64,000 nucleotides of DNA from Kribbella pratensis (GCF_004366075.1 NZ_SODU01000005.1:62001-126000), one strand, 5' to 3'; positions 1-64,000 are shown, counted from the stretch's first letter. Numbers and translations are program-made. Notes: generated by a model from the letters alone, not told the origin.

Positions 1-112
1 CCAGGACAACTCGGTGATCTTGGCGTGGGCCTTGGTAAGACTCTGCCTGCTCAATGTGGGCCTCCATCATCGGGGTTGAACAGTGATGAAAGCCGCGGAT
101 CGGAGGTCTCTG

Positions 113-129
113 TGTCTCAATGTGAGATG
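113..129. promoter_or_regulatory. Imperfect palindrome upstream of the GAF regulator
   Basis: Arms TCTCA and TGAGA are separated by ATG within TGTCTCA-atg-TGAGATG. The element lies about 70 bp before the preferred start of the regulator. It could be an operator for this Fis-type protein (autoregulation); that role is inferred, as only the symmetry is seen. Confidence 0.4.
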
Positions 130-195
130 GCGGTCCCGCGGCAGGGGGCTACCGTGGGAGCAGTTCCGCTGGTGACGGACGTGAAGGAGACGGCC

Positions 196-1887
196 ATGGG
201 CGCTGCACAGCCGGTCCGCGATCCGATCCGAGTGTCGTGGGAGCGTTCACACGCCTCCCAGGTGGATGTAGACCGCCCGGCACCGGCGTACTTCGACCGG
301 ATCGACCGCGAGACCACGCTGATGCGGGCGGCCCGGCCTGTCATCGACGCACTGTCGGCCGAGCTCCACAACGAGCCGGTCTGCATCATCCTGACCGACG
401 CGAAGGGTGTGGTCCTCGACCGCCGGGGCGGCGACCCGGCCCTGCTCCGACGACTGGACTCGGTCGACCTCGCGCCCGGCTTCCAGTACGCCGAGTCCGC
501 GGTCGGGACCAACGGGATCGGTACGGCGCTCGAGGTGTGCGGACCGATCCTGGTCGACGGCGCCGAGCATTACAACGGGAAGCTGCGGATGTTCTCCTGC
601 GCGGGCGCACCGATCACCCATCCGGTCACCGGCGGCCTGCTCGGCGTACTGGACATCACCACCCAGGCGAGGAACTCGAACTCGATCCTGCTGTCGTTCG
701 CCAAACTCGCGGCCCGGCGGATCCACGAGCGGGTCGTCGAGGAGGCGAACGCGCTCGACCACGCCTTGCTGAGTGACTACTACGCGGCCTGCCGGCACAG
801 CGGTGGACCGGTGCTCGCGCTGGGCGACGAGGTGTTCATGATGAACTCCTACGCACAGGCGCGATTCGACGCCATCGACCAGGCGGCCCTGATCGACCGG
901 ACCCGCGACGCGCGCGGCGGCACGAAGCCACAGGTCTTCGTCACCGATCTACCCAGCGGGACCACCGCCCGGATGGCCTATCGGCCGACCTTCGTCGGCG
1001 ACACCCTGGCCGGTGGGGTGATCCAGATCAAGGAGCAACGTCTGCCCGCCCGCAGCCACCAGGCCGCCCGGCTCCCGGTGGTCCCCGGGACGACCGGAAC
1101 CAGCGCGGTCTGGCAGCACGTCATCCAGGAGATGCTGGAGGCGTGCAGCCGGTCCGAGTGGCTGATCGCCGACGGCGAGCCGGGTGCGGGCAAGCTGTCA
1201 TTGCTGCGCGCTGTTCGCAGGCACGTGGCACCTGAGCGGCGGCTTGCGGTCCTCGATCCGGCGGTAACGGGCGAAGAACTGGTGGCCGAGGCCCGCGCGG
1301 AGCTGGAGTCCGGCGCCGACCTGATCATCCGGCGGGCGCATCTGCTGACCGGAGAGGCCCTCGACGGCTTCACCGAGCTCTTGCAGAGCGTCCGCGACGG
1401 CGCGATGGCCGGGGACGCCTGGGTCGCGCTCACGCTGCCGTCGGACCGCACCGAGATCGCCGACCAACTGCTGGCCTTCTTCCCGCGGACCGTCGAGGTG
1501 CCGCCGCTGCGGCATCACGTCGAGGACGTTCCGGCACTGGTCCGGTCGCTGCTCGCGACGGCCGGCATCCACGGCCTGACCTTCTCCACCGCCACGATGA
1601 ACCAGCTGATGCGGCTGCCGTGGGCGGGCAACATCACTCATCTGCGCTCGGTCCTCGCAGCCGTCGCCAGACGACGCCGGTCCGGCGTGGTCGAGCTGGC
1701 CGACCTGCCGCCCGAGTGCAGGGCCACGACCCGGCGGCAGCTGACGCCGATCGAAGCGCTCGAGCGGGACGCCATCGTCGACGCGTTGTCGACGTACGAC
1801 GGGGACAAGAAGGCCTCGGCCACCGCGCTCGGGATGTCCCGGGCAACCATCTACCGCAAGATCCGCGAGTACGGAATCGTCACCTGA
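196..1887 (+). CDS. GAF domain / Fis-type HTH transcriptional regulator (AcoR-like, degenerate AAA+)
   Basis: A 563-residue regulator resembling acetoin-type activators. It opens with the usual helical lead-in (IRVSWERS), followed by a GAF sensor domain at about residues 45-190 containing FSCAGAPI. A central AAA+-like region has a degraded Walker A near residue 327 (GEPGAGKLS, with Leu where Ser/Thr is expected), and I find no GAFTGA loop. A Fis-type helix-turn-helix ends the protein (GMSRATIYRKI). Without GAFTGA it should not contact sigma-54. The frame is open from position 25, but ATG 196 follows GAAGGAGA at good spacing, and earlier starts would overlap the palindrome. The ligand is unknown. 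Confidence 0.85.
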   Translation: MGAAQPVRDPIRVSWERSHASQVDVDRPAPAYFDRIDRETTLMRAARPVIDALSAELHNEPVCIILTDAKGVVLDRRGGDPALLRRLDSVDLAPGFQYAESAVGTNGIGTALEVCGPILVDGAEHYNGKLRMFSCAGAPITHPVTGGLLGVLDITTQARNSNSILLSFAKLAARRIHERVVEEANALDHALLSDYYAACRHSGGPVLALGDEVFMMNSYAQARFDAIDQAALIDRTRDARGGTKPQVFVTDLPSGTTARMAYRPTFVGDTLAGGVIQIKEQRLPARSHQAARLPVVPGTTGTSAVWQHVIQEMLEACSRSEWLIADGEPGAGKLSLLRAVRRHVAPERRLAVLDPAVTGEELVAEARAELESGADLIIRRAHLLTGEALDGFTELLQSVRDGAMAGDAWVALTLPSDRTEIADQLLAFFPRTVEVPPLRHHVEDVPALVRSLLATAGIHGLTFSTATMNQLMRLPWAGNITHLRSVLAAVARRRRSGVVELADLPPECRATTRRQLTPIEALERDAIVDALSTYDGDKKASATALGMSRATIYRKIREYGIVT

Positions 1888-2017
1888 CCGGGCGGGCCGC
1901 TCACAAACGAACAGTCCTACGCAATCCGTGACCGTCCGGCTACGGTCAGCCCAGGTTTATTGCAGATCGTTACCAAGGGGGAACCACCCGGGCCTGCGGG
2001 CGCACCCCCGGCTCCAG

Positions 2018-2023
2018 TAGGTT
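2018..2023 (+). promoter_or_regulatory. Candidate leaderless -10 element for gluA
   Basis: TAGGTT lies 6 nt before the ATG at 2030 and no Shine-Dalgarno sequence precedes that ATG. This is the spacing expected when transcription starts on the start codon. No convincing -35 is seen. Confidence 0.45.
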
Positions 2024-2029
2024 CTGGCC

Positions 2030-2791
2030 ATGAGCGATTCCGACACCTTGACGAAAACGGGTTTGGTGACGCTGACCGGTGTCAACAAACATTTCGGCGA
2101 GCTGCACGTCCTGAAGGACATCAACTTGTCCATCGCCAAGGGCGAAGTGGTCGTGGTGATCGGTCCGTCGGGGTCCGGGAAGTCGACGCTCTGCCGCGCG
2201 ATCAACCGGCTGGAACCGATCGACTCGGGCGACATCCTGCTGGACGGCCAAGCGCTGCCCAGCGAGGGCAAGGCGCTGGCCAAGCTGCGGGCCGACGTCG
2301 GCATGGTCTTCCAGTCGTTCAACCTGTTCGCGCACAAGACGATCCTGCAGAACGTCACCCTCGGCCCCTTGAAGGTCCGCAAGACCGACCCCAAGCAGGC
2401 CGAGAAGCGGGCGATGGAGCTGCTGGAACGGGTGGGGGTGGCCAACCAGGCCTCGAAGTACCCGGCTCAGCTGTCCGGTGGCCAGCAGCAGCGCGTCGCG
2501 ATCGCGCGGGCGCTGGCCATGGACCCCAAGGTCATCCTCTTCGACGAGCCGACGTCGGCGCTCGACCCGGAGATGATCCAGGAGGTCCTCGAGGTGATGG
2601 TGGACCTGGCCAAACAGGGCATGACGATGGTGGTGGTCACCCACGAGATGGGCTTCGCCCGGACCGCGGCGAACCGGGTGGTGTTCATGGCCGAGGGCGA
2701 GATCGTCGAAGAAGCCAGCCCGGAGACCTTCTTCACCAACCCGACCTCGAGGCGTGCCCAGGACTTCCTCGGCAAGATCCTCAAGCACTGA
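2030..2791 (+). CDS. gluA: Polar amino-acid (glutamate-type) ABC transporter ATPase
   Basis: A 253-residue cytoplasmic ATPase that would power uptake through the two permeases encoded just downstream. Walker [10 protein letters not shown] lies near residue 45, the Q-loop VFQSF near 97, the ABC signature LSGGQQQR near 147, Walker [14 protein letters not shown] near 168-180 and the switch His in VTHE near 204. Length and sequence match the GluA/GlnQ family. It leads a four-gene operon (ATPase, binding protein, two permeases). No SD is visible; a TAGGTT box 6 nt upstream suggests a leaderless start. Glutamate specificity is inferred from the gluABCD layout. Confidence 0.93.
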
Positions 2792-2839
2792 CCTCCGCCC
2801 GCAGCCGTACCCAGCAACGAAACGAAGGGGAACCTGATC

Positions 2840-3766
2840 ATGAGAATGCGCACCCTCGTCGCCACCTGCGGCGTCGCAGCGCTCGCGCTGACCGCCGCCG
2901 CCTGTGGCAAGGACGAGCCGAGCGCCGGCGGCGGCAACAGCGGCGGCAACGCGACCGACTCCTGTGGCGAGCTGCACAAGTTCACCGCCGCGACCGGCGT
3001 GGACGTGCCCGGCAGCACGGCGTTCACCAAGATCAAGTCCGCCGGCAAGGTGACCGTCGGCGTCAAGGCCGACCAGCCGAACCTCGGCTACAAGGATGCC
3101 GACGGCAAGCGCTGCGGCTTCGACATCGAGGTGGCCCGGATGGTGGCGGCCGGCCTCGGCGTCGACCCGGACAAGATCGAGTACAAGGAGATCCCGTCCG
3201 CGAACCGCGAGACCGCGATCGCCGGTGGTGAGATCGACTACTACGTCGGCACCTACTCGATCACCGACAAGCGCAAGAAGCAGGTCTCGTTCGCCGGCCC
3301 GTACTTCATCGCCGGTCAGGACCTGCTGGTCCGCAAGAACGACCCCTCGATGGACGCCGGCAAGACCGCCCTGAAGGGCAAGAAGGTCTGCTCGGCGACC
3401 GGCTCGACCCCGATCCAGCGGGTCAAGGACGAGCAGCTGACCGAGGCGAGCAACATCTCCGAGTTCAAGACCTACTCGGAGTGCGTCTCGCAGCTGCTGG
3501 ACAAGAAGGTCGACACGGTCACCACCGACGACGCGATCCTCAAGGGGTACGCCGCGACGGCGCCCGACGAGCTGCGCGTGGTCGGCAAGCCGTTCAGCAC
3601 CGAGAAGTACGGTATCGGCCTGCCGCTGGCCGACAAGGCGCTGCGCGAGAAGGTGAACTCCATCCTGGAGACGTCGGCCTCCGACGGCACCTGGAAGGCG
3701 ATCTACGGCGAGACGCTCGGCAAGTCGGGTTCGGACTCGACCCCGCCGCCGCTCGAGAAGTACTGA
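2840..3766 (+). CDS. gluB: Glutamate-type ABC transporter substrate-binding lipoprotein
   Basis: A 308-residue extracellular binding protein tethered as a lipoprotein. The signal peptide ends in LTAAAC, with the modifiable Cys at residue 22, followed by a Gly/Ser/Asn-rich linker. The mature part is a family 3 solute-binding domain, including GFDIEVARMVAAGLG, the conserved block before the lobe crossover. SD-like AAGGGGAA precedes the ATG. It sits 48 bp after the ATPase gene and 86 bp before the first permease. It would deliver an acidic or polar amino acid to GluC/GluD; the ligand cannot be read from sequence alone. Confidence 0.93.
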   Translation: MRMRTLVATCGVAALALTAAACGKDEPSAGGGNSGGNATDSCGELHKFTAATGVDVPGSTAFTKIKSAGKVTVGVKADQPNLGYKDADGKRCGFDIEVARMVAAGLGVDPDKIEYKEIPSANRETAIAGGEIDYYVGTYSITDKRKKQVSFAGPYFIAGQDLLVRKNDPSMDAGKTALKGKKVCSATGSTPIQRVKDEQLTEASNISEFKTYSECVSQLLDKKVDTVTTDDAILKGYAATAPDELRVVGKPFSTEKYGIGLPLADKALREKVNSILETSASDGTWKAIYGETLGKSGSDSTPPPLEKY

Positions 3767-3852
3767 TCCAGCAGCCGGCCGCGGTGTCCTCGACTGGGCT
3801 CCGCGGCCGGACTTTGTTCCTGTAGGCACAGGCAGGTAAGAGGAAGGTCGCG

Positions 3853-4500
3853 ATGTTCTCGGTCCTCACCGACAACTGGCCGTTGTTCCGGGACGGCTTC
3901 TGGCTGACCATCAGGCTGTTCCTGGTGTCCGGCGTACTCAGCCTGATCATCGGCACCGTGCTCGGCGCGTTCCGCGTCTCCCCGGTGCCCGCGCTGCGCG
4001 GCTTCGGCACCGGCTACGTCAACATCCTGCGGAACACCCCGCTCACGCTGGTTTTCGCGTTCCTGTTCTTCGGCGCCGCCAAGATGGACCTCGCCCTGCC
4101 CAACCCGTTCTGGACCGCGGTCGGCGCGCTGACGATCTACACGTCGGCGTTCGTCTGCGAGGTGGTCCGGTCGGGCGTCAACACCATCGCTCCGGGCCAG
4201 TCCGAGGCGGCCCGCGCGGTCGGCATGTCGTTCTTCCAGGTGCTCACGATCGTGGTGCTGCCGCAGGCCTTCCGGGCGATCATCCCGCCGTTGATGAGTG
4301 TCCTGATCGCCTTGCTGAAGAACACCACGATCGCGGCCGGCTTCTCGGTGGTGGAGGCCGGCTCGATCCCGGCAGCGATGTCCGAGCGCGGTGAGAACCA
4401 GCTGGTCACGCTGCTGTGGATCACGATCGGATTCCTGATCCTCATCGTGCCGCTGATCTTCCTGCAACGGTGGGCCGAACGACGGACGGCGGTAGCCTGA
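3853..4500 (+). CDS. gluC: Glutamate-type ABC transporter permease 1
   Basis: A 215-residue inner-membrane permease with several hydrophobic segments. The EAA-type loop contacting the ATPase is EAARAVGMSFFQVLTIVVLPQAF at about residues 117-139 (key residues E, A, G, LPQA). Length is normal for the HisM/GluC family. GAGGAAGG gives a strong SD. Its TGA overlaps the ATG of the next permease by one base, so the two subunits are probably translationally coupled and form the heterodimeric channel. Confidence 0.92.
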   Translation: MFSVLTDNWPLFRDGFWLTIRLFLVSGVLSLIIGTVLGAFRVSPVPALRGFGTGYVNILRNTPLTLVFAFLFFGAAKMDLALPNPFWTAVGALTIYTSAFVCEVVRSGVNTIAPGQSEAARAVGMSFFQVLTIVVLPQAFRAIIPPLMSVLIALLKNTTIAAGFSVVEAGSIPAAMSERGENQLVTLLWITIGFLILIVPLIFLQRWAERRTAVA

Positions 4501-5369
4501 TGAGCGCAGTTCTGTACGAGACGCCCGGGCCGCGCGCGAAGCTGCGGAACCGGATCTCCAACGTCGTGGTCCTGCTGGTGCTGCTCGGCGCGATCGCCTG
4601 GCTGATCCACCGGATGTACGCGTTCGGTCAGTTCGAGGGACGGCTCTGGCGGCAGTTCCAGTACTCGTCGATCCAGCGGCAGATGCTGGAAGGCCTGCTG
4701 AACACACTCAAGGCGGCCGGTCTCGCAGCCGTGCTGGCGATGCTGTTCGGCGCGGTGTTCGCCGCGGCCCGGATCAGTGACCACAAGTGGGTGCGGACGC
4801 CGGCGACCCTGATCGTGGAACTGTTCCGCGCGGTCCCGCTGCTGATCCTGATGTTCTACTTCTACTTCGGCAACATCCAGTTCGGCCTCGGGCTGAGCCC
4901 GTTCTGGGCGGTCGTCTTCGGTCTGACCCTGTACAACGGGTCGGTCCTCGCGGAGATCTTCCGGGCCGGCATCGCCGCCGTACCGAAGGGTCAGCGCGAG
5001 GCGGCGTACGCGCTCGGTCTGCGGAAGAACCAGGTCGTCCGAATGGTGCTGCTGCCGCAGGCCATCAGCGCGATGCTGCCGGCGATCGTCAGCCAGTTGG
5101 TCGTCCTGCTGAAGGACACCGCGCTCGGCTTCATCATCACGTACGGCGAGTTGCTGTACGTCGCGAAGCAGATGGGCGGCCGGCTCACCTACGGGTTCCC
5201 GTACATCCCGACGTACATCGTGACCGCGGTCATCTACATCGGCCTGTGTTCGCTGCTGTCGCTGCTGGCCCGCTACCTGGAGGGCCGCTCGAGGCGGCGC
5301 CGCAAGATCACCGGCGCCCCGCCACCACTGCCGCTGGCCAATGACCCGAGCGAAGGAGCTCCGGTCTGA
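4500..5369 (+). CDS. gluD: Glutamate-type ABC transporter permease 2
   Basis: A 289-residue permease, longer than its partner because of an N-terminal cytoplasmic stretch, a first membrane span (VVLLVLLGAIAWL) and a C-terminal basic tail (RSRRRRK). The EAA loop reads EAAYALGLRKNQVVRMVLLP. I chose the ATG at 4500, which overlaps the previous stop by one base; the open frame extends further upstream but inside gluC. It is the last gene of the operon and is followed by a strong terminator. Confidence 0.92.
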   Translation: MSAVLYETPGPRAKLRNRISNVVVLLVLLGAIAWLIHRMYAFGQFEGRLWRQFQYSSIQRQMLEGLLNTLKAAGLAAVLAMLFGAVFAAARISDHKWVRTPATLIVELFRAVPLLILMFYFYFGNIQFGLGLSPFWAVVFGLTLYNGSVLAEIFRAGIAAVPKGQREAAYALGLRKNQVVRMVLLPQAISAMLPAIVSQLVVLLKDTALGFIITYGELLYVAKQMGGRLTYGFPYIPTYIVTAVIYIGLCSLLSLLARYLEGRSRRRRKITGAPPPLPLANDPSEGAPV

Positions 5370-5370
5370 C

Positions 5371-5406
5371 AATCGAGGGCCCCTCCGCGTGGAGGGGCCC
5401 TCGATT
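5371..5406. terminator. Bidirectional intrinsic terminator
   Basis: A perfect 16-bp inverted repeat (aatcgagggcccctcc and its complement) has a GCGT tetraloop. A and T residues flank both sides, with CTTGTT on the plus side. It lies between the convergent gluD and aminotransferase genes and can serve both. Confidence 0.92.
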
Positions 5407-5411
5407 CTTGT

Positions 5412-6701
<1,290 letters not shown>

Positions 6702-6751
6702 GCCCTAAGCATTACCTCAGCCGATAGCAGGCGTCTATTAGTGTGCTCTCC

Positions 6752-7846
6752 GTGACAATGCCGAGCATTCCGCACGTGGACATCGAGTCGTTGGAGCAGT
6801 TCGACCGGCTGCTGGCAGCGGGGGCCACCGCGATGGCCGGGTGGCGGGTGCAGTCGGTGGATCTGACTGGCCGTACGGCGGAACTCCTCGGGCTGCAGCC
6901 GACCGGCTCGGTGTTCCTCGGCTGCGTGCTGGAGGACAAGGCCGACGCGTGGGTCCGGGACGGCGGCGGGCTGGTGTTCCCGGCGATCCCCGAGTTGCCG
7001 TTCGACGCGTACCGCGGGCGGCTGTACGACGCCGACGAGCTGTACGCCGGTCTCGAGAACGGGTACGACGCGACTCCGGACGCCCGGATTTACGCGTGGT
7101 CCCGTCAGCACGACGAGAAGGGCGATACGAGCCGTACGCTCGCCACCGCGCTCCACGACCACGCGATCGCGGATGCGTTGACAGAACTGCCCGACGACAA
7201 GCCGTGGGTCGGGGTGATGGGAGGTCACGGCGTACTGCGGGGCGACGGCAACTACCGCGCCGCCGTACTGCTCGGCCGTACGCTTGCCCGGCGCAACCAC
7301 CTGGTCGTCACCGGCGGCGGGCCGGGCGCGATGGAGGCCGCCAACCTCGGTGCGTCACTGGCGTCGTACGACGATGCCGACGTCGACGTCGCGCTGACCG
7401 AGCTGGCCGCCGTACCGTCGTTCCGCCCGTCGATCGGCGCGTGGGCAGCGGCAGGGCTGGGCGTGCGGGCTCGGTTCCCCGGGAACGGCGGGGTGTCGAT
7501 CCCGACGTGGTTCTACGGCCACGAGCCGCCCAACGTGTTCGCCGCCTCGATCGCAAAGTACTTCTCGAACGCCCAACGCGAAGACGTCCTCCTCGGCCGC
7601 GCCCGAGGCGGCATCATCTACCTCCCCGGCGCCGCCGGCACCGTCCAGGAGGTCTTCCAAGCGGTAACCCCCAACTACTACGGCGACGCAGCCACCCAGA
7701 TCCCCCTCGTCCTCGTAGACGTGGAGCACTGGACCGTGAAGCTGCCGGTGTGGCCCCTCCTTCAGTCCCTGGCCACCAACCGCCCCATGACCCACTCGAT
7801 CCACCTGGTCGACACCATCGACGAGGCAGCCTCGTTGGTCAGCTGA
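6752..7846 (+). CDS. LOG-family Rossmann nucleotide-binding protein
   Basis: A 364-residue protein with an N-terminal extension and a LOG/lysine-decarboxylase-like Rossmann domain. VTGGGPGAMEAAN near residue 187 and LPGAAGTVQE near residue 290 correspond to the family signatures GGGxGxM and PGGxGTxxE. Relatives cleave the N-glycosidic bond of nucleoside monophosphates (cytokinin-activating LOG) or bind nucleotides. Length exceeds the usual ~190-residue LOG by about 150 residues of N-terminal sequence I do not recognise. TAGTGT at 6739-6744 lies 7 nt before GTG 6752, so that start is preferred over GTG 6743. It overlaps the convergent GNAT gene by 8 bp. Confidence 0.8.
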   Translation: MTMPSIPHVDIESLEQFDRLLAAGATAMAGWRVQSVDLTGRTAELLGLQPTGSVFLGCVLEDKADAWVRDGGGLVFPAIPELPFDAYRGRLYDADELYAGLENGYDATPDARIYAWSRQHDEKGDTSRTLATALHDHAIADALTELPDDKPWVGVMGGHGVLRGDGNYRAAVLLGRTLARRNHLVVTGGGPGAMEAANLGASLASYDDADVDVALTELAAVPSFRPSIGAWAAAGLGVRARFPGNGGVSIPTWFYGHEPPNVFAASIAKYFSNAQREDVLLGRARGGIIYLPGAAGTVQEVFQAVTPNYYGDAATQIPLVLVDVEHWTVKLPVWPLLQSLATNRPMTHSIHLVDTIDEAASLVS

Positions 7847-8294
7847 GCCTCTTCGTCAGCTTGACGTCCTCCTCCTCGAAGCCGAGCTGGTTGTAGAACG
7901 TACGGGCGTTGGTGTTGGCAGCGCCGGTGTCCAAGGTGATCGACCTCAGGCCCTGCTGCCTCGCGTGGTCGGTGACTGCTTCCATCAGCGCACGACCGAT
8001 TCCACGGCCCTCGTAGGGTTGAGCGACCACCAACTCACCGACGTACAGCTCGCGGTCGCCGGACCAGTGGGCGCGTTGCTCGCCGGCGACGAAGCCTGTG
8101 ATGTCGTCGCCGTCCTCGGCAACGAACACGAAGCGTCCGGGTTCCCCGGCACGGTGCAGGGCTTCCACTACCCATCCGATGACGGCTGCAAGCACACCCT
8201 CGGGTGAGCGCCAGGGCGCGACACCTTCGGTCAGGCGTGGGGCAAGGGCGAGGACGGCTGAGCGGTCTGCCTCTTCGTACCGGCGAATGTGCAT
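7839..8294 (-). CDS. GNAT family N-acetyltransferase
   Basis: A 151-residue single-domain acetyltransferase. The acetyl-CoA loop is seen in VAQPYEGRGIGRALM at about residues 89-103, and the following RSITLDTGAANTNARTFYNQLGF is the usual C-terminal block with the conserved Asn and Tyr. Start ATG 8294 is chosen because MHIRRYEEAD is the typical GNAT opening; the longer frame runs into pdxY. It begins 13 bp after pdxY and is probably co-transcribed. The substrate is unknown. Confidence 0.85.
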   Translation of the reverse strand: MHIRRYEEADRSAVLALAPRLTEGVAPWRSPEGVLAAVIGWVVEALHRAGEPGRFVFVAEDGDDITGFVAGEQRAHWSGDRELYVGELVVAQPYEGRGIGRALMEAVTDHARQQGLRSITLDTGAANTNARTFYNQLGFEEEDVKLTKRLS

Positions 8295-8307
8295 GCCCTT
8301 AGTTTCG

Positions 8308-9159
8308 TCAGGCGACCCGGTATGGCTTGAACTGCATCTGCGGGTTGGCGTACGCGTCCTGTGATTCGACGAGCTGCAACTCGCGCTCTCCCGACTCGTG
8401 GGTGCGCGTGAGCAGGTCGAACACGCTCGAGGTCGTGCGCGCGAGCGCCTCCGCGAGATCACCCGCACGGCGGTAGTGCGCCGTGAAGAGCGCGGCCGTC
8501 ACGTCACCCGAGCCGTTCGCCTTCATCGGGATGTACGGCGTCTGCACGAGCCACGCGCCGCTGTCGTCGACGGCCAGCATCTCGATCGTGCCGTCCTCGC
8601 GATCGGGACGCTCGACGCTGGTGACGAGCACCGTGCGCGGCCCGGTCGCGCGGACCAGCTCCACCGAGGCCAGCGTGGACTCGAGCGTGTCCGGCTCGGT
8701 GCCGGTCAGGAAACCCAGCTCGAACTGGTTGGGCGTGATGATGTCGGCTGCCGGAACCACCCGATCGCGCAGCAGCACCGGGATGGCGGGAGCGACGAAG
8801 CACCCGGACTTCGCGTTCCCCATCACCGGGTCGCAGGAGTACACCGCCGCGGGATTGGCCGCCTTCACCCGTTCGACCGTCTCGAGGATCACGTCGGCGA
8901 TTCCCTCGCCACCCTGATAGCCCGAGAGCACCACGTCGATCTGCGGCAGGACCCCGCGGTCCTCGATCCCCAGCAGAACCTCTCGCACATCGTCCGGACT
9001 GATCATGGGACCACGCCACGCCCCGTAGCCGGTGTGGTTCGAGAAGTTCACCGTGTACACCGGCAGCACCTCCACACCGATGCGCTGAAGCGGAAACACA
9101 GCTGCCGAGTTACCCACATGCCCGAAGGCAACCGCCGACTGAATCGAGAGAATCTTCAC
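8308..9159 (-). CDS. pdxY: Pyridoxal kinase
   Basis: A 283-residue ribokinase-fold kinase of the PdxY/PdxK group, which phosphorylates pyridoxal in PLP salvage. The N-terminus ILSIQSAVAFGHVGNSAAVFP is the hallmark substrate site of pyridoxal kinases. SCDPVMG and the ITPNQFELGFLTG block follow, and KANGSGDVTAALF near residue 215 holds the anion hole and catalytic Asp. The frame is open much further upstream, but GTG 9159 gives the family N-terminus. It would supply the cofactor for enzymes such as the nearby aminotransferase. Confidence 0.9.
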   Translation of the reverse strand: MKILSIQSAVAFGHVGNSAAVFPLQRIGVEVLPVYTVNFSNHTGYGAWRGPMISPDDVREVLLGIEDRGVLPQIDVVLSGYQGGEGIADVILETVERVKAANPAAVYSCDPVMGNAKSGCFVAPAIPVLLRDRVVPAADIITPNQFELGFLTGTEPDTLESTLASVELVRATGPRTVLVTSVERPDREDGTIEMLAVDDSGAWLVQTPYIPMKANGSGDVTAALFTAHYRRAGDLAEALARTTSSVFDLLTRTHESGERELQLVESQDAYANPQMQFKPYRVA

Positions 9160-9266
9160 CGCTCGATCATGCCCCACCGCGCCTTCGCCGACCGCCGCCA
9201 CCCCAGCTCGTCTGCCCCTCAGGACCGCCGTAGACGCATGCTGCACAGTCTGTCGGTGGCGTGGTT

Positions 9267-9272
9267 TACGGT
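9267..9272 (+). promoter_or_regulatory. Candidate leaderless -10 element for the hydrolase gene
   Basis: TACGGT lies 7 nt before ATG 9280, with no SD between them. Confidence 0.45.
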
Positions 9273-9279
9273 GCGCTGC

Positions 9280-9978
9280 ATGGCGAATTTTGTGTTGGTG
9301 CCGGGGGCTTGGTTGGGGGCCTGGGCTTGGGATGACGTCGCGGGTGTGCTGCGGGACGAGGGGCATGACGTCTACCCAGTGACTCTGAGTGGGCTGGCCG
9401 AGCGGCGAGGACAGGACGCTGGGCAGCTGCAGCACGTCGAGGACATCGTGGCCGTGATCGAGGAGAACGATCTGCGGGAGGTTGTGCTTGCGGGGCACAG
9501 CTACGCCGGTGTCCCGGTGGGACAGGCGGCGGGACGGATCGGGGACCGGTTGCGGCGGGTGGTGTACGTCGACTCGAACATCCCGACCCACGGGAAGTCC
9601 TTCGTGGACGGCTGGTCCGAGGAGGGCCAGGCCTGGGTTCGGGACCAGTTGGAGCAGTCCGGCGGTTACTGGCCACCCTTGACCGCGGAGGACTACGTCG
9701 GCCAGGACCTCTCCGACGAGTCCGTCGCGTTGATCCTGGAGCGCGGTACGCCGCATCCCGGCCGCTCGATCACCGAGCCGGCTCAGCTGACCAGGCCGAT
9801 CGGCGAGCTGCCCACGACGTACATCAAGTGCCTGATGGACGGCGCGACGCCCTCGTCCTCGGTGGCCGAGCAGCTCACTTCCCCGTCCTGGGAGCTGGTG
9901 GAACTGAACACCGGCCACTGGCCGATGTTCTCCCAGCCCGCGGCGCTCGCAAAGACCCTCACCGAGGTGAACGCTTAG
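9280..9978 (+). CDS. Alpha/beta hydrolase (esterase-like)
   Basis: A 232-residue alpha/beta hydrolase of the small salicylate-esterase / hydroxynitrile-lyase-like group. It starts with the oxyanion strand FVLVPGAWLGAW. The nucleophile elbow is AGHSYAG (Ser near residue 74) and the catalytic His is in NTGHWPMF near residue 211. No signal peptide is present, so it is cytoplasmic. Its TAG overlaps the TAA of the convergent DivIVA-like gene. The substrate is not predictable. Confidence 0.85.
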   Translation: MANFVLVPGAWLGAWAWDDVAGVLRDEGHDVYPVTLSGLAERRGQDAGQLQHVEDIVAVIEENDLREVVLAGHSYAGVPVGQAAGRIGDRLRRVVYVDSNIPTHGKSFVDGWSEEGQAWVRDQLEQSGGYWPPLTAEDYVGQDLSDESVALILERGTPHPGRSITEPAQLTRPIGELPTTYIKCLMDGATPSSSVAEQLTSPSWELVELNTGHWPMFSQPAALAKTLTEVNA

Positions 9979-10475
9979 CTGAGCCATCCCTCGGCGGTGT
10001 CGAGGAATGCGTCGACCTCCGCCACGTCGTACCCCTCGGTCAGCCGGACCGGCGTGAACTGGACATGCCGGATCTCGCGTACCGTCACCGGCCGCTTGAC
10101 CGGTAGCCCGTTGACGGTTGCCATCAACCGGTCGATGAATTCGTCGACCTCGTACGGCGCGTAGCCTTCGCGCAACCGCACCGGCGTGAACAGCGGGGCC
10201 GTCCGCTCGCCGTTGACCGACCCCGACGGACGAGCCGCCGGGCGATCGGGCAGCCAGCGCTCGGCCTCGGTCAGGAAGTCGTCGACCTCGTCGGCCCGAT
10301 AACCCGGGCCGAGCAACGGCGTACGGAAGGCAGCGTTGCGAAGGTCGTCCACGGTGACGTTCGGACCGACCGACCGGCGTTCGACCGTGGCGACGACGCG
10401 GTCGACGAACGCGTCGACCTCCCCGCGGTCGTAGCGGTCACCGAGCAGGCGCACGCTGAACGCGGGCTTCAGCAT
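9975..10475 (-). CDS. DivIVA-repeat protein coupled to rlmN
   Basis: A 166-residue protein made almost wholly of four short DivIVA-like repeats: GDRYDRGEVDAFVDRV, GPGYRADEVDDFLTEA, REGYAPYEVDEFIDRL and TEGYDVAEVDAFLDTA. Each follows an F-x-(P/V)-x-L lead. DivIVA/Wag31 has one such motif before a long coiled coil; here no coiled coil or membrane anchor is seen. Its ATG overlaps the rlmN stop (ATGA), so it is probably translated by coupling. Function unknown; polar or curved-membrane targeting is only a guess from the motif. Confidence 0.8.
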   Translation of the reverse strand: MLKPAFSVRLLGDRYDRGEVDAFVDRVVATVERRSVGPNVTVDDLRNAAFRTPLLGPGYRADEVDDFLTEAERWLPDRPAARPSGSVNGERTAPLFTPVRLREGYAPYEVDEFIDRLMATVNGLPVKRPVTVREIRHVQFTPVRLTEGYDVAEVDAFLDTAEGWLS

Positions 10476-11593
10476 CAGGACTCGCTGGCGGCGAGCTGGC
10501 CGCAGGCGCCGTCGATCTCCTGACCGCGGGTGTCGCGGACCGTGACCGGGATCCCGCCGGCCTCGAGACGGCGGACGAACTCGCGCTCGTCGGCCGGGTC
10601 GGACGCGGTCCACTTCGAGCCCGGCGTCGGGTTCAGCGGGATCAGGTTGACGTGCACCCAGCCCCAGTCGCCGCGCGCGTTCAGCTTCTCGGCGAGCAGA
10701 TCGGCCCGCCAGGCGTGGTCGTTGATGTCGCGGATCATCGCGTACTCGATCGAGACCCGCCGCTTCGTCTGCCGCGCGTACCCCCAGGCCGCGTCCAGCA
10801 CCTCGTCGACCTTCCAGCGGTTGTTGATCGGCACCAGCTCGTCGCGCAGCTCGTCGTCCGGCGCGTGCAGCGACAGCGCGAGCGTGACCGGGATCCCCTC
10901 GGTCGCCAGCTGGTTGATCCGCGGCACCAGCCCGACCGTCGACACGGTCACACCGCGCGCCGAGATCCCGAGACCTTCCGGCGACGGATCCGTGAACCGC
11001 CGTACGGCGCCCATCACGGCCTTGTAGTTCGCCATCGGCTCGCCCATGCCCATGAACACGATGTTCGAGACGCGTCCCGGCCCGCCGGCGACCTCGCCGC
11101 GCGCGAGCGCCCGCGCACCGTCGACGACCTGCTCGACGATCTCCGCGGTCGTCATGTTGCGCGTCAGGCCGCCCTGACCGGTGGCGCAGAACGGGCACGC
11201 CATCCCGCAGCCGGCCTGGGACGACACGCACATCGTCACGCGGCCCGGGTACCGCATCAGGACCGACTCGACGAGCGAACCGTCGAGCAGCTTCCACAGC
11301 GTCTTGCGGGTCTCGCCGTTGTCGCACTCCAGGTCGCGAACCCGGGTGAGCAGCGGCGGCATCAGGTCGGCGACGAGCTTGTCGCGGGTCGCCGCCGGCA
11401 GGTCGGTCATCTCGGCCGGGTCGGACACCAGCCGGGAGAAGTAGTGGTTGGACAGCTGCTTGGCCCGGAACGCGGGCTCGCCCAGCGCCTCGACCGCCGT
11501 ACGCCGTTCCTCCCCGGTGAGATCGGCCAGGTGCCGCGGCGGCTTCTTGGCACGGCGCGGCTCATCGAACACAAGGGGAAGGGAGGTAGACAT
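10475..11593 (-). CDS. rlmN: 23S rRNA/tRNA adenine-C2 methyltransferase
   Basis: A 372-residue radical-SAM enzyme that methylates C2 of A2503 in 23S rRNA and A37 of some tRNAs. The CX3CX2C cluster motif is CGMACPFC near residues 129-136. The C-terminal methyl-carrying cysteine is in GACGQL near residue 364. [11 protein letters not shown] is the SAM-binding GGEP-type motif. Length is normal. The 3' end is coupled to the DivIVA-repeat gene. Confidence 0.95.
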
Positions 11594-11626
11594 AACCGAC
11601 CTATTGTCGCCCGCCGGTACGGCGCT

Positions 11627-11944
11627 TCACAAATTCACATCCCCGGCGTGCTGCGGATCACTCTCCTTGCGGTCCGAGTGGCCGAGCTTGCGGTCCGGCG
11701 CGATCCGGTCACGGACCATCTGCTTCAGCAGCGGGATCTCGGCGAATCCACCCTCCGCCTTCCGCGACCACAACAGCTCCCCGTCGAGGCTGACGTCGAA
11801 CACTCCCCCTGTCCCCGGGACGAGCGCCACCTCCCCCAGTTCCTTCGGGAACGTGGTCAGCAGCTCCTGAGCGGTCCACGCCGCGCGCATCAACCACCGG
11901 CACTGCGTGCAGTACTCGATCTCCAACCGCGGCGCTCGACTCAC
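11627..11944 (-). CDS. SelT/SelW/SelH-like (Rdx) thioredoxin-fold protein
   Basis: A 105-residue protein with the redox motif CTQC at residues 12-15 in EIEYCTQCRW. It then shows the family blocks ELLTTFPKELGEVAL, GGVFDVSLDG and KQMVRDRIAPDRKLGHSD. Cysteine replaces the selenocysteine of animal SelW. Family proteins are small thiol oxidoreductases of unclear partner. GATACT at 11957-11952 lies 7 nt before GTG 11944, so I prefer this start to GTG 11950. It lies downstream of a long hairpin that follows the C39 peptidase gene. Confidence 0.82.
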   Translation of the reverse strand: MSRAPRLEIEYCTQCRWLMRAAWTAQELLTTFPKELGEVALVPGTGGVFDVSLDGELLWSRKAEGGFAEIPLLKQMVRDRIAPDRKLGHSDRKESDPQHAGDVNL

Positions 11945-11973
11945 ACGCACCAGTATCGCTGACCCGCCTCTCC

Positions 11974-12036
11974 CAACTTTGAGAAGCCACCGACCATTCT
12001 CGGGGCGGCGAAATGATCGGTGGCTTCTCAAAGTTG
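11974..12036. repeat. 25-bp inverted repeat (long hairpin) after the C39 peptidase gene
   Basis: Arms 11974-11998 and 12012-12036 are complementary except for one pair (c11994/a12016), with a 13-nt G-rich loop. It starts 1 nt after the stop codon of the minus-strand C39 peptidase gene. It may act as a terminator, although no U-tract follows, or as an mRNA-stabilising hairpin. Confidence 0.85.
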
Positions 12037-12037
12037 C

Positions 12038-12706
12038 TCAGGCCGAGTAGCCCTTGGGCGGGATGAGGGTGGCCAGTTGGTTGAAGGTGAGCCAGTACGT
12101 CGCCGTGGGGGCGAAGCCGGCCGGGTCGGCGATGAGGACGGTCTGGTCGCTGTCGTCGTACCCGATCACCGTGAAGTAGTGGTAGATCGTGTAGTTCGGG
12201 TAGCCCGGCGGGTGGTTGCCGGCCGGGGCGACGATGTTGGCGACGATCGGGTAGTTGTTGTCGATGTCCAGTACGACGTCCCGCCAGAGCAGATCGCGCT
12301 GCGCCTGGGTGGGCGGGTCGTTCGGCATCTCCTTGGTCTCGTACCAGCCGGTGCCGAGGTGGTTGTTGAGCACCCTGGTGACCTGGCCGATCCAGTCGGT
12401 GCCGTTGGTTGTGGTCGGCAACTCGTTGGCCAGTTGCTGCTGGCTCGGCGGCGAGATCCGCGCCGAAAGCGCGATCCGGGTTGCGGCCGGGCCGCACCAG
12501 TAGCCGGTCTGCTGGTACTGGAAGTCGATGTTCAGCGTCTTGACGGTCTGCGTCGAGTAGCCGAGCTTCGGGACCGGCTTGCTCGCCGCGACCGCTTCGG
12601 CCGAGACAGTCTGCGGTACGGCGCTGGCCGCGTTCAGCGGAAGCACCGCGGCCGCAATCAGGGCGAGACCGCTCAGAGCGGCCTTGAACTTCGTGGTGGG
12701 AATCAT
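12038..12706 (-). CDS. Secreted C39-like cysteine peptidase domain protein
   Basis: A 222-residue exported protein. A signal peptide (KFKAALSGLALIAAAVLPL, likely cut after ASA near residue 29) precedes a papain-like C39-type domain. The nucleophile Cys is in QTGYWCGPAATRIAL (Cys71), the catalytic His in YHYFTVIGYDD and the third residue in LIADPAG. C39-like proteins are cysteine peptidases, some trimming bacteriocin leaders, but no ABC transporter or precursor lies nearby, so the role is open. GAGGAG provides the SD. A 25-bp hairpin follows the stop. Confidence 0.82.
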   Translation of the reverse strand: MIPTTKFKAALSGLALIAAAVLPLNAASAVPQTVSAEAVAASKPVPKLGYSTQTVKTLNIDFQYQQTGYWCGPAATRIALSARISPPSQQQLANELPTTTNGTDWIGQVTRVLNNHLGTGWYETKEMPNDPPTQAQRDLLWRDVVLDIDNNYPIVANIVAPAGNHPPGYPNYTIYHYFTVIGYDDSDQTVLIADPAGFAPTATYWLTFNQLATLIPPKGYSA

Positions 12707-12772
12707 GTCAGCTCCTCACTGGACGACCGGGGCGGGTCATCCTTGTTTGATACTGACACGGCGCGTTGAGTC

Positions 12773-12791
12773 GTGGTGAAAAAATCACCAC
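12773..12791 (-). terminator. Hairpin downstream of the LLM oxidoreductase gene
   Basis: GTGGTGA and TCACCAC pair around a run of five A (T on the minus strand). A second small hairpin (ACTGG-AAA-CCAGT on minus) lies between it and the stop at 12803. The two probably terminate the LLM transcript. Confidence 0.55.
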
Positions 12792-12802
12792 TGGTTTCCA
12801 GT

Positions 12803-13699
12803 TCAGTGGAAAGGGTCGATGATTTCGCGAACCAGCCAGCGCACGGCGCGTTCCGGGTACGGGCGGGGCAGCGAGAGCACGATGTGATCGAAGCCGAGTT
12901 CAACGGCTTTTCGTACGATCGCCCGGGTCTCGGCCGGGTCGTCGTACGAGACGATCTGCTGCAGCGAGCGGCTGATCGTCGACGGGTCCCGTCCGATCCG
13001 CTCGCATTCCGCGTCCAAACGGCGCACGCGATCGGCAATGGTGCCGAAGTCGACATGCGGCGGGCCGCTGATGTTCCAGGTGTCGGCGTACTCCGCGACG
13101 AGGCGCAGCATGCGGTTGCCCCAACCGCCGATCAGCAGCGGCGGGCCACCTTGTTGGACCGGCTTCGGCGCGTTGCGGGTCCGCTCCAGCATGTAATACC
13201 GGCCGTGGAAGTCGAACTCGTCCTCGGTCCACATCCGGCGCAGGATCTCGATCGTCTCGCGCAGCCGGTCGATGCCCTCCCCCGGAGGGACGAGCGTCAA
13301 CCCGTAGGCGGCGTACTCCTCGATCGCGGGATTCGGGCCGGGGATGCCGCTCTGGCCGGCTGGTTGGTGGGTGCCTCCGGCGCCGAGGCCCATGATCAGC
13401 CGGCCGCCGGAGATCACGTCCAGCGTGCTGGCGATCTTGCCGAGGACGGCCGGCGGGCGGATCCGGTTGCTGGTGACGAGGAGGCCGAGGCGGAGTCGCG
13501 TGGTTTGCGCGGCGAGCGCGGTCAGCAGGGTCCAGCCCTCGAGTACGTCGCCGTCCTTCGGGCCGGCGAGCGGGAGGAAGTGGTCCCAGAGCCAGGCGTC
13601 GCGGATCTGCGGCACCTCGTCGGCCTCGAGCCAGACGCGGCGGATCTCGGCGTACGGGACATGCATCGGGGTGGTCTTCAGACCGAAGGTCGGTTCCAT
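12803..13699 (-). CDS. LLM-class F420/flavin-dependent oxidoreductase
   Basis: A 298-residue luciferase-like TIM-barrel oxidoreductase. Visible family blocks are WLWDHFLPL, LRLGLLVTSNRIRPPAVLGK, ISGGRLIMGLGAGG and PLLIGGWGNRMLRL, the cofactor-phosphate region. This layout is usual for F420-dependent LLM enzymes of actinobacteria; the substrate is unknown. The start ATG is 7 nt from TATCCT (13712-13707), which lies inside a 37-bp palindrome shared with a divergent MarR gene, so the MarR protein probably controls it. Confidence 0.87.
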   Translation of the reverse strand: MEPTFGLKTTPMHVPYAEIRRVWLEADEVPQIRDAWLWDHFLPLAGPKDGDVLEGWTLLTALAAQTTRLRLGLLVTSNRIRPPAVLGKIASTLDVISGGRLIMGLGAGGTHQPAGQSGIPGPNPAIEEYAAYGLTLVPPGEGIDRLRETIEILRRMWTEDEFDFHGRYYMLERTRNAPKPVQQGGPPLLIGGWGNRMLRLVAEYADTWNISGPPHVDFGTIADRVRRLDAECERIGRDPSTISRSLQQIVSYDDPAETRAIVRKAVELGFDHIVLSLPRPYPERAVRWLVREIIDPFH

Positions 13700-13700
13700 A

Positions 13701-13737
13701 ATCGTCAGGATAGCTGATGATCAGCAATCCTGACGAT
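13701..13737. promoter_or_regulatory. 37-bp palindromic operator between LLM and MarR genes
   Basis: Two 18-bp arms flank one central base, with a single mismatched pair; the core reads CTGATgATCAG and the outer parts ATCGTCAGGAT / ATCCTGACGAT. It begins 1 bp from the LLM start codon, covers that gene's -10 (TATCCT), and lies 24 bp before the MarR ATG. This is the classic position for a MarR autorepressor. Confidence 0.88.
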
Positions 13738-13748
13738 CAGTTACCCGG

Positions 13749-13754
13749 TAGATT
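13749..13754 (+). promoter_or_regulatory. Candidate leaderless -10 element for the MarR gene
   Basis: TAGATT lies 7 nt before ATG 13762, with no SD. It is 11 bp downstream of the palindromic operator. Confidence 0.5.
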
Positions 13755-13761
13755 TGACGGT

Positions 13762-14166
13762 ATGGCGTCCGACCGGCTGGGGTACCTGCTCAAACACGTC
13801 CTCGCGCAGCTCACCGAAGCGCAGACGTCAGCGTTGGCGCCGCACGGCCTGAACGGGCGTGATCTGGCGGTGCTGGCGGCGATCGTGTCCGGTGAACCGC
13901 TCTCGCAGCTCGAGGTCGCCGCGCGACTGCGGGTGGACCGGACGTCCATCGGCGATCTGCTGGACGGTCTCGAGGAACGTGGCTTCGTCGAACGCCGGCG
14001 CAGCCCGGAGGATCGGCGCCGGAACGTCGTCGTCCTGACGCCACTGGGCGAGTCCACATTCGAGACCGCGGAGCGAATCCGCTTGGAGGTGGAAGAGGAG
14101 TTCCTCGCTCCCCTCTCCTCCGCTGATCGTTTCCGCGACGACCTGCGGCTGCTGCTCGGGGAATGA
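13762..14166 (+). CDS. MarR family transcriptional regulator
   Basis: A 134-residue winged-helix regulator. The recognition region is LSQLEVAARLRVDRTSIGDLLDGLEERGFVERRR (residues about 53-86), and the wing motif DRRRNVVVLTPLG follows. The N- and C-terminal helices form the dimer interface. I chose ATG 13762, because upstream codons of the same frame fall inside the palindromic operator. It is divergent from the LLM oxidoreductase and 28 bp upstream of a second LLM gene. It probably represses both directions until an aromatic or oxidative ligand binds; the ligand is unknown. Confidence 0.9.
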   Translation: MASDRLGYLLKHVLAQLTEAQTSALAPHGLNGRDLAVLAAIVSGEPLSQLEVAARLRVDRTSIGDLLDGLEERGFVERRRSPEDRRRNVVVLTPLGESTFETAERIRLEVEEEFLAPLSSADRFRDDLRLLLGE

Positions 14167-14194
14167 GTGCTCTGGTGGGCAGGTTGGACTCTGC

Positions 14195-15160
14195 ATGCTT
14201 TCCGTCCCGCTGTCAGTTCTAGACCGCTCCCGGACGCGTGTAGGCGAGACCGAGGCGGAGACGCTGCGCGCGACCGTGGAGCTGGCGCAGCGGGTGGAAG
14301 AGCTTGGCTACAAGCGTTTCTGGGTGTCGGAGCACCACAGCGTGCCAGGAGTGGTCGGCTCTGCGCCGACGGTACTGGCTGCGGCTGTTGCGGCTCGCAC
14401 TGATCAGATCCGCGTCGGCACGGGCGGTGTGATGCTGCCGAACCACAAGCCACTGGTCGTGGCGGAGCAGTTCGGCGTACTGGAGTCGCTGTACCCGGGC
14501 CGGATCGACATGGGCCTGGGCCGCTCGGTCGGCTTCACCAACGGCGTACGGCGGGCGCTCGGTGTCGAGAAGGACGCAGCGGACGACTTCACCGCGCAGG
14601 TCCAGGAGCTCCTCGGGTATCTGGCCGGTACGTCGACCGACCAAGTTCATGCGCGACCGGGTGAGGGACTGCGCATCCCGCCGTTCGTTCTGGCTGTCGG
14701 CGAAGGCGCGACGATCGCGGCGTCGCTGGGGCTGCCCGTGGTGCTGGCTGCGCGCTCGGACTCGGCCGACCTGCTCAAGGAATATCGGAGCACATTCCGG
14801 CCGTCCGCGTGGGCGTCGGAGCCGTACGTCATCCTCGCTGTCACCGCTGCGGTAGCTGACTCCTCTGATGCAGCACGAGAGCTCTTGTTGCCGGAGGCAT
14901 GGGCCAGTGCGTACTCACGTACGCGGGGCGTGTTCCCTCCGCTGCAGCCCGACGTACCGGAGGAAATGACCGCGCGCGAGCAGGAGTTCTTCGAGAACGC
15001 GCTCCGCGGTCAGATCTACGGCACGCCCGCCGACGTAGACGAGGCGCTCGACGACCTGGTACGCCGGACCGCTGCCGACGAACTGCTGATCACCACGAAC
15101 ACCTACGACCGCGCCGCACTCCTGGCCACCTACGCGGCGCTGGCGAAGCTCACCGGCTGA
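14195..15160 (+). CDS. LLM-class flavin-dependent oxidoreductase (MsnO8-type)
   Basis: A 321-residue luciferase-like monooxygenase. The start LSVPLSVLDRS, KRFWVSEHHSVPGVVGSAP, IRVGTGGVMLPNHKPLVVAEQF and YPGRIDMGLGRSVG are typical of the MsnO8/alkanal-monooxygenase-like subfamily. It follows the MarR gene by 28 bp and may be co-transcribed and controlled by it. The pair of LLM enzymes around one MarR protein suggests a small oxidative detoxification unit. Its 3' end overlaps the convergent GNAT gene by 11 bp. Confidence 0.87.
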   Translation: MLSVPLSVLDRSRTRVGETEAETLRATVELAQRVEELGYKRFWVSEHHSVPGVVGSAPTVLAAAVAARTDQIRVGTGGVMLPNHKPLVVAEQFGVLESLYPGRIDMGLGRSVGFTNGVRRALGVEKDAADDFTAQVQELLGYLAGTSTDQVHARPGEGLRIPPFVLAVGEGATIAASLGLPVVLAARSDSADLLKEYRSTFRPSAWASEPYVILAVTAAVADSSDAARELLLPEAWASAYSRTRGVFPPLQPDVPEEMTAREQEFFENALRGQIYGTPADVDEALDDLVRRTAADELLITTNTYDRAALLATYAALAKLTG

Positions 15161-15740
15161 TCCGGTCCTCGAGCCGCTTGCGCACGTCCGGCCACTCGTC
15201 TGCCAGGATCGAGAACACCACCGTGTCCCGGAACGAGCCGTCGGCCAACAGCATGTGCCGCCGCAGCACGCCCTCGCGGGTCGCCCCGAGCTTCGCGATC
15301 GCCGCCTGCGACCGGGTGTTCTTCGAGCCGGTCTGGATCTTCACGCGCCCGAATCCACACGTCTCGAAGGCATGCTCGAGCAGCAGGAGCTTCGTCGCCG
15401 GATTGACGGCCGTCCCCCAGACTGCCGGCGCGTAGCCGGTCCACCCGAGGTGGATCCGCTCGTTGACGACGTCGACGTCGCCGAGGCTCGACGTACCGAC
15501 GACGGTGCCGTCGGCAACCAGGCGGACGACGTACGCGAACCGCTTGGCCGCGGCCGGGATCCACTGCGCGCGCATGTCCTCCGCACTGGTGGGCATCGCG
15601 GCGGGGCCGCCGCCGAAGCCGCCCGCGTACACCTGCTCGTTGGCGATCGCGGCGTACAGCTCGTCGATGTCGGACTCCTGCATCCGGTCCAGGCGTACGA
15701 CGTCGCCGACCAGGGAGCGTCCGTCCGGTGCGACCGTCAT
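15150..15740 (-). CDS. GNAT acetyltransferase (RimJ/RimL-like)
   Basis: A 196-residue acetyltransferase of the RimJ/RimL type. The N-terminus VRLDRMQESDIDELYAAI is the usual lead strand. WGTAVNPATKLLLLEHAFETCGFGRVKIQTGSKNTRSQAAIAKLGA shows the characteristic N-x-x-S helix and FGRVKI strand. Such enzymes acetylate protein N-termini or small amines. Its ATG overlaps the cdsA stop by 4 bp (ATGA), so it ends the rpsB-to-cdsA cluster. Confidence 0.85.
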   Translation of the reverse strand: MTVAPDGRSLVGDVVRLDRMQESDIDELYAAIANEQVYAGGFGGGPAAMPTSAEDMRAQWIPAAAKRFAYVVRLVADGTVVGTSSLGDVDVVNERIHLGWTGYAPAVWGTAVNPATKLLLLEHAFETCGFGRVKIQTGSKNTRSQAAIAKLGATREGVLRRHMLLADGSFRDTVVFSILADEWPDVRKRLEDRISR

Positions 15741-16585
15741 GCCTTCACCAGCAGGTGCAGGAGGAGCCAGACGACCGGCGCGGTCGCGAGCAGCGAGTCC
15801 AGCCGGTCCATGACGCCGCCGTGGCCGGGCAGCAGATTCGACATGTCCTTGATCCCCAGGTCGCGCTTGATCATCGATTCTCCGAGGTCACCGACCGTCG
15901 CGGTCAGCACTGCGACCGCGCCGACGATCGCACCGACCCACCAGTGACCGTCCAGCAGGAAAACAACCGCGGCGATGCCGCCGCCGATGCACGCGAGCAC
16001 CGAGCCGGTGAAACCCTCCCAGGACTTCTTCGGGCTGATCGTCGGCGCCATCGGGTGCTTGCCGAACAGCACACCGGCCGCGTAACCGCCGACGTCACTG
16101 GCGACGACGACCACGAAGAACGTGACCACCCGTCCGGGTCCGTCCGCCTCCGGCTGGACCAGCAGGATCGCGAACCCGGCCAGCAACGGTACGTAGCCGA
16201 TCAGGAACACCCCGGCGGTCACGTCCCGGACGAACCCGACCGACCCACCCGGCATCCGCCAGAAGATCGTCCCGAGCACCGTGATCCCGAGCGCGACGAG
16301 CAGCGCCATCGGTCCACCGAAGTACGCCGCCACCAGCATCGCCGTCGTACCGGCGAACAGCGGGATCCGCGGGATGACCGCCCCGCCGGTGCGTAGCGCC
16401 TTGATCATCTCGTCGACGGCAACCAGCACGACGGCCAGCACCAGGACGGTGAACAGGACTTTCTGCCAGTACAGCGATCCGAGGATCAGCGCGCCGAGCC
16501 CGACCCCCACCGCGATCGCCGCGGGCAGATTGCGCCCGGCACGGCTCGGGCTGGGACTCGGCGCAGGCGTGCTGTCGACGCCCAT
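15737..16585 (-). CDS. cdsA: Phosphatidate cytidylyltransferase
   Basis: A 282-residue integral membrane enzyme that makes CDP-diacylglycerol from phosphatidate and CTP, the branch point of phospholipid synthesis. The C-terminal signature is intact: SMIKRDLGIKDMSNLLPGHGG followed by VMDRLD, with the metal-binding Asp residues. PKKSWEGFTGS is the other conserved block. At least six hydrophobic segments are visible. ATG 16585 shares one base with the frr stop (TGATG); GTG 16588 would give a GTGA overlap and is equally possible. Confidence 0.94.
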   Translation of the reverse strand: MGVDSTPAPSPSPSRAGRNLPAAIAVGVGLGALILGSLYWQKVLFTVLVLAVVLVAVDEMIKALRTGGAVIPRIPLFAGTTAMLVAAYFGGPMALLVALGITVLGTIFWRMPGGSVGFVRDVTAGVFLIGYVPLLAGFAILLVQPEADGPGRVVTFFVVVVASDVGGYAAGVLFGKHPMAPTISPKKSWEGFTGSVLACIGGGIAAVVFLLDGHWWVGAIVGAVAVLTATVGDLGESMIKRDLGIKDMSNLLPGHGGVMDRLDSLLATAPVVWLLLHLLVKA

Positions 16586-17142
16586 CACACCTCGAGCAGT
16601 TCGGCTTCCTTGTGCTTGAGCAGGTCGTCGATGGAGTCGACGAACTTCTTCGTCAACCCGTCGAGCCGCTTCTCAGCACTCTTGCCCTCGTCCTCGCCGG
16701 CGTCCCCGTCCTTGACGGTCTTGTGCACCTGGTCCATGGCGTGCCGGCGGATGTTGCGGACCGAGACCTTGGCCTCCTCGGCCTTGGTCTTCGCGACCTT
16801 GATGTACTCCTTGCGGCGCTCCTCGGTCAACGCCGGCATCACGACCCGGATGATCGAGCCGTCGTTGCCCGGGTTCACACCCAGGTCCGAGTCGCGGATC
16901 GCCTTCTCGATCGCCGCCATCGCACCCTTGTCGTACGGCGAGATCAGCACGGTCCGGGGCTCCGGCACCTGGAACCCGGCCAGCTGCTGCAGCGGGGTCG
17001 GGCTGCCGTAGTAGTCGGCCAGAATGCCGGCGAACATCTGCGGGTGCGCCCGGCCGGTGCGGATCGCGGCGAAGTCGTCCTTCGCAACCTCCACGGCCTT
17101 CGACATCTTCTGCTCGGCATCGCGGAGAGCTTCGTCGATCAC
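16585..17142 (-). CDS. frr: Ribosome recycling factor
   Basis: A 185-residue protein, the standard RRF length, which with EF-G splits post-termination ribosomes. Recognisable blocks are [65 protein letters not shown] and [15 protein letters not shown] 17142 preceded by GAGGA gives the family N-terminus [12 protein letters not shown]; the frame is open further upstream but without homology. Confidence 0.96.
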
Positions 17143-17227
17143 GACATTCCTCGCTTCCTCTGGGCCACCTCGGCGCGGCCACAACTTCTACCCTACGAAC
17201 GCAGGTCTACCAGATAACGGACATCCA

Positions 17228-17256
17228 CCCGTGTCCGACGATCCTAGTCGTACGGG
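17228..17256 (-). promoter_or_regulatory. Hairpin in the pyrH-frr intergenic region
   Basis: On the minus strand CCCGT and ACGGG close a stem that also contains ACGAC/GTCG pairs around TAGGAT. It lies in the 144-bp gap between pyrH and frr. It could be an attenuator or processing site; nothing else is clear in this gap. Confidence 0.35.
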
Positions 17257-17286
17257 CGGGGTACCGAGAACGCCGGGTACGCCGGG

Positions 17287-18048
17287 TTACTGCCCCCGGG
17301 AGACGACCGTGCCGATCTTCTCGCCGTGGATCACCCGGGCGATGTTGCCTTCCTCGAGACCGAAGATCACGATCGGCAGCGCGTTGTCGCGGGCCAGGCT
17401 GATCGCGGTCGCGTCGGCGACCCGGAGTCCGCGGGCCAGGAAGTCGTCGTACGACAGCTGGTCGAACTTCACCGCGTCCGGGTTCTTCTTCGGGTCGGAG
17501 TCGTAGACGCCGTCAACACCCTGCTTGCCCATCAGCAGCGCCTCGGCGCCGACCTCCAGCGCGCGCTGGGCTGCGACCGTGTCGGTGGAGAAGTACGGCA
17601 TACCGGAGCCGGCGCCGAAGATGACCACGCGGCCCTTCTCCAGGTGCCGCTCGGCCTTGCGCGGGATGTACGGCTCGGCGACCTGGCCCATCGTGATCGC
17701 GGTCTGCACCCGCGTCTCGATGCCGAGCTTCTCCAGGAAGTCCTGCAGTGCCAGGCAGTTCATGACGGTGCCGAGCATGCCCATGTAGTCGGCCCGGTTC
17801 CGCTCCATGCCGCGCTGCTGGAGCTCGGCGCCACGGAAGAAGTTCCCGCCGCCGACCACGACGGCGACCTGCACGCCCACCCGCGCCACGTCCGCGATCT
17901 GCTTGGCGATCGAGTTCACCACGTCGGGGTCGACGCCGAGCTTGCCGCCGCCGAACACCTCCCCGGACAGTTTCAGCAGCACGCGGTGGTAGGCGGGCGA
18001 GGACGGCGAAGAGGCCGGACTCGTCTCGGTACCCAGGGTTTCCGTCAC
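17287..18048 (-). CDS. pyrH: UMP kinase
   Basis: A 253-residue hexameric UMP kinase of the amino-acid-kinase fold, converting UMP to [17 protein letters not shown] is the phosphate loop, [16 protein letters not shown] binds [30 protein letters not shown] is the central block and [17 protein letters not shown] the ATP region. GTG 18048 is preceded by GAGGAGG. A short Ser/Pro-rich N-terminal tail is usual in actinobacteria. The order rpsB-tsf-pyrH-frr is conserved across bacteria. Confidence 0.96.
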
Positions 18049-18112
18049 GATTCCGGCCTCCTCGTTCGTTGCCTTGTGCTTCGTTGCCTGTGCGCTCAGA
18101 TCCTTCGCGGGA

Positions 18113-18931
18113 TCAGGCGCCGACCTCGAAGCGGGCGAACCGCTTCACGGTGACACCGGCGGCGTCGAGCACGGCCTTCACGGTCTTCTTGTTCTCCGTG
18201 ACCGACGGCTGCTCGAGCAGCACGACGTCCTTGAAGAAGCCGTTGACCCGGCCCTCGACGATCTTCGGCAGGGCGCCTTCCGGCTTGCCCTCCTCGCGCG
18301 CGGTGGCCTCGGCGATCCGCTTCTCGTTCTCGACCGTCTCGGCCGGGACCTCGTCGCGGGTGGTGTACAGCGGGCGCATCGCGGCGGCCTGCATGGCGGC
18401 GCCACGGGCAGCCTCCACGTCGTCGCCCTCGAACTCGACCAGTACGCCGACCTGGGCCGGCAGATCCGCGGCGCGCTTGTGCATGTACGCCGTGACCTTG
18501 CCGTCGAAGACGGCGACCCGGCCGAGCTCCAGCTTCTCGCCGATGACCGCGGCCAGCGCCTCGATGTTCTCGGCGACCGACTTGCCGTCGGTCAGCTTCT
18601 CGTTGAGCAGGCCCTCGACGTCGCCGACCTTGCTCGCCGAGGCGTGCGCGACGATGTCGGCGGCCAACTGCTGGAACTGCTCGTTCTTGGCGACGAAGTC
18701 GGTCTCGCAGTTCAGCTGGACCAGAGCGTTCTCCGCCGCGGCCACGAGGCCGTTGGTGGCGGACCGCTCGGCGCCGCGCTTGGCTGCCTTGGCCGCGCCG
18801 TGGATGCGCAGCTCCTCGATCGCCTTCTCGAAGTCGCCGTCGGTGGTCTCGAGCGCCTTCTTCGCGTCCATCATGCCCGCGCCGGTGGCGTCGCGGAGCT
18901 TCTTCACGTCAGCGGCGGTGTAGTTCGCCAT
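18113..18931 (-). CDS. tsf: Elongation factor Ts
   Basis: A 272-residue guanine nucleotide exchange factor for EF-Tu. The N-terminal UBA-like module ([20 protein letters not shown]) and the [11 protein letters not shown] motif contacting EF-Tu are intact. The coiled-coil/dimerisation half follows. It lies 145 bp downstream of rpsB, with a hairpin between them. Confidence 0.97.
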
Positions 18932-19039
18932 TCCTCGATCTCTCGTCTTGTCGATGCGTCAGCTAGTGGGACTCGGGCGGTCCGCCGGCCCTTGACCGGG
19001 CGGTACCCGGTGACGGACCGGCGAATGCGGTCCGGCGAC

Positions 19040-19065
19040 GGCCGCTCGGCGTGAACCGAGCGGCC
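19040..19065 (-). terminator. rpsB-tsf intergenic hairpin (attenuator candidate)
   Basis: A perfect 10-bp stem GGCCGCTCGG/CCGAGCGGCC has a 6-nt loop and no U-tract. It lies 12 nt past the rpsB stop on the minus strand. It probably tunes read-through from rpsB into tsf or protects the upstream mRNA end. Confidence 0.55.
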
Positions 19066-19076
19066 CCGCAGGCAAC

Positions 19077-20078
19077 TCAGGCCTCGTCGGACTTCTCGGA
19101 AGCCTCGGCCGGGTCGACCGGGACAACCGGGGTGTCGTCGGCCTTGGCGACGGTCTCCGCGACCGCACCGGACTCGGCGACCGGCGGCTGCTCGGCCACA
19201 GCGTCCGTGGCCTCCGCAGCGGCAACGGCCTCGGCGGTCTCCGTCGTGGCAGCCTCCGTCTTGGCAGCCTCCGTCTTGGCAGCTTCCGTCTTGGCAGTGC
19301 CGTTCTGGCTCTCCAGCAGCTCGCGCTCCCAGGCGGCCATCGGCTCTTCCTGGCCCAGCTCCTCGCCGGCGGCGGCGGAGCCCTGGCCGGAGCGGCCCAT
19401 CAGGCCGTCGGCGACAGCGTCGGCGACGACCCGCGTGAGCAGGCCGACCGAGCGGATCGCGTCGTCGTTCCCCGGAATCGGGTAGTCGACCTCGTCCGGG
19501 TCGCAGTTGGTGTCCAGGATGCCGATGATCGGCAGCTTCAGCTTGCGCGCCTCGTCGACGGCGAGGTGCTCCTTCTTGGTGTCCACGATCCACACGGCGG
19601 CCGGAACCCGGGCCATGTCGCGGATACCGCCGAGGGTCTTGAGCAGCTTGTCGTGCTCGCGACGCTTCTGCAGCAGCTCCTTCTTGGTGACACCGGAGGC
19701 GGCGACGTCGTCGAAGTCGATGAGCTCGAGCTCCTTGAGCCGCTGCAGCCGCTTGTTCACCGTCTGGAAGTTGGTCAGCATGCCGCCCAGCCAGCGCTGG
19801 TTCACGTACGGCATCCCGACGCGGGTCGCCTGCTCGGCGATCGCTTCCTGGGCCTGCTTCTTGGTGCCGACGAACAGGATCGCCCCGCCCGACGCCACGG
19901 TGCTGCGCACGAACTCGTACGCGCGGTCGATGTAGGACAGCGACTGCTGCAGGTCGATGATGTAGATGCCGTTGCGCTCGGTGAGGATGTAGCGCTTCAT
20001 CTTGGGGTTCCAGCGCCGGGTCTGGTGCCCGAAGTGCACGCCGCTCTCGAGCAGCTGCTTCATGGTCACGACGGCCAC
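19077..20078 (-). CDS. rpsB: 30S ribosomal protein S2 with long acidic/alanine-rich tail
   Basis: A 333-residue S2 protein. The first ~240 residues are canonical ([78 protein letters not shown]). The last ~90 residues are a low-complexity Ala/Glu/Thr/Lys/Val tail that includes tandem KTEAA units encoded by 15-bp repeats. AAGGAGA precedes GTG 20078. It leads the rpsB-tsf unit and has a structured leader. Confidence 0.97.
19246..19290. repeat. 15-bp tandem repeat inside rpsB
   Basis: Three consecutive copies of a 15-bp unit (ttggcagcctccgtc, with one or two changes in two copies) encode KTEAA repeats on the minus strand, in the S2 C-terminal tail. Confidence 0.85.
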
Positions 20079-20094
20079 GAGGTCTCCTTATTGC

Positions 20095-20205
20095 GACCCG
20101 GATTGCTCCGGGTCTACTCGGTTGTCTCGCCACTGACCGGATGATCCGTGGCTCCTGATGCCCGTCGCGCGAATCCACCCGGATCGCTCCGGGACCGTCG
20201 GATTC
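20095..20205 (-). promoter_or_regulatory. rpsB: Structured rpsB leader (two related hairpins)
   Basis: Two hairpins share the loop-stem motif CCGGAGC-A-TCCGG on the minus strand. One pairs GACCCGG/CCGGGTC (20095-20114) just before the rpsB SD. The other is nested, CCCGGA/TCCGGG inside GAATCC/GGATTC (20171-20205). Such paired hairpins fit an S2-responsive autoregulatory leader; that role is inferred. Confidence 0.5.
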
Positions 20206-20360
20206 GACGCTCTTGTGCGGGCATGCGTAGTCGCCCCACCTAGGTGTGGCGCCACCGGAAGTGTACGGGACCACCCACGCCCAACGCGAACCGGGTCAGG
20301 TTGTCCACAAATCCCGGATCGCCGGTCCGCAGCCACCCCGAAACCGGCATCTTCCCTGGC

Positions 20361-20984
20361 ATGAACCTCGCCCTGCTCCCCCTCGCCGCCCCGCCCCCGC
20401 CACCCACACCCAGCCCACCTCCGCACGCCGTCGCGGCCTGGCCGCTCCAACCCCGCCCGGAGATCGTGCGCGGCTTCGAGCTACCCGCGAAACCCTGGCT
20501 CCCCGGCCATCGCGGGGTCGACCTCGCCGGCCGCCCCGGCCAACCCGTCCTCGCAGCCACCGCCGGCACGATCACGTACGCCGGTGCACTAGCCGGGCGC
20601 GGCGTCGTCACGATCGCCATCGGTCCTCGCCGTACGACGTACGAACCCGTCGTCCCCGCGGTGTCGGTCGGAGTCACCGTCAAGACCGGCACCGTCATCG
20701 GCCGCCTGTCCGCCGCGGGCTCGCACTGCGTGCCCAGATCCTGCCTGCACTGGGGCCTGCTCCAGGGCAAGCAGTACGTCAATCCCCTGACCCTGCTCCC
20801 CAACCGCCCCGTCCGCCTACTCCCGCTCGCCGAGAGACCGGCCCAACCGGCCGCGGCAGCGCCCCGCGCCGTCTCGCCTGCACCTGAAAGCCCACCGAAC
20901 CACAACCAGCGCGCGGCCAAGCTCGTCATCGCCGCGGCCGCCGCCCTGGCACTCACCGCCGGCGTGCTGATCAGGCGCGGATGA
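20361..20984 (+). CDS. M23-family (LytM-like) metallopeptidase domain protein
   Basis: A 207-residue protein with a Pro-rich N-terminal stretch, an M23 domain and a C-terminal hydrophobic segment (LVIAAAAALALTAGVLI) ending in RRG. HRGVDLAG gives the HxxxD zinc motif and LHWGLL the HxH-like second site (only one His, so reduced). ATAGTITYAGALAGRGVVTI is the core beta sheet. The N-terminus is short and not a classical signal peptide; the C-terminal helix may anchor it. CATCTT lies 7 nt before ATG 20361 and no SD is seen. It is divergent from rpsB. Confidence 0.78.
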   Translation: MNLALLPLAAPPPPPTPSPPPHAVAAWPLQPRPEIVRGFELPAKPWLPGHRGVDLAGRPGQPVLAATAGTITYAGALAGRGVVTIAIGPRRTTYEPVVPAVSVGVTVKTGTVIGRLSAAGSHCVPRSCLHWGLLQGKQYVNPLTLLPNRPVRLLPLAERPAQPAAAAPRAVSPAPESPPNHNQRAAKLVIAAAAALALTAGVLIRRG

Positions 20985-20987
20985 ACC

Positions 20988-21386
20988 TCACGCGTGCGGC
21001 AGGTTCAGCTGCCAGGACACCCCGTACCGGTCGTTGACCCACCCGAACTTCTTGCTGAACCCGTAGTCACCCAGCGGCATCAGCGCTCCCCCGCCCTCGA
21101 CCAGCGCGCCGTACAGCCGGTCCAATTCCGCCTCGTCCGCACAGTCCACGAACAACGACATCGAAGGAGTGAAGGTGAAGCCATGATGCTGATAGCTGTC
21201 GCTGCACATGAACTGCTGCCCGGCCAACCGGAAGACGGCCACCATCACAGACCCTTCGGGCCCCGGCCCTTCGGCGCCGTACTTGACCATCGACACGATC
21301 TCCGCGTCCTCGAACAGCGACAGGTAGAAGGTCATCGCCTTCTCCGCGCCGCCCTCGAACATGAGGAACGTCTTGATCTGCTGCAT
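20988..21386 (-). CDS. VOC family protein (PhnB/DGPF-type)
   Basis: A 132-residue single-domain glyoxalase-fold protein. QIKTFLMFEGGAEKAMTFYLSLF, the lead of PhnB-like proteins, and VMVAVFRLAGQQFMCSD are visible. DYGFSKKFGWVNDRYGVSWQL is the closing beta strand pair. Members of this group are often annotated as 3-demethylubiquinone-9 methyltransferase-like, but their chemistry is unproven. AGGAG precedes ATG 21386. A 30-bp palindrome just upstream probably carries its operator. Confidence 0.85.
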   Translation of the reverse strand: MQQIKTFLMFEGGAEKAMTFYLSLFEDAEIVSMVKYGAEGPGPEGSVMVAVFRLAGQQFMCSDSYQHHGFTFTPSMSLFVDCADEAELDRLYGALVEGGGALMPLGDYGFSKKFGWVNDRYGVSWQLNLPHA

Positions 21387-21398
21387 CGCCCATCTCCT

Positions 21399-21428
21399 AC
21401 AGTCGCGGCTTATATAAGCCACGACTGT
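21399..21428. promoter_or_regulatory. 30-bp palindrome between Rrf2 and VOC genes
   Basis: Arms acagtcgcggcttat and ataagccacgactgt differ at one pair and meet at TTATATAA. It fills most of the 51-bp gap between the Rrf2 stop and the VOC start. It is AT-rich at the centre, so it can hold a -10. It is a probable operator. Confidence 0.8.
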
Positions 21429-21437
21429 AACATGCGG

Positions 21438-21917
21438 TCAGCTGCCGGGGACCCGGGCCTGCCAGGCGTCCTCGTCCTTCGAGCGGCGCTCGACGCCGGC
21501 CGGGAGCTTGTTCTTGGCGAGATCGATCAGCGTGGTGTTCTCGAGCACGTCCCGCAGGCTCGCCCGAGCGGCGATCCAGACCCGCTGCAGGACGACCGCG
21601 TGCTCGTTGTACGTGACGCTCTCCGGCCGGACGCCCGAGATGCTCACGATCGGGCCGTCGACCGCGCGCATCACGTCGGCGACGGAGATCTCGTTGGGGT
21701 CGACGGCCAGCCGCCAGCCGCCCGACTGCCCGCGCTGGCTGGACAGGACGCCGGCTCGCCGCAGATCGGCCAGGATGCCCTGCAAGAACCCGTGCGGGAT
21801 GCCCTGCGCCCGACTCAGCTCCTCGGCCGACACCACCGCCGCATCGCCGGCCACCCACCGCTGGGTGATCTCGATCAGAGCTCGCAACGCATAGTCAGAC
21901 TTCGCCGAAACCCGCAT
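21438..21917 (-). CDS. Rrf2 family transcriptional regulator lacking cysteines
   Basis: A 159-residue Rrf2 winged-helix protein. VSAKSDYALRALIEI is the family N-terminus, SAEELSRAQGIPHGFLQGILADLRRAGVLSSQRGQSGGW the DNA-binding block and ISVADVMRAVDGPI the wing/linker. Iron-sulphur Rrf2 proteins (IscR, NsrR) have three Cys near residues 90-110; I see no Cys in the whole sequence, so it cannot bind a cluster that way. CAGACT lies 7 nt before ATG 21917. It is immediately upstream of the palindrome and VOC gene. Confidence 0.88.
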   Translation of the reverse strand: MRVSAKSDYALRALIEITQRWVAGDAAVVSAEELSRAQGIPHGFLQGILADLRRAGVLSSQRGQSGGWRLAVDPNEISVADVMRAVDGPIVSISGVRPESVTYNEHAVVLQRVWIAARASLRDVLENTTLIDLAKNKLPAGVERRSKDEDAWQARVPGS

Positions 21918-21980
21918 GTCCCGCAGTCTGCCGCATCCCGGCGCCCACGCGCCGCATCCCCGGGCCATGTCATGCCTGGG

Positions 21981-22922
21981 TCACGCCCTGGGGTGCGCCT
22001 GCTGATAGGCCTGGCGGAGACGATCCGTGGAGACGTGCGTGTAGATCTGGGTGGTCGCGAGCGACGCGTGCCCGAGGAGCTCCTGCACGCTGCGGAGGTC
22101 CGCGCCGCCCTCCAGCAAATGCGTGGCCGCCGTGTGGCGCAGACCGTGTGGCGCGAGATCCGGTGCGTCGACGACCGCGATCCGCTCGTGCACCATCCGC
22201 CGTACCGTCCGCTGATCGATCCGGCCGCCCCGCGCCCCGAGAAAGGCCGCCGGCCCGCTCCCCTCACGCGCCAGCTTCGGCCGGGCCTCGACCAGCCACC
22301 GTTCGAGCGCCTGCCCGGCCGGCACGCCGTACGGGACCGACCGCTCCTTCCGCCCTTTGCCGAAGACCCGCACGACGCGGCGCGAGTCGTCCACGTCGTC
22401 TACGTCGAGGGCACACAGCTCGCCGACGCGGATACCCGTTGCATAGAGCAACTCCATGATCGCGAGATCGCGCAGCCCGACGGGACTGCCGTCGTCCGCG
22501 GCAACCGCTGCAGCGTCGAGCACCGCGCGGGTATCAGCCTGACCGAGCACCCCAGGAAGAGTCTTGTGCGCCTTGGGACTGGCCAGCAACGCTCCAGGAT
22601 CGGTACCGATCCGCCCGGTCCGCTGCGCCCAGGCCGTGAACACCCTTGCGGCCGTCGCCCGGCGAGCCATCGTGCTGCGGGATTTCCCGAGACTTTGCTG
22701 TTTCGCCAACCACGAGCGCAGGCTCCGGATATCCAACTGCCCGAGATCATCGTGACCAAGCCGAATCAAATGTTCGAGTAAATCCGCGACATCTCCGATG
22801 TAGGCTCTGACCGAGTGAGTGCTGAGGTCTCTTTCCGCCGTCAGATGCCTTTCGTAGTCAGCCAGTAACACAGCGAAACCCTCCGGCCAGGAACGGTTTC
22901 CGGTGACTTCGTCCGGCGTCAT
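21981..22922 (-). CDS. xerC: Tyrosine recombinase XerC
   Basis: A 313-residue site-specific recombinase that, with XerD, resolves chromosome dimers at dif. The N-terminal SAM-like DNA-binding domain (DYERHLTAERDLSTHSVRAY) is followed by the catalytic domain: Arg in ATGIRVGEL, Lys in GKGRKERSVP, HxxR in HGLRHTAATHLLEGG, His in LGHASLATTQIYTHV and the nucleophile Tyr in the same block. In many actinobacteria xerC lies beside dprA; here about 3 kb of other genes intervenes. The frame is open upstream, but ATG 22922 gives the family N-terminus. Confidence 0.93.
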   Translation of the reverse strand: MTPDEVTGNRSWPEGFAVLLADYERHLTAERDLSTHSVRAYIGDVADLLEHLIRLGHDDLGQLDIRSLRSWLAKQQSLGKSRSTMARRATAARVFTAWAQRTGRIGTDPGALLASPKAHKTLPGVLGQADTRAVLDAAAVAADDGSPVGLRDLAIMELLYATGIRVGELCALDVDDVDDSRRVVRVFGKGRKERSVPYGVPAGQALERWLVEARPKLAREGSGPAAFLGARGGRIDQRTVRRMVHERIAVVDAPDLAPHGLRHTAATHLLEGGADLRSVQELLGHASLATTQIYTHVSTDRLRQAYQQAHPRA

Positions 22923-23058
22923 ACCTCGACGATGCGTGAGGTGGCCCGGCATCGCAAGCCACCGCGCGGAGACCGACGAGAGGAGGGCTGGTCGATATCC
23001 CGACGGTCGACTACTGTTCGGCCCGATTGCCCTAGTAGCAACGGAGGCACCCCTGACC

Positions 23059-24693
23059 ATGGCCCCCTCAGCGAACGGACAGACCGTAGGCCGGCGCCTG
23101 CCGGTCGAGTCGGCGTTCACTCGAGTCGAGGACGCGCGGCACCGTCTGCCGCGTTTGTTCGGTCGTCGCGACCTGGTTGTACTCGGCCTGGGCGTGATGA
23201 TCGGCTCCGGCATTTTCAGCATCAGCGGCGTTCAGGCGGCAAATGTCGCCGGACCGGCAGTGATCCTGTCGTTCGTCATCGCCGCGATCGTCTGTCTGCT
23301 GGCCGCGGCCTGTTACGCCGAACTGTCGTCCACCATCCCGGTTTCCGGTAGCGCGTACACGTTCAGTTACGTCACCTTCGGCGAAGCGTGGGCGTGGCTG
23401 GTCGGCTGGGCGCTCGTGCTCGAACTCGTCACCGCGGCGGCGATCGTCGCCCGGGTCTGGTCGGCGTACTTCCTGGCCACGCTGGACGGCTTCGGAGTGA
23501 CGCTGCCCGCCGGAGTGGCCCAGTTCTTCGGCCCCGAGGCCAAGTTGAACCTGGTGGCCCCGCTGCTGCTGCTGATCCTGACCGCGCTGATCGTGACCGG
23601 CACCAAGCTCTCCTCCCGCGTGCTGACCGTCGTCGTGATCGCGAAGGTCGCGGTGATCCTGCTGGTGGTGATCGTCGGCGCCGCGCACATCAACATGGAC
23701 AACTACCACCCGTTCGTCCCGCCGGCCCGGGCCGCGCCCGCGACCGCGAGCCCGACGTTGCTGGGCTGGATCCTGGACTCGTCGTTCGGCTCGTTCGGGA
23801 CGATGGGCATCTTCACGGCCGCGAGCACGATCGTGTTCGCCTACATCGGCTTCGACCTGATCGCGACCGCGTCCGAGGACGCCCGCAGCCCGCGCAAGAC
23901 CGTCCCGCAGGGCATGCTGCTCGGCGTCGGCGCGGTGACGATTCTCTACATCGCGATGGCAGTCGTGCTGGTCGGCATGCGCCCGTACGGCCAACTGGGC
24001 GGCGGGGCACCGGTCTCCGAAGCGCTGGCCGCGGTCGGGGTCGGGTGGGCCGCGAAGGTGGTCAACCTCGGTGCTCTGCTCGCGTTGATGACGGTGATCA
24101 TGGTGGTCCTCATCGCGCAGAGCCGGGTGCTGTTCAACATGGGCCGAGACGGCCTGCTCCCGAAGAGCCTCGGCCGCGTCAGCCGCGTGTACTCCTCCCC
24201 CGCCCGCGCCGCAGCCGCCGCGGGCGTCGCCGCCCTGGCCCTCACGCTCTACCCGAAGGTCCTGGAGCTCGAGGAACTGCTCGTCATCGGAGCCCTGTTC
24301 TGCTTCGCGTTCTGCGCGATCGGCGTCCTCACCCTGCGCCGCTCCGAGCCCAACCTGGAGCGCGGCTTCCGGGTGCCGATGGTCCCGCTGATCCCGCTGC
24401 TGTCACTGGCCGCCACGGTCTGGCTGATGCTCAACCTGAAGACGAGCACCTGGACCAAGTTCGGCATCTGGATGGTCATCGGTATCGCGATCTACGGCCT
24501 TTACGGCCGCTGGCACAGCCGCCTCGCCAACGAGGACAGCTGGGACTTCGACCTCGGCGACACCGACCCGGGCACCGGCGGCCTCCAAGCCATCCGTCCC
24601 GACCACGACCGCCCCACCGAACTCCGCGCCATCCGCACCCCACCCCCACAACAACCCCAAAAACCCACCCGCGGCAAACACATGCGCAGCTAG
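23059..24693 (+). CDS. APC-superfamily amino-acid permease
   Basis: A 544-residue membrane transporter with about 12 hydrophobic segments. The consensus GLGVMIGSGIFSISG is the first-helix substrate site. FAYIGFDLIATASEDARSPRKTVPQG is the helix 6/loop motif of cationic-amino-acid (CAT/YfnA-like) permeases. The C-terminal ~60 residues are hydrophilic and Pro-rich (PPPQQPQKPTRGKH). A TACTGT box near 23009 may be its -10, and CGGAGG lies rather far (about 12 nt) before ATG 23059. It is divergent from xerC. Confidence 0.88.
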   Translation: MAPSANGQTVGRRLPVESAFTRVEDARHRLPRLFGRRDLVVLGLGVMIGSGIFSISGVQAANVAGPAVILSFVIAAIVCLLAAACYAELSSTIPVSGSAYTFSYVTFGEAWAWLVGWALVLELVTAAAIVARVWSAYFLATLDGFGVTLPAGVAQFFGPEAKLNLVAPLLLLILTALIVTGTKLSSRVLTVVVIAKVAVILLVVIVGAAHINMDNYHPFVPPARAAPATASPTLLGWILDSSFGSFGTMGIFTAASTIVFAYIGFDLIATASEDARSPRKTVPQGMLLGVGAVTILYIAMAVVLVGMRPYGQLGGGAPVSEALAAVGVGWAAKVVNLGALLALMTVIMVVLIAQSRVLFNMGRDGLLPKSLGRVSRVYSSPARAAAAAGVAALALTLYPKVLELEELLVIGALFCFAFCAIGVLTLRRSEPNLERGFRVPMVPLIPLLSLAATVWLMLNLKTSTWTKFGIWMVIGIAIYGLYGRWHSRLANEDSWDFDLGDTDPGTGGLQAIRPDHDRPTELRAIRTPPPQQPQKPTRGKHMRS

Positions 24694-24926
24694 CAGGACT
24701 TCGTTCTCCCTGGGCCGCCTCGCGTGGCTCGGCAAGGTTGCGCTCGCGGGCACGTTCGCGGCGGCGCTAGGTGCGTTTGCTCGCACCCGCCGGCTGTCTG
24801 CGCCTGGGGCGGGGATAGCGCCCTGGACCAGGAAAGGCCACTGGTAGGAGTCAGCCGGGCCCCGAACGGCCGTCGTTCGGCGAGCCGACCAGGCCCTGCC
24901 GGCCGCTGACCTTTTACGTTTGTCAG
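24694..24926. other. 233-bp gap without a recognisable gene
   Basis: This gap lies between the permease stop and the DUF2200 start. Short open frames exist on both strands but none resembles a protein I know, and codon bias is irregular. CCGAAC/GTTCGG complementary blocks near 24862-24881 can form a small hairpin. Nothing further is evident. Confidence 0.5.
24915..24920 (+). promoter_or_regulatory. Candidate leaderless -10 element for the DUF2200 gene
   Basis: TACGTT lies 6 nt before ATG 24927, with no SD. Confidence 0.5.
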
Positions 24927-25268
24927 ATGAGCCGAATCTTCACCGCCACTTTCGCGTCTGTGTATCCGCTGTATGTGACCAAGGTCGAAAAGAAGGGACG
25001 CACCAAGGCCGAACTCGATCAGGTCATCGAGTGGCTGACCGGTTTCGGCCCGGCAGCGTTGAAGGATCACCTGGAGGCGGGCACGACCTTCGAGGACTTC
25101 TTCGCCGACGCAGAACTCAATCCACGCGCATCGTCGATCACCGGAGTCATCTGCGGCGTACGCGTCGAACACATCGAAGATCCCCTGATGCAGAAGATCC
25201 GCTATCTCGACAAACTGGTCGACGAACTGGCCAAGGGCAAGCCAATGGAAAAAATCCTGCGCCCGTAG
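24927..25268 (+). CDS. DUF2200 domain protein
   Basis: A 113-residue small cytoplasmic protein matching the DUF2200 pattern: [20 protein letters not shown], then [60 protein letters not shown]. The family has no established function. It is a single gene, probably transcribed leaderless, and convergent with the VOC gene 22 bp downstream. Confidence 0.85.
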
Positions 25269-25290
25269 CCGCACCGCCGGCCCCGCCACC

Positions 25291-25929
25291 TCATCGGCTC
25301 GTCAGATCGCCATCGACCGTTGCCGGCATGGGCTCCCAGACGAATCCGTCCGGGTCGACGAAGTTGCCCGCGTCCCCGCTCAGTGCGATCCGGTGCGACC
25401 CGTTGCCGTCGACCGGTACGCCGGCGTCCTTCGCCAGGGCCCTCCGCCCGTACAGTCCCAGCTTGATGGGCCCCGTGGTGGCGAACTCGACGTACTTGCG
25501 CCCGAAGCTCCTCGCCACGGCCAACCCGTGGTCCACGTAGAATTTCTTGCTCACGGCAACATCGGCGCAGCCGAGCAGCAGTACGACGGAGTCGATCGCT
25601 CGTGTCGCCGGACCGGTGTCCTTCTTCGCCGAGGTGGCCACCTTCCAGATCGTGCCGTCGGGCGACTCGACGACGCCGCCGTACCCCCAGAGCAACTTGG
25701 TCACCGGCTTCACCACCGTCGCACCGGCAGCCACCGCCGTCTCGAAGAGGCTGCTCACCGTACTCGGCTGGGCCACCGTCAACGACAACGTGAAGTCACG
25801 AAAACCAGTCGTTTCCGCGCTCGACTCACGCACCCTTACCTGCCCACTCAGCCCGAAGGCATCCGTGAGAAACCGCTCTGCCGACGAACGGTCAGCCACT
25901 TCCAGAACCACACTGTGAAGAGTTGTCAT
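25291..25929 (-). CDS. VOC family protein with two glyoxalase-like domains
   Basis: A 212-residue protein with tandem VOC modules. The first starts LHSVVLEVADRSSAERFLTDAFG and closes with VVESPDGTIWKVAT. The second starts AIDSVVLLLGCADVAVSKKFYVDHG and closes with FVDPDGFVWEPM. Two domains in one chain form one complete metal site in this superfamily. No enzyme class can be assigned. TAGGTT (25941-25936) lies 6 nt before the ATG, suggesting a leaderless mRNA; GGAG only 3 nt away is too close for a normal SD. Confidence 0.85.
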   Translation of the reverse strand: MTTLHSVVLEVADRSSAERFLTDAFGLSGQVRVRESSAETTGFRDFTLSLTVAQPSTVSSLFETAVAAGATVVKPVTKLLWGYGGVVESPDGTIWKVATSAKKDTGPATRAIDSVVLLLGCADVAVSKKFYVDHGLAVARSFGRKYVEFATTGPIKLGLYGRRALAKDAGVPVDGNGSHRIALSGDAGNFVDPDGFVWEPMPATVDGDLTSR

Positions 25930-26024
25930 GTCTCCAACCTAGGTAGCCAGGCTGCGGCTTGCTTCTCGATTCCTGACCAACTCCGGACGGCTGAAGGTGG
26001 TTCGTTGTGTTGGGCCCGTGGTTG

Positions 26025-27506
26025 TCACGGGGACGGCGGAGGTGGGGTGGGTAGGCGCCAGCCGGTGGGGGTTTGGGTTATGAGGGTCAGGGCGGCGAGG
26101 GTTTGTAGGCATTGCTGGGTGGTGGGGACGTCGAGGCCCGCGGTGCTGGCTATGCGGTCGGTGGGGGCGGGGTTGTGGACCGGGACGGCGTCCAGGGTTC
26201 GTTGGAGGTCGGGGTCGAGGGTGTCGGTGAGCGTTGGGGCGACTCTCGGGGGTTGGGTGAGGTTCGTGCCGAAGGGGGAGATTGCCTCGATGATGTCGGC
26301 GACGTTGGTGGCCAGGACGGCGTTGCGTTCGCGGACGAGTAGGTGGCTGCCGGCGGACATGCGCGAGGTGATCGGGCCGGGGACGGCCAGGACGGGGCGG
26401 CCGCATTGCTCGGCCCAGCCGGCGGTGTTGAGGGCGCCGCTGCGTACTGCGGCTTCGATGACGACGGTGCCTTGGGTGATGGCGGCGATGAGTCGGTTGC
26501 GGGCGAGGAAGCGGAGCTTGGTCGGGGCACAGCCGGGTGGGAGTTCGGTGACGACCAGGCCGTCCTCGGCGATGCGGCTGAGCAGGGCGGAGTTGCGTTT
26601 CGGGTAGCTGACGTCGACGCCGCAGGCGAGGACTGCGATTGTCGTGCCGGCCGCTGCGAGGGCTCCGCGGTGTGCGGCCGCGTCGATGCCGTAGGCGCCT
26701 CCGGAGACGACCGTGAGGCCGTTGTCGGCGAGGCCGGAGGACAGTTCGGCGGATACGTGTTCGCCGTACGACGAGCAGGCGCGGGCGCCGACGATGGCGA
26801 CGGCTCGGGTGAGGGCGTGGCGGAGGTTCGCGCGGCCACGGATCCAGAGGCCGAACGGTACGCCTGCTCGGCGGGTCAACTGACCTGCTTCGTCGAGGAC
26901 TTCGACCTCAGCCGGCCATTCGTCGTCGCCGGGGATCACGAACCGGGCACCCGCGGCCGCGGCTCGCTCGAGATCTCGGTGTGGATCGGCTGTGGCGAGT
27001 CGCGTGGACCAGCGCTCCAAGCCGGAGGCGTTGTGCTGGAGGCGGTCCCAGATCTCCAACGGTGGAAGGCCTTCGAATGCCTCGAGAGCGGCGAGATCGC
27101 CCGGCTCGACCACCCGGGACAGACCGGCGCGGGCCAGACGCTCCTCATCTCCGTTGCCACCAGCAACCGACTCGAAGCCATCCGCTCCTCTCCCGGAGCC
27201 AGAACCCTCGGCTCCGACTCCCCCGGCTCCGGAAGTCCCAGCCCCGGGTCGCCCAGGCTCTCCTCCCCCGAGGCCAACCGCGGCGCGAACGGTTGCTGCA
27301 CGGACGGCTGCTGTGGGGACAGCTGGTGCGACAGCGGCTGGCGCGAGGACGGGCGCTGCGGGGATGGGCGCTGCGGGGATGGGCGCTGCGGGGATGGGCG
27401 CTGCGGGGATGGGCGCTGCGGGGATGGGCGCTGCGGGGATGGGCGCTGCGGGGATGGGGGATGCGGAGGCGAGGACCGTGGGTCGGAGTGCTTGGTGGGT
27501 GGTCAT
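26025..27506 (-). CDS. dprA: DNA-processing protein DprA with repeat-rich N-terminal extension
   Basis: A 493-residue DprA/Smf. The Rossmann-like core (about residues 215-420) has VAIVGARACSSYGEHVSAEL, VVSGGAYGIDAAAHRGAL, the ACGVDVSYPKRNSAL loop and RFLARNRLIAAIT. A C-terminal winged helix (residues ~440-490) follows. It loads RecA on incoming single-stranded DNA in transformation. The first ~110 residues are unusual: seven PIPAA units, then Ala/Val/Gly-rich sequence. The start is supported by the ATGA overlap with the yifB stop. Codon choice late in the gene is C-rich and repetitive. Confidence 0.92.
   Translation of the reverse strand: MTTHQALRPTVLASASPIPAAPIPAAPIPAAPIPAAPIPAAPIPAAPIPAAPVLAPAAVAPAVPTAAVRAATVRAAVGLGGGEPGRPGAGTSGAGGVGAEGSGSGRGADGFESVAGGNGDEERLARAGLSRVVEPGDLAALEAFEGLPPLEIWDRLQHNASGLERWSTRLATADPHRDLERAAAAGARFVIPGDDEWPAEVEVLDEAGQLTRRAGVPFGLWIRGRANLRHALTRAVAIVGARACSSYGEHVSAELSSGLADNGLTVVSGGAYGIDAAAHRGALAAAGTTIAVLACGVDVSYPKRNSALLSRIAEDGLVVTELPPGCAPTKLRFLARNRLIAAITQGTVVIEAAVRSGALNTAGWAEQCGRPVLAVPGPITSRMSAGSHLLVRERNAVLATNVADIIEAISPFGTNLTQPPRVAPTLTDTLDPDLQRTLDAVPVHNPAPTDRIASTAGLDVPTTQQCLQTLAALTLITQTPTGWRLPTPPPPSP
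27351..27455. repeat. Seven-copy 15-bp tandem repeat in dprA
   Basis: Seven perfect head-to-tail copies of gggcgctgcggggat (plus strand) encode PIPAA units near the DprA N-terminus. A degenerate eighth unit follows. The repeats are in frame, so copy changes would keep the reading frame. This is a VNTR candidate. Confidence 0.95.
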
Positions 27507-29080
27507 TGGGTGGGTCCTTTGAGGGGGCGGAGGTCGGCTAGCTGGGTCAAGGGCTCGCCTGAGCGGAGTTGGAAGGCTTCGTGGGTTTGGTCGACGGTGG
27601 GGATGGCGGCGCCGGCTAGGTCGGTCAAGGTCCAGGCGAGGCGGACCACGCGGTCGAAGCCTCGGGCAGTAAGGCGGCCGGCGGAGTAGTGCTCTTCGAG
27701 GAGTTTTTGGCTGGCGTCGTCCAGCGGGTGCTCGCGACGCAGGACCGGGCCGGGGATCTCGCTGTTGAGGGTCCAGGCGCTATCGCGGTAGCGGTGCGCC
27801 TGGCGATCGCGGGCGGCCTGGACGCGGGCGGCGACGACGGCGGTCGACTCCACGGGTTGGCCGTCGGTGACGGTGCGGGCGGCCGGCAGGATCTGGCGCT
27901 GGATGTCGAGGCGGTCCTTGATCGGGCCGCTGATCCGCTGGCGGTACCGCGCCAGATGCTGTGGGGTGCAGCTGCAGATGCCTTGGTTGGTGCCGGACAG
28001 GCCGCAGGGACAAGGGTTGGCGGCGAGGACGAGCATGAAGCGGGCGGGGAACTTCGCAACGGCTGCGGCCCGGTGGACCTCGACGAAACCGGATTCGAGT
28101 GGCTGACGAAGGGTGTCGAGGGTCAGGGGATGCATTTCGGGCGCCTCGTCGATGAAGAGGATGCCGCGGTGCGCGCAGCTGATGGCGCCCGGTCTCGGCA
28201 CGCCGGTGCCGCCGCCGACCAGGCTGGCCAGGGACGCTGTGTGGTGCGGCGCGATGAACGGCGGCCGGTGGACCAGCTCGGCGTCGTTGGTGAGCAGGCC
28301 GGCGAGTGAGTGCACGGCCGAGACCTCGAGGGAGTCGTCCGTGCTGAGGTCAGGCATCAGTCCGGCCAGGCGCTCGGCGAGCATGGTTTTGCCTGAGCCC
28401 GGTGGGCCGTGCAGGAACAGGTGGTGACCGCCGGCGGCTGCGGCCTCGATGGCGCGCCGACCCTCGCGTTGGCCGATGATGTCTTCGAGATCGACCTCCG
28501 GCAGCCGGATCAGCGACTCCGACACCAGGCGCGGCTCGGCGCGGGGTGGTGCTTCGTCGGGGATCTCGGTGCCGCGGAGCAGGGCGAGGACCTGGCGCAG
28601 CGAGCGAGCGCCGTACACCTCGATTCCGGGGACCAGGCGGGCCTCGCCGACGTTGAGGTCGGGGACGACGATGCGGTCGAAGCCGGCCCGGGACGCGGCC
28701 AGGGTCATCGCGAGTGCGCCGCGGACCTCGCGGATGCGGCCGTCGAGGCCCAGTTCGCCGATGATCGCCGTACGGCGGAGCGCGCCGGGATCGACTGCGC
28801 CGGCTGCCGTGAGGAGCGACAAAGCGATCGCGACGTCGTAGTGCGAGCCGGTTTTGGGGAGGGTGGCGGGTGACAGGCCGATCGTGACCTTGCGGTCGGG
28901 GAACCGCTCCCCGCTGTTCACCACGGCGGCGCGGACGCGGTCGCGGGCTTCGGACAGCGACGTGTCGGGAAGACCGATCAAGGTCGTCTTCGGCAGGCCC
29001 TGGGCGATGTCGGCCTCGACCTCGACCAGGTGGCCCTCCAGACCGACCAGGGCGACGGACCAGGTGTGTGCGAGGGCCAT
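27503..29080 (-). CDS. YifB/ComM family AAA+ ATPase (Mg-chelatase-like)
   Basis: A 525-residue ComM/YifB protein, a hexameric helicase linked to branch migration during natural transformation. An N-terminal Lon-protease-like S5 domain (VEVEADIAQGLPKTTLIGLPDTSLSEARDRVRAA) precedes the AAA+ core with Walker A GPPGSGKTML near residue 229 and Walker B ILFIDEAPEMH. A zinc-type Cys cluster NPCPCG...ICSC follows. It overlaps yraN upstream (TGATG) and dprA downstream (ATGA), giving a tight competence-type operon. Confidence 0.93.
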   Translation of the reverse strand: MALAHTWSVALVGLEGHLVEVEADIAQGLPKTTLIGLPDTSLSEARDRVRAAVVNSGERFPDRKVTIGLSPATLPKTGSHYDVAIALSLLTAAGAVDPGALRRTAIIGELGLDGRIREVRGALAMTLAASRAGFDRIVVPDLNVGEARLVPGIEVYGARSLRQVLALLRGTEIPDEAPPRAEPRLVSESLIRLPEVDLEDIIGQREGRRAIEAAAAGGHHLFLHGPPGSGKTMLAERLAGLMPDLSTDDSLEVSAVHSLAGLLTNDAELVHRPPFIAPHHTASLASLVGGGTGVPRPGAISCAHRGILFIDEAPEMHPLTLDTLRQPLESGFVEVHRAAAVAKFPARFMLVLAANPCPCGLSGTNQGICSCTPQHLARYRQRISGPIKDRLDIQRQILPAARTVTDGQPVESTAVVAARVQAARDRQAHRYRDSAWTLNSEIPGPVLRREHPLDDASQKLLEEHYSAGRLTARGFDRVVRLAWTLTDLAGAAIPTVDQTHEAFQLRSGEPLTQLADLRPLKGPTQ

Positions 29081-29436
29081 CAGATCGCACCTCGCACGTG
29101 GTCCACGGTCGGTGGCGTGTTGTGGTCGAACAGGACCGAGATGACGTCGATCCTGATCTCGGCCGGTCTGAGCTGATGGGTCTGCAGCCAGCGGCCGGCC
29201 AGCCTCCGGAGTGTGGCCAGCTTCCGATAGGTGATCGACTCCAGCGGGGAGCCGTAGTTCAGCCCGCGCCGGGTCTTCACCTCACAGACGACGAGTGTGT
29301 CGCCTTCGCGCGCGACGATGTCGATCTCGCCGAACTCGCAGCGCCAGTTGCGCTCGAGCACCGCGAAACCGTGGGTGCTGAGATACCTCGCGGCGAGATC
29401 CTCGCCGTACCGTCCGACGGTGTTCCTGGTCCGCAT
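29080..29436 (-). CDS. YraN family (UPF0102) nuclease-fold protein
   Basis: A 118-residue protein with the endonuclease-like motif: GRYGEDLAARYL, then FGEIDIVAREGDTLVVCEVKTRRG, carrying E-x-D and E-V-K catalytic-type residues of the PD-(D/E)XK fold. The biochemical role is unproven. GGAGGT precedes the ATG. It is the first gene of the yraN-yifB-dprA unit. Confidence 0.92.
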   Translation of the reverse strand: MRTRNTVGRYGEDLAARYLSTHGFAVLERNWRCEFGEIDIVAREGDTLVVCEVKTRRGLNYGSPLESITYRKLATLRRLAGRWLQTHQLRPAEIRIDVISVLFDHNTPPTVDHVRGAI

Positions 29437-29530
29437 CGATGACCACCTCCGGCAGAGAAGATGCCGGGATCAGGCCTCGGAAACGGACCTCACCTTCGAA
29501 CTGTGGACAACCGCCTGCCGGTGGACGAGG

Positions 29531-29854
29531 TCAGCGGCCGAAGTCGGAGTCCTTCGGGACTTCCAGGTCGGACTTGGCGAGCTCTTCGATGTTGACGTCG
29601 CGGAAGGTGACGACCTTGGCGTTCTTGACGAAGCGGGCGGAACGGTACACGTCCCAGACCCACGCGTCGGCCATCGTCACCTCGAAGTACACGTCGCCGC
29701 CCTCGGTGCGGACCTTCAGGTCGACCGCGTTGCACAGGTAGAAGCGCCGTTCGGTCTCCACGACGTACTTGAAGATCCCGACGACGTCCTTGTACTCCCG
29801 ATAGAGCTGAAGCTCCATATCGGTCTCGTACTTCTCGAGGTCGTCAGCGCTCAT
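29531..29854 (-). CDS. DUF2469 domain protein
   Basis: A 107-residue conserved actinobacterial protein: LEKYETDMELQLYREYKDVV, then YVVETERRFYLCNAVDL and FEVTMADAWVWDVYRSARFV. No function is established. It overlaps rnhB by 4 bp (ATGA), the usual actinobacterial pairing. It is strongly acidic and lacks signal or membrane segments. Confidence 0.92.
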   Translation of the reverse strand: MSADDLEKYETDMELQLYREYKDVVGIFKYVVETERRFYLCNAVDLKVRTEGGDVYFEVTMADAWVWDVYRSARFVKNAKVVTFRDVNIEELAKSDLEVPKDSDFGR

Positions 29855-30552
29855 GCCTGGCTCTCCACTCCGGTGGGACTGGTGACATTCTGTCCCATAT
29901 CGGGCCGCAGACTGCGGCGGACATTCTCAAACCGCCGTCGATGTTGTGGGCACGGGCCGTATTCGTCCAGTGCCGCCTGGTGTTCAGGGGTGCAGTACCC
30001 CTTGTGGATCCCGAACCCGTACTGCGGGTACACCTTGTCCCAGTGCTCCATCACGCGATCCCGCGTCACCTTGGCGATCACTGACGCGGCAGAGATGCAG
30101 GCGGCCACCCGGTCGCCCTTCCACATCGCCAGGCCCGGTACGCCGAGACCGTCGACGCCGAAGCCGTCGGTCAGCACGTACGACGGCCGCACGTCGAGCC
30201 GGAACAACGCCCGGCGGAGCGCCTGCACGTTCGCGACGTGCATACCGAGCCGGTCGCACTCGTCCGCCTCGATGGACACCACCGACCAGGCGAGAGCACG
30301 CTTGCGGACCTCTTCGTAGCAGCGCTCCCGCGCCTTCGCGGTGAGCAGCTTCGAGTCGGCCAGACCCGGGATCTGACCGCGCTTGCCCTCCGGCAGGATC
30401 ACCGCCGCAGCCACCAGCGGGCCCGCACACGGTCCACGACCGGCCTCGTCGACACCGGCGATCGGATCCAGGCCGACGCGCCGCAGGGCTCGCTCGTACC
30501 CGTACAGCCCGGCGTCCCGCCGTACCGTGCTCCCGCGCGGCAACGCGCTCAT
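29851..30552 (-). CDS. rnhB: Ribonuclease HII
   Basis: A 233-residue RNase HII, which nicks RNA/DNA hybrids and removes single ribonucleotides from DNA. The catalytic core is IAGVDEAGRGPCAGPLVAAAV (Asp-Glu pair and GRG motif). LADSKLLTAKARE and ASVIAKVTRDRVM, then YGFGIHKGYCTPEH, are family blocks. I prefer ATG 30552 after GGAGGG; a TTG at 30573 could extend it by seven residues. Confidence 0.94.
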   Translation of the reverse strand: MSALPRGSTVRRDAGLYGYERALRRVGLDPIAGVDEAGRGPCAGPLVAAAVILPEGKRGQIPGLADSKLLTAKARERCYEEVRKRALAWSVVSIEADECDRLGMHVANVQALRRALFRLDVRPSYVLTDGFGVDGLGVPGLAMWKGDRVAACISAASVIAKVTRDRVMEHWDKVYPQYGFGIHKGYCTPEHQAALDEYGPCPQHRRRFENVRRSLRPDMGQNVTSPTGVESQA

Positions 30553-30604
30553 CCAGCCCTCCGCATCACACAACTCACCCTAGGCGTCCGAGGCGACAGA
30601 ACGG

Positions 30605-31369
30605 TTACTTGGGTGGTGGCGTCAGCGATATCGAGGGTTTGTCAGGGGCCGGACCGGCCGTCGGGACGGCCTTGAACGTGTCCGGTACGCCGAGTTTGCC
30701 CCAGCGGCCCGCCGGCCAGACGATCATGATCGCCCGCCCGGTGACCTTGTCGAGCGGGACGAACGCCGCGTCGCCCTGGTTGCCGCCGTTCGCGTCGAGG
30801 TCCTGCAGGTGCACGCGGGAGTCCCCGGAGGCGGAGCGGTGGTCGCCCATCACGAAGATCCGGCCGGCCGGGACGGTGACCTGGAAGTCCATCTGGGACG
30901 GGGCGTCGCCCGGATACAGGTAGCTGGTCTCGTCGAGCGGCTGGCCGTTCACGAGCAGCCGGCCCTTCGCGTCGCAGCACGCGACCTTGTCACCGGGCAT
31001 GCCGATCAGGCGCTTGATCAGGTGACCGTGGCTGGAGTCCGGGAGCAGACCGACGATCTCGAAGAACCGGCCGATCGAGCCGCGCTTCTGGCCGCTCTCC
31101 TCGGCACCGAGCCAGCCGCCCGGGTCCTCGAACACGACCACGTCGCCGCGCTTGACGTCGGTGAGCTTCTCCACCACGACCCGGTCGCCGACCAGCAGGG
31201 TGTTCTCCATCGACTCGCTCGGGATGATGAACATCTGCCCGACGAACGCCCGCAGGATCGAGGAGACGATCAGGGCACCGACCACGATCAGCACGAACTC
31301 GCGGGCGGCCGCCGCGAAGCCCGAGCGGTGGGCAGGTTTGGCGTCCGTCTTGGTCGGTGTATCGGTCAC
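30605..31369 (-). CDS. lepB: Signal peptidase I (second of a tandem pair)
   Basis: A 254-residue type I signal peptidase anchored by one N-terminal membrane helix (FVLIVVGALIVSSILRAFV). The catalytic Ser is in IIPSESMENTL and the general-base Lys in HLIKRLIGMPGD; VMGDHRSASGDSR is box E. GTG 31369 overlaps the stop of the preceding lepB copy (GTGA). A C-terminal Pro/Ala tail is present. Two or more tandem lepB genes are common in Streptomyces-like genomes. Confidence 0.94.
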   Translation of the reverse strand: MTDTPTKTDAKPAHRSGFAAAAREFVLIVVGALIVSSILRAFVGQMFIIPSESMENTLLVGDRVVVEKLTDVKRGDVVVFEDPGGWLGAEESGQKRGSIGRFFEIVGLLPDSSHGHLIKRLIGMPGDKVACCDAKGRLLVNGQPLDETSYLYPGDAPSQMDFQVTVPAGRIFVMGDHRSASGDSRVHLQDLDANGGNQGDAAFVPLDKVTGRAIMIVWPAGRWGKLGVPDTFKAVPTAGPAPDKPSISLTPPPK

Positions 31370-32115
31370 TTCTTCAGCCCCGGCTTCTTGAAGGTTTCCG
31401 GAGGACGCAGCATCGTCATCCGGTCAGACGGCCAGATTACGCAACAGGCCCGGCCAACCACGTTCTCGACCGGCACGAATCCGCCGCCGGGGCCGCCCAT
31501 GTGGGCGCGGGAATCGGCGGACTCGGCCCGGTTGTCGCCCATCACCCACAGGTGACCGGCCGGAACCAGCACGTTGAAGGGCAGCTCGGACGGCTTGGCG
31601 TCCTTCAGGAGGTACTCCCGCTCGTCCAGCGGGATGCCGTTGACGGTGATCTGGCCCTGCTTGTTGCAGCACACCACCCGGTCGCCGCCGATGCCGATCA
31701 CCCGCTTCACCAGGTGACCCTCGCCGCTGCGCGGCAGGATGCCGACGAACTCACCGATCCGGCGCACCGTGCCCGGCTTGACCTCTTCCTCGTTCAGCCA
31801 GTTGTCCGGGTCCTTGAAGACGATGATGTCACCGCGGTCGACGTCGCGGTGCAGGTAGCTGATCTTCTCGGCGAGGATCCGGTCGTCCTTCGTCAGCGTG
31901 TCGTACATCGACTCCGACGGGACGTAGAACGCCTCCGCGACGAACAGCCGCAGGACCACCGTGATGACGAGGGCGAGCACCGTCACGGTGCTCATCTCGA
32001 CGAGCAGGCTGAGCAGCGGATTCCGCTGCTTCAGCCTGCGGTGACGTCCCTTGCTGCGACGTGCCCTCTTGGATACCGGTCGAGGGCGAGCGCGAGTCGC
32101 AGTGCTCGGCGCCAT
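31366..32115 (-). CDS. lepB: Signal peptidase I (first of a tandem pair)
   Basis: A 249-residue type I signal peptidase. A very basic N-terminus (SKRARRSKGRHRRLKQR) precedes the membrane helix VTVLALVITVVLRLFVA. Catalytic Ser is in YVPSESMYDTL, Lys in HLVKRVIGIGGDRVVCC, and box E is VMGDNRAESADSR. It cleaves signal peptides at the outer face of the membrane and would serve the many exported proteins in this window. It lies 24 bp downstream of rplS. Confidence 0.94.
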   Translation of the reverse strand: MAPSTATRARPRPVSKRARRSKGRHRRLKQRNPLLSLLVEMSTVTVLALVITVVLRLFVAEAFYVPSESMYDTLTKDDRILAEKISYLHRDVDRGDIIVFKDPDNWLNEEEVKPGTVRRIGEFVGILPRSGEGHLVKRVIGIGGDRVVCCNKQGQITVNGIPLDEREYLLKDAKPSELPFNVLVPAGHLWVMGDNRAESADSRAHMGGPGGGFVPVENVVGRACCVIWPSDRMTMLRPPETFKKPGLKK

Positions 32116-32139
32116 AGGTGACCGTCGTCGTTACGGGCG

Positions 32140-32499
32140 TCAGGAGGCCGGGACTTCGCGCTTCTCCTTGATCTTCGCTGCCTTACCGCGCAGCTCGCGC
32201 AGGTAGTACAGCTTGGCGCGGCGGACGTCGCCGCGGGTCACGACCTCGATCTTCTCGACGATCGGGGTGTGCAGCGGGAAGGTCCGCTCGACACCGACGC
32301 CGAAGCTGACCTTGCGGACCGTGAAGGTCTCCTGCAGGCCGCCACCCTGGCGACGGATCACGACACCCTGGAAGACCTGGACGCGGGACCGGTTGCCCTC
32401 GACGACCTTGACGTGCACCTTGACGGTGTCACCGGGGCGGAAGGCGGGGATGTCGTCGCGCTTGCTCGCGTTGTCGAGCTCGTTCAGGACGTTGCTCAT
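32140..32499 (-). CDS. rplS: 50S ribosomal protein L19
   Basis: A 119-residue L19. ATG 32499 gives [31 protein letters not shown]; core blocks [25 protein letters not shown] and [20 protein letters not shown] are intact, as is the C-terminal [22 protein letters not shown]. It lies at the 30S-50S interface. The 180-bp leader upstream is strongly structured. Confidence 0.97.
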
Positions 32500-32520
32500 C
32501 AGGTGTCTCTTCCTCGCGCG

Positions 32521-32597
32521 TGCCACAGGTCACCCACGAATGTCGGTGGTGATGAAGTCATCAAAAGGCTGCCGGTCGGTGGTCACCCCCTGTGGCA
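32521..32597 (-). promoter_or_regulatory. rplS: Structured rplS leader
   Basis: A 9-bp long-range pairing (tgccacagg at 32521-32529 with cctgtggca at 32589-32597) encloses 59 nt. These contain TGATGA/TCATCA and other complementary blocks. The structure lies 22 nt before the L19 start codon. A role as an L19 autoregulatory leader is inferred. Confidence 0.5.
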
Positions 32598-32680
32598 GGA
32601 GCACCGAAGGGCAGCAACAGACAATCTTGCCACACGCCCCACACGGCGACGAAATCCGGTGCGTCGACCGCGCAGGGTGA

Positions 32681-33880
32681 TCACTTACGGCGGCGGCGTT
32701 TGCCGAGCCGGACCAGGTCGACCTTGGGCGTCTGGGGCTCGCGGCTGAGCTCCCGGTAGCCCGCTTTCCGGTACAGGGCGAGATTCCGGTCACTCTGCGC
32801 GCCCGTGTTCAGGGTGTACGACGTGACTTCGGCGGGCGCCACCTGCTCGGCGGCACGCAGTAGGCGGGTACCGAGCCCCCGGCCCTGCCAGTCGGGGGCA
32901 ACGATGAGGCGTTCGATCTGTCCGACCGTGTCGTCCACCAGGAGCTGGACCGATCCGACGATGCGGGTGCCGGCGACAGCCTTCAGGACGGTCCCCCGCT
33001 CCAGGCGGGCGGCAGTCGCGGCAGGGTCGTCTGTCAGCGGCGGGATCGTGTAATCGTCGTACAACCGCGCCTCGGACAGGAAGGCGGCCAGCTGCAGTAC
33101 GTGGATCTCACCCGCGTCAGCAGCCGTGGCGGGCAGCAGGCGGACCCCTGAGGTGGCGTCCTCCTTCTGAGCGACCACGTCGCCCCACGCTGCCAGGAGG
33201 TCCGGCCGACGTTCCGCAGTACGCCGTACGGACTCGTCGTGGCGCCAGTCGGCGATCAGAGCGTGGTTCCCGGACAGCAGCACCTCAGGTACGTCGTACC
33301 CGCGCCAGCTCGGCGGTTTCGTGTAGACCGGGTACTCGAGCAGGCCGTCGCCCGAGTGGGACTCCTCCGCCAGCGACTCCGGGTTGCCGATCACACCGGG
33401 CAGGAGGCGCGCCACCGCCTCGACCATCACGAGTACGGCAACCTCACCGCCGTTCAGCACGTAGTCGCCGATGGACACCTCGTCGACGCGCATCCGCTCG
33501 CCGGCGTACGACGCCACGCGCGCGTCGATGCCCTCGTACCGCCCGCACGCGAACGCGAGCCAGGGCTCAGCAGCGAGCTCGTACGCGAGCTCCTGGGTGA
33601 AGGGCCGCCCGGCCGGGGTCGGCACGATCAGCCGCGGCTGCGAGGGGCTGTCGACGGGGGCGACCGCGTCCAGCGCCTGTCCCCAGGGCTCCGGCTTCAT
33701 CACCATGCCCGCTCCCCCGCCGTACGGGGTGTCGTCGACGGTCCGGTGGCGGTCGTGGGTCCACTCGCGCAGGTCGTGCAGGTGGATGTCCAGCAGACCG
33801 CTCTTGGCCGCCTTCCCGACCAGGGAGACGTCAAGGGCGGCCAGATACTCCGGAAAGATCGTGACGACGTCCAGCCGCAT
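32681..33880 (-). CDS. trmD: tRNA (guanine37-N1)-methyltransferase fused to a GNAT domain
   Basis: A 399-residue protein. Residues 1-235 are a complete Trm[66 protein letters not shown] and [21 protein letters not shown] form the SPOUT trefoil knot. It methylates N1 of G37 in tRNA to prevent frameshifting. Residues ~243-390 add a GNAT acetyltransferase ([37 protein letters not shown]). The normal TrmD length is ~240, so this is a genuine fusion in one uninterrupted frame. The stop of rimM is 1 bp upstream. Confidence 0.95.
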
Positions 33881-33881
33881 G

Positions 33882-34433
33882 TCAGTCCCCCGGCTCGGTC
33901 TCTACCACCTCTGCGCCCTCGGGGTCGAGCAAACCGGGGCGGTCTGCCACCACGACGTACCGCTTGTCGATGTCGATCTCCGGGACGAGTTCCTCGACCA
34001 TCGGGACCAGCACGAGGTTCCCCGCGGTACGCCGAATCTCCAGGAGGTCCTGCGCCGGCAGGTGCACGATGTCGGTCACTTCGCCGACCTCGGCGCCGTC
34101 GGTGGTGCGGACCGCGAGGCCGATCAGGTCGCGGTCGTAGTACTCCTCGGGGTCCTCGGGGCGCTCGGCCTCGTCGATCTCGGACTGGATGACCAGGTTG
34201 CGCAGCTGCTCCGCCGCGGTCCGGTCCGGCACCTCCGCGAACTTCACCAGCAGCTTCCCGCTGTGCCAGCGGCTCGAAGCGATGGTCAGGGTCCGGGACA
34301 CCTTGGCATCGGTCACGACGGTCGCTCCGTCGGCGAACCGGCGGTCCGGCTCGTCGGTGCGCACGTCGATACCGACCTCGCCCTTGATCCCATGCGCCCG
34401 GCCGATCCGCCCGACAGTCACCAACACCTGCAT
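33882..34433 (-). CDS. rimM: Ribosome maturation factor RimM
   Basis: A 183-residue 16S rRNA processing factor. The N-terminal RimM beta-barrel ([29 protein letters not shown]) is followed by a PRC barrel ([47 protein letters not shown]). It binds S19 and aids 30S head assembly. AAGGAG precedes ATG 34433. It is 1 bp from trmD and separated from khpA by a strong hairpin. Confidence 0.95.
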
Positions 34434-34466
34434 TACTCCTTTGTAGGACCTCTTGTACGAAATGAA

Positions 34467-34494
34467 GGGCCGCACCCCAGACCGGGTGCGGCCC
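34467..34494 (-). terminator. khpA-rimM intergenic hairpin
   Basis: An 11-bp perfect stem (GGGCCGCACCC/GGGTGCGGCCC) with a 6-nt loop is followed on the minus strand by TTCATTT. It looks like an intrinsic terminator or attenuator between the rpsP-khpA and rimM-trmD pairs. Confidence 0.75.
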
Positions 34495-34521
34495 CTCACA
34501 GGACTGCTGTGGACTACCGAG

Positions 34522-34776
34522 TCAGCGGCGCGGGCGCCGGTTGAACTCGTCGACGAAGTCGATGCGTAGCGAGGACTCGGTGCTGAGGGCGCCGACGACG
34601 GTGCGGATCGCGGTGGCGGTGCGGCCGTTACGGCCGATCACCTTGCCGATGTCGTCGGGGTGGACGTGCACCTCGAGGGTGCGGCCACGCCGCAGGTTCC
34701 GGGCCCGGACGCTGACGTCGTCGGGGTTGTCCACGATGCCTCGGACCAGGTGCTCGAGCGCCTCGGTCTCCATCAT
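34522..34776 (-). CDS. khpA: KH-domain RNA-binding protein KhpA
   Basis: An 84-residue single KH domain. The GxxG loop is seen in IGKVIGRNGRTATAIRTVV at about residues 43-61. It pairs with KhpB/Jag in other bacteria to bind small RNAs and mRNA. It follows rpsP closely (2-bp gap) in the usual rpsP-khpA-rimM-trmD-rplS order. ATG at 34776 or 34773 is possible. Confidence 0.93.
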   Translation of the reverse strand: MMETEALEHLVRGIVDNPDDVSVRARNLRRGRTLEVHVHPDDIGKVIGRNGRTATAIRTVVGALSTESSLRIDFVDEFNRRPRR

Positions 34777-34778
34777 CG

Positions 34779-35306
34779 TCAGGCCTCGGTGGTCTCGGCC
34801 GCAGCCTCGTCGGCCTTCGGCTCGTCGGCCTTGGCCTCAGCCTTCGCGTCCTCCGCCTTGTCAGCCTTCGGAGCCTCGTCGGCCTTGGGCGCCTCGGCGG
34901 CGTCGTCCTTCTTCTCAGCCTTCTTCGCGGTCTTCTTGGCGGTGACCGCCTCGGTCTTCAGCGAGCCGTGGGCCTCGGCCAGCGCCTCGTTGAAGATCTC
35001 CTGCTTGTCCCGCTTCGGCTCGGCCACCCGCAGCGGCGCCGGGGCGTCCAGGCCCTTGAACTTCTGCCAGTCGCCGGTGGCCTTGAAGAGCGCCTCGACG
35101 GCCTCGCTCGGCTGCGCGCCGACGCCCAGCCAGTACTGCGCCCGCTCCGACTCGACGCGGATGAACGAGGGCTCGGTCTTCGGGTTGTAGATCCCGATCT
35201 CCTCGATCGCGCGGCCGTCCCGCTTGGCGCGGGCGTCCATCACGACGATGCGGTAGTGCGGGGTGCGCTTCTTGCCGATGCGCTTCAAACGGATCTTGAC
35301 TGCCAC
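34779..35306 (-). CDS. rpsP: 30S ribosomal protein S16 with acidic/lysine tail
   Basis: A 175-residue S16. The first ~90 residues are canonical ([54 protein letters not shown]). The rest is a low-complexity Ala/Lys/Glu/Asp tail with repeated [14 protein letters not shown]-type sequence, about twice the E. coli S16 length. GTG 35306 is the family start; the frame is open upstream. It starts the ribosomal/tRNA-modification cluster. Confidence 0.96.
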
Positions 35307-35445
35307 GTTTGTGGGGTCTCCCTTGGAATTACTGTCTTGATGAACTGCACGACGCGTCGTGGGGACAACGCAGTGACAAGCTCGATGGGCCGGCCGGGCA
35401 GTGGAGTTAGAGGGCTGCACGAAACCTGGACGGACTCAGCAGGCC

Positions 35446-35475
35446 ATTGTGCCAGAAACCACGCTGCCCAACCAA
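35446..35475 (-). promoter_or_regulatory. Candidate rpsP promoter
   Basis: On the minus strand TTGGTT (35475-35470) and CACAAT (35451-35446) are separated by 18 bp, about 140 bp before the rpsP start. A perfect 14-bp palindrome, CACGACGCGTCGTG (35348-35361), lies in the leader. Confidence 0.4.
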
Positions 35476-35481
35476 TTCGCC

Positions 35482-36852
35482 TCAGGGGCGCAGGTAGGCC
35501 AAGTTGGGGAGCTGCTCGACGTACGTGTCCAGGAGGCTGCGGGCGACCGTCACAGAGTCTACGAGCGGGTGGTAGGCGAAGGCCTTCACAGCGGTGGCCC
35601 GGGAGGCAGTGGTGGCGGCCTCGATCGTCGCGCGCTCGACGGCCTTCACAGCACTGACCAGACCGGCCTGGTGGTCGCTCAGTTGCGACACGGTCACCGG
35701 GAGTGCCCCGTTGGCGTCAACGGTGCAGGGGATCTCCACGACGGCGTCGTCATCGAGGTGGCGCAGTACGCCGCGGTTGCGAACGTTGAGGATCAGCGAG
35801 GCCCGCTCGTTGTGTGCGATCGCCCGCATCAGCGAGAGCGCGACCTGCTCGTACCCACCGGCCGCCATGTCCCGCTCGTCCCGCTCCCCCGCGTCGGCGA
35901 CCTCACGGCTTTCCACCATGTACGTCGACTCGCGCTCGGCCCGGGTCTTCTGCCAGAGCTCGAACGCCTGCTCGGGGTGCTGCCCAGTCTCGGCGTAGAA
36001 CGCGGACTGCTGCTCCAGGAGGAACGTGCCACGCGTCTGCCGCACCCCCTGTACGGCGGCCAGCGTCTCGCGGGCGAAGTAGTAGTAGTGCAGGTACTCG
36101 TTCGGAATGGACCCCAGCGACCGCAGCCAGTCCACACCGAACAGCCGGCCCTCCTCGAAGGAGGCCAACGCGTCAGTCGACTGCAGCAGCTCCGGCAAGC
36201 GGTCCGCTCCACCGGACCGCAGGCCCCGAAGCCAGCCGAGGTGGTTGAGACCGGCGTAGTCGTAGAACGCAGTAGACGGGTCGACGCCGAGCGCCAGCGC
36301 CGCCCGGCGACCCAGACCGGACGGGGAGTCGCAGATGCCGATCACCCGGTCGCCCAGGTACGGAATCATCGCCTCCGTCACCATGCCGGCCGGGTTGGTG
36401 AAGTTGATGGTCCACGCTTCCGGAGCGACCGCCGCGATCCGCTGGGCGATCTGTACGGCGACCGGGAGTGTCCGCAGCCCGTAGGCGATCCCGCCGGCGC
36501 CAACCGTCTCCTGCCCCAGTACGCCGAGGTCGAGGGCGACCCGTTCGTCGACGGTCCGTCCCTCGAGGCCGCCCACGCGGATCGCGGAGAAGATGAAGTC
36601 GGCACCACGCAACGCCTCGTCGAGGTCCGTGGTCGCGGTCACGACCGGCGGGTCGAGCGGGGCCGCGTCGACATCGGAGTGGCCGAGGCCTGCCGCCTGC
36701 TGACGCAGCACTGCGGCGATGGCGGACAGGCGCGACGGATCGGTGTCATAGAGAACGACGGACGTGATCCGTCCGGCTCCACGGTCGCCGAGCAACGCGT
36801 GGTACACGAGCGGAACCCGAAAGCCGCCCCCACCCAGGATCGTCAGCTTCAC
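35482..36852 (-). CDS. GH4 family glycosidase (6-phospho-beta-glucosidase type)
   Basis: A 456-residue NAD- and metal-dependent family 4 glycosidase. The dinucleotide site is KLTILGGGGFRVPLVYHALL. NFTNPAGMVTEAM, GICDSPSGLGRR (metal-binding Cys) and DYAGLNHLGWLRGL (metal-binding His) are the family blocks; IRVGGLEGRTVDERVALDLGVLGQETVGAGG is the Tyr/Asp catalytic region. GH4 cleaves glycosides by a redox elimination mechanism, usually on 6-phosphorylated substrates. GTG 36852 overlaps the deoR stop (GTGA). No PTS gene is nearby; see the adjacent kinase. Confidence 0.9.
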   Translation of the reverse strand: MKLTILGGGGFRVPLVYHALLGDRGAGRITSVVLYDTDPSRLSAIAAVLRQQAAGLGHSDVDAAPLDPPVVTATTDLDEALRGADFIFSAIRVGGLEGRTVDERVALDLGVLGQETVGAGGIAYGLRTLPVAVQIAQRIAAVAPEAWTINFTNPAGMVTEAMIPYLGDRVIGICDSPSGLGRRAALALGVDPSTAFYDYAGLNHLGWLRGLRSGGADRLPELLQSTDALASFEEGRLFGVDWLRSLGSIPNEYLHYYYFARETLAAVQGVRQTRGTFLLEQQSAFYAETGQHPEQAFELWQKTRAERESTYMVESREVADAGERDERDMAAGGYEQVALSLMRAIAHNERASLILNVRNRGVLRHLDDDAVVEIPCTVDANGALPVTVSQLSDHQAGLVSAVKAVERATIEAATTASRATAVKAFAYHPLVDSVTVARSLLDTYVEQLPNLAYLRP

Positions 36853-37601
36853 GCCAGCACCACCTCTACTCCTGCTTCGGTCAGTTGGGCACGCGTTGCC
36901 GCGTCGGAGTCGGGTTCGGTGACGACCATGGAGAGCTCTCCCGGCTCGCACACCCGGGCGACGCCGTGCCCCGGGAACTTCGTCCGATCGGCGAGCAGGA
37001 CCACCCGGTCGGCGGCGTTGATCATCGCCCGCTTGACCGGCACCTCGATCATCGTGCTGTCCATGACCCGGCCGTCCGGCCGGACCCCGCTGGTCCCCAG
37101 GAACAGCCAGTCGACGTGGATCTGCCGCAGGCTTTCCTCGGTCAGGTAGCCGACCAGCGACCGGTAGCTTCGCCGGACGAACCCGCCCAGCACGATCAGC
37201 TCGATCTGCTCGTCGTTCTGCAACTCCTCCAGTACGGCGAGGTTGCTGGTCACCACGGTCAACGAGCGGCCGTGCAGGTGCTGCGCGACCCGGAGTGCCG
37301 TCGTACCGATGTCCAGCAGCACCGACTCGCCGTCGGCGACCAGCTCGGCCGCACGCCGCGCGATGCGGTCCTTCTCCTCGGCATGGACGGCGTTGACGTC
37401 CGCGAACGGCTCGTCACCGCCGTCGACCGCGAGCGCACCGCCGTACACGCGGGTCAGACGACCCTCTGCGTGCAACTGCTCGAGGTCGCGCCGGATGGTG
37501 GCCTCGCTGACGCCGAGCTTCCCGGCCAGCACCTTGACGCCCCCGGCCCCGTCGGCCCGGAGCGCGCGGACGATCTGATCCTGACGCTGCTTCGGCAACA
37601 C
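36849..37601 (-). CDS. DeoR family transcriptional regulator
   Basis: A 250-residue DeoR repressor. The N-terminal HTH reads LAGKLGVSEATIRRDLEQLHAEGRLTRVYGGA, and the sugar-phosphate sensor domain has EKDRIARRAAELV, LLDIGTTALRVAQHL, TSNLAVLEEL and IVLGGFVRRS. DeoR proteins sense phosphorylated sugars. GTG 37601 has TACGGT 6 nt upstream and no SD. It is coupled to the GH4 gene and divergent from the kinase/ABC operon, so it probably regulates both. Confidence 0.9.
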   Translation of the reverse strand: MLPKQRQDQIVRALRADGAGGVKVLAGKLGVSEATIRRDLEQLHAEGRLTRVYGGALAVDGGDEPFADVNAVHAEEKDRIARRAAELVADGESVLLDIGTTALRVAQHLHGRSLTVVTSNLAVLEELQNDEQIELIVLGGFVRRSYRSLVGYLTEESLRQIHVDWLFLGTSGVRPDGRVMDSTMIEVPVKRAMINAADRVVLLADRTKFPGHGVARVCEPGELSMVVTEPDSDAATRAQLTEAGVEVVLA

Positions 37602-37729
37602 AGAGAGACCGTATCACGCAAACTCCGTCATTATCAGTCAAATTTGTGATCAGCTCTTGCGGATCCTGAGCAAGAGTTTCAAGATTCATGCACGAGTTTG
37701 ATCGACCCTGCAGGAGTGTGCTGAGCATG
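37602..37729. promoter_or_regulatory. Divergent promoter/operator region of the sugar locus
   Basis: The region holds TACGGT (37613-37608, minus) for deoR. It also holds an inverted repeat CTCTTGC-n9-GCAAGAG (37654-37676) and ATCAC/GTGAT half-sites near 37614 and 37646. These are candidate DeoR sites. It contains an upstream ATG (37688) whose first codons resemble the true start. Confidence 0.45.
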
Positions 37730-38713
37730 CACGAGCTGGACGTTCCCGTCCTAGATGTCGTCGTGTCCGGTCTGGTATTTGAGGACCTGGTGCTCGGCCT
37801 GCCCATGGCGCCACGTCCGGGCACCGAGGTCTGGGCCACCGAGTCGCACGAGAGCCCGGGAGGTATCGCGAACTTCGCGGTCGCGCTCGCCCGGCTCGGC
37901 CTGCGGACCGGCATGGCCGCGGCCTTCGGGGCGGACGCCGCCGGTGACCGCGTCTGGACGTACCTGAGCGCCGAGGGCATCGATCTGACACTCTCCCGAA
38001 AACTCGCCGGCTGGCAGACGCCCCTCACCGTGGCCCTTGCCTACGACAACGACAGGGCACTGGTCACCCGGGGTACCCCTCCCCTGCTGTCGGCCGACGA
38101 GCTGATCACCACGCCGCCGGCTGCTCGAGCCGTCGCCGCCCACATCGGATCCTGGCCGAACGAGTGGCTGGCGAAGGCGAAGGCGGCCGGCAGTGTGGTG
38201 TTCGCAGACGTGGGCTGGGACCCGACCGAGCAGTGGGACCCGGCAGTGCTCGACCAGCTCCAGCACTGCGACGTGTTCCTGCCGAACGCCGACGAGGCCA
38301 TGCACTACACGCGGACGGACTCACCAGAGCAGGCCATGCGCCGCTTGGCGGAGCAGGTGCCGCTGGTGGTCGTGTCCAACGGCGCTGCGGGCGCCACCGC
38401 ACTCGACGCGAGTACTGGCGAGCAGGTCGCCGTACCTGCGTATGCGGTCCCGGCGGCGGACACCACCGGGGCGGGTGATGTGTTCGCCGCCGGCTTCATC
38501 GCCGCCACGCTCTGGGACCTGCCGCTGGCGCAGCGGGTGCGGTTCGCGGCACTCACCGCCGCGCTCTCCGTCACCCGGCTGGGCGGTGCTGACGCCGCAC
38601 CGCGCTGGGCCGACCTGGTGGCCTGGCAGGCCCTGCTCGATACCGGGCATCCCGAAGACCACCACCTCCAGGCGCTGATCAGCGCACACTCATGGGCACA
38701 CTCAGGAAGGTAG
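37730..38713 (+). CDS. PfkB/ribokinase-family carbohydrate kinase
   Basis: A 327-residue sugar kinase. GGIANFAVALARLGLRTGMAAAFGADAAGD is the N-terminal PfkB block, and ADTTGAGDVFAAGFIA near residue 243 holds the anion hole and catalytic Asp. It would phosphorylate a sugar or nucleoside imported by the ABC system that follows. ATG 37730 has AGGAG upstream. The in-frame ATG 37688 (MHEFDRP versus MHELDVP) is an alternative. It ends 4 bp before the binding-protein gene. Confidence 0.87.
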   Translation, partial: HELDVPVLDVVVSGLVFEDLVLGLPMAPRPGTEVWATESHESPGGIANFAVALARLGLRTGMAAAFGADAAGDRVWTYLSAEGIDLTLSRKLAGWQTPLTVALAYDNDRALVTRGTPPLLSADELITTPPAARAVAAHIGSWPNEWLAKAKAAGSVVFADVGWDPTEQWDPAVLDQLQHCDVFLPNADEAMHYTRTDSPEQAMRRLAEQVPLVVVSNGAAGATALDASTGEQVAVPAYAVPAADTTGAGDVFAAGFIAATLWDLPLAQRVRFAALTAALSVTRLGGADAAPRWADLVAWQALLDTGHPEDHHLQALISAHSWAHSGR

Positions 38714-38717
38714 AACC

Positions 38718-40007
38718 ATGGAGCTCTCACGTCGGACATTGCTCGGGGGCTTCGCAGCCGTAGCGGGCGGGTCGCTGGTCGGCTGCTCGTCAGGAATGAA
38801 CAACACCGGGACGACGGCCAAGAAGAACACTGCCACCACGCTGACCATGTGGTGCTGGCCGGGCGGTCTCGGCAAGTCGGTGCTGGACGACACGATCGCG
38901 CACTTCCCGGACCCGAAGATCAAGTACTCCGAGATCGGCGGCGACTTCAAGCAGAAGCTGATCACCACCTTCAACGGCGGTACGTCGATCCCCGACATCA
39001 CGGGCCTGAAGGGCGAGGACATCGCGTCGCTGCTGCCCCAGGCCGAGCGGTTCGTGGACCTGAAGACCGTCGGCGCGGACTCGATCCTCGGCGACTACCT
39101 GGAGTGGAAGGTCAAGCAGGCCACCACCCTGGACGGCAAGGTCATCGGTCTGCCGATCGACGTCGGCCCGACCGCGCTGTTCTACCGCGAGGACGTCTTC
39201 GCCGCGGCCGGGCTGCCGAGCGACCCCGCGAAGGTGGCCGAGCAGCTGAAGACCTGGGACGACTTCTTCGCCGCCGGTGTCCAGTTGAAGGCGAAGAACC
39301 CGAAGGCGCTGCTGGTCTGGGACGCCACCGACCTCTACGACATGGTCGTCGGCCAGGGCACCGAGCGGTACATCTCCAAGGACAACAAGTTCATCGGCGA
39401 CCAGGACCACATCCGCAAGGCCTGGGACACCTCGGTCAAGGCGATGACGATGAAGATCGACGGCAAGACGCCGAGCGGTTCGCCGGACTGGAACGCCGGC
39501 CTCGATCAGGGCACGGTGCCCGCGCACATCGGGGCGGCCTGGGTCGCGCTCGACATCAAGTCCGCGGTGAAGAAGACCGCGGGCAAGTGGCGGCTCGCGC
39601 CGACCCCGGGCGGCGCGGCGAACTTCGGCGGCTCGTTCCTCGCGATCACCAAGAACGCCGCCGACCCGCAGAAGGCGTTCGACGTGATCAAGTACATGCT
39701 CAGCGCCGACAACGAGGCCAAGGCGTTCGCCGACGCGCAGATCTTCCCGTCGACGCCGGCGGCGTACGACAAGCCGCAGCTCAAGGCGGCCGACAAGTTC
39801 TTCGGCGGCCAGGTCCCGATCGACATCTTCGGCCCGGCCGCGAAGGCAATCCCGGTCGCGTACCAGAGCCCGTACGACGACTCGGTCGCGGCACCCTTCC
39901 ACGACGAGCTCAAGACCGTGCAGACCGGCGCCAAGACCTCGGACGCGGCATGGTCCGCCGCCGTCTCGAAGGCGAAGGCGATCGCCAAACGCCAGGGAGT
40001 GCAGTGA
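38718..40007 (+). CDS. Extracellular solute-binding protein (family 1, sugar ABC)
   Basis: A 429-residue binding lipoprotein with a Tat-type signal: RR at residues 5-6 in SRRTLLGGF and a lipobox ending LVGC (Cys23). The mature protein shows family 1 features (TMWCWPGGLGKSVLDDTI, LPIDVGPTALFYREDVFAAAGLP, GGSFLAITKNAADPQKAFDVIKYM). It would present an oligosaccharide to the permeases encoded next. Folded export by Tat is common for actinobacterial sugar-binding lipoproteins. Its stop overlaps the next GTG by 4 bp. Confidence 0.9.
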   Translation: MELSRRTLLGGFAAVAGGSLVGCSSGMNNTGTTAKKNTATTLTMWCWPGGLGKSVLDDTIAHFPDPKIKYSEIGGDFKQKLITTFNGGTSIPDITGLKGEDIASLLPQAERFVDLKTVGADSILGDYLEWKVKQATTLDGKVIGLPIDVGPTALFYREDVFAAAGLPSDPAKVAEQLKTWDDFFAAGVQLKAKNPKALLVWDATDLYDMVVGQGTERYISKDNKFIGDQDHIRKAWDTSVKAMTMKIDGKTPSGSPDWNAGLDQGTVPAHIGAAWVALDIKSAVKKTAGKWRLAPTPGGAANFGGSFLAITKNAADPQKAFDVIKYMLSADNEAKAFADAQIFPSTPAAYDKPQLKAADKFFGGQVPIDIFGPAAKAIPVAYQSPYDDSVAAPFHDELKTVQTGAKTSDAAWSAAVSKAKAIAKRQGVQ

Positions 40008-40936
40008 CGGCTACAACGATGCGGACCGCGCCGCTGACCAGATCATCGACCGGTCAGCGACGCCGGATCTGGTCGTACTGGCGGTTCTACCTGGCGCTGT
40101 CACCGTTCTACGTTCTGTTCGCGGTGTTCGGGCTGTACCCGATGCTGTCCACGATCGTGCTGGCGTTCCAGCGCTGGGACGGCCTGAGCGCCCGCAGGTT
40201 CACCGGCCTGGACAACTTCGCGTTCCTGGTGAAGGACCCGACGTTCTGGCAGTCGCTGGAGAACACCGTCGTACTGTTCCTGATGTCGACGGTGCCGACG
40301 CTGGTACTGGCGCTGTTGCTGGCGGTGATGCTGCAGTCCGCGGTCCGGTTCACCAACGTCTACCGGATCGCGTACTTCATCCCGAACGTCACGTCGCTGG
40401 TCGCGATGGCGATCTTCTTCAGCTCGATCTTCAGCACGAACTTCGGTCTGGTGAACGCCGCGCTGCGCTCCCTCGGCATCCCGCAGCAGGACTGGCTCGG
40501 GCAGCCGTGGGGGATCAAGATCGCGATCTCCACGATGATCGTGTGGCAGTGGGTCGGGTACAACACGCTGATCTACCTGGCCGGTCTGCAGGCGATCCCG
40601 AAGGACCAGTACGAGGCCGCCAAGGTGGACGGGGCGGGAGCGGTCCGGACGTTCTTCTCGATCACGCTGCCGCAGCTGCGTCCCGTCGTACTGTTCACCG
40701 TCGTCATGTCGACGATCGGCGGGCTGCAGACGTTCACCGAGCCGCAGGTGATGGTCGGCAACAGCGGTGGCACCGGGCAGAGCGGGATGACCGTGGTGCT
40801 GTTCTTCTACCGGGCCGCGTTCCTGGACAACGACTACGGGTACGCCGCCGCGATCGCGCTGAGCATCTTCGCGCTCGTGCTGTTGTTCACGGCAATCAAC
40901 TGGCGGATCTTCCGTGGACGGAGTGAGGACCGATGA
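40004..40936 (+). CDS. Sugar ABC transporter permease (MalF/UgpA-like)
   Basis: A 310-residue permease with about six membrane spans (FYLALSPFYVLFAVFGLYPML, then VVLFLMSTVPTLVLALLLAVM and others). The EAA loop is QYEAAKVDGAGAVRTFFSITLPQLRP. GTG 40004 overlaps the binding-protein stop (GTGA). No ATPase gene is in the operon; in actinobacteria a shared MsiK-type ATPase usually serves such systems. Confidence 0.9.
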   Translation: MTATTMRTAPLTRSSTGQRRRIWSYWRFYLALSPFYVLFAVFGLYPMLSTIVLAFQRWDGLSARRFTGLDNFAFLVKDPTFWQSLENTVVLFLMSTVPTLVLALLLAVMLQSAVRFTNVYRIAYFIPNVTSLVAMAIFFSSIFSTNFGLVNAALRSLGIPQQDWLGQPWGIKIAISTMIVWQWVGYNTLIYLAGLQAIPKDQYEAAKVDGAGAVRTFFSITLPQLRPVVLFTVVMSTIGGLQTFTEPQVMVGNSGGTGQSGMTVVLFFYRAAFLDNDYGYAAAIALSIFALVLLFTAINWRIFRGRSEDR

Positions 40937-41760
40937 CGCGGTACCGGCTGCGCGGGCTCGCGCTGCACGCCGCCCTCGTGCTGGCCCTGCTGGTGTTCAT
41001 GTTCCCGTTCGCGTGGACGATCATCATGGCGTCGAACACGACCGCGGACATCTATCGTTTCCCGCCGAAGTTCACGTTCGGCGGGCACTTCGGCGACAAC
41101 GTCCGGCACGTGCTGGAGAACGTCGCGTTCTTCCCGTCGATGGCGAACACCGCGACGGTGGCGATCTCGACCACGTTGCTGGTGCTGTTCTTCGACTCGC
41201 TCGCGGCGTTCACATTCGCCAAGTTCCGGTTCCCGGGGCGTAACGCGTTGTTCGTGATCCTGCTGGCGACCATGCTGCTGCCGGCGCAACTTGCCGCCGT
41301 ACCGCAGTTCCAGACGATGGCGATCCTGGGCTGGGTCGGCTCGCTGAAGGCGCTGATCATCCCGGGTGCTGCGAACGCGTTCGGCATCTTCTGGATGCGG
41401 CAGTACTTCCAGAACTCGATCCACGACGAGCTGATCGAGGCCGCGACGCTGGACGGCTGCGGCTTCTTCGGGACGTACTGGCACGTCGCGCTGCCGTCGG
41501 CGCGGCCGGCACTGGCGTTCCTCGGCATCTTCACGTTCGTCGGTTCCTGGAACGACTACATGTGGCCGCTGATCGTGCTGACCAACCCCGACCACGTGAC
41601 GCTGCAGGTCGCCCTGTCGACATTGAACCGCTCGCACGGCGTGGACTACAGCATGGTGATGACCGGAGCGTTGATGGCGATGATCCCGCTGGTGATCGTG
41701 TTCGCGATCTTCGCCCGCCAGTTCATCAAGGGCGCGACGGAAGGCGCAGTACGCGGCTGA
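40933..41760 (+). CDS. Sugar ABC transporter permease (MalG/UgpE-like)
   Basis: A 275-residue permease, partner of the previous one. LALLVFMFPFAWTIIMASN is the first span, and the EAA loop reads LIEAATLDGCGFFGTYWHVALPSARP. It overlaps the previous gene by 4 bp (ATGA). The stop abuts an 8-bp sequence complementary to the SD of the next gene. Confidence 0.9.
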   Translation: MTRYRLRGLALHAALVLALLVFMFPFAWTIIMASNTTADIYRFPPKFTFGGHFGDNVRHVLENVAFFPSMANTATVAISTTLLVLFFDSLAAFTFAKFRFPGRNALFVILLATMLLPAQLAAVPQFQTMAILGWVGSLKALIIPGAANAFGIFWMRQYFQNSIHDELIEAATLDGCGFFGTYWHVALPSARPALAFLGIFTFVGSWNDYMWPLIVLTNPDHVTLQVALSTLNRSHGVDYSMVMTGALMAMIPLVIVFAIFARQFIKGATEGAVRG

Positions 41761-41810
41761 CCCTCCGATGTAAGCTGCGGAACCCAGAGCAGCAGCGGTA
41801 CGTCGGAGGG
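41761..41810 (+). promoter_or_regulatory. Promoter and SD-masking inverted repeat before the NfeD-like gene
   Basis: CCCTCCGA (41761-41768) is complementary to TCGGAGGG (41803-41810), which contains the SD of the next gene. TAAGCT (41771-41776) between them is a plausible -10. Transcripts starting here lack the first arm, whereas read-through from the sugar operon would fold over the SD. Confidence 0.45.
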
Positions 41811-41815
41811 GCAAC

Positions 41816-42010
41816 ATGGTAGGCAAGCGGGGGCGGGTGATCGGCCGGATCGCACCCGGGATCGTCGGCGAAGTGATGCTGCCGGTCCGGGGTGCCACCG
41901 AGGCCTTCTACGCTTACCCGGCGACCGACGAGGTGCTCGAGGTGGGGACGCAGGTTGTCGTCGTCGACTTCGACCCACCCCGCACCGTGTACGTCGCTCG
42001 CGCCATCTAA
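41816..42010 (+). CDS. Stand-alone NfeD-type OB-fold protein
   Basis: A 64-residue protein: VGKRGRVIGRIAPGIVGEVML, then EVGTQVVVVDFDPPRTVYVAR. This matches the C-terminal OB domain of NfeD/YuaF partners of flotillins, but without the membrane part. GGAGG precedes the ATG. It is 21 bp upstream of the flotillin gene, the pairing expected for NfeD-flotillin operons. It may assist flotillin scaffold assembly; the role is inferred from the family. Confidence 0.85.
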   Translation: MVGKRGRVIGRIAPGIVGEVMLPVRGATEAFYAYPATDEVLEVGTQVVVVDFDPPRTVYVARAI

Positions 42011-42031
42011 TTTCGTTCCCTTGGAGGGGAA

Positions 42032-43381
42032 ATGCTCTGGACGTACCTGATCATCGCGGCGGTCGCGGTGGTCGTCCTTCTGATCCTGTTCCGGATGGTC
42101 TGGCGGGTGGCGGAGCCGAACGAGGCGCTGATCATCTCCGGCCTCGGCGCGCACTCGAGCACCGACCAGGTCAACGAGACCCTCGGTTTCAAGATCGTCG
42201 TCGGCCGCGGCACCGCGGTGCTCCCGGGGTTCCAGACGGTACGGCGGTTGCCGCTGGACATCCGCGCGACGCCGCTGACCGTGACGTGCGTGTCCAGCCA
42301 GGGCATCCCGCTGCACATCAAGGGCGTCACGGCGTACAAGGTCGGTGACGACTACGGCTCGATCGCGAACGCGGCCCGGCGGTTCCTGGAGCAGAGCGAC
42401 GAGCAGGTGATGGGCACCATCCACGAGCTGTTCGCGGGTCACCTGCGGGCGATCGTCGGCTCCACCACGGTCGAGGAGATGCTGCACGACCGGGAGACGC
42501 TGACCACCAACATCCGCGGCTCGCTGGCCGGGGACATGGAGAAGCTCGGCCTGGTCGTGGACTCGCTGCAGATCCAGGAGATCGACGACGAGTCCGGCTA
42601 CATCAAGAACCTCGGCCGTCCGCAGGCCGCCGCGGTCGAGGCCGCGGCCCGGATCGCGCAGGCCGAGCGGGACCGGGAGGCGACCGAGCGCGAGCAGGCC
42701 GCCGCCGCCCAGAAGGCCGCAGCCGTCCGGGAGAGCTCGATCGCCCAGGCCGGTTACCAGGCCGAGGTCGACCAGGCGAAGTCGAAGGCGTCGCAGTCCG
42801 GTCCGCTGGCCGAGGCGCTGGCCCGCCAGGAGGTCGTCGTCGCCGAGACGGAGACCGCCAAGCTGAACGCGTCGCTGGCCGAGAAGCAGCTGGAGTCGAC
42901 GGTGCTGAAGCCGGCCGACGCCGAGGCGTACCGGCAGCGCACGCTGGCGCAGGCCGCCCGTGACGCGCAGATCGCGGCCGCCGAGGCGAACGCCCGGGAG
43001 GTCCAGCTGCGCGGTGAGGCGCAGGCGAAGGCCACCGAGCTGACCGGTAAGGCCGAGGCGTCCGCCGTACAGGCCAAGGCGATGGCGGAAGCGGCCGGTA
43101 TCAAGGCGCGCGCCGAGGCGCTGGCCACCAACACCGAGGCGGTCGTCGCGCAGCAGCTGGCCGAGGCCTACCCGGCGATCGTGACCGCCGCGGCGAGCTC
43201 GTTCGACAAGGTCGGCAACATGGTCGTGCTGAACGGTGCCCAGGGCATCGAGGACACCCTGGTGAAGACGATCACGATGGGCGGCTCCGGCTTCGCGCTG
43301 GCCAAGCAGCTGATCGACTCGCTGGCCACCAAGAAGGACGAGGCCCCGAAACTGGAGCCGGTTCCGGACGAATCCGCCTGA
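42032..43381 (+). CDS. Flotillin-family SPFH protein
   Basis: A 449-residue flotillin. It has a single N-terminal membrane helix (YLIIAAVAVVVLLILFRMVW) and an SPFH domain (NEALIISGLGAHS, VLPGFQTVRRLPLDIRATPLTV, EMLHDRETLTTNIRGSLAGDMEKLGLVVDSLQIQEI). A long Ala/Glu-rich coiled coil follows (about residues 210-370). It scaffolds membrane microdomains. GGAGGGG precedes the ATG. It forms an operon with the NfeD-like gene. Confidence 0.93.
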   Translation: MLWTYLIIAAVAVVVLLILFRMVWRVAEPNEALIISGLGAHSSTDQVNETLGFKIVVGRGTAVLPGFQTVRRLPLDIRATPLTVTCVSSQGIPLHIKGVTAYKVGDDYGSIANAARRFLEQSDEQVMGTIHELFAGHLRAIVGSTTVEEMLHDRETLTTNIRGSLAGDMEKLGLVVDSLQIQEIDDESGYIKNLGRPQAAAVEAAARIAQAERDREATEREQAAAAQKAAAVRESSIAQAGYQAEVDQAKSKASQSGPLAEALARQEVVVAETETAKLNASLAEKQLESTVLKPADAEAYRQRTLAQAARDAQIAAAEANAREVQLRGEAQAKATELTGKAEASAVQAKAMAEAAGIKARAEALATNTEAVVAQQLAEAYPAIVTAAASSFDKVGNMVVLNGAQGIEDTLVKTITMGGSGFALAKQLIDSLATKKDEAPKLEPVPDESA

Positions 43382-43404
43382 CAATTAACTACAGGCGGAA
43401 ACCG

Positions 43405-43433
43405 TTGAAGGTTGCTGCTTGACGTCTGACACT
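43405..43433 (+). promoter_or_regulatory. Leaderless-type promoter of the secreted M23 gene
   Basis: TTGAAG (43405-43410), a 17-bp spacer and GACACT (43428-43433) end 7 nt before ATG 43441. There is no SD. It has the best -35 of the leaderless candidates in the window. Confidence 0.6.
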
Positions 43434-43440
43434 GAGCAGC

Positions 43441-44223
43441 ATGCCGCCCAGAAGGATTCTCGCAGCACTCGCCGCGCTCCTGCTCGGCGCCGCCACCCTG
43501 GTGGCGGTGCCGACGCAGGCGCAGGCCGCGCCGAACTTCAAGGCCCCGTTCCCGTGTGGCCAACGCTGGACCTACAGTCACCACTCCGGTGAGGTCCGCC
43601 GCGCACTCGACTTCATCCGCGCCGACGGCGGGACGACGAACGGTACGCCGGTACTCGCGTCCGCCGGTGGTACGGCGTACCGCTTCTCGCAACCGAGCGG
43701 CGCCGGAAACTACATCGCCATCGAGCACGGCGGCGGCTGGAAGACGTACTACTTCCACCTGTCCGCCTACTCCGTCGCCAACGGCCAGCAGGTCTCGCAG
43801 GGCCAGCAGATCGGTGTCACCGGCAGCACCGGCAACTCCACCGGTCCGCACATCCACTACGAGCAACTGCTCAACGGTGTCGGTCAGAACATCGTGATCA
43901 ACGGGTCCGGACTGGCCTACCCGGGCTCGTACGGCTCCTACTTCCTCACCAGCGACAACGGCTGCTCCGGCCCGGGCAAGAACTACATGACCTGGGGCTC
44001 CGGCGTGAACGTCCGCTCCGACGCGCACCTGAGCTCGCCGGTCGTGACCACGCTGGCCGGACCGACCTCGGTGTGGGTGCTCTGCCAGAAGCAGGGCGAC
44101 ACCGTGAACGCCGAGGGCTACACGAACAACTGGTGGTCGAAGCTGCGTGACCAGAACGGCTTCATCAGCAACATCTACATCGACGATCCGAACGCCCAGC
44201 TCCCCGGCGTACCACTCTGCTGA
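43441..44223 (+). CDS. Secreted M23 metallopeptidase with C-terminal SH3-like domain
   Basis: A 260-residue exported peptidoglycan hydrolase. The signal peptide is ILAALAALLLGAATLVAVPTQAQA. The M23 domain has SHHSGEVRRALDFIRADGG (H...LD zinc motif) and GPHIHYEQLL (HxH). A C-terminal ~75-residue SH3-like domain begins TWGSGVNVRSDAHL and ends IYIDDPNAQLPGVPLC. That domain is almost duplicated in the amidase at 47393-48712. It would cleave peptide cross-links and bind the wall through the C-terminus. Confidence 0.9.
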   Translation: MPPRRILAALAALLLGAATLVAVPTQAQAAPNFKAPFPCGQRWTYSHHSGEVRRALDFIRADGGTTNGTPVLASAGGTAYRFSQPSGAGNYIAIEHGGGWKTYYFHLSAYSVANGQQVSQGQQIGVTGSTGNSTGPHIHYEQLLNGVGQNIVINGSGLAYPGSYGSYFLTSDNGCSGPGKNYMTWGSGVNVRSDAHLSSPVVTTLAGPTSVWVLCQKQGDTVNAEGYTNNWWSKLRDQNGFISNIYIDDPNAQLPGVPLC

Positions 44224-44229
44224 TCCCAT

Positions 44230-44258
44230 GGGATCCCCTTGCACCGCAAGGGGATCCC
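44230..44258. terminator. Intrinsic-type bidirectional terminator
   Basis: A 13-bp perfect stem (gggatccccttgc) has a 3-nt loop. It lies between the convergent M23 and S1 protease genes. No T-run follows. Confidence 0.8.
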
Positions 44259-44265
44259 ACACGCG

Positions 44266-45384
44266 TTATGCCGTGTGCAACGTCAGGCCGTAGGCCTGCA
44301 GGATCTCGTTGACCGGCTGGAACCACGTCTCGCCGCCGCTGCTGCAGTTGCCCCAGCCACCGGACGTGACGCCCTGCGCCTGGTCACCCGTGATGAACGA
44401 CCCCCCGGAGTCCCCGCCCTCGGCGCAGACGCTGGTCTTGGTCGCGCCGTAGAACAGCTGGCCGTTGCCGTAGTTCACGGTCTCGTTCTTGGCCAGGATC
44501 GAGCCGCAGTGCCAGTGCGTCGTCGAACCGCTCCGGCACACCGACGAGCCGATCGGTGCCTCCCACGACCCGCGGACGAGCTGGTCGCTCACCTGTCCCC
44601 AGCCGAGCACGACTGGTACGGTCCACCAGCCATAGCCCGTGGCGACCCAGGCGTAGTCGTTGCCGGGGAACGACCAGCCACGGAACTCACCCTGGTTCGA
44701 ACCGTCCCAGCCGCGCACGATGCCGCTGCGGCCGCAGTGGCCGGCGGTCACGTACCCGCCGTACACCGAGAAGCCGATCGAGCAGCGGATGTTGCTGACG
44801 TAGTACGGGTCACCGCCGACGGTGCCGGCCGCGAAGGTGCGGGGCGCCTGCGCCGCGACCTCCTTGACCGTAACTGCTCCGGCCTTCGCGACCTTGGCGA
44901 CGAACGCGTCGACGGCCTGGGAACGCTTGCCTGCTTGGACGTTGATCACCACGCTGCCGCTCCGCGGATCGGCAGACCAGCCGCTGACTGCAGCAGGCAC
45001 CGCTTTGCCGGCCAGCTTGTCGACTGCAGCCTTCTGCTGATCCAACGCCTTTGCCGGCACCGGTACGGCGGCCACTTGCGCACCAGTCGCGCGTACAGCG
45101 GCTGCACGCTCAGAGCCAACTACGCCGACGACCAGCTTCTGCGTGGCCGGGTCGTACCAGGCTCCGCCGAACGCGACGCCGGCCGCTTTCTGGGCCGCAG
45201 GCAACAGCTTGGCCGCCGAGGTCTCGGCTGCCAGGCGCTGCTGCATCTGCTGCTCGGTCAGCCCGAAGTCACGTTGCATGGCGGCAGACTGGCCGGGCAC
45301 AGCCAGCGGCTCGGGTGCTGCCAACGCCTGCGCGGGCACAGTCAGGACAGCCGCCGTGAGTACGGCAGCCAGTAGGACCTTCAT
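44266..45384 (-). CDS. Secreted S1 serine protease (alpha-lytic/streptogrisin-like) with prodomain
   Basis: A 372-residue secreted protease. Signal peptide VLLAAVLTAAVLTVPAQALA is followed by a ~160-residue alpha-lytic-type prodomain (MQRDFGLTEQQMQQRLAAE, FGGAWYDPATQKLVVGV) that acts as a folding chaperone. The mature domain has His in YVTAGHCGRSG, Asp in PGNDYAWVATG and Ser in CAEGGDSGGSF, with paired cysteines around them. I chose ATG 45384 after GAGGAG over ATG-like codons upstream. A 14-bp palindrome lies in its promoter region. Confidence 0.92.
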   Translation of the reverse strand: MKVLLAAVLTAAVLTVPAQALAAPEPLAVPGQSAAMQRDFGLTEQQMQQRLAAETSAAKLLPAAQKAAGVAFGGAWYDPATQKLVVGVVGSERAAAVRATGAQVAAVPVPAKALDQQKAAVDKLAGKAVPAAVSGWSADPRSGSVVINVQAGKRSQAVDAFVAKVAKAGAVTVKEVAAQAPRTFAAGTVGGDPYYVSNIRCSIGFSVYGGYVTAGHCGRSGIVRGWDGSNQGEFRGWSFPGNDYAWVATGYGWWTVPVVLGWGQVSDQLVRGSWEAPIGSSVCRSGSTTHWHCGSILAKNETVNYGNGQLFYGATKTSVCAEGGDSGGSFITGDQAQGVTSGGWGNCSSGGETWFQPVNEILQAYGLTLHTA

Positions 45385-45418
45385 GGGAACTCTCCTCACC
45401 TAGGGGCGGTTCGGTGGA

Positions 45419-45432
45419 TGAGAGCGCTCTCA
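45419..45432. promoter_or_regulatory. 14-bp perfect palindrome upstream of the S1 protease
   Basis: TGAGAGCGCTCTCA is 35 bp before the protease start codon. Its GCGC centre and length resemble LacI-family sites such as TGGGAGCGCTCCCA. It is probably an operator for a regulator encoded elsewhere. Confidence 0.6.
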
Positions 45433-45470
45433 GGTCGAGAGTGGCCTACGTTGTCAGGCTCGTCAAGGGC

Positions 45471-46109
45471 TCAGAGTCCGAGGTAGGCGAGAACGGCCAG
45501 CACCCGGCGGTGGCCGGAGTCGGTCGGCGGCAGGTCGAGCTTCAGGAACACGTTGCCGACATGCTTGTGCACCGCGCCGTCAGAGATGACCAGCTTCTCC
45601 CCGATCGCCGTGTTGCCGAGGCCTTCGGCCATCAGTGCGAGTACTTCGCGTTCACGCGGCGTGAGCCGGTCCAGCGGGCTGCTCCGCTTCACCATGAGCT
45701 GGCTGACCACCTCCGGATCCAGCACAGTCCCTCCGGCCGCAACCCGGCGTACTGCTTCCAGGAACTCGTCGACGCGGGACACCCGGTCCTTCAGGAGGTA
45801 GCCGACTCCTTCGCTGCCGGCCGCCAGTAACTCGGCGGCGTACACCTCCTCGACGTACTGCGAGAACACCAGCACCGGCAGCCCCGGCCGGACGCGGCGG
45901 GCCTCGATCGCGGCGCGCAGGCCCTCGTCGGTGAAGGTCGGTGGCAGTCGTACGTCGACGATCGCGATATCCACGTGGTGCTCGTCGATCGCCTTGGCGA
46001 ACTCTTCCGCGTCGGTGGCTACGGCGGCGACCTGGAAGCCGGAGTTGTCGAGCAGCAGGCTCAGGCCCTCGGCGAGGATCGGGTTGTCCTCGAGGATGAT
46101 CACCTGCAC
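45471..46109 (-). CDS. NarL/LuxR-type response regulator
   Basis: A 212-residue response regulator. The receiver domain has the acidic pair in ILEDNP and the phospho-acceptor Asp52 in IAIVDVRLPP; VLVFSQYVEEVYAAEL and YLLKDRVSRVDEF complete it. The LuxR-type HTH is LTPREREVLALMAEGLGNTAIGEKLVISDGAVHKHVGNVFLKL. It overlaps the kinase gene by 10 bp. Targets are unknown; the neighbours are envelope hydrolases. Confidence 0.93.
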   Translation of the reverse strand: MQVIILEDNPILAEGLSLLLDNSGFQVAAVATDAEEFAKAIDEHHVDIAIVDVRLPPTFTDEGLRAAIEARRVRPGLPVLVFSQYVEEVYAAELLAAGSEGVGYLLKDRVSRVDEFLEAVRRVAAGGTVLDPEVVSQLMVKRSSPLDRLTPREREVLALMAEGLGNTAIGEKLVISDGAVHKHVGNVFLKLDLPPTDSGHRRVLAVLAYLGL

Positions 46110-47332
46110 GGAAGGATCACCTCGACGGTGGTCGGCCCGCCGATCGGACTGTTCAGCTCCAGGTGACCGTCGATCGCCTGCACGCGATGGAGCATGCCAT
46201 GCAGACCGCTCCCCCGACCCAGTAGGTCGTACTGCTCACTGACTCGTGCTCCACCGATCCCGTCGTCTGTGACCGCCAGGTAGAGCTCAAGGCCGCGTCG
46301 CTCGAGCTGTATGTCGACATGTCCCGCAGCACTGTGTTTGGTGATGTTGGTGAGGGACTCTGCGACTACGAAGTACGCAGCGGCCTCTACTGCCGCGGGG
46401 ACCTCGCCCAGCTCACCGATGCGGAGCTCAACGGGTAGCGGGCATCGGGCTGCCAGTGCGGAGACCGCTCCGGCCAGACCGCGATCCGCAAGGATCGGTG
46501 GGTACATGGTCCGCAGTACGCCGCGTAGCTCGGTCATGGCTTGCTCCGCGCCGTCACGCGCGTCGTCCAGCAGTTTGGCGGCCTTCTCCGGGTCGTTAGC
46601 CATCGTCTGCTTGGCGATGCCGATCCGCATCGCCAACGACACCAGCTGCGCCTGGGTACCGTCGTGCAGGTCTCGCTCGATACGGCGCAGTTCAGCGCCG
46701 TGTGAGTCGACAGCACCTGCCCTGCTCTTGGTGAGCTCTTCGACGCGTTGCTCGAGTTTGGCTGTCGCCAACTGCTCCTGAGTCGGGGCGAGCGCCGTCA
46801 GCACCGTCCTGGCATGGCCCCGAGCCAGAGCAGGGGCAACCCGTCCCAGGAACCACAGACTGGCGCCGATCTGCAGCGGGCCGAGGGTGAGCGCCTCGAA
46901 CCAGTTGCTGACGCCTACACCCATCAAGCTGAAGTTGCCCGGGTCAAGCTTCCACAGCAGCATGCCCGCGACCCCAGCCGGCGCACCGATCACCGAGACC
47001 ACCGCGACGAACAGCTCCGGGATCATCACGACCGGCATCAGCAGGCAGCGCAGACTCCGCTTGAACGACGCGTCCCGGAACAGCGTCACCACGTCGCCCG
47101 GGCCGCGCGGCAGCGCGGGCGGCAGCTCCTCGGCCTGCGGGAGACCGAGGTACTTCGCCGCGCGATACCGCTCGCTGTTGGCGAGCCGCACCAGCCCTGC
47201 GGTGGCGCCCGGGATGAGCCAGCCCCAGATCAGGCTGACCGGAAGCGCGGCCAGCAATGTGACCGACTTGAGGAAGCGGATGACCAGGTAACCAGCGGCC
47301 GGACCACCCCGGGACACGATCTTCGTGAGCAT
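46100..47332 (-). CDS. NarL-type sensor histidine kinase
   Basis: A 410-residue kinase. The N-terminal ~190 residues are a putative sensor domain with four hydrophobic segments (VTLLAALPVSLIWGWLIPG, VVMIPELFVAVVSVIGAPAGVAG). The HisKA_3 phospho-acceptor His is in RRIERDLHDGTQAQLVSLAMRIG near residue 222. The HATPase has VVAESLTNITKHSAAGHV, VTDDGIGGA and GSGLHGMLHRVQAIDG. It pairs with the following response regulator. The signal is unknown. Confidence 0.93.
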   Translation of the reverse strand: MLTKIVSRGGPAAGYLVIRFLKSVTLLAALPVSLIWGWLIPGATAGLVRLANSERYRAAKYLGLPQAEELPPALPRGPGDVVTLFRDASFKRSLRCLLMPVVMIPELFVAVVSVIGAPAGVAGMLLWKLDPGNFSLMGVGVSNWFEALTLGPLQIGASLWFLGRVAPALARGHARTVLTALAPTQEQLATAKLEQRVEELTKSRAGAVDSHGAELRRIERDLHDGTQAQLVSLAMRIGIAKQTMANDPEKAAKLLDDARDGAEQAMTELRGVLRTMYPPILADRGLAGAVSALAARCPLPVELRIGELGEVPAAVEAAAYFVVAESLTNITKHSAAGHVDIQLERRGLELYLAVTDDGIGGARVSEQYDLLGRGSGLHGMLHRVQAIDGHLELNSPIGGPTTVEVILPCR

Positions 47333-47392
47333 GGACCCATCCTGCGGTACACCGGCACCGCAGTCGGTACAGCAGGCTCTACCTTTCGTCTT

Positions 47393-48712
47393 CTAGCAGT
47401 CAGGTACGCCGGGCAGCTTCGCGTTGGGGTCGTCGATGTAGATGTTGGTCATGTAGCCCTTCTGGTCGCGCAGCTTGGCCCACCAGTTGTTGGTGTAGCC
47501 GCCGGCGGTCACCGTGTCGCCCTGGACCTGGCACTCGACGAACACCCGGGTCGGGCCGGGCAGCGTGGTCACGACCGACGCGGACAGCTTCGGCGCGGAG
47601 CGGACATTCACGCCGCTGCCCCAGGTGGTGAAGTTGTACACCGGCGGGTTCGGGTCGCCGCCGTTCACCAGCTGCATGTAGTAGTCCCAGTTCCAGTTCG
47701 GTCCCGGGTCGGTGTGGTCGTTGTTCGGCATCTCGCTGTGGCCCTTGATGTGGGCCCGGTCCTTCGGGATGCCCCGCCGGTCGGCGATGTTGCGGGTCAA
47801 CGCCGCGGACGAGCGGTACATGGCGTCGGTGAACCAGGACGGCTGGTCGACGTACCCCTCGTGCTCGATGCCGATCGTGTACGGGTTCTCGGTCCGGACG
47901 TGCCAGGCGGTGTCCTTCTCGGCCACCATCTGGGTCACCTCACCGTCGCTGGAGCGGACCACGTAGTGCGCGCTGACCTGTGCGGACGGGTTCTTGAACC
48001 AGCTGATGGTGCCGGCGTACGAGCCCTGGGTCACGTGGATCACGATCGTGGTGATCGCCGCCGTCCGGCCGACGCGGTAGTTGCTGGTGGTGGCCGGGTT
48101 CCAGATCGCGCCCGGATAGTCGACCGCGGCAGTCCCGAGCGGCGCGGCCTTCGCGTACGCGCCGCGGTCCGGCGTGACCGTCTTCGGGTCCGTCGAAACG
48201 CCTGCCGTGCGGACGCCGCGGGCGATCACGCGGTAGACCTCGTCGGTGTACAGCCGCGCGGTCGGGGCGTCGGCGGAGTGCGAGTACTTCGCGATCACGC
48301 CGTACCACTTGCCGACATCCGATCGATCCGTCAGACCGGCCTGGTCGGCGTAGGAGTCGAGCACGGCGGCGGCGCCGAGGATGTTCGACGTGTCGTCCTT
48401 GGACAGCTCGGCGACCGGCATCCCGGTCAGTTTGCTTGCCTCGGACATCGTCTTGTTCACGTTGTTGCCGGCCAGGTGCATCACGCCGTAGCCGTTCGCC
48501 TGGCTCGGCGTGCCGTTGTGGCCGTCGAGATGCGTCTCGGCGAAGCCGACACCGACCAGGACTTCCCGCGGTACGTCGTACTTCGCGGACGCCGTCGTGA
48601 ACGCGGCCGCGAGTTCGGACTCGGAGGGCGGTGGTGCCGCGTTGCTGGGCAGGGCGGTCAGCGCGAGTGCGCCGACGGCCAGGAGTGCGGACAGTTTGGG
48701 TACTCGGGACAT
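47393..48712 (-). CDS. Secreted N-acetylmuramoyl-L-alanine amidase with SH3-like domain
   Basis: A 439-residue exported enzyme. After a signal peptide (LSALLAVGALALTALPSNA), residues ~30-160 form a helical region I cannot name. The amidase_2/PGRP domain follows: ITTIVIHVTQGSYAGTISWF, VSAHYVVRSSDGEVTQMV, YTIGIEHEGYV and HSEMPNNDHTDPGPNWNW carry the zinc ligands. The C-terminal SH3-like domain (TWGSGVNVRSAPKL to DDPNAKLPGVPDC) is nearly the same as in the M23 protein 4 kb away. It removes stem peptides from muramic acid. Confidence 0.92.
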   Translation of the reverse strand: MSRVPKLSALLAVGALALTALPSNAAPPPSESELAAAFTTASAKYDVPREVLVGVGFAETHLDGHNGTPSQANGYGVMHLAGNNVNKTMSEASKLTGMPVAELSKDDTSNILGAAAVLDSYADQAGLTDRSDVGKWYGVIAKYSHSADAPTARLYTDEVYRVIARGVRTAGVSTDPKTVTPDRGAYAKAAPLGTAAVDYPGAIWNPATTSNYRVGRTAAITTIVIHVTQGSYAGTISWFKNPSAQVSAHYVVRSSDGEVTQMVAEKDTAWHVRTENPYTIGIEHEGYVDQPSWFTDAMYRSSAALTRNIADRRGIPKDRAHIKGHSEMPNNDHTDPGPNWNWDYYMQLVNGGDPNPPVYNFTTWGSGVNVRSAPKLSASVVTTLPGPTRVFVECQVQGDTVTAGGYTNNWWAKLRDQKGYMTNIYIDDPNAKLPGVPDC

Positions 48713-48777
48713 TGGGGCGGTTCCTTCCCGTGTCTGGTCCGCCGAGGGGCGTCGGCGGTCCCGAGAGCCACGCTAAG

Positions 48778-48789
48778 GGAAGATCTTCC
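48778..48789. promoter_or_regulatory. 12-bp palindrome upstream of the amidase
   Basis: GGAAGATCTTCC is a perfect palindrome about 66 bp before the amidase start. It lies in the 110-bp gap between the amidase and amidohydrolase genes. It is an operator candidate. Confidence 0.4.
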
Positions 48790-48822
48790 GTCCAATCCAG
48801 TGTTTGAGTGAATTTCTTCCCG

Positions 48823-49917
48823 TCACCGGGAGAAGACCACGTTTCCACGCAGTGCGATCAGCCGCGGATGCGTCAGTACGGCGGGATTCGCGCGCGGATC
48901 CTCGTCGTAGACGACCAGATCGGCCGGATCGCCGGGGCGCAGCTCGCTGGGCGCACCGAGCCAGGCGCGGGCCGCCCACGACCCGGCGGCGAGGGCCTGC
49001 TCCCCCGACATGCCGATCTCGGTGAGCGCCTGGACCTCCTGCGCGACGAGTCCGTGTCCGAGGACACCGCCCGCGTCGGTCCCGGCGTACACGGGGACGC
49101 CTGCCTCGAACGCGTCCCGCAGCCGGTGCAGGCGGCGCTCGTACAGGTCGCGCATGTGGGCCGAGTAGACCGGGAACTTGGCCGCGGCCTGATCGGCGTA
49201 CTGCGGGAAGTTCTCGAGCTGGATCATGGTCGGTACGACGGCCACCTGACGCTCGGCCATCTCGCTGAGCAGGCCGGGCTCGATGCCGGTGCCGTGTTCG
49301 AGGCAGTCGATGCCCGCGGCCAGCAGATCCGGGAGGGCGTGCTCGCCGAACACGTGCGCGGTCACGCGGGCGCCGAGCTCGTGGGCGCGGGCGATCGCGG
49401 CGTTCAGCGCCTCGGCCGGCCAGCACGGGGTCAGATCGCCGGCGTCGCGGTCGATCCAGTCGCCGACGAGCTTCACCCAGCCGTCACCACGGCGGGCCTC
49501 CTGCTCGACGTACGCGACCAGCTCGTCGGGCTCGATCTCCCAGCCGTAGTTCCGGATGTACCGCTTCGAGCGGGCGATGTGCCGGCCGGCGCGGATGATC
49601 TTCGGCAGGTCCGCGCGCTCGTCGATCCAGCGGGTGTCGACCGGCGAACCGGCGTCGCGGACGAGCAGCGCACCGGCCTCGCGGTCGGCGATCGCCTGCT
49701 GCTCCTGGACCTCCTCGTCGACACCGCCGTGCTGGTCGAGGCCGATGTGGCAGTGCGCGTCGACCAGGCCCGGCACGATCCAGCCGCCGGTGTGCACGGT
49801 GCTCACATCAGCAGCGGTGGGCCGGTCGACGACCAGCCCACCGCTGAGATGAAGCTCCTGCTGCTCACCGGCCGGCAGAACCGTGCCGACCAGCCTGAGT
49901 ACGCCGGAACCGGTCAT
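48823..49917 (-). CDS. Metal-dependent amidohydrolase (imidazolonepropionase/prolidase-like)
   Basis: A 364-residue amidohydrolase-superfamily TIM barrel. VPGLVDAHCHIGLD carries the HxH metal pair, WVKLVGDWIDR the possible lysine, RVTAHVFGEHALPDLLAAGIDCLEHGTG two further His and VPVYAGTDAGGVLGHGL the catalytic Asp. The last strand LVVYDEDPRANP belongs to the small beta domain. It probably hydrolyses a C-N bond in a dipeptide or cyclic amide. GGGAGG precedes the ATG. No operon partner is obvious. Confidence 0.87.
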   Translation of the reverse strand: MTGSGVLRLVGTVLPAGEQQELHLSGGLVVDRPTAADVSTVHTGGWIVPGLVDAHCHIGLDQHGGVDEEVQEQQAIADREAGALLVRDAGSPVDTRWIDERADLPKIIRAGRHIARSKRYIRNYGWEIEPDELVAYVEQEARRGDGWVKLVGDWIDRDAGDLTPCWPAEALNAAIARAHELGARVTAHVFGEHALPDLLAAGIDCLEHGTGIEPGLLSEMAERQVAVVPTMIQLENFPQYADQAAAKFPVYSAHMRDLYERRLHRLRDAFEAGVPVYAGTDAGGVLGHGLVAQEVQALTEIGMSGEQALAAGSWAARAWLGAPSELRPGDPADLVVYDEDPRANPAVLTHPRLIALRGNVVFSR

Positions 49918-49922
49918 CGGGC

Positions 49923-49986
49923 CTCCCGGCCTGGACTGAGGAGCGCAGGAAGCGAAGCGACCGGAGCGACGAGGGAAGGCCGGGAG
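49923..49986. repeat. Inverted repeat with iterated AGCGA-type spacer
   Basis: CTCCCGGCCT (49923-49932) and AGGCCGGGAG (49977-49986) enclose 44 nt of purine-rich GAGCG/GCGAAGCGACC iterations. It lies between the transglycosylase and amidohydrolase genes. It may be a terminator or a dispersed intergenic repeat. Confidence 0.5.
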
Positions 49987-50060
49987 TCACAGCCCGATGA
50001 CCCGCCGCGCCGGAGGCGTGGCATCAATACCGTCATGGAGCGACCGTATCGGGCGGCGTG

Positions 50061-51329
50061 TTATCCGTGCGAGCCAGTGCCCGGGGTGCAGGTCGGGGTG
50101 GTGGTCTCGTTGCCGGCGCACGGCGATCCGGACGGGGTGCCCGTCGGGGTCGGTGTGGGCGTCGGGGTCGGAGTCGGTGTGGGCGTCGGAGTCGGGGTCG
50201 GCGTCGGCGTCCTGGTCGGCGTCTTCGTCGGCGTCCTGGTGGGGGTCTTCGTCGGCGTCGGCGTCCTGGTAGGAATCCTGGTCGGCGTGTCCACCGGCTT
50301 CGGCAGCGTCGGCGTCGCCCACGGCGTGGACGGCGGCACCTCGGTCGGCAGCGTCGTCGGGTCCGCGGTCGGGGTCGGCGTCGGCGTCTTGGTGTCGTCC
50401 GGTACGTCCGGGACGTCCCGCGGGTCGACCCGGCGGTCGGCGTTGCCGTTCGCCTTGGCGCTCGCGATGTTTCCCTTCGCGTTCGGCACCAGGACCGCGT
50501 TCTTGCTGTAGACGCGCATCCACTTCAGCACGGTGGCGACGAAGTCCTTGGAGTGCTGGTAGCGCAGCAGGGCGGCGACCAGGTCGCGCGGGCTGCGCAG
50601 GTCGTCGCCCTCGGCGCACAGCACCACGGCGACCGTGGTGACCGCGTCGTACACGTTGTTCGGGTTGCGGTAGCCGTCACCGTTGCCGTCGGCCCCGTAC
50701 TCGTCCCAGACCTGCGGGATGATCTGCATCGGGCCGACCGCGCGGTCCCAGGTCGAATCCGCGTCGTACTTGCCCTTGTCGGAGTCGGTGATCCGGCCGT
50801 TGCCGTGCCGGCCGTTCAGCACCGGGCCGAGGATCCGGCCGCGGGTGGTGCCGGCCACGTCGACGCGGCCGCCGCTCGCGTGGTCGGACTCGACCTTGCC
50901 GACACCGGCCAGCAGCGGCCAGGTCAGCCCACAGTTCGGCCGCACGACCGCGAGGTTGGCGGTGGCGCGGCGGTAGGCGGGGAAGACCCCGCGCGGGATG
51001 CCGTTCACGGCACCCGGACGCCCGGGACGGACGACCGACCGGCCGTCGGTGGCCCCCTGCACGGGGACGTCGTCGCGAGCAGGTTTGTCCGAACCGAGCC
51101 GGCCGTCCACTCCGGGACGTTGCGGCACGATCATCGTCAGTTCGTCGAACTCACCGCTGTTCAGCCCGGCCCCAGGCGATGGGGCGACCGGGTTGCCTGC
51201 CGTGAGCGGTCCGGAGGCACCGGCTCCGCCCGAGGCGACGGTCACGATGGCCCCGACCAGGAGCGGGGCCGTACACAATGAAGCGATGATGATTTTGACC
51301 CGACGGTTACCACTACGGGTTAGGCGCAT
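50061..51329 (-). CDS. Transglycosylase-like (SLT) exported protein with Thr/Pro tail
   Basis: A 422-residue protein. An N-terminal membrane/signal segment (IIIASLCTAPLLVGAIVTVASG) precedes a lytic-transglycosylase-type domain: LTWPLLAGVGKVESDHASGG (catalytic Glu), ILGPVLNG, WDRAVGPMQIIPQVWDEYGADGNGDG. The last ~110 residues are Thr-Pro repeats (TPTPTP). It would cut glycan strands to open wall space; the tail may span the wall. It is paralogous to the gene at 51522-52886. AAGGGG precedes the ATG. Confidence 0.9.
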   Translation of the reverse strand: MRLTRSGNRRVKIIIASLCTAPLLVGAIVTVASGGAGASGPLTAGNPVAPSPGAGLNSGEFDELTMIVPQRPGVDGRLGSDKPARDDVPVQGATDGRSVVRPGRPGAVNGIPRGVFPAYRRATANLAVVRPNCGLTWPLLAGVGKVESDHASGGRVDVAGTTRGRILGPVLNGRHGNGRITDSDKGKYDADSTWDRAVGPMQIIPQVWDEYGADGNGDGYRNPNNVYDAVTTVAVVLCAEGDDLRSPRDLVAALLRYQHSKDFVATVLKWMRVYSKNAVLVPNAKGNIASAKANGNADRRVDPRDVPDVPDDTKTPTPTPTADPTTLPTEVPPSTPWATPTLPKPVDTPTRIPTRTPTPTKTPTRTPTKTPTRTPTPTPTPTPTPTPTPTPTPTPTGTPSGSPCAGNETTTPTCTPGTGSHG

Positions 51330-51521
51330 AGCCCCTTCAACGAACCATGCGCCAGAAAGTTACATCAAGACGACGCAAAGTTACGCCGTCCAGAATCCCC
51401 TCGGAAAACCGGCACCGAGGTAACGACCGCCGCTACGTCACCTTACCCACGGTAGGCAGCCGACAGCCACCCGGCCGAGTTTCAGCCGGCGGAGCAGGCG
51501 CGGCAGACCACAGCTAGCGGT

Positions 51522-52886
51522 TCAGTTGGTCGTCTGCGGAGCGGCGCTCGGGCTACCTGCCGGCTCGCTCGGGTTCGACTCCGGGTCGGTGGAGCTGCAC
51601 GGGCTCGGGGTCGGCGTAGGCGTCACCGTCGGCGTGGTCGTCGGCGTCCCGGTCGGAGTCGACGTCGGGGTGCAGGTCGGGTCGCTCGGAGTCGGGGTTG
51701 GCGTCGTCGGCGTCGTGGTTGGCGTCGTCGGCGTCGTAGTGGGCGTCGTCGGCGTGGTGGTCGGGGTGTTCTGCGTCTTGGTCGGCGTAGGGGTCGGCGT
51801 CCTGGTCGACGTCGGCGACGGGGTGGGCTTCGACGTGGTCACGCTCGCGGTCGGACGAGGCGTCGTCGGCCGCGTGGTCGCCGGCACGCTGGTGGGCACC
51901 GTGGTGGGCACAGTGGTCGGCACGGTGGTCGGGGCCGTCGTGGGCGCGGACGTCGGAGCAGTGGTCGACGGCGAGGTCGTCGTACGGGTCGAGTCCCGCT
52001 CGTCGTTGTTGCCGTCGTCGTCCGGGGTGTCGATGGTCCCCGGCTCGTCCGGGATCGTCACGGTGTCCTTGCTGTAGGTCTGCATCCACCGCAGGACGGT
52101 CGACACGTAGTCCATCGAGTGGTTGTAACGCAGCACCGCCTGGACCAGGCCCTGCGGGTCGGACAGGTTCGCCCCGCCGGAGCAGAGGTACTCCCCCGCC
52201 GCCCGCGACGCATCGAACACGTTGTGCGGGTCCTTGACGCCGTCACCGTTGCCGTCGGCACCGAACGCGTTCCAGGTCCCCGGGATGAACTGCATCGGCC
52301 CGACGGCACGGTCCCACGTCGGGTTCCCGTCGTACACGCCCTGGTCGGTGTCGGCGATCGCTGCCATCCCGGGGCCGCCGTCGAGGACCGGCCCGAGGAT
52401 CTTGCCGCGGGTGTTGCCGTTCGCGTCCACCTTGCCGCCGCTCGCGTGCCCGGACTCGACCTTGCCGATCCCGGCCAGCAGCGGCCACGTGATGTGACAG
52501 CCCGGCATCGACATCGCGAGGTCGCGCGCCGCCTTCTGGTACGCCGCCAGCACGGTGCCCGGGATCCCCGAAGCGTCCCCGAACACGCCGGGGATCGGCT
52601 TCCCGGTACCGTCCGTCGTCCCCGTGATCGGGACCTGGACCGTGGACTTCTCCTGGGTCGGCAGACTGCCGTCGACACCCGGCTGGTTCGGCACGTCCTG
52701 GGCCAGCTCGTCGAACACCGCGTCCTGCCGCGGGGCGGCCAACGCGTGCGCGTCGACGACGAACGTGTTCGAGGTGACTCCGCCGACCACGAACACGGCG
52801 ATCATGGCGGTGGGCGGAGCCAGGCAGACCCAGGTGGCGGTCAGCTTTCCCCGCCACGTGTCCAGGTTCTTGAACTGCTGCCTCAT
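51522..52886 (-). CDS. Transglycosylase-like (SLT) exported protein, second copy
   Basis: A 454-residue paralogue of the previous protein. The N-terminal membrane segment is ATWVCLAPPTAMIAVFVVGGV. Catalytic-domain blocks match: ITWPLLAGIGKVESGHASGG, ILGPVLDGGPG, WDRAVGPMQFIPGTWNAFGADGNGDG. The C-terminal ~180 residues are Thr/Pro/Ser-rich repeats (TTPTTTP, TVPTTVPTT). I chose ATG 52886 (MRQQFKNLD). The two genes are 192 bp apart in the same direction and look like an old tandem duplication. Confidence 0.9.
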   Translation of the reverse strand: MRQQFKNLDTWRGKLTATWVCLAPPTAMIAVFVVGGVTSNTFVVDAHALAAPRQDAVFDELAQDVPNQPGVDGSLPTQEKSTVQVPITGTTDGTGKPIPGVFGDASGIPGTVLAAYQKAARDLAMSMPGCHITWPLLAGIGKVESGHASGGKVDANGNTRGKILGPVLDGGPGMAAIADTDQGVYDGNPTWDRAVGPMQFIPGTWNAFGADGNGDGVKDPHNVFDASRAAGEYLCSGGANLSDPQGLVQAVLRYNHSMDYVSTVLRWMQTYSKDTVTIPDEPGTIDTPDDDGNNDERDSTRTTTSPSTTAPTSAPTTAPTTVPTTVPTTVPTSVPATTRPTTPRPTASVTTSKPTPSPTSTRTPTPTPTKTQNTPTTTPTTPTTTPTTPTTTPTTPTPTPSDPTCTPTSTPTGTPTTTPTVTPTPTPSPCSSTDPESNPSEPAGSPSAAPQTTN

Positions 52887-53085
52887 CCGAACCGTCCTCG
52901 ACGCGTTCCGCAGTGGTGTGTCTCTCGGGCGTAGGGATGATCTTAGCCGCCCGAAGGTCGGCCACAACCGGAGCCGGTGCGCCGTGATCGAGTACCGAAC
53001 ACGCAAGTTCAGGTATTCGTCCCCGGGCGTTCACTCCCCCACGCCTCTCCACAGTAGACCGCGGGCAGCACCGGGCGCGCCGGGT

Positions 53086-53146
53086 GAACGGATGACAAAG
53101 TTCGCCATCCGTTCGGCCGACGCGGGTCTGCCCTTTCGGGAAGGGC
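53086..53146 (-). terminator. Two hairpins downstream of ffh
   Basis: GCCCTT/AAGGGC (53130-53146, minus strand) follows the ffh stop directly. A second 9-bp stem GAACGGATG/CATCCGTTC (53086-53094 and 53106-53114) lies beyond it. They probably end the ffh transcript; no U-tract is seen. Confidence 0.55.
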
Positions 53147-54703
53147 TCAGTTGCCGCCGAGCATCTTCTTCAGGTCGTCCGGCAGCTCGAAGTCGCCGCC
53201 GTCCTGCCCGCCGAACGCAGCCGGCAGCTGACCCGGCTGCGGAGCCTGCGGCTGCTGGTTGCCCTGGTTGGCCCGCTTGGCAGGGTTGCCGGAGCCGCGC
53301 TTCTTGCCCTTCTTCTGCTGCTGCTTGGCCTTCCGGCCGCCGGAGCCCATCCCCGGCATGCCCGGCATCCCGGGCATTCCCGGCATCCCCTTGCCGGAGG
53401 CCATCGCGGACATCATCTTGCGGGCCTCGAAGAACCGCTCGACCAGGCCGCTGACGGTCGCCACCTCGGTCCCGGAACCCTTCGCGATCCGGGCCCGGCG
53501 GGAGCCGTTGATGATGGTCGGGTCGTTCCGCTCGGCCGGCGTCATCGAGTGGATGACCGCCTCGATCCGGTCGATCTCGCGCTCGTCGAAGTTCTCCAGC
53601 TGGTCCTTGAACTGGTTCGCGCCCGGCAGCATGCCGAAGATCTTGGTCAGCGGGCCCATCTTGCGGACCGACTGCATCTGGGCGAGGAAGTCGTCCAGCG
53701 TGAAGTCCTTGCCGCCCTTCTTCTGCAGCTTGGCCGCGGTCTTGGCGGCCTCCTCCGCGTCGAAGGAGCGCTCGGCCTGCTCGATCAGGCTCAGCACGTC
53801 GCCCATGCCGAGGATGCGCGACGCCATCCGGTCGGGGTGGAAGACGTCGAAGTCCTCGAGCTTCTCGCCGTTGCTGGCGAACATCACCTGGCGGCCGGTG
53901 ACCTGCGCGATCGACAGCGCGGCACCACCCCGGGCGTCACCGTCGAGCTTCGACAGCACGACACCGTCGAACCCGACGCCGTCCAGGAAGGCCTGCGCGG
54001 TGACGACCGCGTCCTGACCGATCATCGCGTCGACGACGAACAGGATCTCGTCCGGGCTGACCGCGTCGCGGATGTCCGCGGCCTGCTTCATCAGCTCCTC
54101 GTCGACACCCAACCGGCCGGCGGTGTCGACGATGACCACGCTGTGCTGCTTGGAGCGCGCCTCGTCCATCGCCTTGCGGGCCACCTCGACCGGGTCGCCG
54201 ACGCCGTTGCCGGGCTCGGGCGCGAACACCGGTACGCCGGCGCGCTCGCCGACCACCTGCAGCTGGGTCACCGCGTTCGGCCGCTGGAGGTCGGCGGCGA
54301 CCAGCATCGGGGTCTGGTGCTTGGTCTCCTTCAGCCACTTGGCGAGCTTTCCGGCCAGGGTGGTCTTACCGGCACCCTGCAGACCGGCGAGCATGATCAC
54401 CGTCGGCGGCCGCTTCGCCATCCGCAGCTCGCGGGTCTCGCCGCCGAGGATGTTGACCAGTTCCTCGTTGACGATCTTGATGACCTGCTGCGCCGGGTTC
54501 AGCCCGCCACGGACCTCTGCCCCGGAGGCGCGTTCCTTCACCGCCGCGATGAACTCCCGCACGACGGGCAGCGCGACATCGGCCTCCAGCAACGCGACCC
54601 GGATCTCCCGGGCGGTCGCGTCGATGTCGGCGTCGGTCAGCTTGCCCTTGCCCCGCAGGTTCTTGAACGCGGTGGAGAGCCGATCGGAAAGCGTGTCGAA
54701 CAC
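53147..54703 (-). CDS. ffh: Signal recognition particle protein Ffh
   Basis: A 518-residue SRP GTPase. N and G domains include ALLEADVALPVVREFI, G1 GLQGAGKTTLAGKLA, LVAADLQRPNAVTQL, VDTAGRLGVDEELM and TKLDGDARGG-like SKLDGDARGGAALS. The Met-rich M domain has MLPGANQF and GSRRARIAKGSG. A GMPGMPGMPGMPGM repeat and a basic Gln-rich tail end it. It targets nascent membrane proteins with 4.5S RNA and FtsY. GTG 54703 gives the family N-terminus FDTLSDRL. Confidence 0.96.
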   Translation of the reverse strand: MFDTLSDRLSTAFKNLRGKGKLTDADIDATAREIRVALLEADVALPVVREFIAAVKERASGAEVRGGLNPAQQVIKIVNEELVNILGGETRELRMAKRPPTVIMLAGLQGAGKTTLAGKLAKWLKETKHQTPMLVAADLQRPNAVTQLQVVGERAGVPVFAPEPGNGVGDPVEVARKAMDEARSKQHSVVIVDTAGRLGVDEELMKQAADIRDAVSPDEILFVVDAMIGQDAVVTAQAFLDGVGFDGVVLSKLDGDARGGAALSIAQVTGRQVMFASNGEKLEDFDVFHPDRMASRILGMGDVLSLIEQAERSFDAEEAAKTAAKLQKKGGKDFTLDDFLAQMQSVRKMGPLTKIFGMLPGANQFKDQLENFDEREIDRIEAVIHSMTPAERNDPTIINGSRRARIAKGSGTEVATVSGLVERFFEARKMMSAMASGKGMPGMPGMPGMPGMGSGGRKAKQQQKKGKKRGSGNPAKRANQGNQQPQAPQPGQLPAAFGGQDGGDFELPDDLKKMLGGN

Positions 54704-54980
54704 GAGAAACAGTCCGTTTCCTCGAAGCGATGAACTCCCCGAGTCTACCGGCCCCCCAACCTGTGGATAACTCCACCGGCACAGTCCTCTTTCTCGGCCT
54801 CCGCGGCCGACGGCGTACGGCAGCGGGCTGCGGAGCAGACGCCCGTACGAAGCAGCAAACAGTCGGAGGTGACGCCCGCACGGGACGGGAGGCAGGCGGG
54901 GGTGGCGGCTGGTTGACAGGTGGGGATCAAGGATCGAGGATCTAACCAATTCAATGGCATTTACAGGTTAGGAGACTCGG
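54704..54980. other. 277-bp divergent gap between ffh and the arginase-like gene
   Basis: This gap holds the promoters of both genes. Open frames here continue upstream of ffh but lack family similarity. AATTCAATGGCATTTACAGG near 54948 is AT-rich and may carry the plus-strand promoter. No RNA gene is evident. Confidence 0.4.
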
Positions 54981-55856
54981 GTGCGGGTTGTGGTGGACGG
55001 GCCTTCTAACTTGGGGTTGCGGGCGCCGAAGGCGGGGGTGGTGCCGGGGTGTTACAAGTTGGCGGGGGCGGTGCGGGACCGGGGGTTCCTGGGGCGGATC
55101 GGGGCGGAGGACGGTGGGTGTGTGACGCCGCCGCGGTACGACGTGCACGACTGGAAACCCGGAGACGGCGTGTTCAACGCGGCGGGCATGGTGTCGTACA
55201 CGGTGCAGCTCGCGGATCGGGTCGCCGGGTTCGTCGAGCAGGGGAAGTTCGTGGTGTTGCTGGGCGGTGAGTGCAGCAACCTGCTCGGGCCGGCGTTGGC
55301 GTTGAAGCGGCTCGGGCGGTACGGCGTGGTGTACCTCGACGGGCATTCGGACTTCCGGACCGTCGACAACTCTCCGTACGTCGGAGCAGCGGGCGGTGAG
55401 GCGCTGGCGTTGATCACCGGCCGGGGCCAGGCGGACCTGACGGATCTCGAAGGACTGGGGCCGTACACGCGGGACACCGATGCGGTGCTGCTCGGGATCC
55501 GGGCGGACGACGAGTACGCCGGCGATGTCGAGAAGGCCGGGATTCCGGTCTGGCCGGCGTCGAAGATCGCCGACGACCCGACCACAGCCGCCCAAGGAAC
55601 GCTCAAGCACCTGGCCGACCTCGACGGGTTCTGGGTGCATCTGGACGCGGACATCCTCGACGCGGCGATCATGCCGGCCGTCGACAGCCCGGACCCGGGC
55701 GGCATCGACCACGACCAACTGCGGGCACTCCTCCGTCCACTGCTCGCGTCCCCGCAGTGCGTCGGGGTCGACATCGGCATCTTCGACCCCGACCTCGACC
55801 CCGACGGCACTTACGCCACCGAACTCACCGACACCCTCGTCGCTGCTCTCAGCTGA
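54981..55856 (+). CDS. Arginase/agmatinase-family protein with altered metal site
   Basis: A 291-residue ureohydrolase-fold protein. Metal motifs are VVLLGGECSNLLG (GGDHS is usual, so Cys stands at the His position), VVYLDGHSDFRTV (DAHxD-like) and FWVHLDADILD (DxD), followed by PAVDSPDPGG. Such proteins hydrolyse guanidino or formimino groups, but the Cys ligand makes arginase activity doubtful. AGGAG precedes the start. It is convergent with the DUF2332 gene. Confidence 0.82.
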   Translation: MRVVVDGPSNLGLRAPKAGVVPGCYKLAGAVRDRGFLGRIGAEDGGCVTPPRYDVHDWKPGDGVFNAAGMVSYTVQLADRVAGFVEQGKFVVLLGGECSNLLGPALALKRLGRYGVVYLDGHSDFRTVDNSPYVGAAGGEALALITGRGQADLTDLEGLGPYTRDTDAVLLGIRADDEYAGDVEKAGIPVWPASKIADDPTTAAQGTLKHLADLDGFWVHLDADILDAAIMPAVDSPDPGGIDHDQLRALLRPLLASPQCVGVDIGIFDPDLDPDGTYATELTDTLVAALS

Positions 55857-55886
55857 ACGGGGATGTAGACGTCGCCCTCGGCGAGC

Positions 55887-56945
55887 TCATTTCTCGCCCG
55901 ATCCCCACACCAGGCCCTGTCCGTGTGGTTCGGCACGGCCGAGGACCCGGCGCTGTCCGCCTGGCCAGGTCTGCAGGTCGACGCGGTACTCCCAGCCGGT
56001 CGCGCCGCGACCATGGGCGATCACCTGGTGCGGCTCGAGCCGCAGATGGGCTAGTGGCGTCGACGCGGTGGCCGATGCGCCGAGCTCGTCCAGTCGCGCC
56101 TCGATCGCAGCTCGGTCGGGGCGGCGCAGGTACTGCCACATGATCGAGTGCCACACGACAGTCACGTGCTCCGACGACAGCTCCAGCCCGCGCAGGAACG
56201 AGACCGCGTCCTCCCGTCGTACGTCGGCCGGCACCTCTCGCGCGACCTTCAGGGCACCACGGAGTCGCTCGAGGCGATCAGCCATGTCCGGCCACACGTA
56301 CGACGTGAGTGTGAGCGCACCGTCGGCCGTCAGCGGGTTCAGCGGGGCGATGTCGCATCCCACTCGCTCAGCGATCCGCAAGTCCACTGACGGCACCTGT
56401 CCGGACCAGGCCGAGTCAAACACCACCGGACTGTCAGCAGGCCCGTACGACGCCTCGTCCGTCACATACCGGTACCGATCGGCCCGCAGGTTCAGACCGC
56501 CGCTCGCACCGATCTCGAACAGCCGCACCGGCAGCGGCACCGCCTCGACCAACTGCAGCAGGCCGCCGTACAGCGCGGCGGACCGTCCCACCTCGTTCGT
56601 CTGCGGCGGCTGTGCCAGTAGCGACCGCACCTCTCCCATCCGCGACTGCAGTACCTGCTCGAACGCCTCCCAGCCGAGCACTGGGTCCCACGTCCCGCCG
56701 ACACTCGGGTAGAACTCCGCCAGCTCAGGAGCCGTACCGGACAGCACCATGCCGTGCACAGCTGCCAGCAAGCGCAAACCGATCGCCTCACCGAACGAAC
56801 GACCCTCATACCCGGCCAGTACTTCGACCGACACCCCGCCGACCTCGTAGTCGTCCACGAGCAGCCGGAGCAGCTCGGCGTACATCGGGGACCCAAGGTC
56901 CTCGCAGGCGGTCGCTTGTCGCTGGAGAGCCTCTACAAGATCCAC
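55887..56945 (-). CDS. DUF2332 domain protein
   Basis: A 352-residue protein of the DUF2332 family. Typical blocks are SPMYAELLRLLVDDYEVGG, PPQTNEVGRSAAL, VRLFEIGASGGLNLRADRY (a methyltransferase-like Gly loop) and VVWHSIMWQYLRRPDRAAIEARL. No function is established; the Gly loop suggests SAM binding, which is unproven. The GTG start has TAGTCT (56957-56952) 6 nt upstream, overlapping the end of glnD, suggesting a leaderless mRNA from inside glnD. Confidence 0.85.
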   Translation of the reverse strand: MDLVEALQRQATACEDLGSPMYAELLRLLVDDYEVGGVSVEVLAGYEGRSFGEAIGLRLLAAVHGMVLSGTAPELAEFYPSVGGTWDPVLGWEAFEQVLQSRMGEVRSLLAQPPQTNEVGRSAALYGGLLQLVEAVPLPVRLFEIGASGGLNLRADRYRYVTDEASYGPADSPVVFDSAWSGQVPSVDLRIAERVGCDIAPLNPLTADGALTLTSYVWPDMADRLERLRGALKVAREVPADVRREDAVSFLRGLELSSEHVTVVWHSIMWQYLRRPDRAAIEARLDELGASATASTPLAHLRLEPHQVIAHGRGATGWEYRVDLQTWPGGQRRVLGRAEPHGQGLVWGSGEK

Positions 56946-56954
56946 GTGCCGAGA

Positions 56955-59213
56955 CTAGAAGGTCAGTCGATCCAGAACTGACTTTGCGGTCGTCCGCGCG
57001 TCCTCGGATTCGAGTGGCGCGCCATGGCTGTCGGTGAGGTAGAAGACGTCCACACACTCCGCGCCGAGGGTGCTGACGTGTGCGGAGCGGATGTCCGCAC
57101 CAGTGGAGGCGATCGCCGCTGTGACGTCGTACAGCAGGCCCGGACGGTCGTGGGCGCGCACCTGCAGCACCGTGGCTGTCTCTGACGCTTCCGGCAACAG
57201 GTCCACGCGACTCGCGACACGAGCGCGCGACGAGTCCCGTGCGGCCAATCGCCGTACGACGTCGGTCGAGTCACGCAGCGCCACCGCCAGCCGGTCCCTC
57301 AGACGCACCGGATCGGGAGGTGATCCGGCGACGGTCCACTGCGAGATGCCCAGCCCATCAACGGACGTTATGACCGCAGACCGGACCGCCAGCCGCTCCA
57401 CCGCGAGTACGGCGGCAACGGTCGACAGCGTGCCTACTTGGTCGGGTACGGCGACGTTCACTCGCAGGTCGCCGTGATGGTCGGACACCGTGACGCCGAG
57501 CCGCCCCACACCAACCACCTGGTGCAGCACGGGCACCGCAACGGGCGGTGCCTCGGTCCACATCCCCTCGCCACCACCAGCCAGCTCACCACGCACGCGC
57601 CGGCAGAGCTCACCAACCAGGCGCATCCGCCAGGGCGACGACGCGGCCGGACCGGCTGCCCGTGCGTCGGCGTAGGTCAGGGCCTCCAGCAGGTCCAGCG
57701 TCTCGGTGCTGCGCACGATGCCGACGACCATGTCCACGGTCATCGGGTCTTCCAGGTCTCGCCGGGTGGCGACCTGCGCGAGCATGAGGTGCTGACGAAC
57801 CAGCAGCGTGATGGTGTCTGCGTCGGCCTCGCTGAAGCCGATGCGACGGGCCACCCGAGCCGCGATGCCCGCACCGGTGACGCTGTGGTCGCCGTCGAGC
57901 GCCTTTCCCAGGTCGTGCACCAGAGCAGCCACCAGCAACAGGTCCGGTCGCCGTACGTCGCGCACCATCGCCGACGCCTCGACACAGGTCTCCAGCAGGT
58001 GCCGGTCGACGGTGAACCGGTGGATCGCCGACTGCGGCGGCCGGAACCGTACGGCGTCCCACTCGGGCAGGATCCGGGAGATGTACCCGGCCTGATCCAA
58101 CGCCTCCCACACTTCAAGCAAACCGTTGCCCGCGCCGAGCAGGGCGCACAGCAACCGCCGCGCCTCCCCCGGCCACGGCTCGGGCAGGTCCGCAGCTGAC
58201 GCCGCCAGCCGCGCACAGACAGCAGGCGACAACACGAGCTCGCGGTCCGCAGCAACTGCAGCAGCGCGCAGTCCGAGCACCGGGTCCCGCTCCGGACGCG
58301 CGTCCGGCATCAACACGACCTCGCCCTCGTGCTGGGCCACACCCTCGTCCAGTGCGAGCAGCAACGGCCCACCGCTCCGCTGACGACGCCGGGACCGCGG
58401 CGGCTTGGTCATCAAGCTCTCGACGCGCCGCCAGGACACGTCACACACGTGTGCCAGCGTCCGGCCCGTCGCGTACACATGCCGCAGCAGCTCGTCCCGC
58501 CCCGACATCCCGAGCCCAGCCGCCACTTCACCGGCCAGGTCGGCAACAAGCCGGTCCGTCGCGCGACCGGCAACCTCGTGCAGTACGTCGCGGACCTCGA
58601 GCAGGTCGCGCCGCGCACGCTCCAGCACGGGGTGCGGTACGTCGACCAACCACGACGCCACCAACGCACGCAGTACGACGGCATCGCGCAGACCGCCGTA
58701 CGCCTCCTTCAGGTCGGGCTCCGCGAGGTGTGCGAGCTCTCCGACCGTGGACGCCCGGTCACGGCACGCCTGAGCCAGCCCGGGCAGCCTGGACTTCGCA
58801 GTACGTCGCCAGTCCGCCATCAGCACCGAACGCAGCTGGAGCGTCAGGTGCGTGTCCCCCGCGACATGTCGTGCGTCGAGCAGTCCCAGGGCCACGCGGT
58901 CATCAGCCGCCGCGGCCTCCCGTGCCTCGGCCAGTGTGCGGACGCTGTGGTCCAGCTTGGTCCTCGAGTCCCACAGCGGGTACCAGATCTGCGCGGCCAG
59001 CTCGTCGAGCCGCGGGTACCCCTCGGCGTGCACGAGCATCACGTCGAGGTCGCTGTACGGCGACAGCTCCTCACGCCCGTAGCCGCCCACCGCAACCAGG
59101 GCGACGCCCTCGGTAGGTACACCGAGGGCGTCGCATGCCTTTGCGAGCAGCAGCTGCAGCAGCGCGTCGGCCTCTTCGGCACGCCCGCGCCGCTGCTCTG
59201 CTCGATCGGTCAT
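56955..59213 (-). CDS. glnD: Bifunctional PII nucleotidyl-/de-nucleotidyltransferase GlnD
   Basis: A 752-residue nitrogen sensor. N-terminal nucleotidyltransferase GGYGREELSPYSDLDVMLVH is followed by an HD phosphohydrolase (HRFTVDRHLLETCVEAS, LVHDLGKALDGDHSVTG). Two C-terminal ACT domains bind glutamine (VNVAVPDQVGTLSTVAAVLA and VRAHDRPGLLYDVTAAIAS). In actinobacteria it modifies PII by adenylylation. It is shorter than E. coli GlnD (890). ATG follows the glnK stop directly (0-bp gap). Confidence 0.95.
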   Translation of the reverse strand: MTDRAEQRRGRAEEADALLQLLLAKACDALGVPTEGVALVAVGGYGREELSPYSDLDVMLVHAEGYPRLDELAAQIWYPLWDSRTKLDHSVRTLAEAREAAAADDRVALGLLDARHVAGDTHLTLQLRSVLMADWRRTAKSRLPGLAQACRDRASTVGELAHLAEPDLKEAYGGLRDAVVLRALVASWLVDVPHPVLERARRDLLEVRDVLHEVAGRATDRLVADLAGEVAAGLGMSGRDELLRHVYATGRTLAHVCDVSWRRVESLMTKPPRSRRRQRSGGPLLLALDEGVAQHEGEVVLMPDARPERDPVLGLRAAAVAADRELVLSPAVCARLAASAADLPEPWPGEARRLLCALLGAGNGLLEVWEALDQAGYISRILPEWDAVRFRPPQSAIHRFTVDRHLLETCVEASAMVRDVRRPDLLLVAALVHDLGKALDGDHSVTGAGIAARVARRIGFSEADADTITLLVRQHLMLAQVATRRDLEDPMTVDMVVGIVRSTETLDLLEALTYADARAAGPAASSPWRMRLVGELCRRVRGELAGGGEGMWTEAPPVAVPVLHQVVGVGRLGVTVSDHHGDLRVNVAVPDQVGTLSTVAAVLAVERLAVRSAVITSVDGLGISQWTVAGSPPDPVRLRDRLAVALRDSTDVVRRLAARDSSRARVASRVDLLPEASETATVLQVRAHDRPGLLYDVTAAIASTGADIRSAHVSTLGAECVDVFYLTDSHGAPLESEDARTTAKSVLDRLTF

Positions 59214-60904
<1,691 letters not shown>

Positions 60905-61006
60905 CCCTTCCATCGAACTGGGGGTGGCCGGCGTCCTCAGTCGGGAGGTCTCCACAACGCCGGGGAGCCCGCCGCTCGGCCACAACGCACACGGTGTCGG
61001 CGTGCC

Positions 61007-61044
61007 GTTTCAGCCGATCGGTCCATTTGTTTCAGGCATGTGAC
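61007..61044 (-). promoter_or_regulatory. GlnR-type nitrogen operator upstream of amtB
   Basis: On the minus strand the half-sites read GTCAC-n6-GAAAC-n6-ACCGA-n6-GAAAC. This matches the actinobacterial GlnR consensus gTnAC-n6-GaAAC in two tandem copies with 11-bp half-site spacing; only the third half-site is degenerate. It predicts activation of amtB-glnK-glnD under nitrogen limitation. Confidence 0.88.
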
Positions 61045-61057
61045 AAAGCGGGCTCCC

Positions 61058-61079
61058 AGGTGACATCGAGGTGACATCG
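61058..61079. repeat. 11-bp tandem direct repeat beside the GlnR operator
   Basis: Two perfect copies of AGGTGACATCG lie head to tail, 14 bp beyond the GlnR sites. Read on the minus strand this gives GTCAC-n6-GTCAC, another pair of GlnR-like half-sites in 11-bp phase. Part of it also forms GGTGA-n6-TCACC toward the TetR gene. Confidence 0.7.
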
Positions 61080-61168
61080 CTCACCGAAGGCCGACATGTG
61101 GCACTCTGGCCTGGACCACACGGGCCGCAGCCGCGCCACTGCACCCGTCCGAGCTGGGGAACGACGAA

Positions 61169-61783
61169 ATGGAGCAGAACCACGGGGTGAGGCCGCGCCG
61201 CGGCCGACCACGGGACCCGGACGCGGAGCCGAGGATCCGCAGGTACGCGGTGCAGCTGCTGCTGGAGCGGGGATTCGAGGGAATGACGGTGGACGACGTC
61301 GCCGAGGCCGCGGGGGTGGGCAAGGCGACGATCTACCGGCGGTGGGCCAGCAAGGAGCTGCTCGCCAATGATGCGATGGCCGATTTGTTCGACCTGGAGA
61401 TCCCGGACGCGGACACCGGTTCGATCGTGGGTGACCTGCGCCAGGTCTACCGCGTCGCACTGGCGTTCGCGAACAGCGAGTACGGCCGGGCGATGATTCG
61501 CCTGGCGGTCTCGGAGGCGAACCGCGACGCGCGGTCCGCCGCGATCTACCGAGGTGTACTGGAGCGCCGGATCGAACTCACCCGGCAAGCACTCGAGCGC
61601 GCACGGGCGCGTGGCGAACCGATCAAGAGCACCGCGGACCCGGTGCTGATGGTCGAGTGGATGGCCGGGGTGTTCGTGATCCGAGCCCTGACCGGACAGC
61701 CGATGCCGCCGCCCGAAGATGCCGATCGCCTGGCCGACATCACGCTGCGCGCAGTACTCGACCTGCCTGTCTCAGAGCCGTAG
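61169..61783 (+). CDS. TetR family transcriptional regulator
   Basis: A 204-residue TetR protein. A basic N-terminus (RPRRGRPRDPD) precedes the HTH GMTVDDVAEAAGVGKATIYRRWASKELL at about residues 39-66. The ligand-binding half is helical (AAIYRGVLERRIELTRQALERARARGE). Target genes are unknown. It is divergent from amtB and overlaps the convergent membrane-protein gene by 12 bp. Confidence 0.9.
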   Translation: MEQNHGVRPRRGRPRDPDAEPRIRRYAVQLLLERGFEGMTVDDVAEAAGVGKATIYRRWASKELLANDAMADLFDLEIPDADTGSIVGDLRQVYRVALAFANSEYGRAMIRLAVSEANRDARSAAIYRGVLERRIELTRQALERARARGEPIKSTADPVLMVEWMAGVFVIRALTGQPMPPPEDADRLADITLRAVLDLPVSEP

Positions 61784-63007
61784 TCCGGGGCCCAGAGCCA
61801 CCTGGTCCACGCCCATTTCGGTAACGCGTCGGACCCGTCCGCTGTCGAGGTTCCAGGCCAAGACCCAGCCGTGGACCCGGAACAGCACGTTGTTGTCGTC
61901 GTACCAGCCGAGCACGACGCAGCAGCCTGCCTCCCGCACGAACGGACGATCCCCCGCCCCCTCGTACGTCGGGGGACTGTCCTGTGGTTCCCCGAGCACC
62001 AGCAGTCGGCTGGGCAGCGTCCGCAGCGTGGAGATCGCGGCCACCACCTGCGGCTGCGACACCCGCGTCGGGACCTCTGGGAGGTCCTCCGCGATGAAGA
62101 CGCGTGCTGCGGCTGAGTTCGACGACATGGTCTGCCCCTGCCAGGACCGGACAGGCAGGGTGAGAGGACTGTCGTCCGACCACTGGCCGTCGACCACGTA
62201 GCGCAGCACCGCCCCGGTCTGGATCCGGTACGGCGCGGTGACCTCGTCCGGGTCCTTCGTCGCCGGGATCGGGAGCACAGCCCGCTCTCCGTTCGCGATT
62301 TCTCCGACGACCACCTGATATGCCGAACTGGGGCCGCTGATCAGGACACGCTGCCCATCGGCGACCCAGGACACACTGCGGAACGCACCTTCGGGCAGCG
62401 GGAAGTGAGCGATCTCCGCGGTCGATGCGTTCACCGTGACCAGTTCGGCCGGCTGTGGGAAGGCCGCCACCCGGCCGTCCGGAGAGATCGCTCCCGAGCT
62501 GAGCGGTTCCTCGCCGCCGACCGCGCCGAGGCTGACGTCCGCCTGGGCCCAGGAGCCGTCCGCGCCGAGCAGCAGCGGCCGGTAGCGGTCGTCCTGCTTC
62601 ACGAGGACGACCGCCGCAATGTCGTCCAGGGTGTGCTTCGCCAGCGGACGGACTTTGTGCGGCAACTCCAGCCGATCACCGAGCGGTGTCTCGAGCCGGT
62701 CGAGGAAGCGCTCGCTGCCGGGCGGCGGCGCGACCCAGTAGTCGATCCCGCTGATCTTGCCGGACGCTTCGATGTACCCGGGCGGCGTCGTCGGGGGTGT
62801 GATGTCGGCGTTGCCCGACGTACCCACCCCGATCAGGATCGAGGCGAGGATCGCCAGCGCGATGAAGGCGATCACGCTGATCACGACGGTACGGCGCCGA
62901 CGGCGACTGACCCTCACACCGGCTGTCCATGCCGCGTCGGCCAGCTCAGGCTCCGGCAGCTGGTCGGCCGCCTGCAGCAGCAGGGGCTGCACGTCCTCCC
63001 GTCTCAT
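61772..63007 (-). CDS. Membrane protein coupled to a SigE-type sigma factor (anti-sigma-like context)
   Basis: A 411-residue protein. An N-terminal cytoplasmic part (MRREDVQPLLLQAADQLPEPELADAAW) and an Arg-rich stop-transfer flank (RRRRR) precede one membrane helix (TVVISVIAFIALAILASILIGV). The external ~330 residues are beta-rich and resemble a propeller (GAISPDGRVAAFP, SVSWVADGQRVLISG). I do not recognise a named family. ATGA overlap with the sigma gene suggests a sigma-regulator pair, but no zinc anti-sigma motif (HxxxCxxC) is seen. Confidence 0.75.
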   Translation of the reverse strand: MRREDVQPLLLQAADQLPEPELADAAWTAGVRVSRRRRRTVVISVIAFIALAILASILIGVGTSGNADITPPTTPPGYIEASGKISGIDYWVAPPPGSERFLDRLETPLGDRLELPHKVRPLAKHTLDDIAAVVLVKQDDRYRPLLLGADGSWAQADVSLGAVGGEEPLSSGAISPDGRVAAFPQPAELVTVNASTAEIAHFPLPEGAFRSVSWVADGQRVLISGPSSAYQVVVGEIANGERAVLPIPATKDPDEVTAPYRIQTGAVLRYVVDGQWSDDSPLTLPVRSWQGQTMSSNSAAARVFIAEDLPEVPTRVSQPQVVAAISTLRTLPSRLLVLGEPQDSPPTYEGAGDRPFVREAGCCVVLGWYDDNNVLFRVHGWVLAWNLDSGRVRRVTEMGVDQVALGPGLRL

Positions 63008-63447
63008 CGGGCATCACGCCAGTCCCCCGCGCCCATCGCCGTACGGAAGCGGCCGAACGCGCTCATGCCATGGGCGTGTACTGCGGTGTGCGACAGACCG
63101 AGCAGCTCGGACACCTCGAACTCGGTCAGCTCCTCCAGGTGCAGCAGCACGAACACCGTGCGTTGTGCGGGCGTCAGCTCGGCCAGTGCCAGCTTCACCG
63201 GGTCTTCCTCGTCCGGAAACGGTTTCGCCCGGTTCCACGGCCGCAGGGCCGGCTGGTAGAGCTGGCGCTGGACGAAGGCGTCCGGGTCGTCCACCCTGGT
63301 CCAGCGCACGGACAGCTGCGTGAAGGCGCGCAGCAGTAGCTCCTCGGCTCGGTGCAGGTCGCCGTACACGAGGTACGCCGTACGGAGCCATCTGCCCTGC
63401 CGCGCATCGACGAACGAGGCGAAGTCCGGGTCGACCGTGTCGTGCAT
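63004..63447 (-). CDS. SigE-family (ECF-type) RNA polymerase sigma factor
   Basis: A 147-residue small sigma factor of the actinobacterial SigE family. Region 2 is FASFVDARQGRWLRTAYLVYGDLHRAEELLLRAF. Region 4 is LAELTPAQRTVFVLLHLEELTEFEVSELLGLSHTAVHAHGMSAFGRF. The usual W-x-x-AED at region 2.2/2.3 reads LHRAEELL here. GGGAGGG precedes the ATG. It lies 27 bp after the FAD enzyme gene and is coupled to the membrane protein. Confidence 0.85.
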   Translation of the reverse strand: MHDTVDPDFASFVDARQGRWLRTAYLVYGDLHRAEELLLRAFTQLSVRWTRVDDPDAFVQRQLYQPALRPWNRAKPFPDEEDPVKLALAELTPAQRTVFVLLHLEELTEFEVSELLGLSHTAVHAHGMSAFGRFRTAMGAGDWRDAR

Positions 63448-63474
63448 CCACCCTCCCGGCCTCCATTCAACTCC

Positions 63475-64000
63475 TCAACTACTGCGCGCTGCTACAGCCA
63501 GACGCGTCTCTTCGGTGATCAGGTCGAAGTTGATACCCCCTGCGGCTGCCAACCCGGCTGCTGCGGACGGCATGACCTGCGCCATCGGGTTGCTGACGTT
63601 GCCGGCCGCGAAGACACCAGGGACCTGCGTGGCACCCATGCCGTCGACCTGGACCGCAGTACCGACCTCTACCCCGTTCGACTCCACCAGAGTGGTCTCC
63701 AGGCCCAGGTCGGCCAGGAAGCCGGCGCGTGCCCGCATGGTCGTCTGAATCGCCAGTGCTTGCCGCGGAACGACCTTGCCACCCTCCAGCCGCACACCGG
63801 TGATCCGGTCGTCCGTGATCTCGACCTGCTCGACCTTGCCCTGCACTACAGCGATTCCACGCGCAGCCAGTTCCTCCCACTGCTCCTCGGTCGGCTCCGG
63901 CGCAGTGTGCAGGAACAGGGTCACGTCATCACTCAACTGCCGGAACAGCTGCACCTGGTGCATTGCCATGGAGCTGGTCGCCAGCACTCCGATGGCCTGG
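63475..64000 (-). CDS. FAD-dependent oxidoreductase (thioredoxin-reductase-like), 5' end outside the window
   Basis: The C-terminal ~175 residues of a class II pyridine nucleotide-disulphide oxidoreductase. AIGVLATSSMAMHQVQLFRQLSDDVTLFLH is the family block after the NAD site. VDGMGATQVPGVFAAGNVSNPMAQVMPSAAAGLAAAGGINFDL is the FAD C-terminal motif (AGN and the dimer helix). The open frame continues past position 64000. It acts on disulphides or flavin substrates; the CxxC, if any, lies off-window. Confidence 0.85.
   Translation of the reverse strand, partial: QAIGVLATSSMAMHQVQLFRQLSDDVTLFLHTAPEPTEEQWEELAARGIAVVQGKVEQVEITDDRITGVRLEGGKVVPRQALAIQTTMRARAGFLADLGLETTLVESNGVEVGTAVQVDGMGATQVPGVFAAGNVSNPMAQVMPSAAAGLAAAGGINFDLITEETRLAVAARSS

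Follow-up and report, generated by a model that had tools for sequence, protein, structure and literature searches.

The csnREFGHK operon of Streptomyces serves the uptake of chitosan oligosaccharides (PMC6097792, PMC5635096, PMC6520443), and its kinase has been proposed to phosphorylate the imported GlcN oligosaccharides (PMC6520443). ABC import joined to a GH4 enzyme and a kinase is thus not new as a general plan (PMC6097792, PMC5635096). In the chb operon of Escherichia coli, the PTS ChbBCA is accompanied by ChbF, a GH4 monoacetylchitobiose-6-phosphate hydrolase, and by the deacetylase ChbG. ATP-dependent phosphorylation of glycosides by the beta-glucoside kinase BglK, followed by GH4 cleavage with BglT or GlvA, has also been described (PMC10628242), and AcbK, a kinase of the PfkB superfamily, phosphorylates the pseudo-tetrasaccharide acarbose (PMC9200736). 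Furthermore, a hypothetical N-glycan locus 2 of Cutibacterium acnes contains a GH4 protein (AEE71274), GH38, GH125, GH20, an ABC importer, a HAD phosphatase and a kinase; its authors found no beta-mannosidase candidate, gave the GH4 protein no activity and called the kinase ROK (PMC6160142).

Phospho-specific GH4 enzymes in genomes that import unphosphorylated sugars pose a puzzle as to the source of their substrate. A paired PfkB kinase and GH4 enzyme would provide a direct and testable answer. This would matter for the GH4 protein in the N-glycan locus of C. acnes as well as for a large number of Streptomyces loci. No description of such a pairing, or of its survival when the importer is exchanged, was found among the open-access papers searched.

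In this study, a sugar locus of Kribbella pratensis, a soil actinobacterium, was analyzed within a window of 64,000 nucleotides (the whole stretch of DNA under analysis, from the first letter of which positions are counted) and was compared with related loci and with the genome (8.39 Mb, 8 contigs). A preliminary description had proposed that the kinase could act before GH4 cleavage, as a substitute for the PTS, or else on a product.

Gene arrangement

The locus (35482–41760) consists of six tightly packed genes, with DeoR–GH4 divergent from PfkB–SBP–permease–permease. Sequence and Pfam matches agree with the order and strands described earlier for all six genes, and neither an ATPase nor a PTS gene lies within 35482–41760, also as described. 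The features are as follows.

36852–35482, minus strand: GH4-family glycosidase of the NAD+/Mn2+ type, 456 aa (PF02056, 2e-38; PF11975, 2e-48)
37601–36849, minus strand: DeoR-family repressor, 250 aa (PF08220; PF00455, 2e-48)
37617–37640, no strand: possible DeoR operator between the divergent genes, with CA (TG on the opposite strand) every 10 bp
37727–38713, plus strand: PfkB/ribokinase-family kinase (PF00294, 6e-35; DTTGAGD motif)
38718–40007, plus strand: SBP, lipoprotein-like, of a CUT1 ABC importer (PF13416)
40004–40936, plus strand: ABC permease 1 (PermF), MalF/UgpA type (PF00528)
40933–41760, plus strand: ABC permease 2 (PermG), MalG/UgpE type (PF00528)

On the minus strand, the GTG start of GH4 overlaps the DeoR stop (GTGA), coupling the two genes translationally; the GH4 protein begins with MKLTILGGGG, a Rossmann GGGG start. 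The plus-strand operon contains one 4-base gap and two overlaps: the GTG start of permease 1 overlaps the SBP stop, with an ATG at 40019 as a possible alternative, and the two permease genes meet in an ATGA overlap. For PfkB, the ATG at 37727 is the more likely start than that at 37688, judging by the ribosome-binding site.

Among 40 related loci, 30 have a triple TG in steps of 10–11 bp upstream of DeoR; shuffles gave 7.7 (maximum 12). The repeat is only suggestive as a candidate DeoR operator, since the pattern was picked post hoc and the loci share kinship.

Conservation of the locus

The entire locus is kept in Kribbella. The same six genes recur in Streptomyces, Kutzneria, Catenuloplanes and Planotetraspora, with identities to the window of 67–69% for GH4, 49–56% for PfkB, 44–59% for the SBP and 51–65% for the permeases. 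Because it is kept across many genera, the arrangement is far beyond chance. A record named Streptomyces sp. SID13031 (L064) groups with Kribbella at this locus (GH4 82%, same gene order, no linked GH38) and is probably misnamed.

In these four other genera, a GH38 alpha-mannosidase usually follows GH4 and a LacZ-type GH2 is frequent at the opposite end. At the Kribbella locus there is no linked GH38, GH125, GH20 or HAD, and GH2 is missing from the Kribbella loci examined; a GH38 relative in the Kribbella genome, 57% identical to the linked one, sits apart (G000:C2:1450 kb). The loss of GH38 from the Kribbella locus (L149) and the missing GH2 would fit a degraded locus in which a GH4 enzyme that is no phospho-glycosidase and a functionally separate kinase persist as co-regulated remnants. 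However, none of the six genes has lost its integrity, their identity among the Kribbella loci compared is 69–98%, and this reading is very improbable.

In Propionibacteriaceae-like genomes, which belong to the same taxonomic order, the window-type importer occurs with DeoR–GH4–GH38, a phosphodiesterase-family protein, HAD and GH125, and in some loci with GH20 as well (SBP 40–44% and permeases 50–57% identical to the window). The loci with the window-type importer fall within one supported clade of the GH4 tree (97/97).

Type of the GH4 enzyme

The solved structures closest to the GH4 protein are those of 6-phospho-beta-glucosidase (5c3m and 1s6y). When ChbF, BglT, 1s6y, GlvA and 6dux (phospho) were aligned with MelA and LplD (non-phospho), a small reference set, the window protein carried the phospho residue in 15 of the 20 columns separating the classes; it matched the opposite set in 2 of 27. 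The signature comprises R92, R99, E103, Q114, E115 and E160. R92, Q114 and E115 are present in 71 of 71 relatives, R99 and E103 are nearly invariant (70–71 of 71), and C174 and H204 would be the metal ligands, as in the family. Together with PF02056 and PF11975, this signature is in line with the earlier assignment to the phospho-glycosidase type. It supports a 6-phosphorylated substrate, although with few characterised sequences it could also reflect kinship.

Another GH4 of the same genome is of the MelA type and lacks the phospho signature; its gene comes immediately after those for a PfkB kinase and ABC permeases (L152:4585–8976, G000:C1:2934.6–2939.0 kb). This is likely a counterpart in which the kinase acts last.

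Absence of a sugar PTS and energization of the importer

The sugar-PTS EIIC families PF02378 and PF03609 gave zero matches genome-wide, and HPr and EI were represented by one protein only, an EIIA-man/HPr/EI fusion of the DhaM type. PTS-fed GH4 operons of the chb/cel type have an EIIC that is linked or elsewhere in the genome, whereas Kribbella has neither, in line with the earlier claim that no PTS is involved.

Six MalK-type ATPases are encoded in the genome, and two of them (L144 and L145) clearly have no permease alongside and are thus stand-alone MsiK-type proteins. ATPase sharing among importers is ordinary in actinobacteria. Since several MsiK-type ATPases exist elsewhere and none in the locus, the importer is likely to be energized by a shared protein of this type. 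The earlier proposal of such a protein therefore holds as far as the available candidates are concerned, while we infer its use.

Linkage of GH4 and PfkB

A second form of the locus occurs in Propionibacteriales and in some actinobacteria outside that order. It retains GH4 (45–61%), DeoR and PfkB, but the ABC importer is different, its SBP and permeases being distant kin of those in the window (permeases about 30%). In the GH4 tree the second form is positioned around the window-type clade, which fits an exchange of the importer with the kinase retained.

A PfkB gene no more than 8.5 kb from GH4 was seen in 46 of the 63 dereplicated loci, a sample biased toward the orders searched; the chance expectation is about 0.03, calculated from 18 PfkB matches in the 8.4 Mb Kribbella genome. 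GH4 and PfkB stand by themselves in L045, L046, L048, L052, L154, L181 and L190. GH4 occurs alone in many Streptomyces; orphan GH4 genes with an intact phospho signature, including L067, L072 and L086, have no kinase or recognised sugar genes nearby. An orphan PfkB, 59% identical to a second-form (GlcN-linked) kinase, lies near a lone sugar-binding protein in the K. pratensis genome (L194:9232–10299, G000:C1:2728.2 kb) and seems to have lost its GH4 partner.

Order of phosphorylation and cleavage

On the phospho-type signature and the frequent PfkB neighbour, phosphorylation by PfkB before GH4 cleavage, in place of the PTS, appears to be the best reading, with a probability of about 0.5. DeoR would control a locus for oligosaccharide uptake and breakdown. 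A short oligosaccharide would be imported unphosphorylated by the SBP and two permeases, with energy from an MsiK-type ATPase. The cytoplasmic PfkB kinase would then phosphorylate the terminal sugar at its primary hydroxyl, taking the place of the PTS, and GH4 would cleave the product by the NAD+/Mn2+ redox-elimination of its family, releasing a hexose- or hexosamine-6-phosphate for glycolysis. If GH4 requires a 6-phosphate and no PTS is available, a cytoplasmic kinase must supply it, a role for which the PfkB in the locus suggests itself. This order of steps is further supported by the survival of the pair through importer exchange and in two-gene loci, by putative glucosamine-6-phosphate deaminases (NagB and SIS type) beside the second form, and by the precedents of AcbK on acarbose and the proposed csn kinase on GlcN oligosaccharides.

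However, adjacency of GH4 and PfkB alone does not imply this order, because the L152 enzyme of the non-phospho type is also found beside PfkB. The usual substrates of PfkB kinases are monosaccharides, which weighs against an oligosaccharide kinase. The kinase of the window has PF00294, a GAGD motif and a modelled ribokinase fold, but the model fits ribokinases at large, and a fold search returned a generic ribokinase fold with no hint of the substrate. It fell under every cut-off of the NCBIfam equivalogs; its nearest solved relatives are monosaccharide kinases, and PDB entry 6wb7 (AcbK) was also among the matches. The usual substrates of the family and these monosaccharide-kinase relatives favour the customary role, in which GH4 cleaves an unphosphorylated oligosaccharide and PfkB phosphorylates the freed monosaccharide (for example a hexose, GlcN or a ketose) for glycolysis. 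Such a sequence of events is the simplest reading of L152 and also agrees with the NagB linkage, which fits GlcN phosphorylation, but the phospho-type residues of GH4 are retained almost without exception; we regard it as the less probable reading for this locus.

A separate difficulty for phosphorylation by the linked kinase is that 17 of the 71 GH4 relatives are without a PfkB neighbour in a range of 9.5 kb, and yet 16 of these 17 retain all six signature residues. An unlinked kinase might make the phosphorylated GH4 substrate, with PfkB serving another sugar of the same oligosaccharide. The intact signatures of orphan GH4 enzymes, the GH38-type loci without PfkB nearby (L171, L186 and L187) and the BadF kinase that partners another GH4 in the same genome (L148) are consistent with this arrangement, which is nevertheless unlikely given the strength of the GH4–PfkB link even where nothing else is common. 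Of the preliminary proposal, the missing sugar PTS, the phospho-type GH4 and the persistent link to PfkB stand, and phosphorylation before cleavage by the linked kinase remains the preferred reading, leaving room for a kinase that acts on released sugar.

Substrate and comparison with known systems

The enzymes linked in relatives suggest a mannose-containing oligosaccharide for the window-type importer and a GlcN/GlcNAc-containing oligosaccharide for the second form. The second form includes a secreted PIG-L/CBM9 protein (a PIG-L deacetylase) in 10 of 63 dereplicated loci, a NagB-family protein in L040, L155 and L165 and a SIS-domain protein in L041, the latter two types being candidate glucosamine-6-phosphate deaminases. 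The suggestion of plant glycosides finds no support in the linked GH38, GH125, GH20, PIG-L and NagB, which indicate mannose or aminosugar oligosaccharides; no linked enzyme points to a plant glycoside. A glycosylphosphatidylinositol or inositol-glycan, prompted by PIG-L, the phosphodiesterase and the alpha-mannosidases, is speculation. In a PDB sequence search the nearest structures to the SBP were 5ixp, 8bfy (the cellobiose-binding CebE), 6q5g and 6h0h, relatives too distant for naming a ligand.

Both csnREFGHK and the Kribbella locus have an ATPase-less ABC importer, GH4 and a kinase, that of csn being a putative oligosaccharide kinase. However, the csn repressor CsnR is of the ROK rather than the DeoR family, csn-like loci (L191, L192 and L148) carry a BadF-family kinase instead of PfkB, and the csn-like GH4 enzymes (L191 and L192) branch with ChbF, apart from the window type, in a tree without S. 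coelicolor CsnH. L148, in the K. pratensis genome (L148:5687–9130, G000:C2:1797.7–1801.1 kb), encodes a second phospho-type GH4 in a ROK–GH4–BadF-kinase operon that resembles csn minus its ABC genes; the full ROK–SBP–permeases–GH4–BadF set is present in L191, from another family.

As with ChbF, ChbG and NagB, the second form joins GH4, a deacetylase and a putative glucosamine-6-phosphate deaminase, but import is by ABC without a PTS and the deacetylase is the secreted PIG-L/CBM9 protein. The BglK scheme differs in its enzymes and its kinase, which were combined in vitro from different organisms (PMC10628242).

Like N-glycan locus 2 in C. acnes, the Propionibacteriaceae loci L050, L054, L167 and L188 combine GH4 and GH38 with sugar ABC genes and a kinase; their importer is of the window type, the kinase is PfkB and the regulator DeoR. 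We infer that the Propionibacteriaceae-like loci correspond to the C. acnes locus; the GH38, GH125, GH20 and HAD genes linked there are missing from the Kribbella locus. Tentatively, PfkB acting on the terminal sugar followed by GH4 may be a widespread PTS-free route in actinobacteria, and the GH38-linked pair could provide a core-cleaving (beta-mannosidase-like) activity. If so, this pair would supply the activity absent from the C. acnes locus, a specificity new to GH4.

Other features of the window

By-eye reading of neighbouring parts of the window showed two adjacent signal-peptidase-I-like genes with an overlap of a few bases (30605–32115), and a 399 aa reading frame (32681–33880) in which TrmD runs in frame into a C-terminal stretch resembling a GNAT acetyltransferase.
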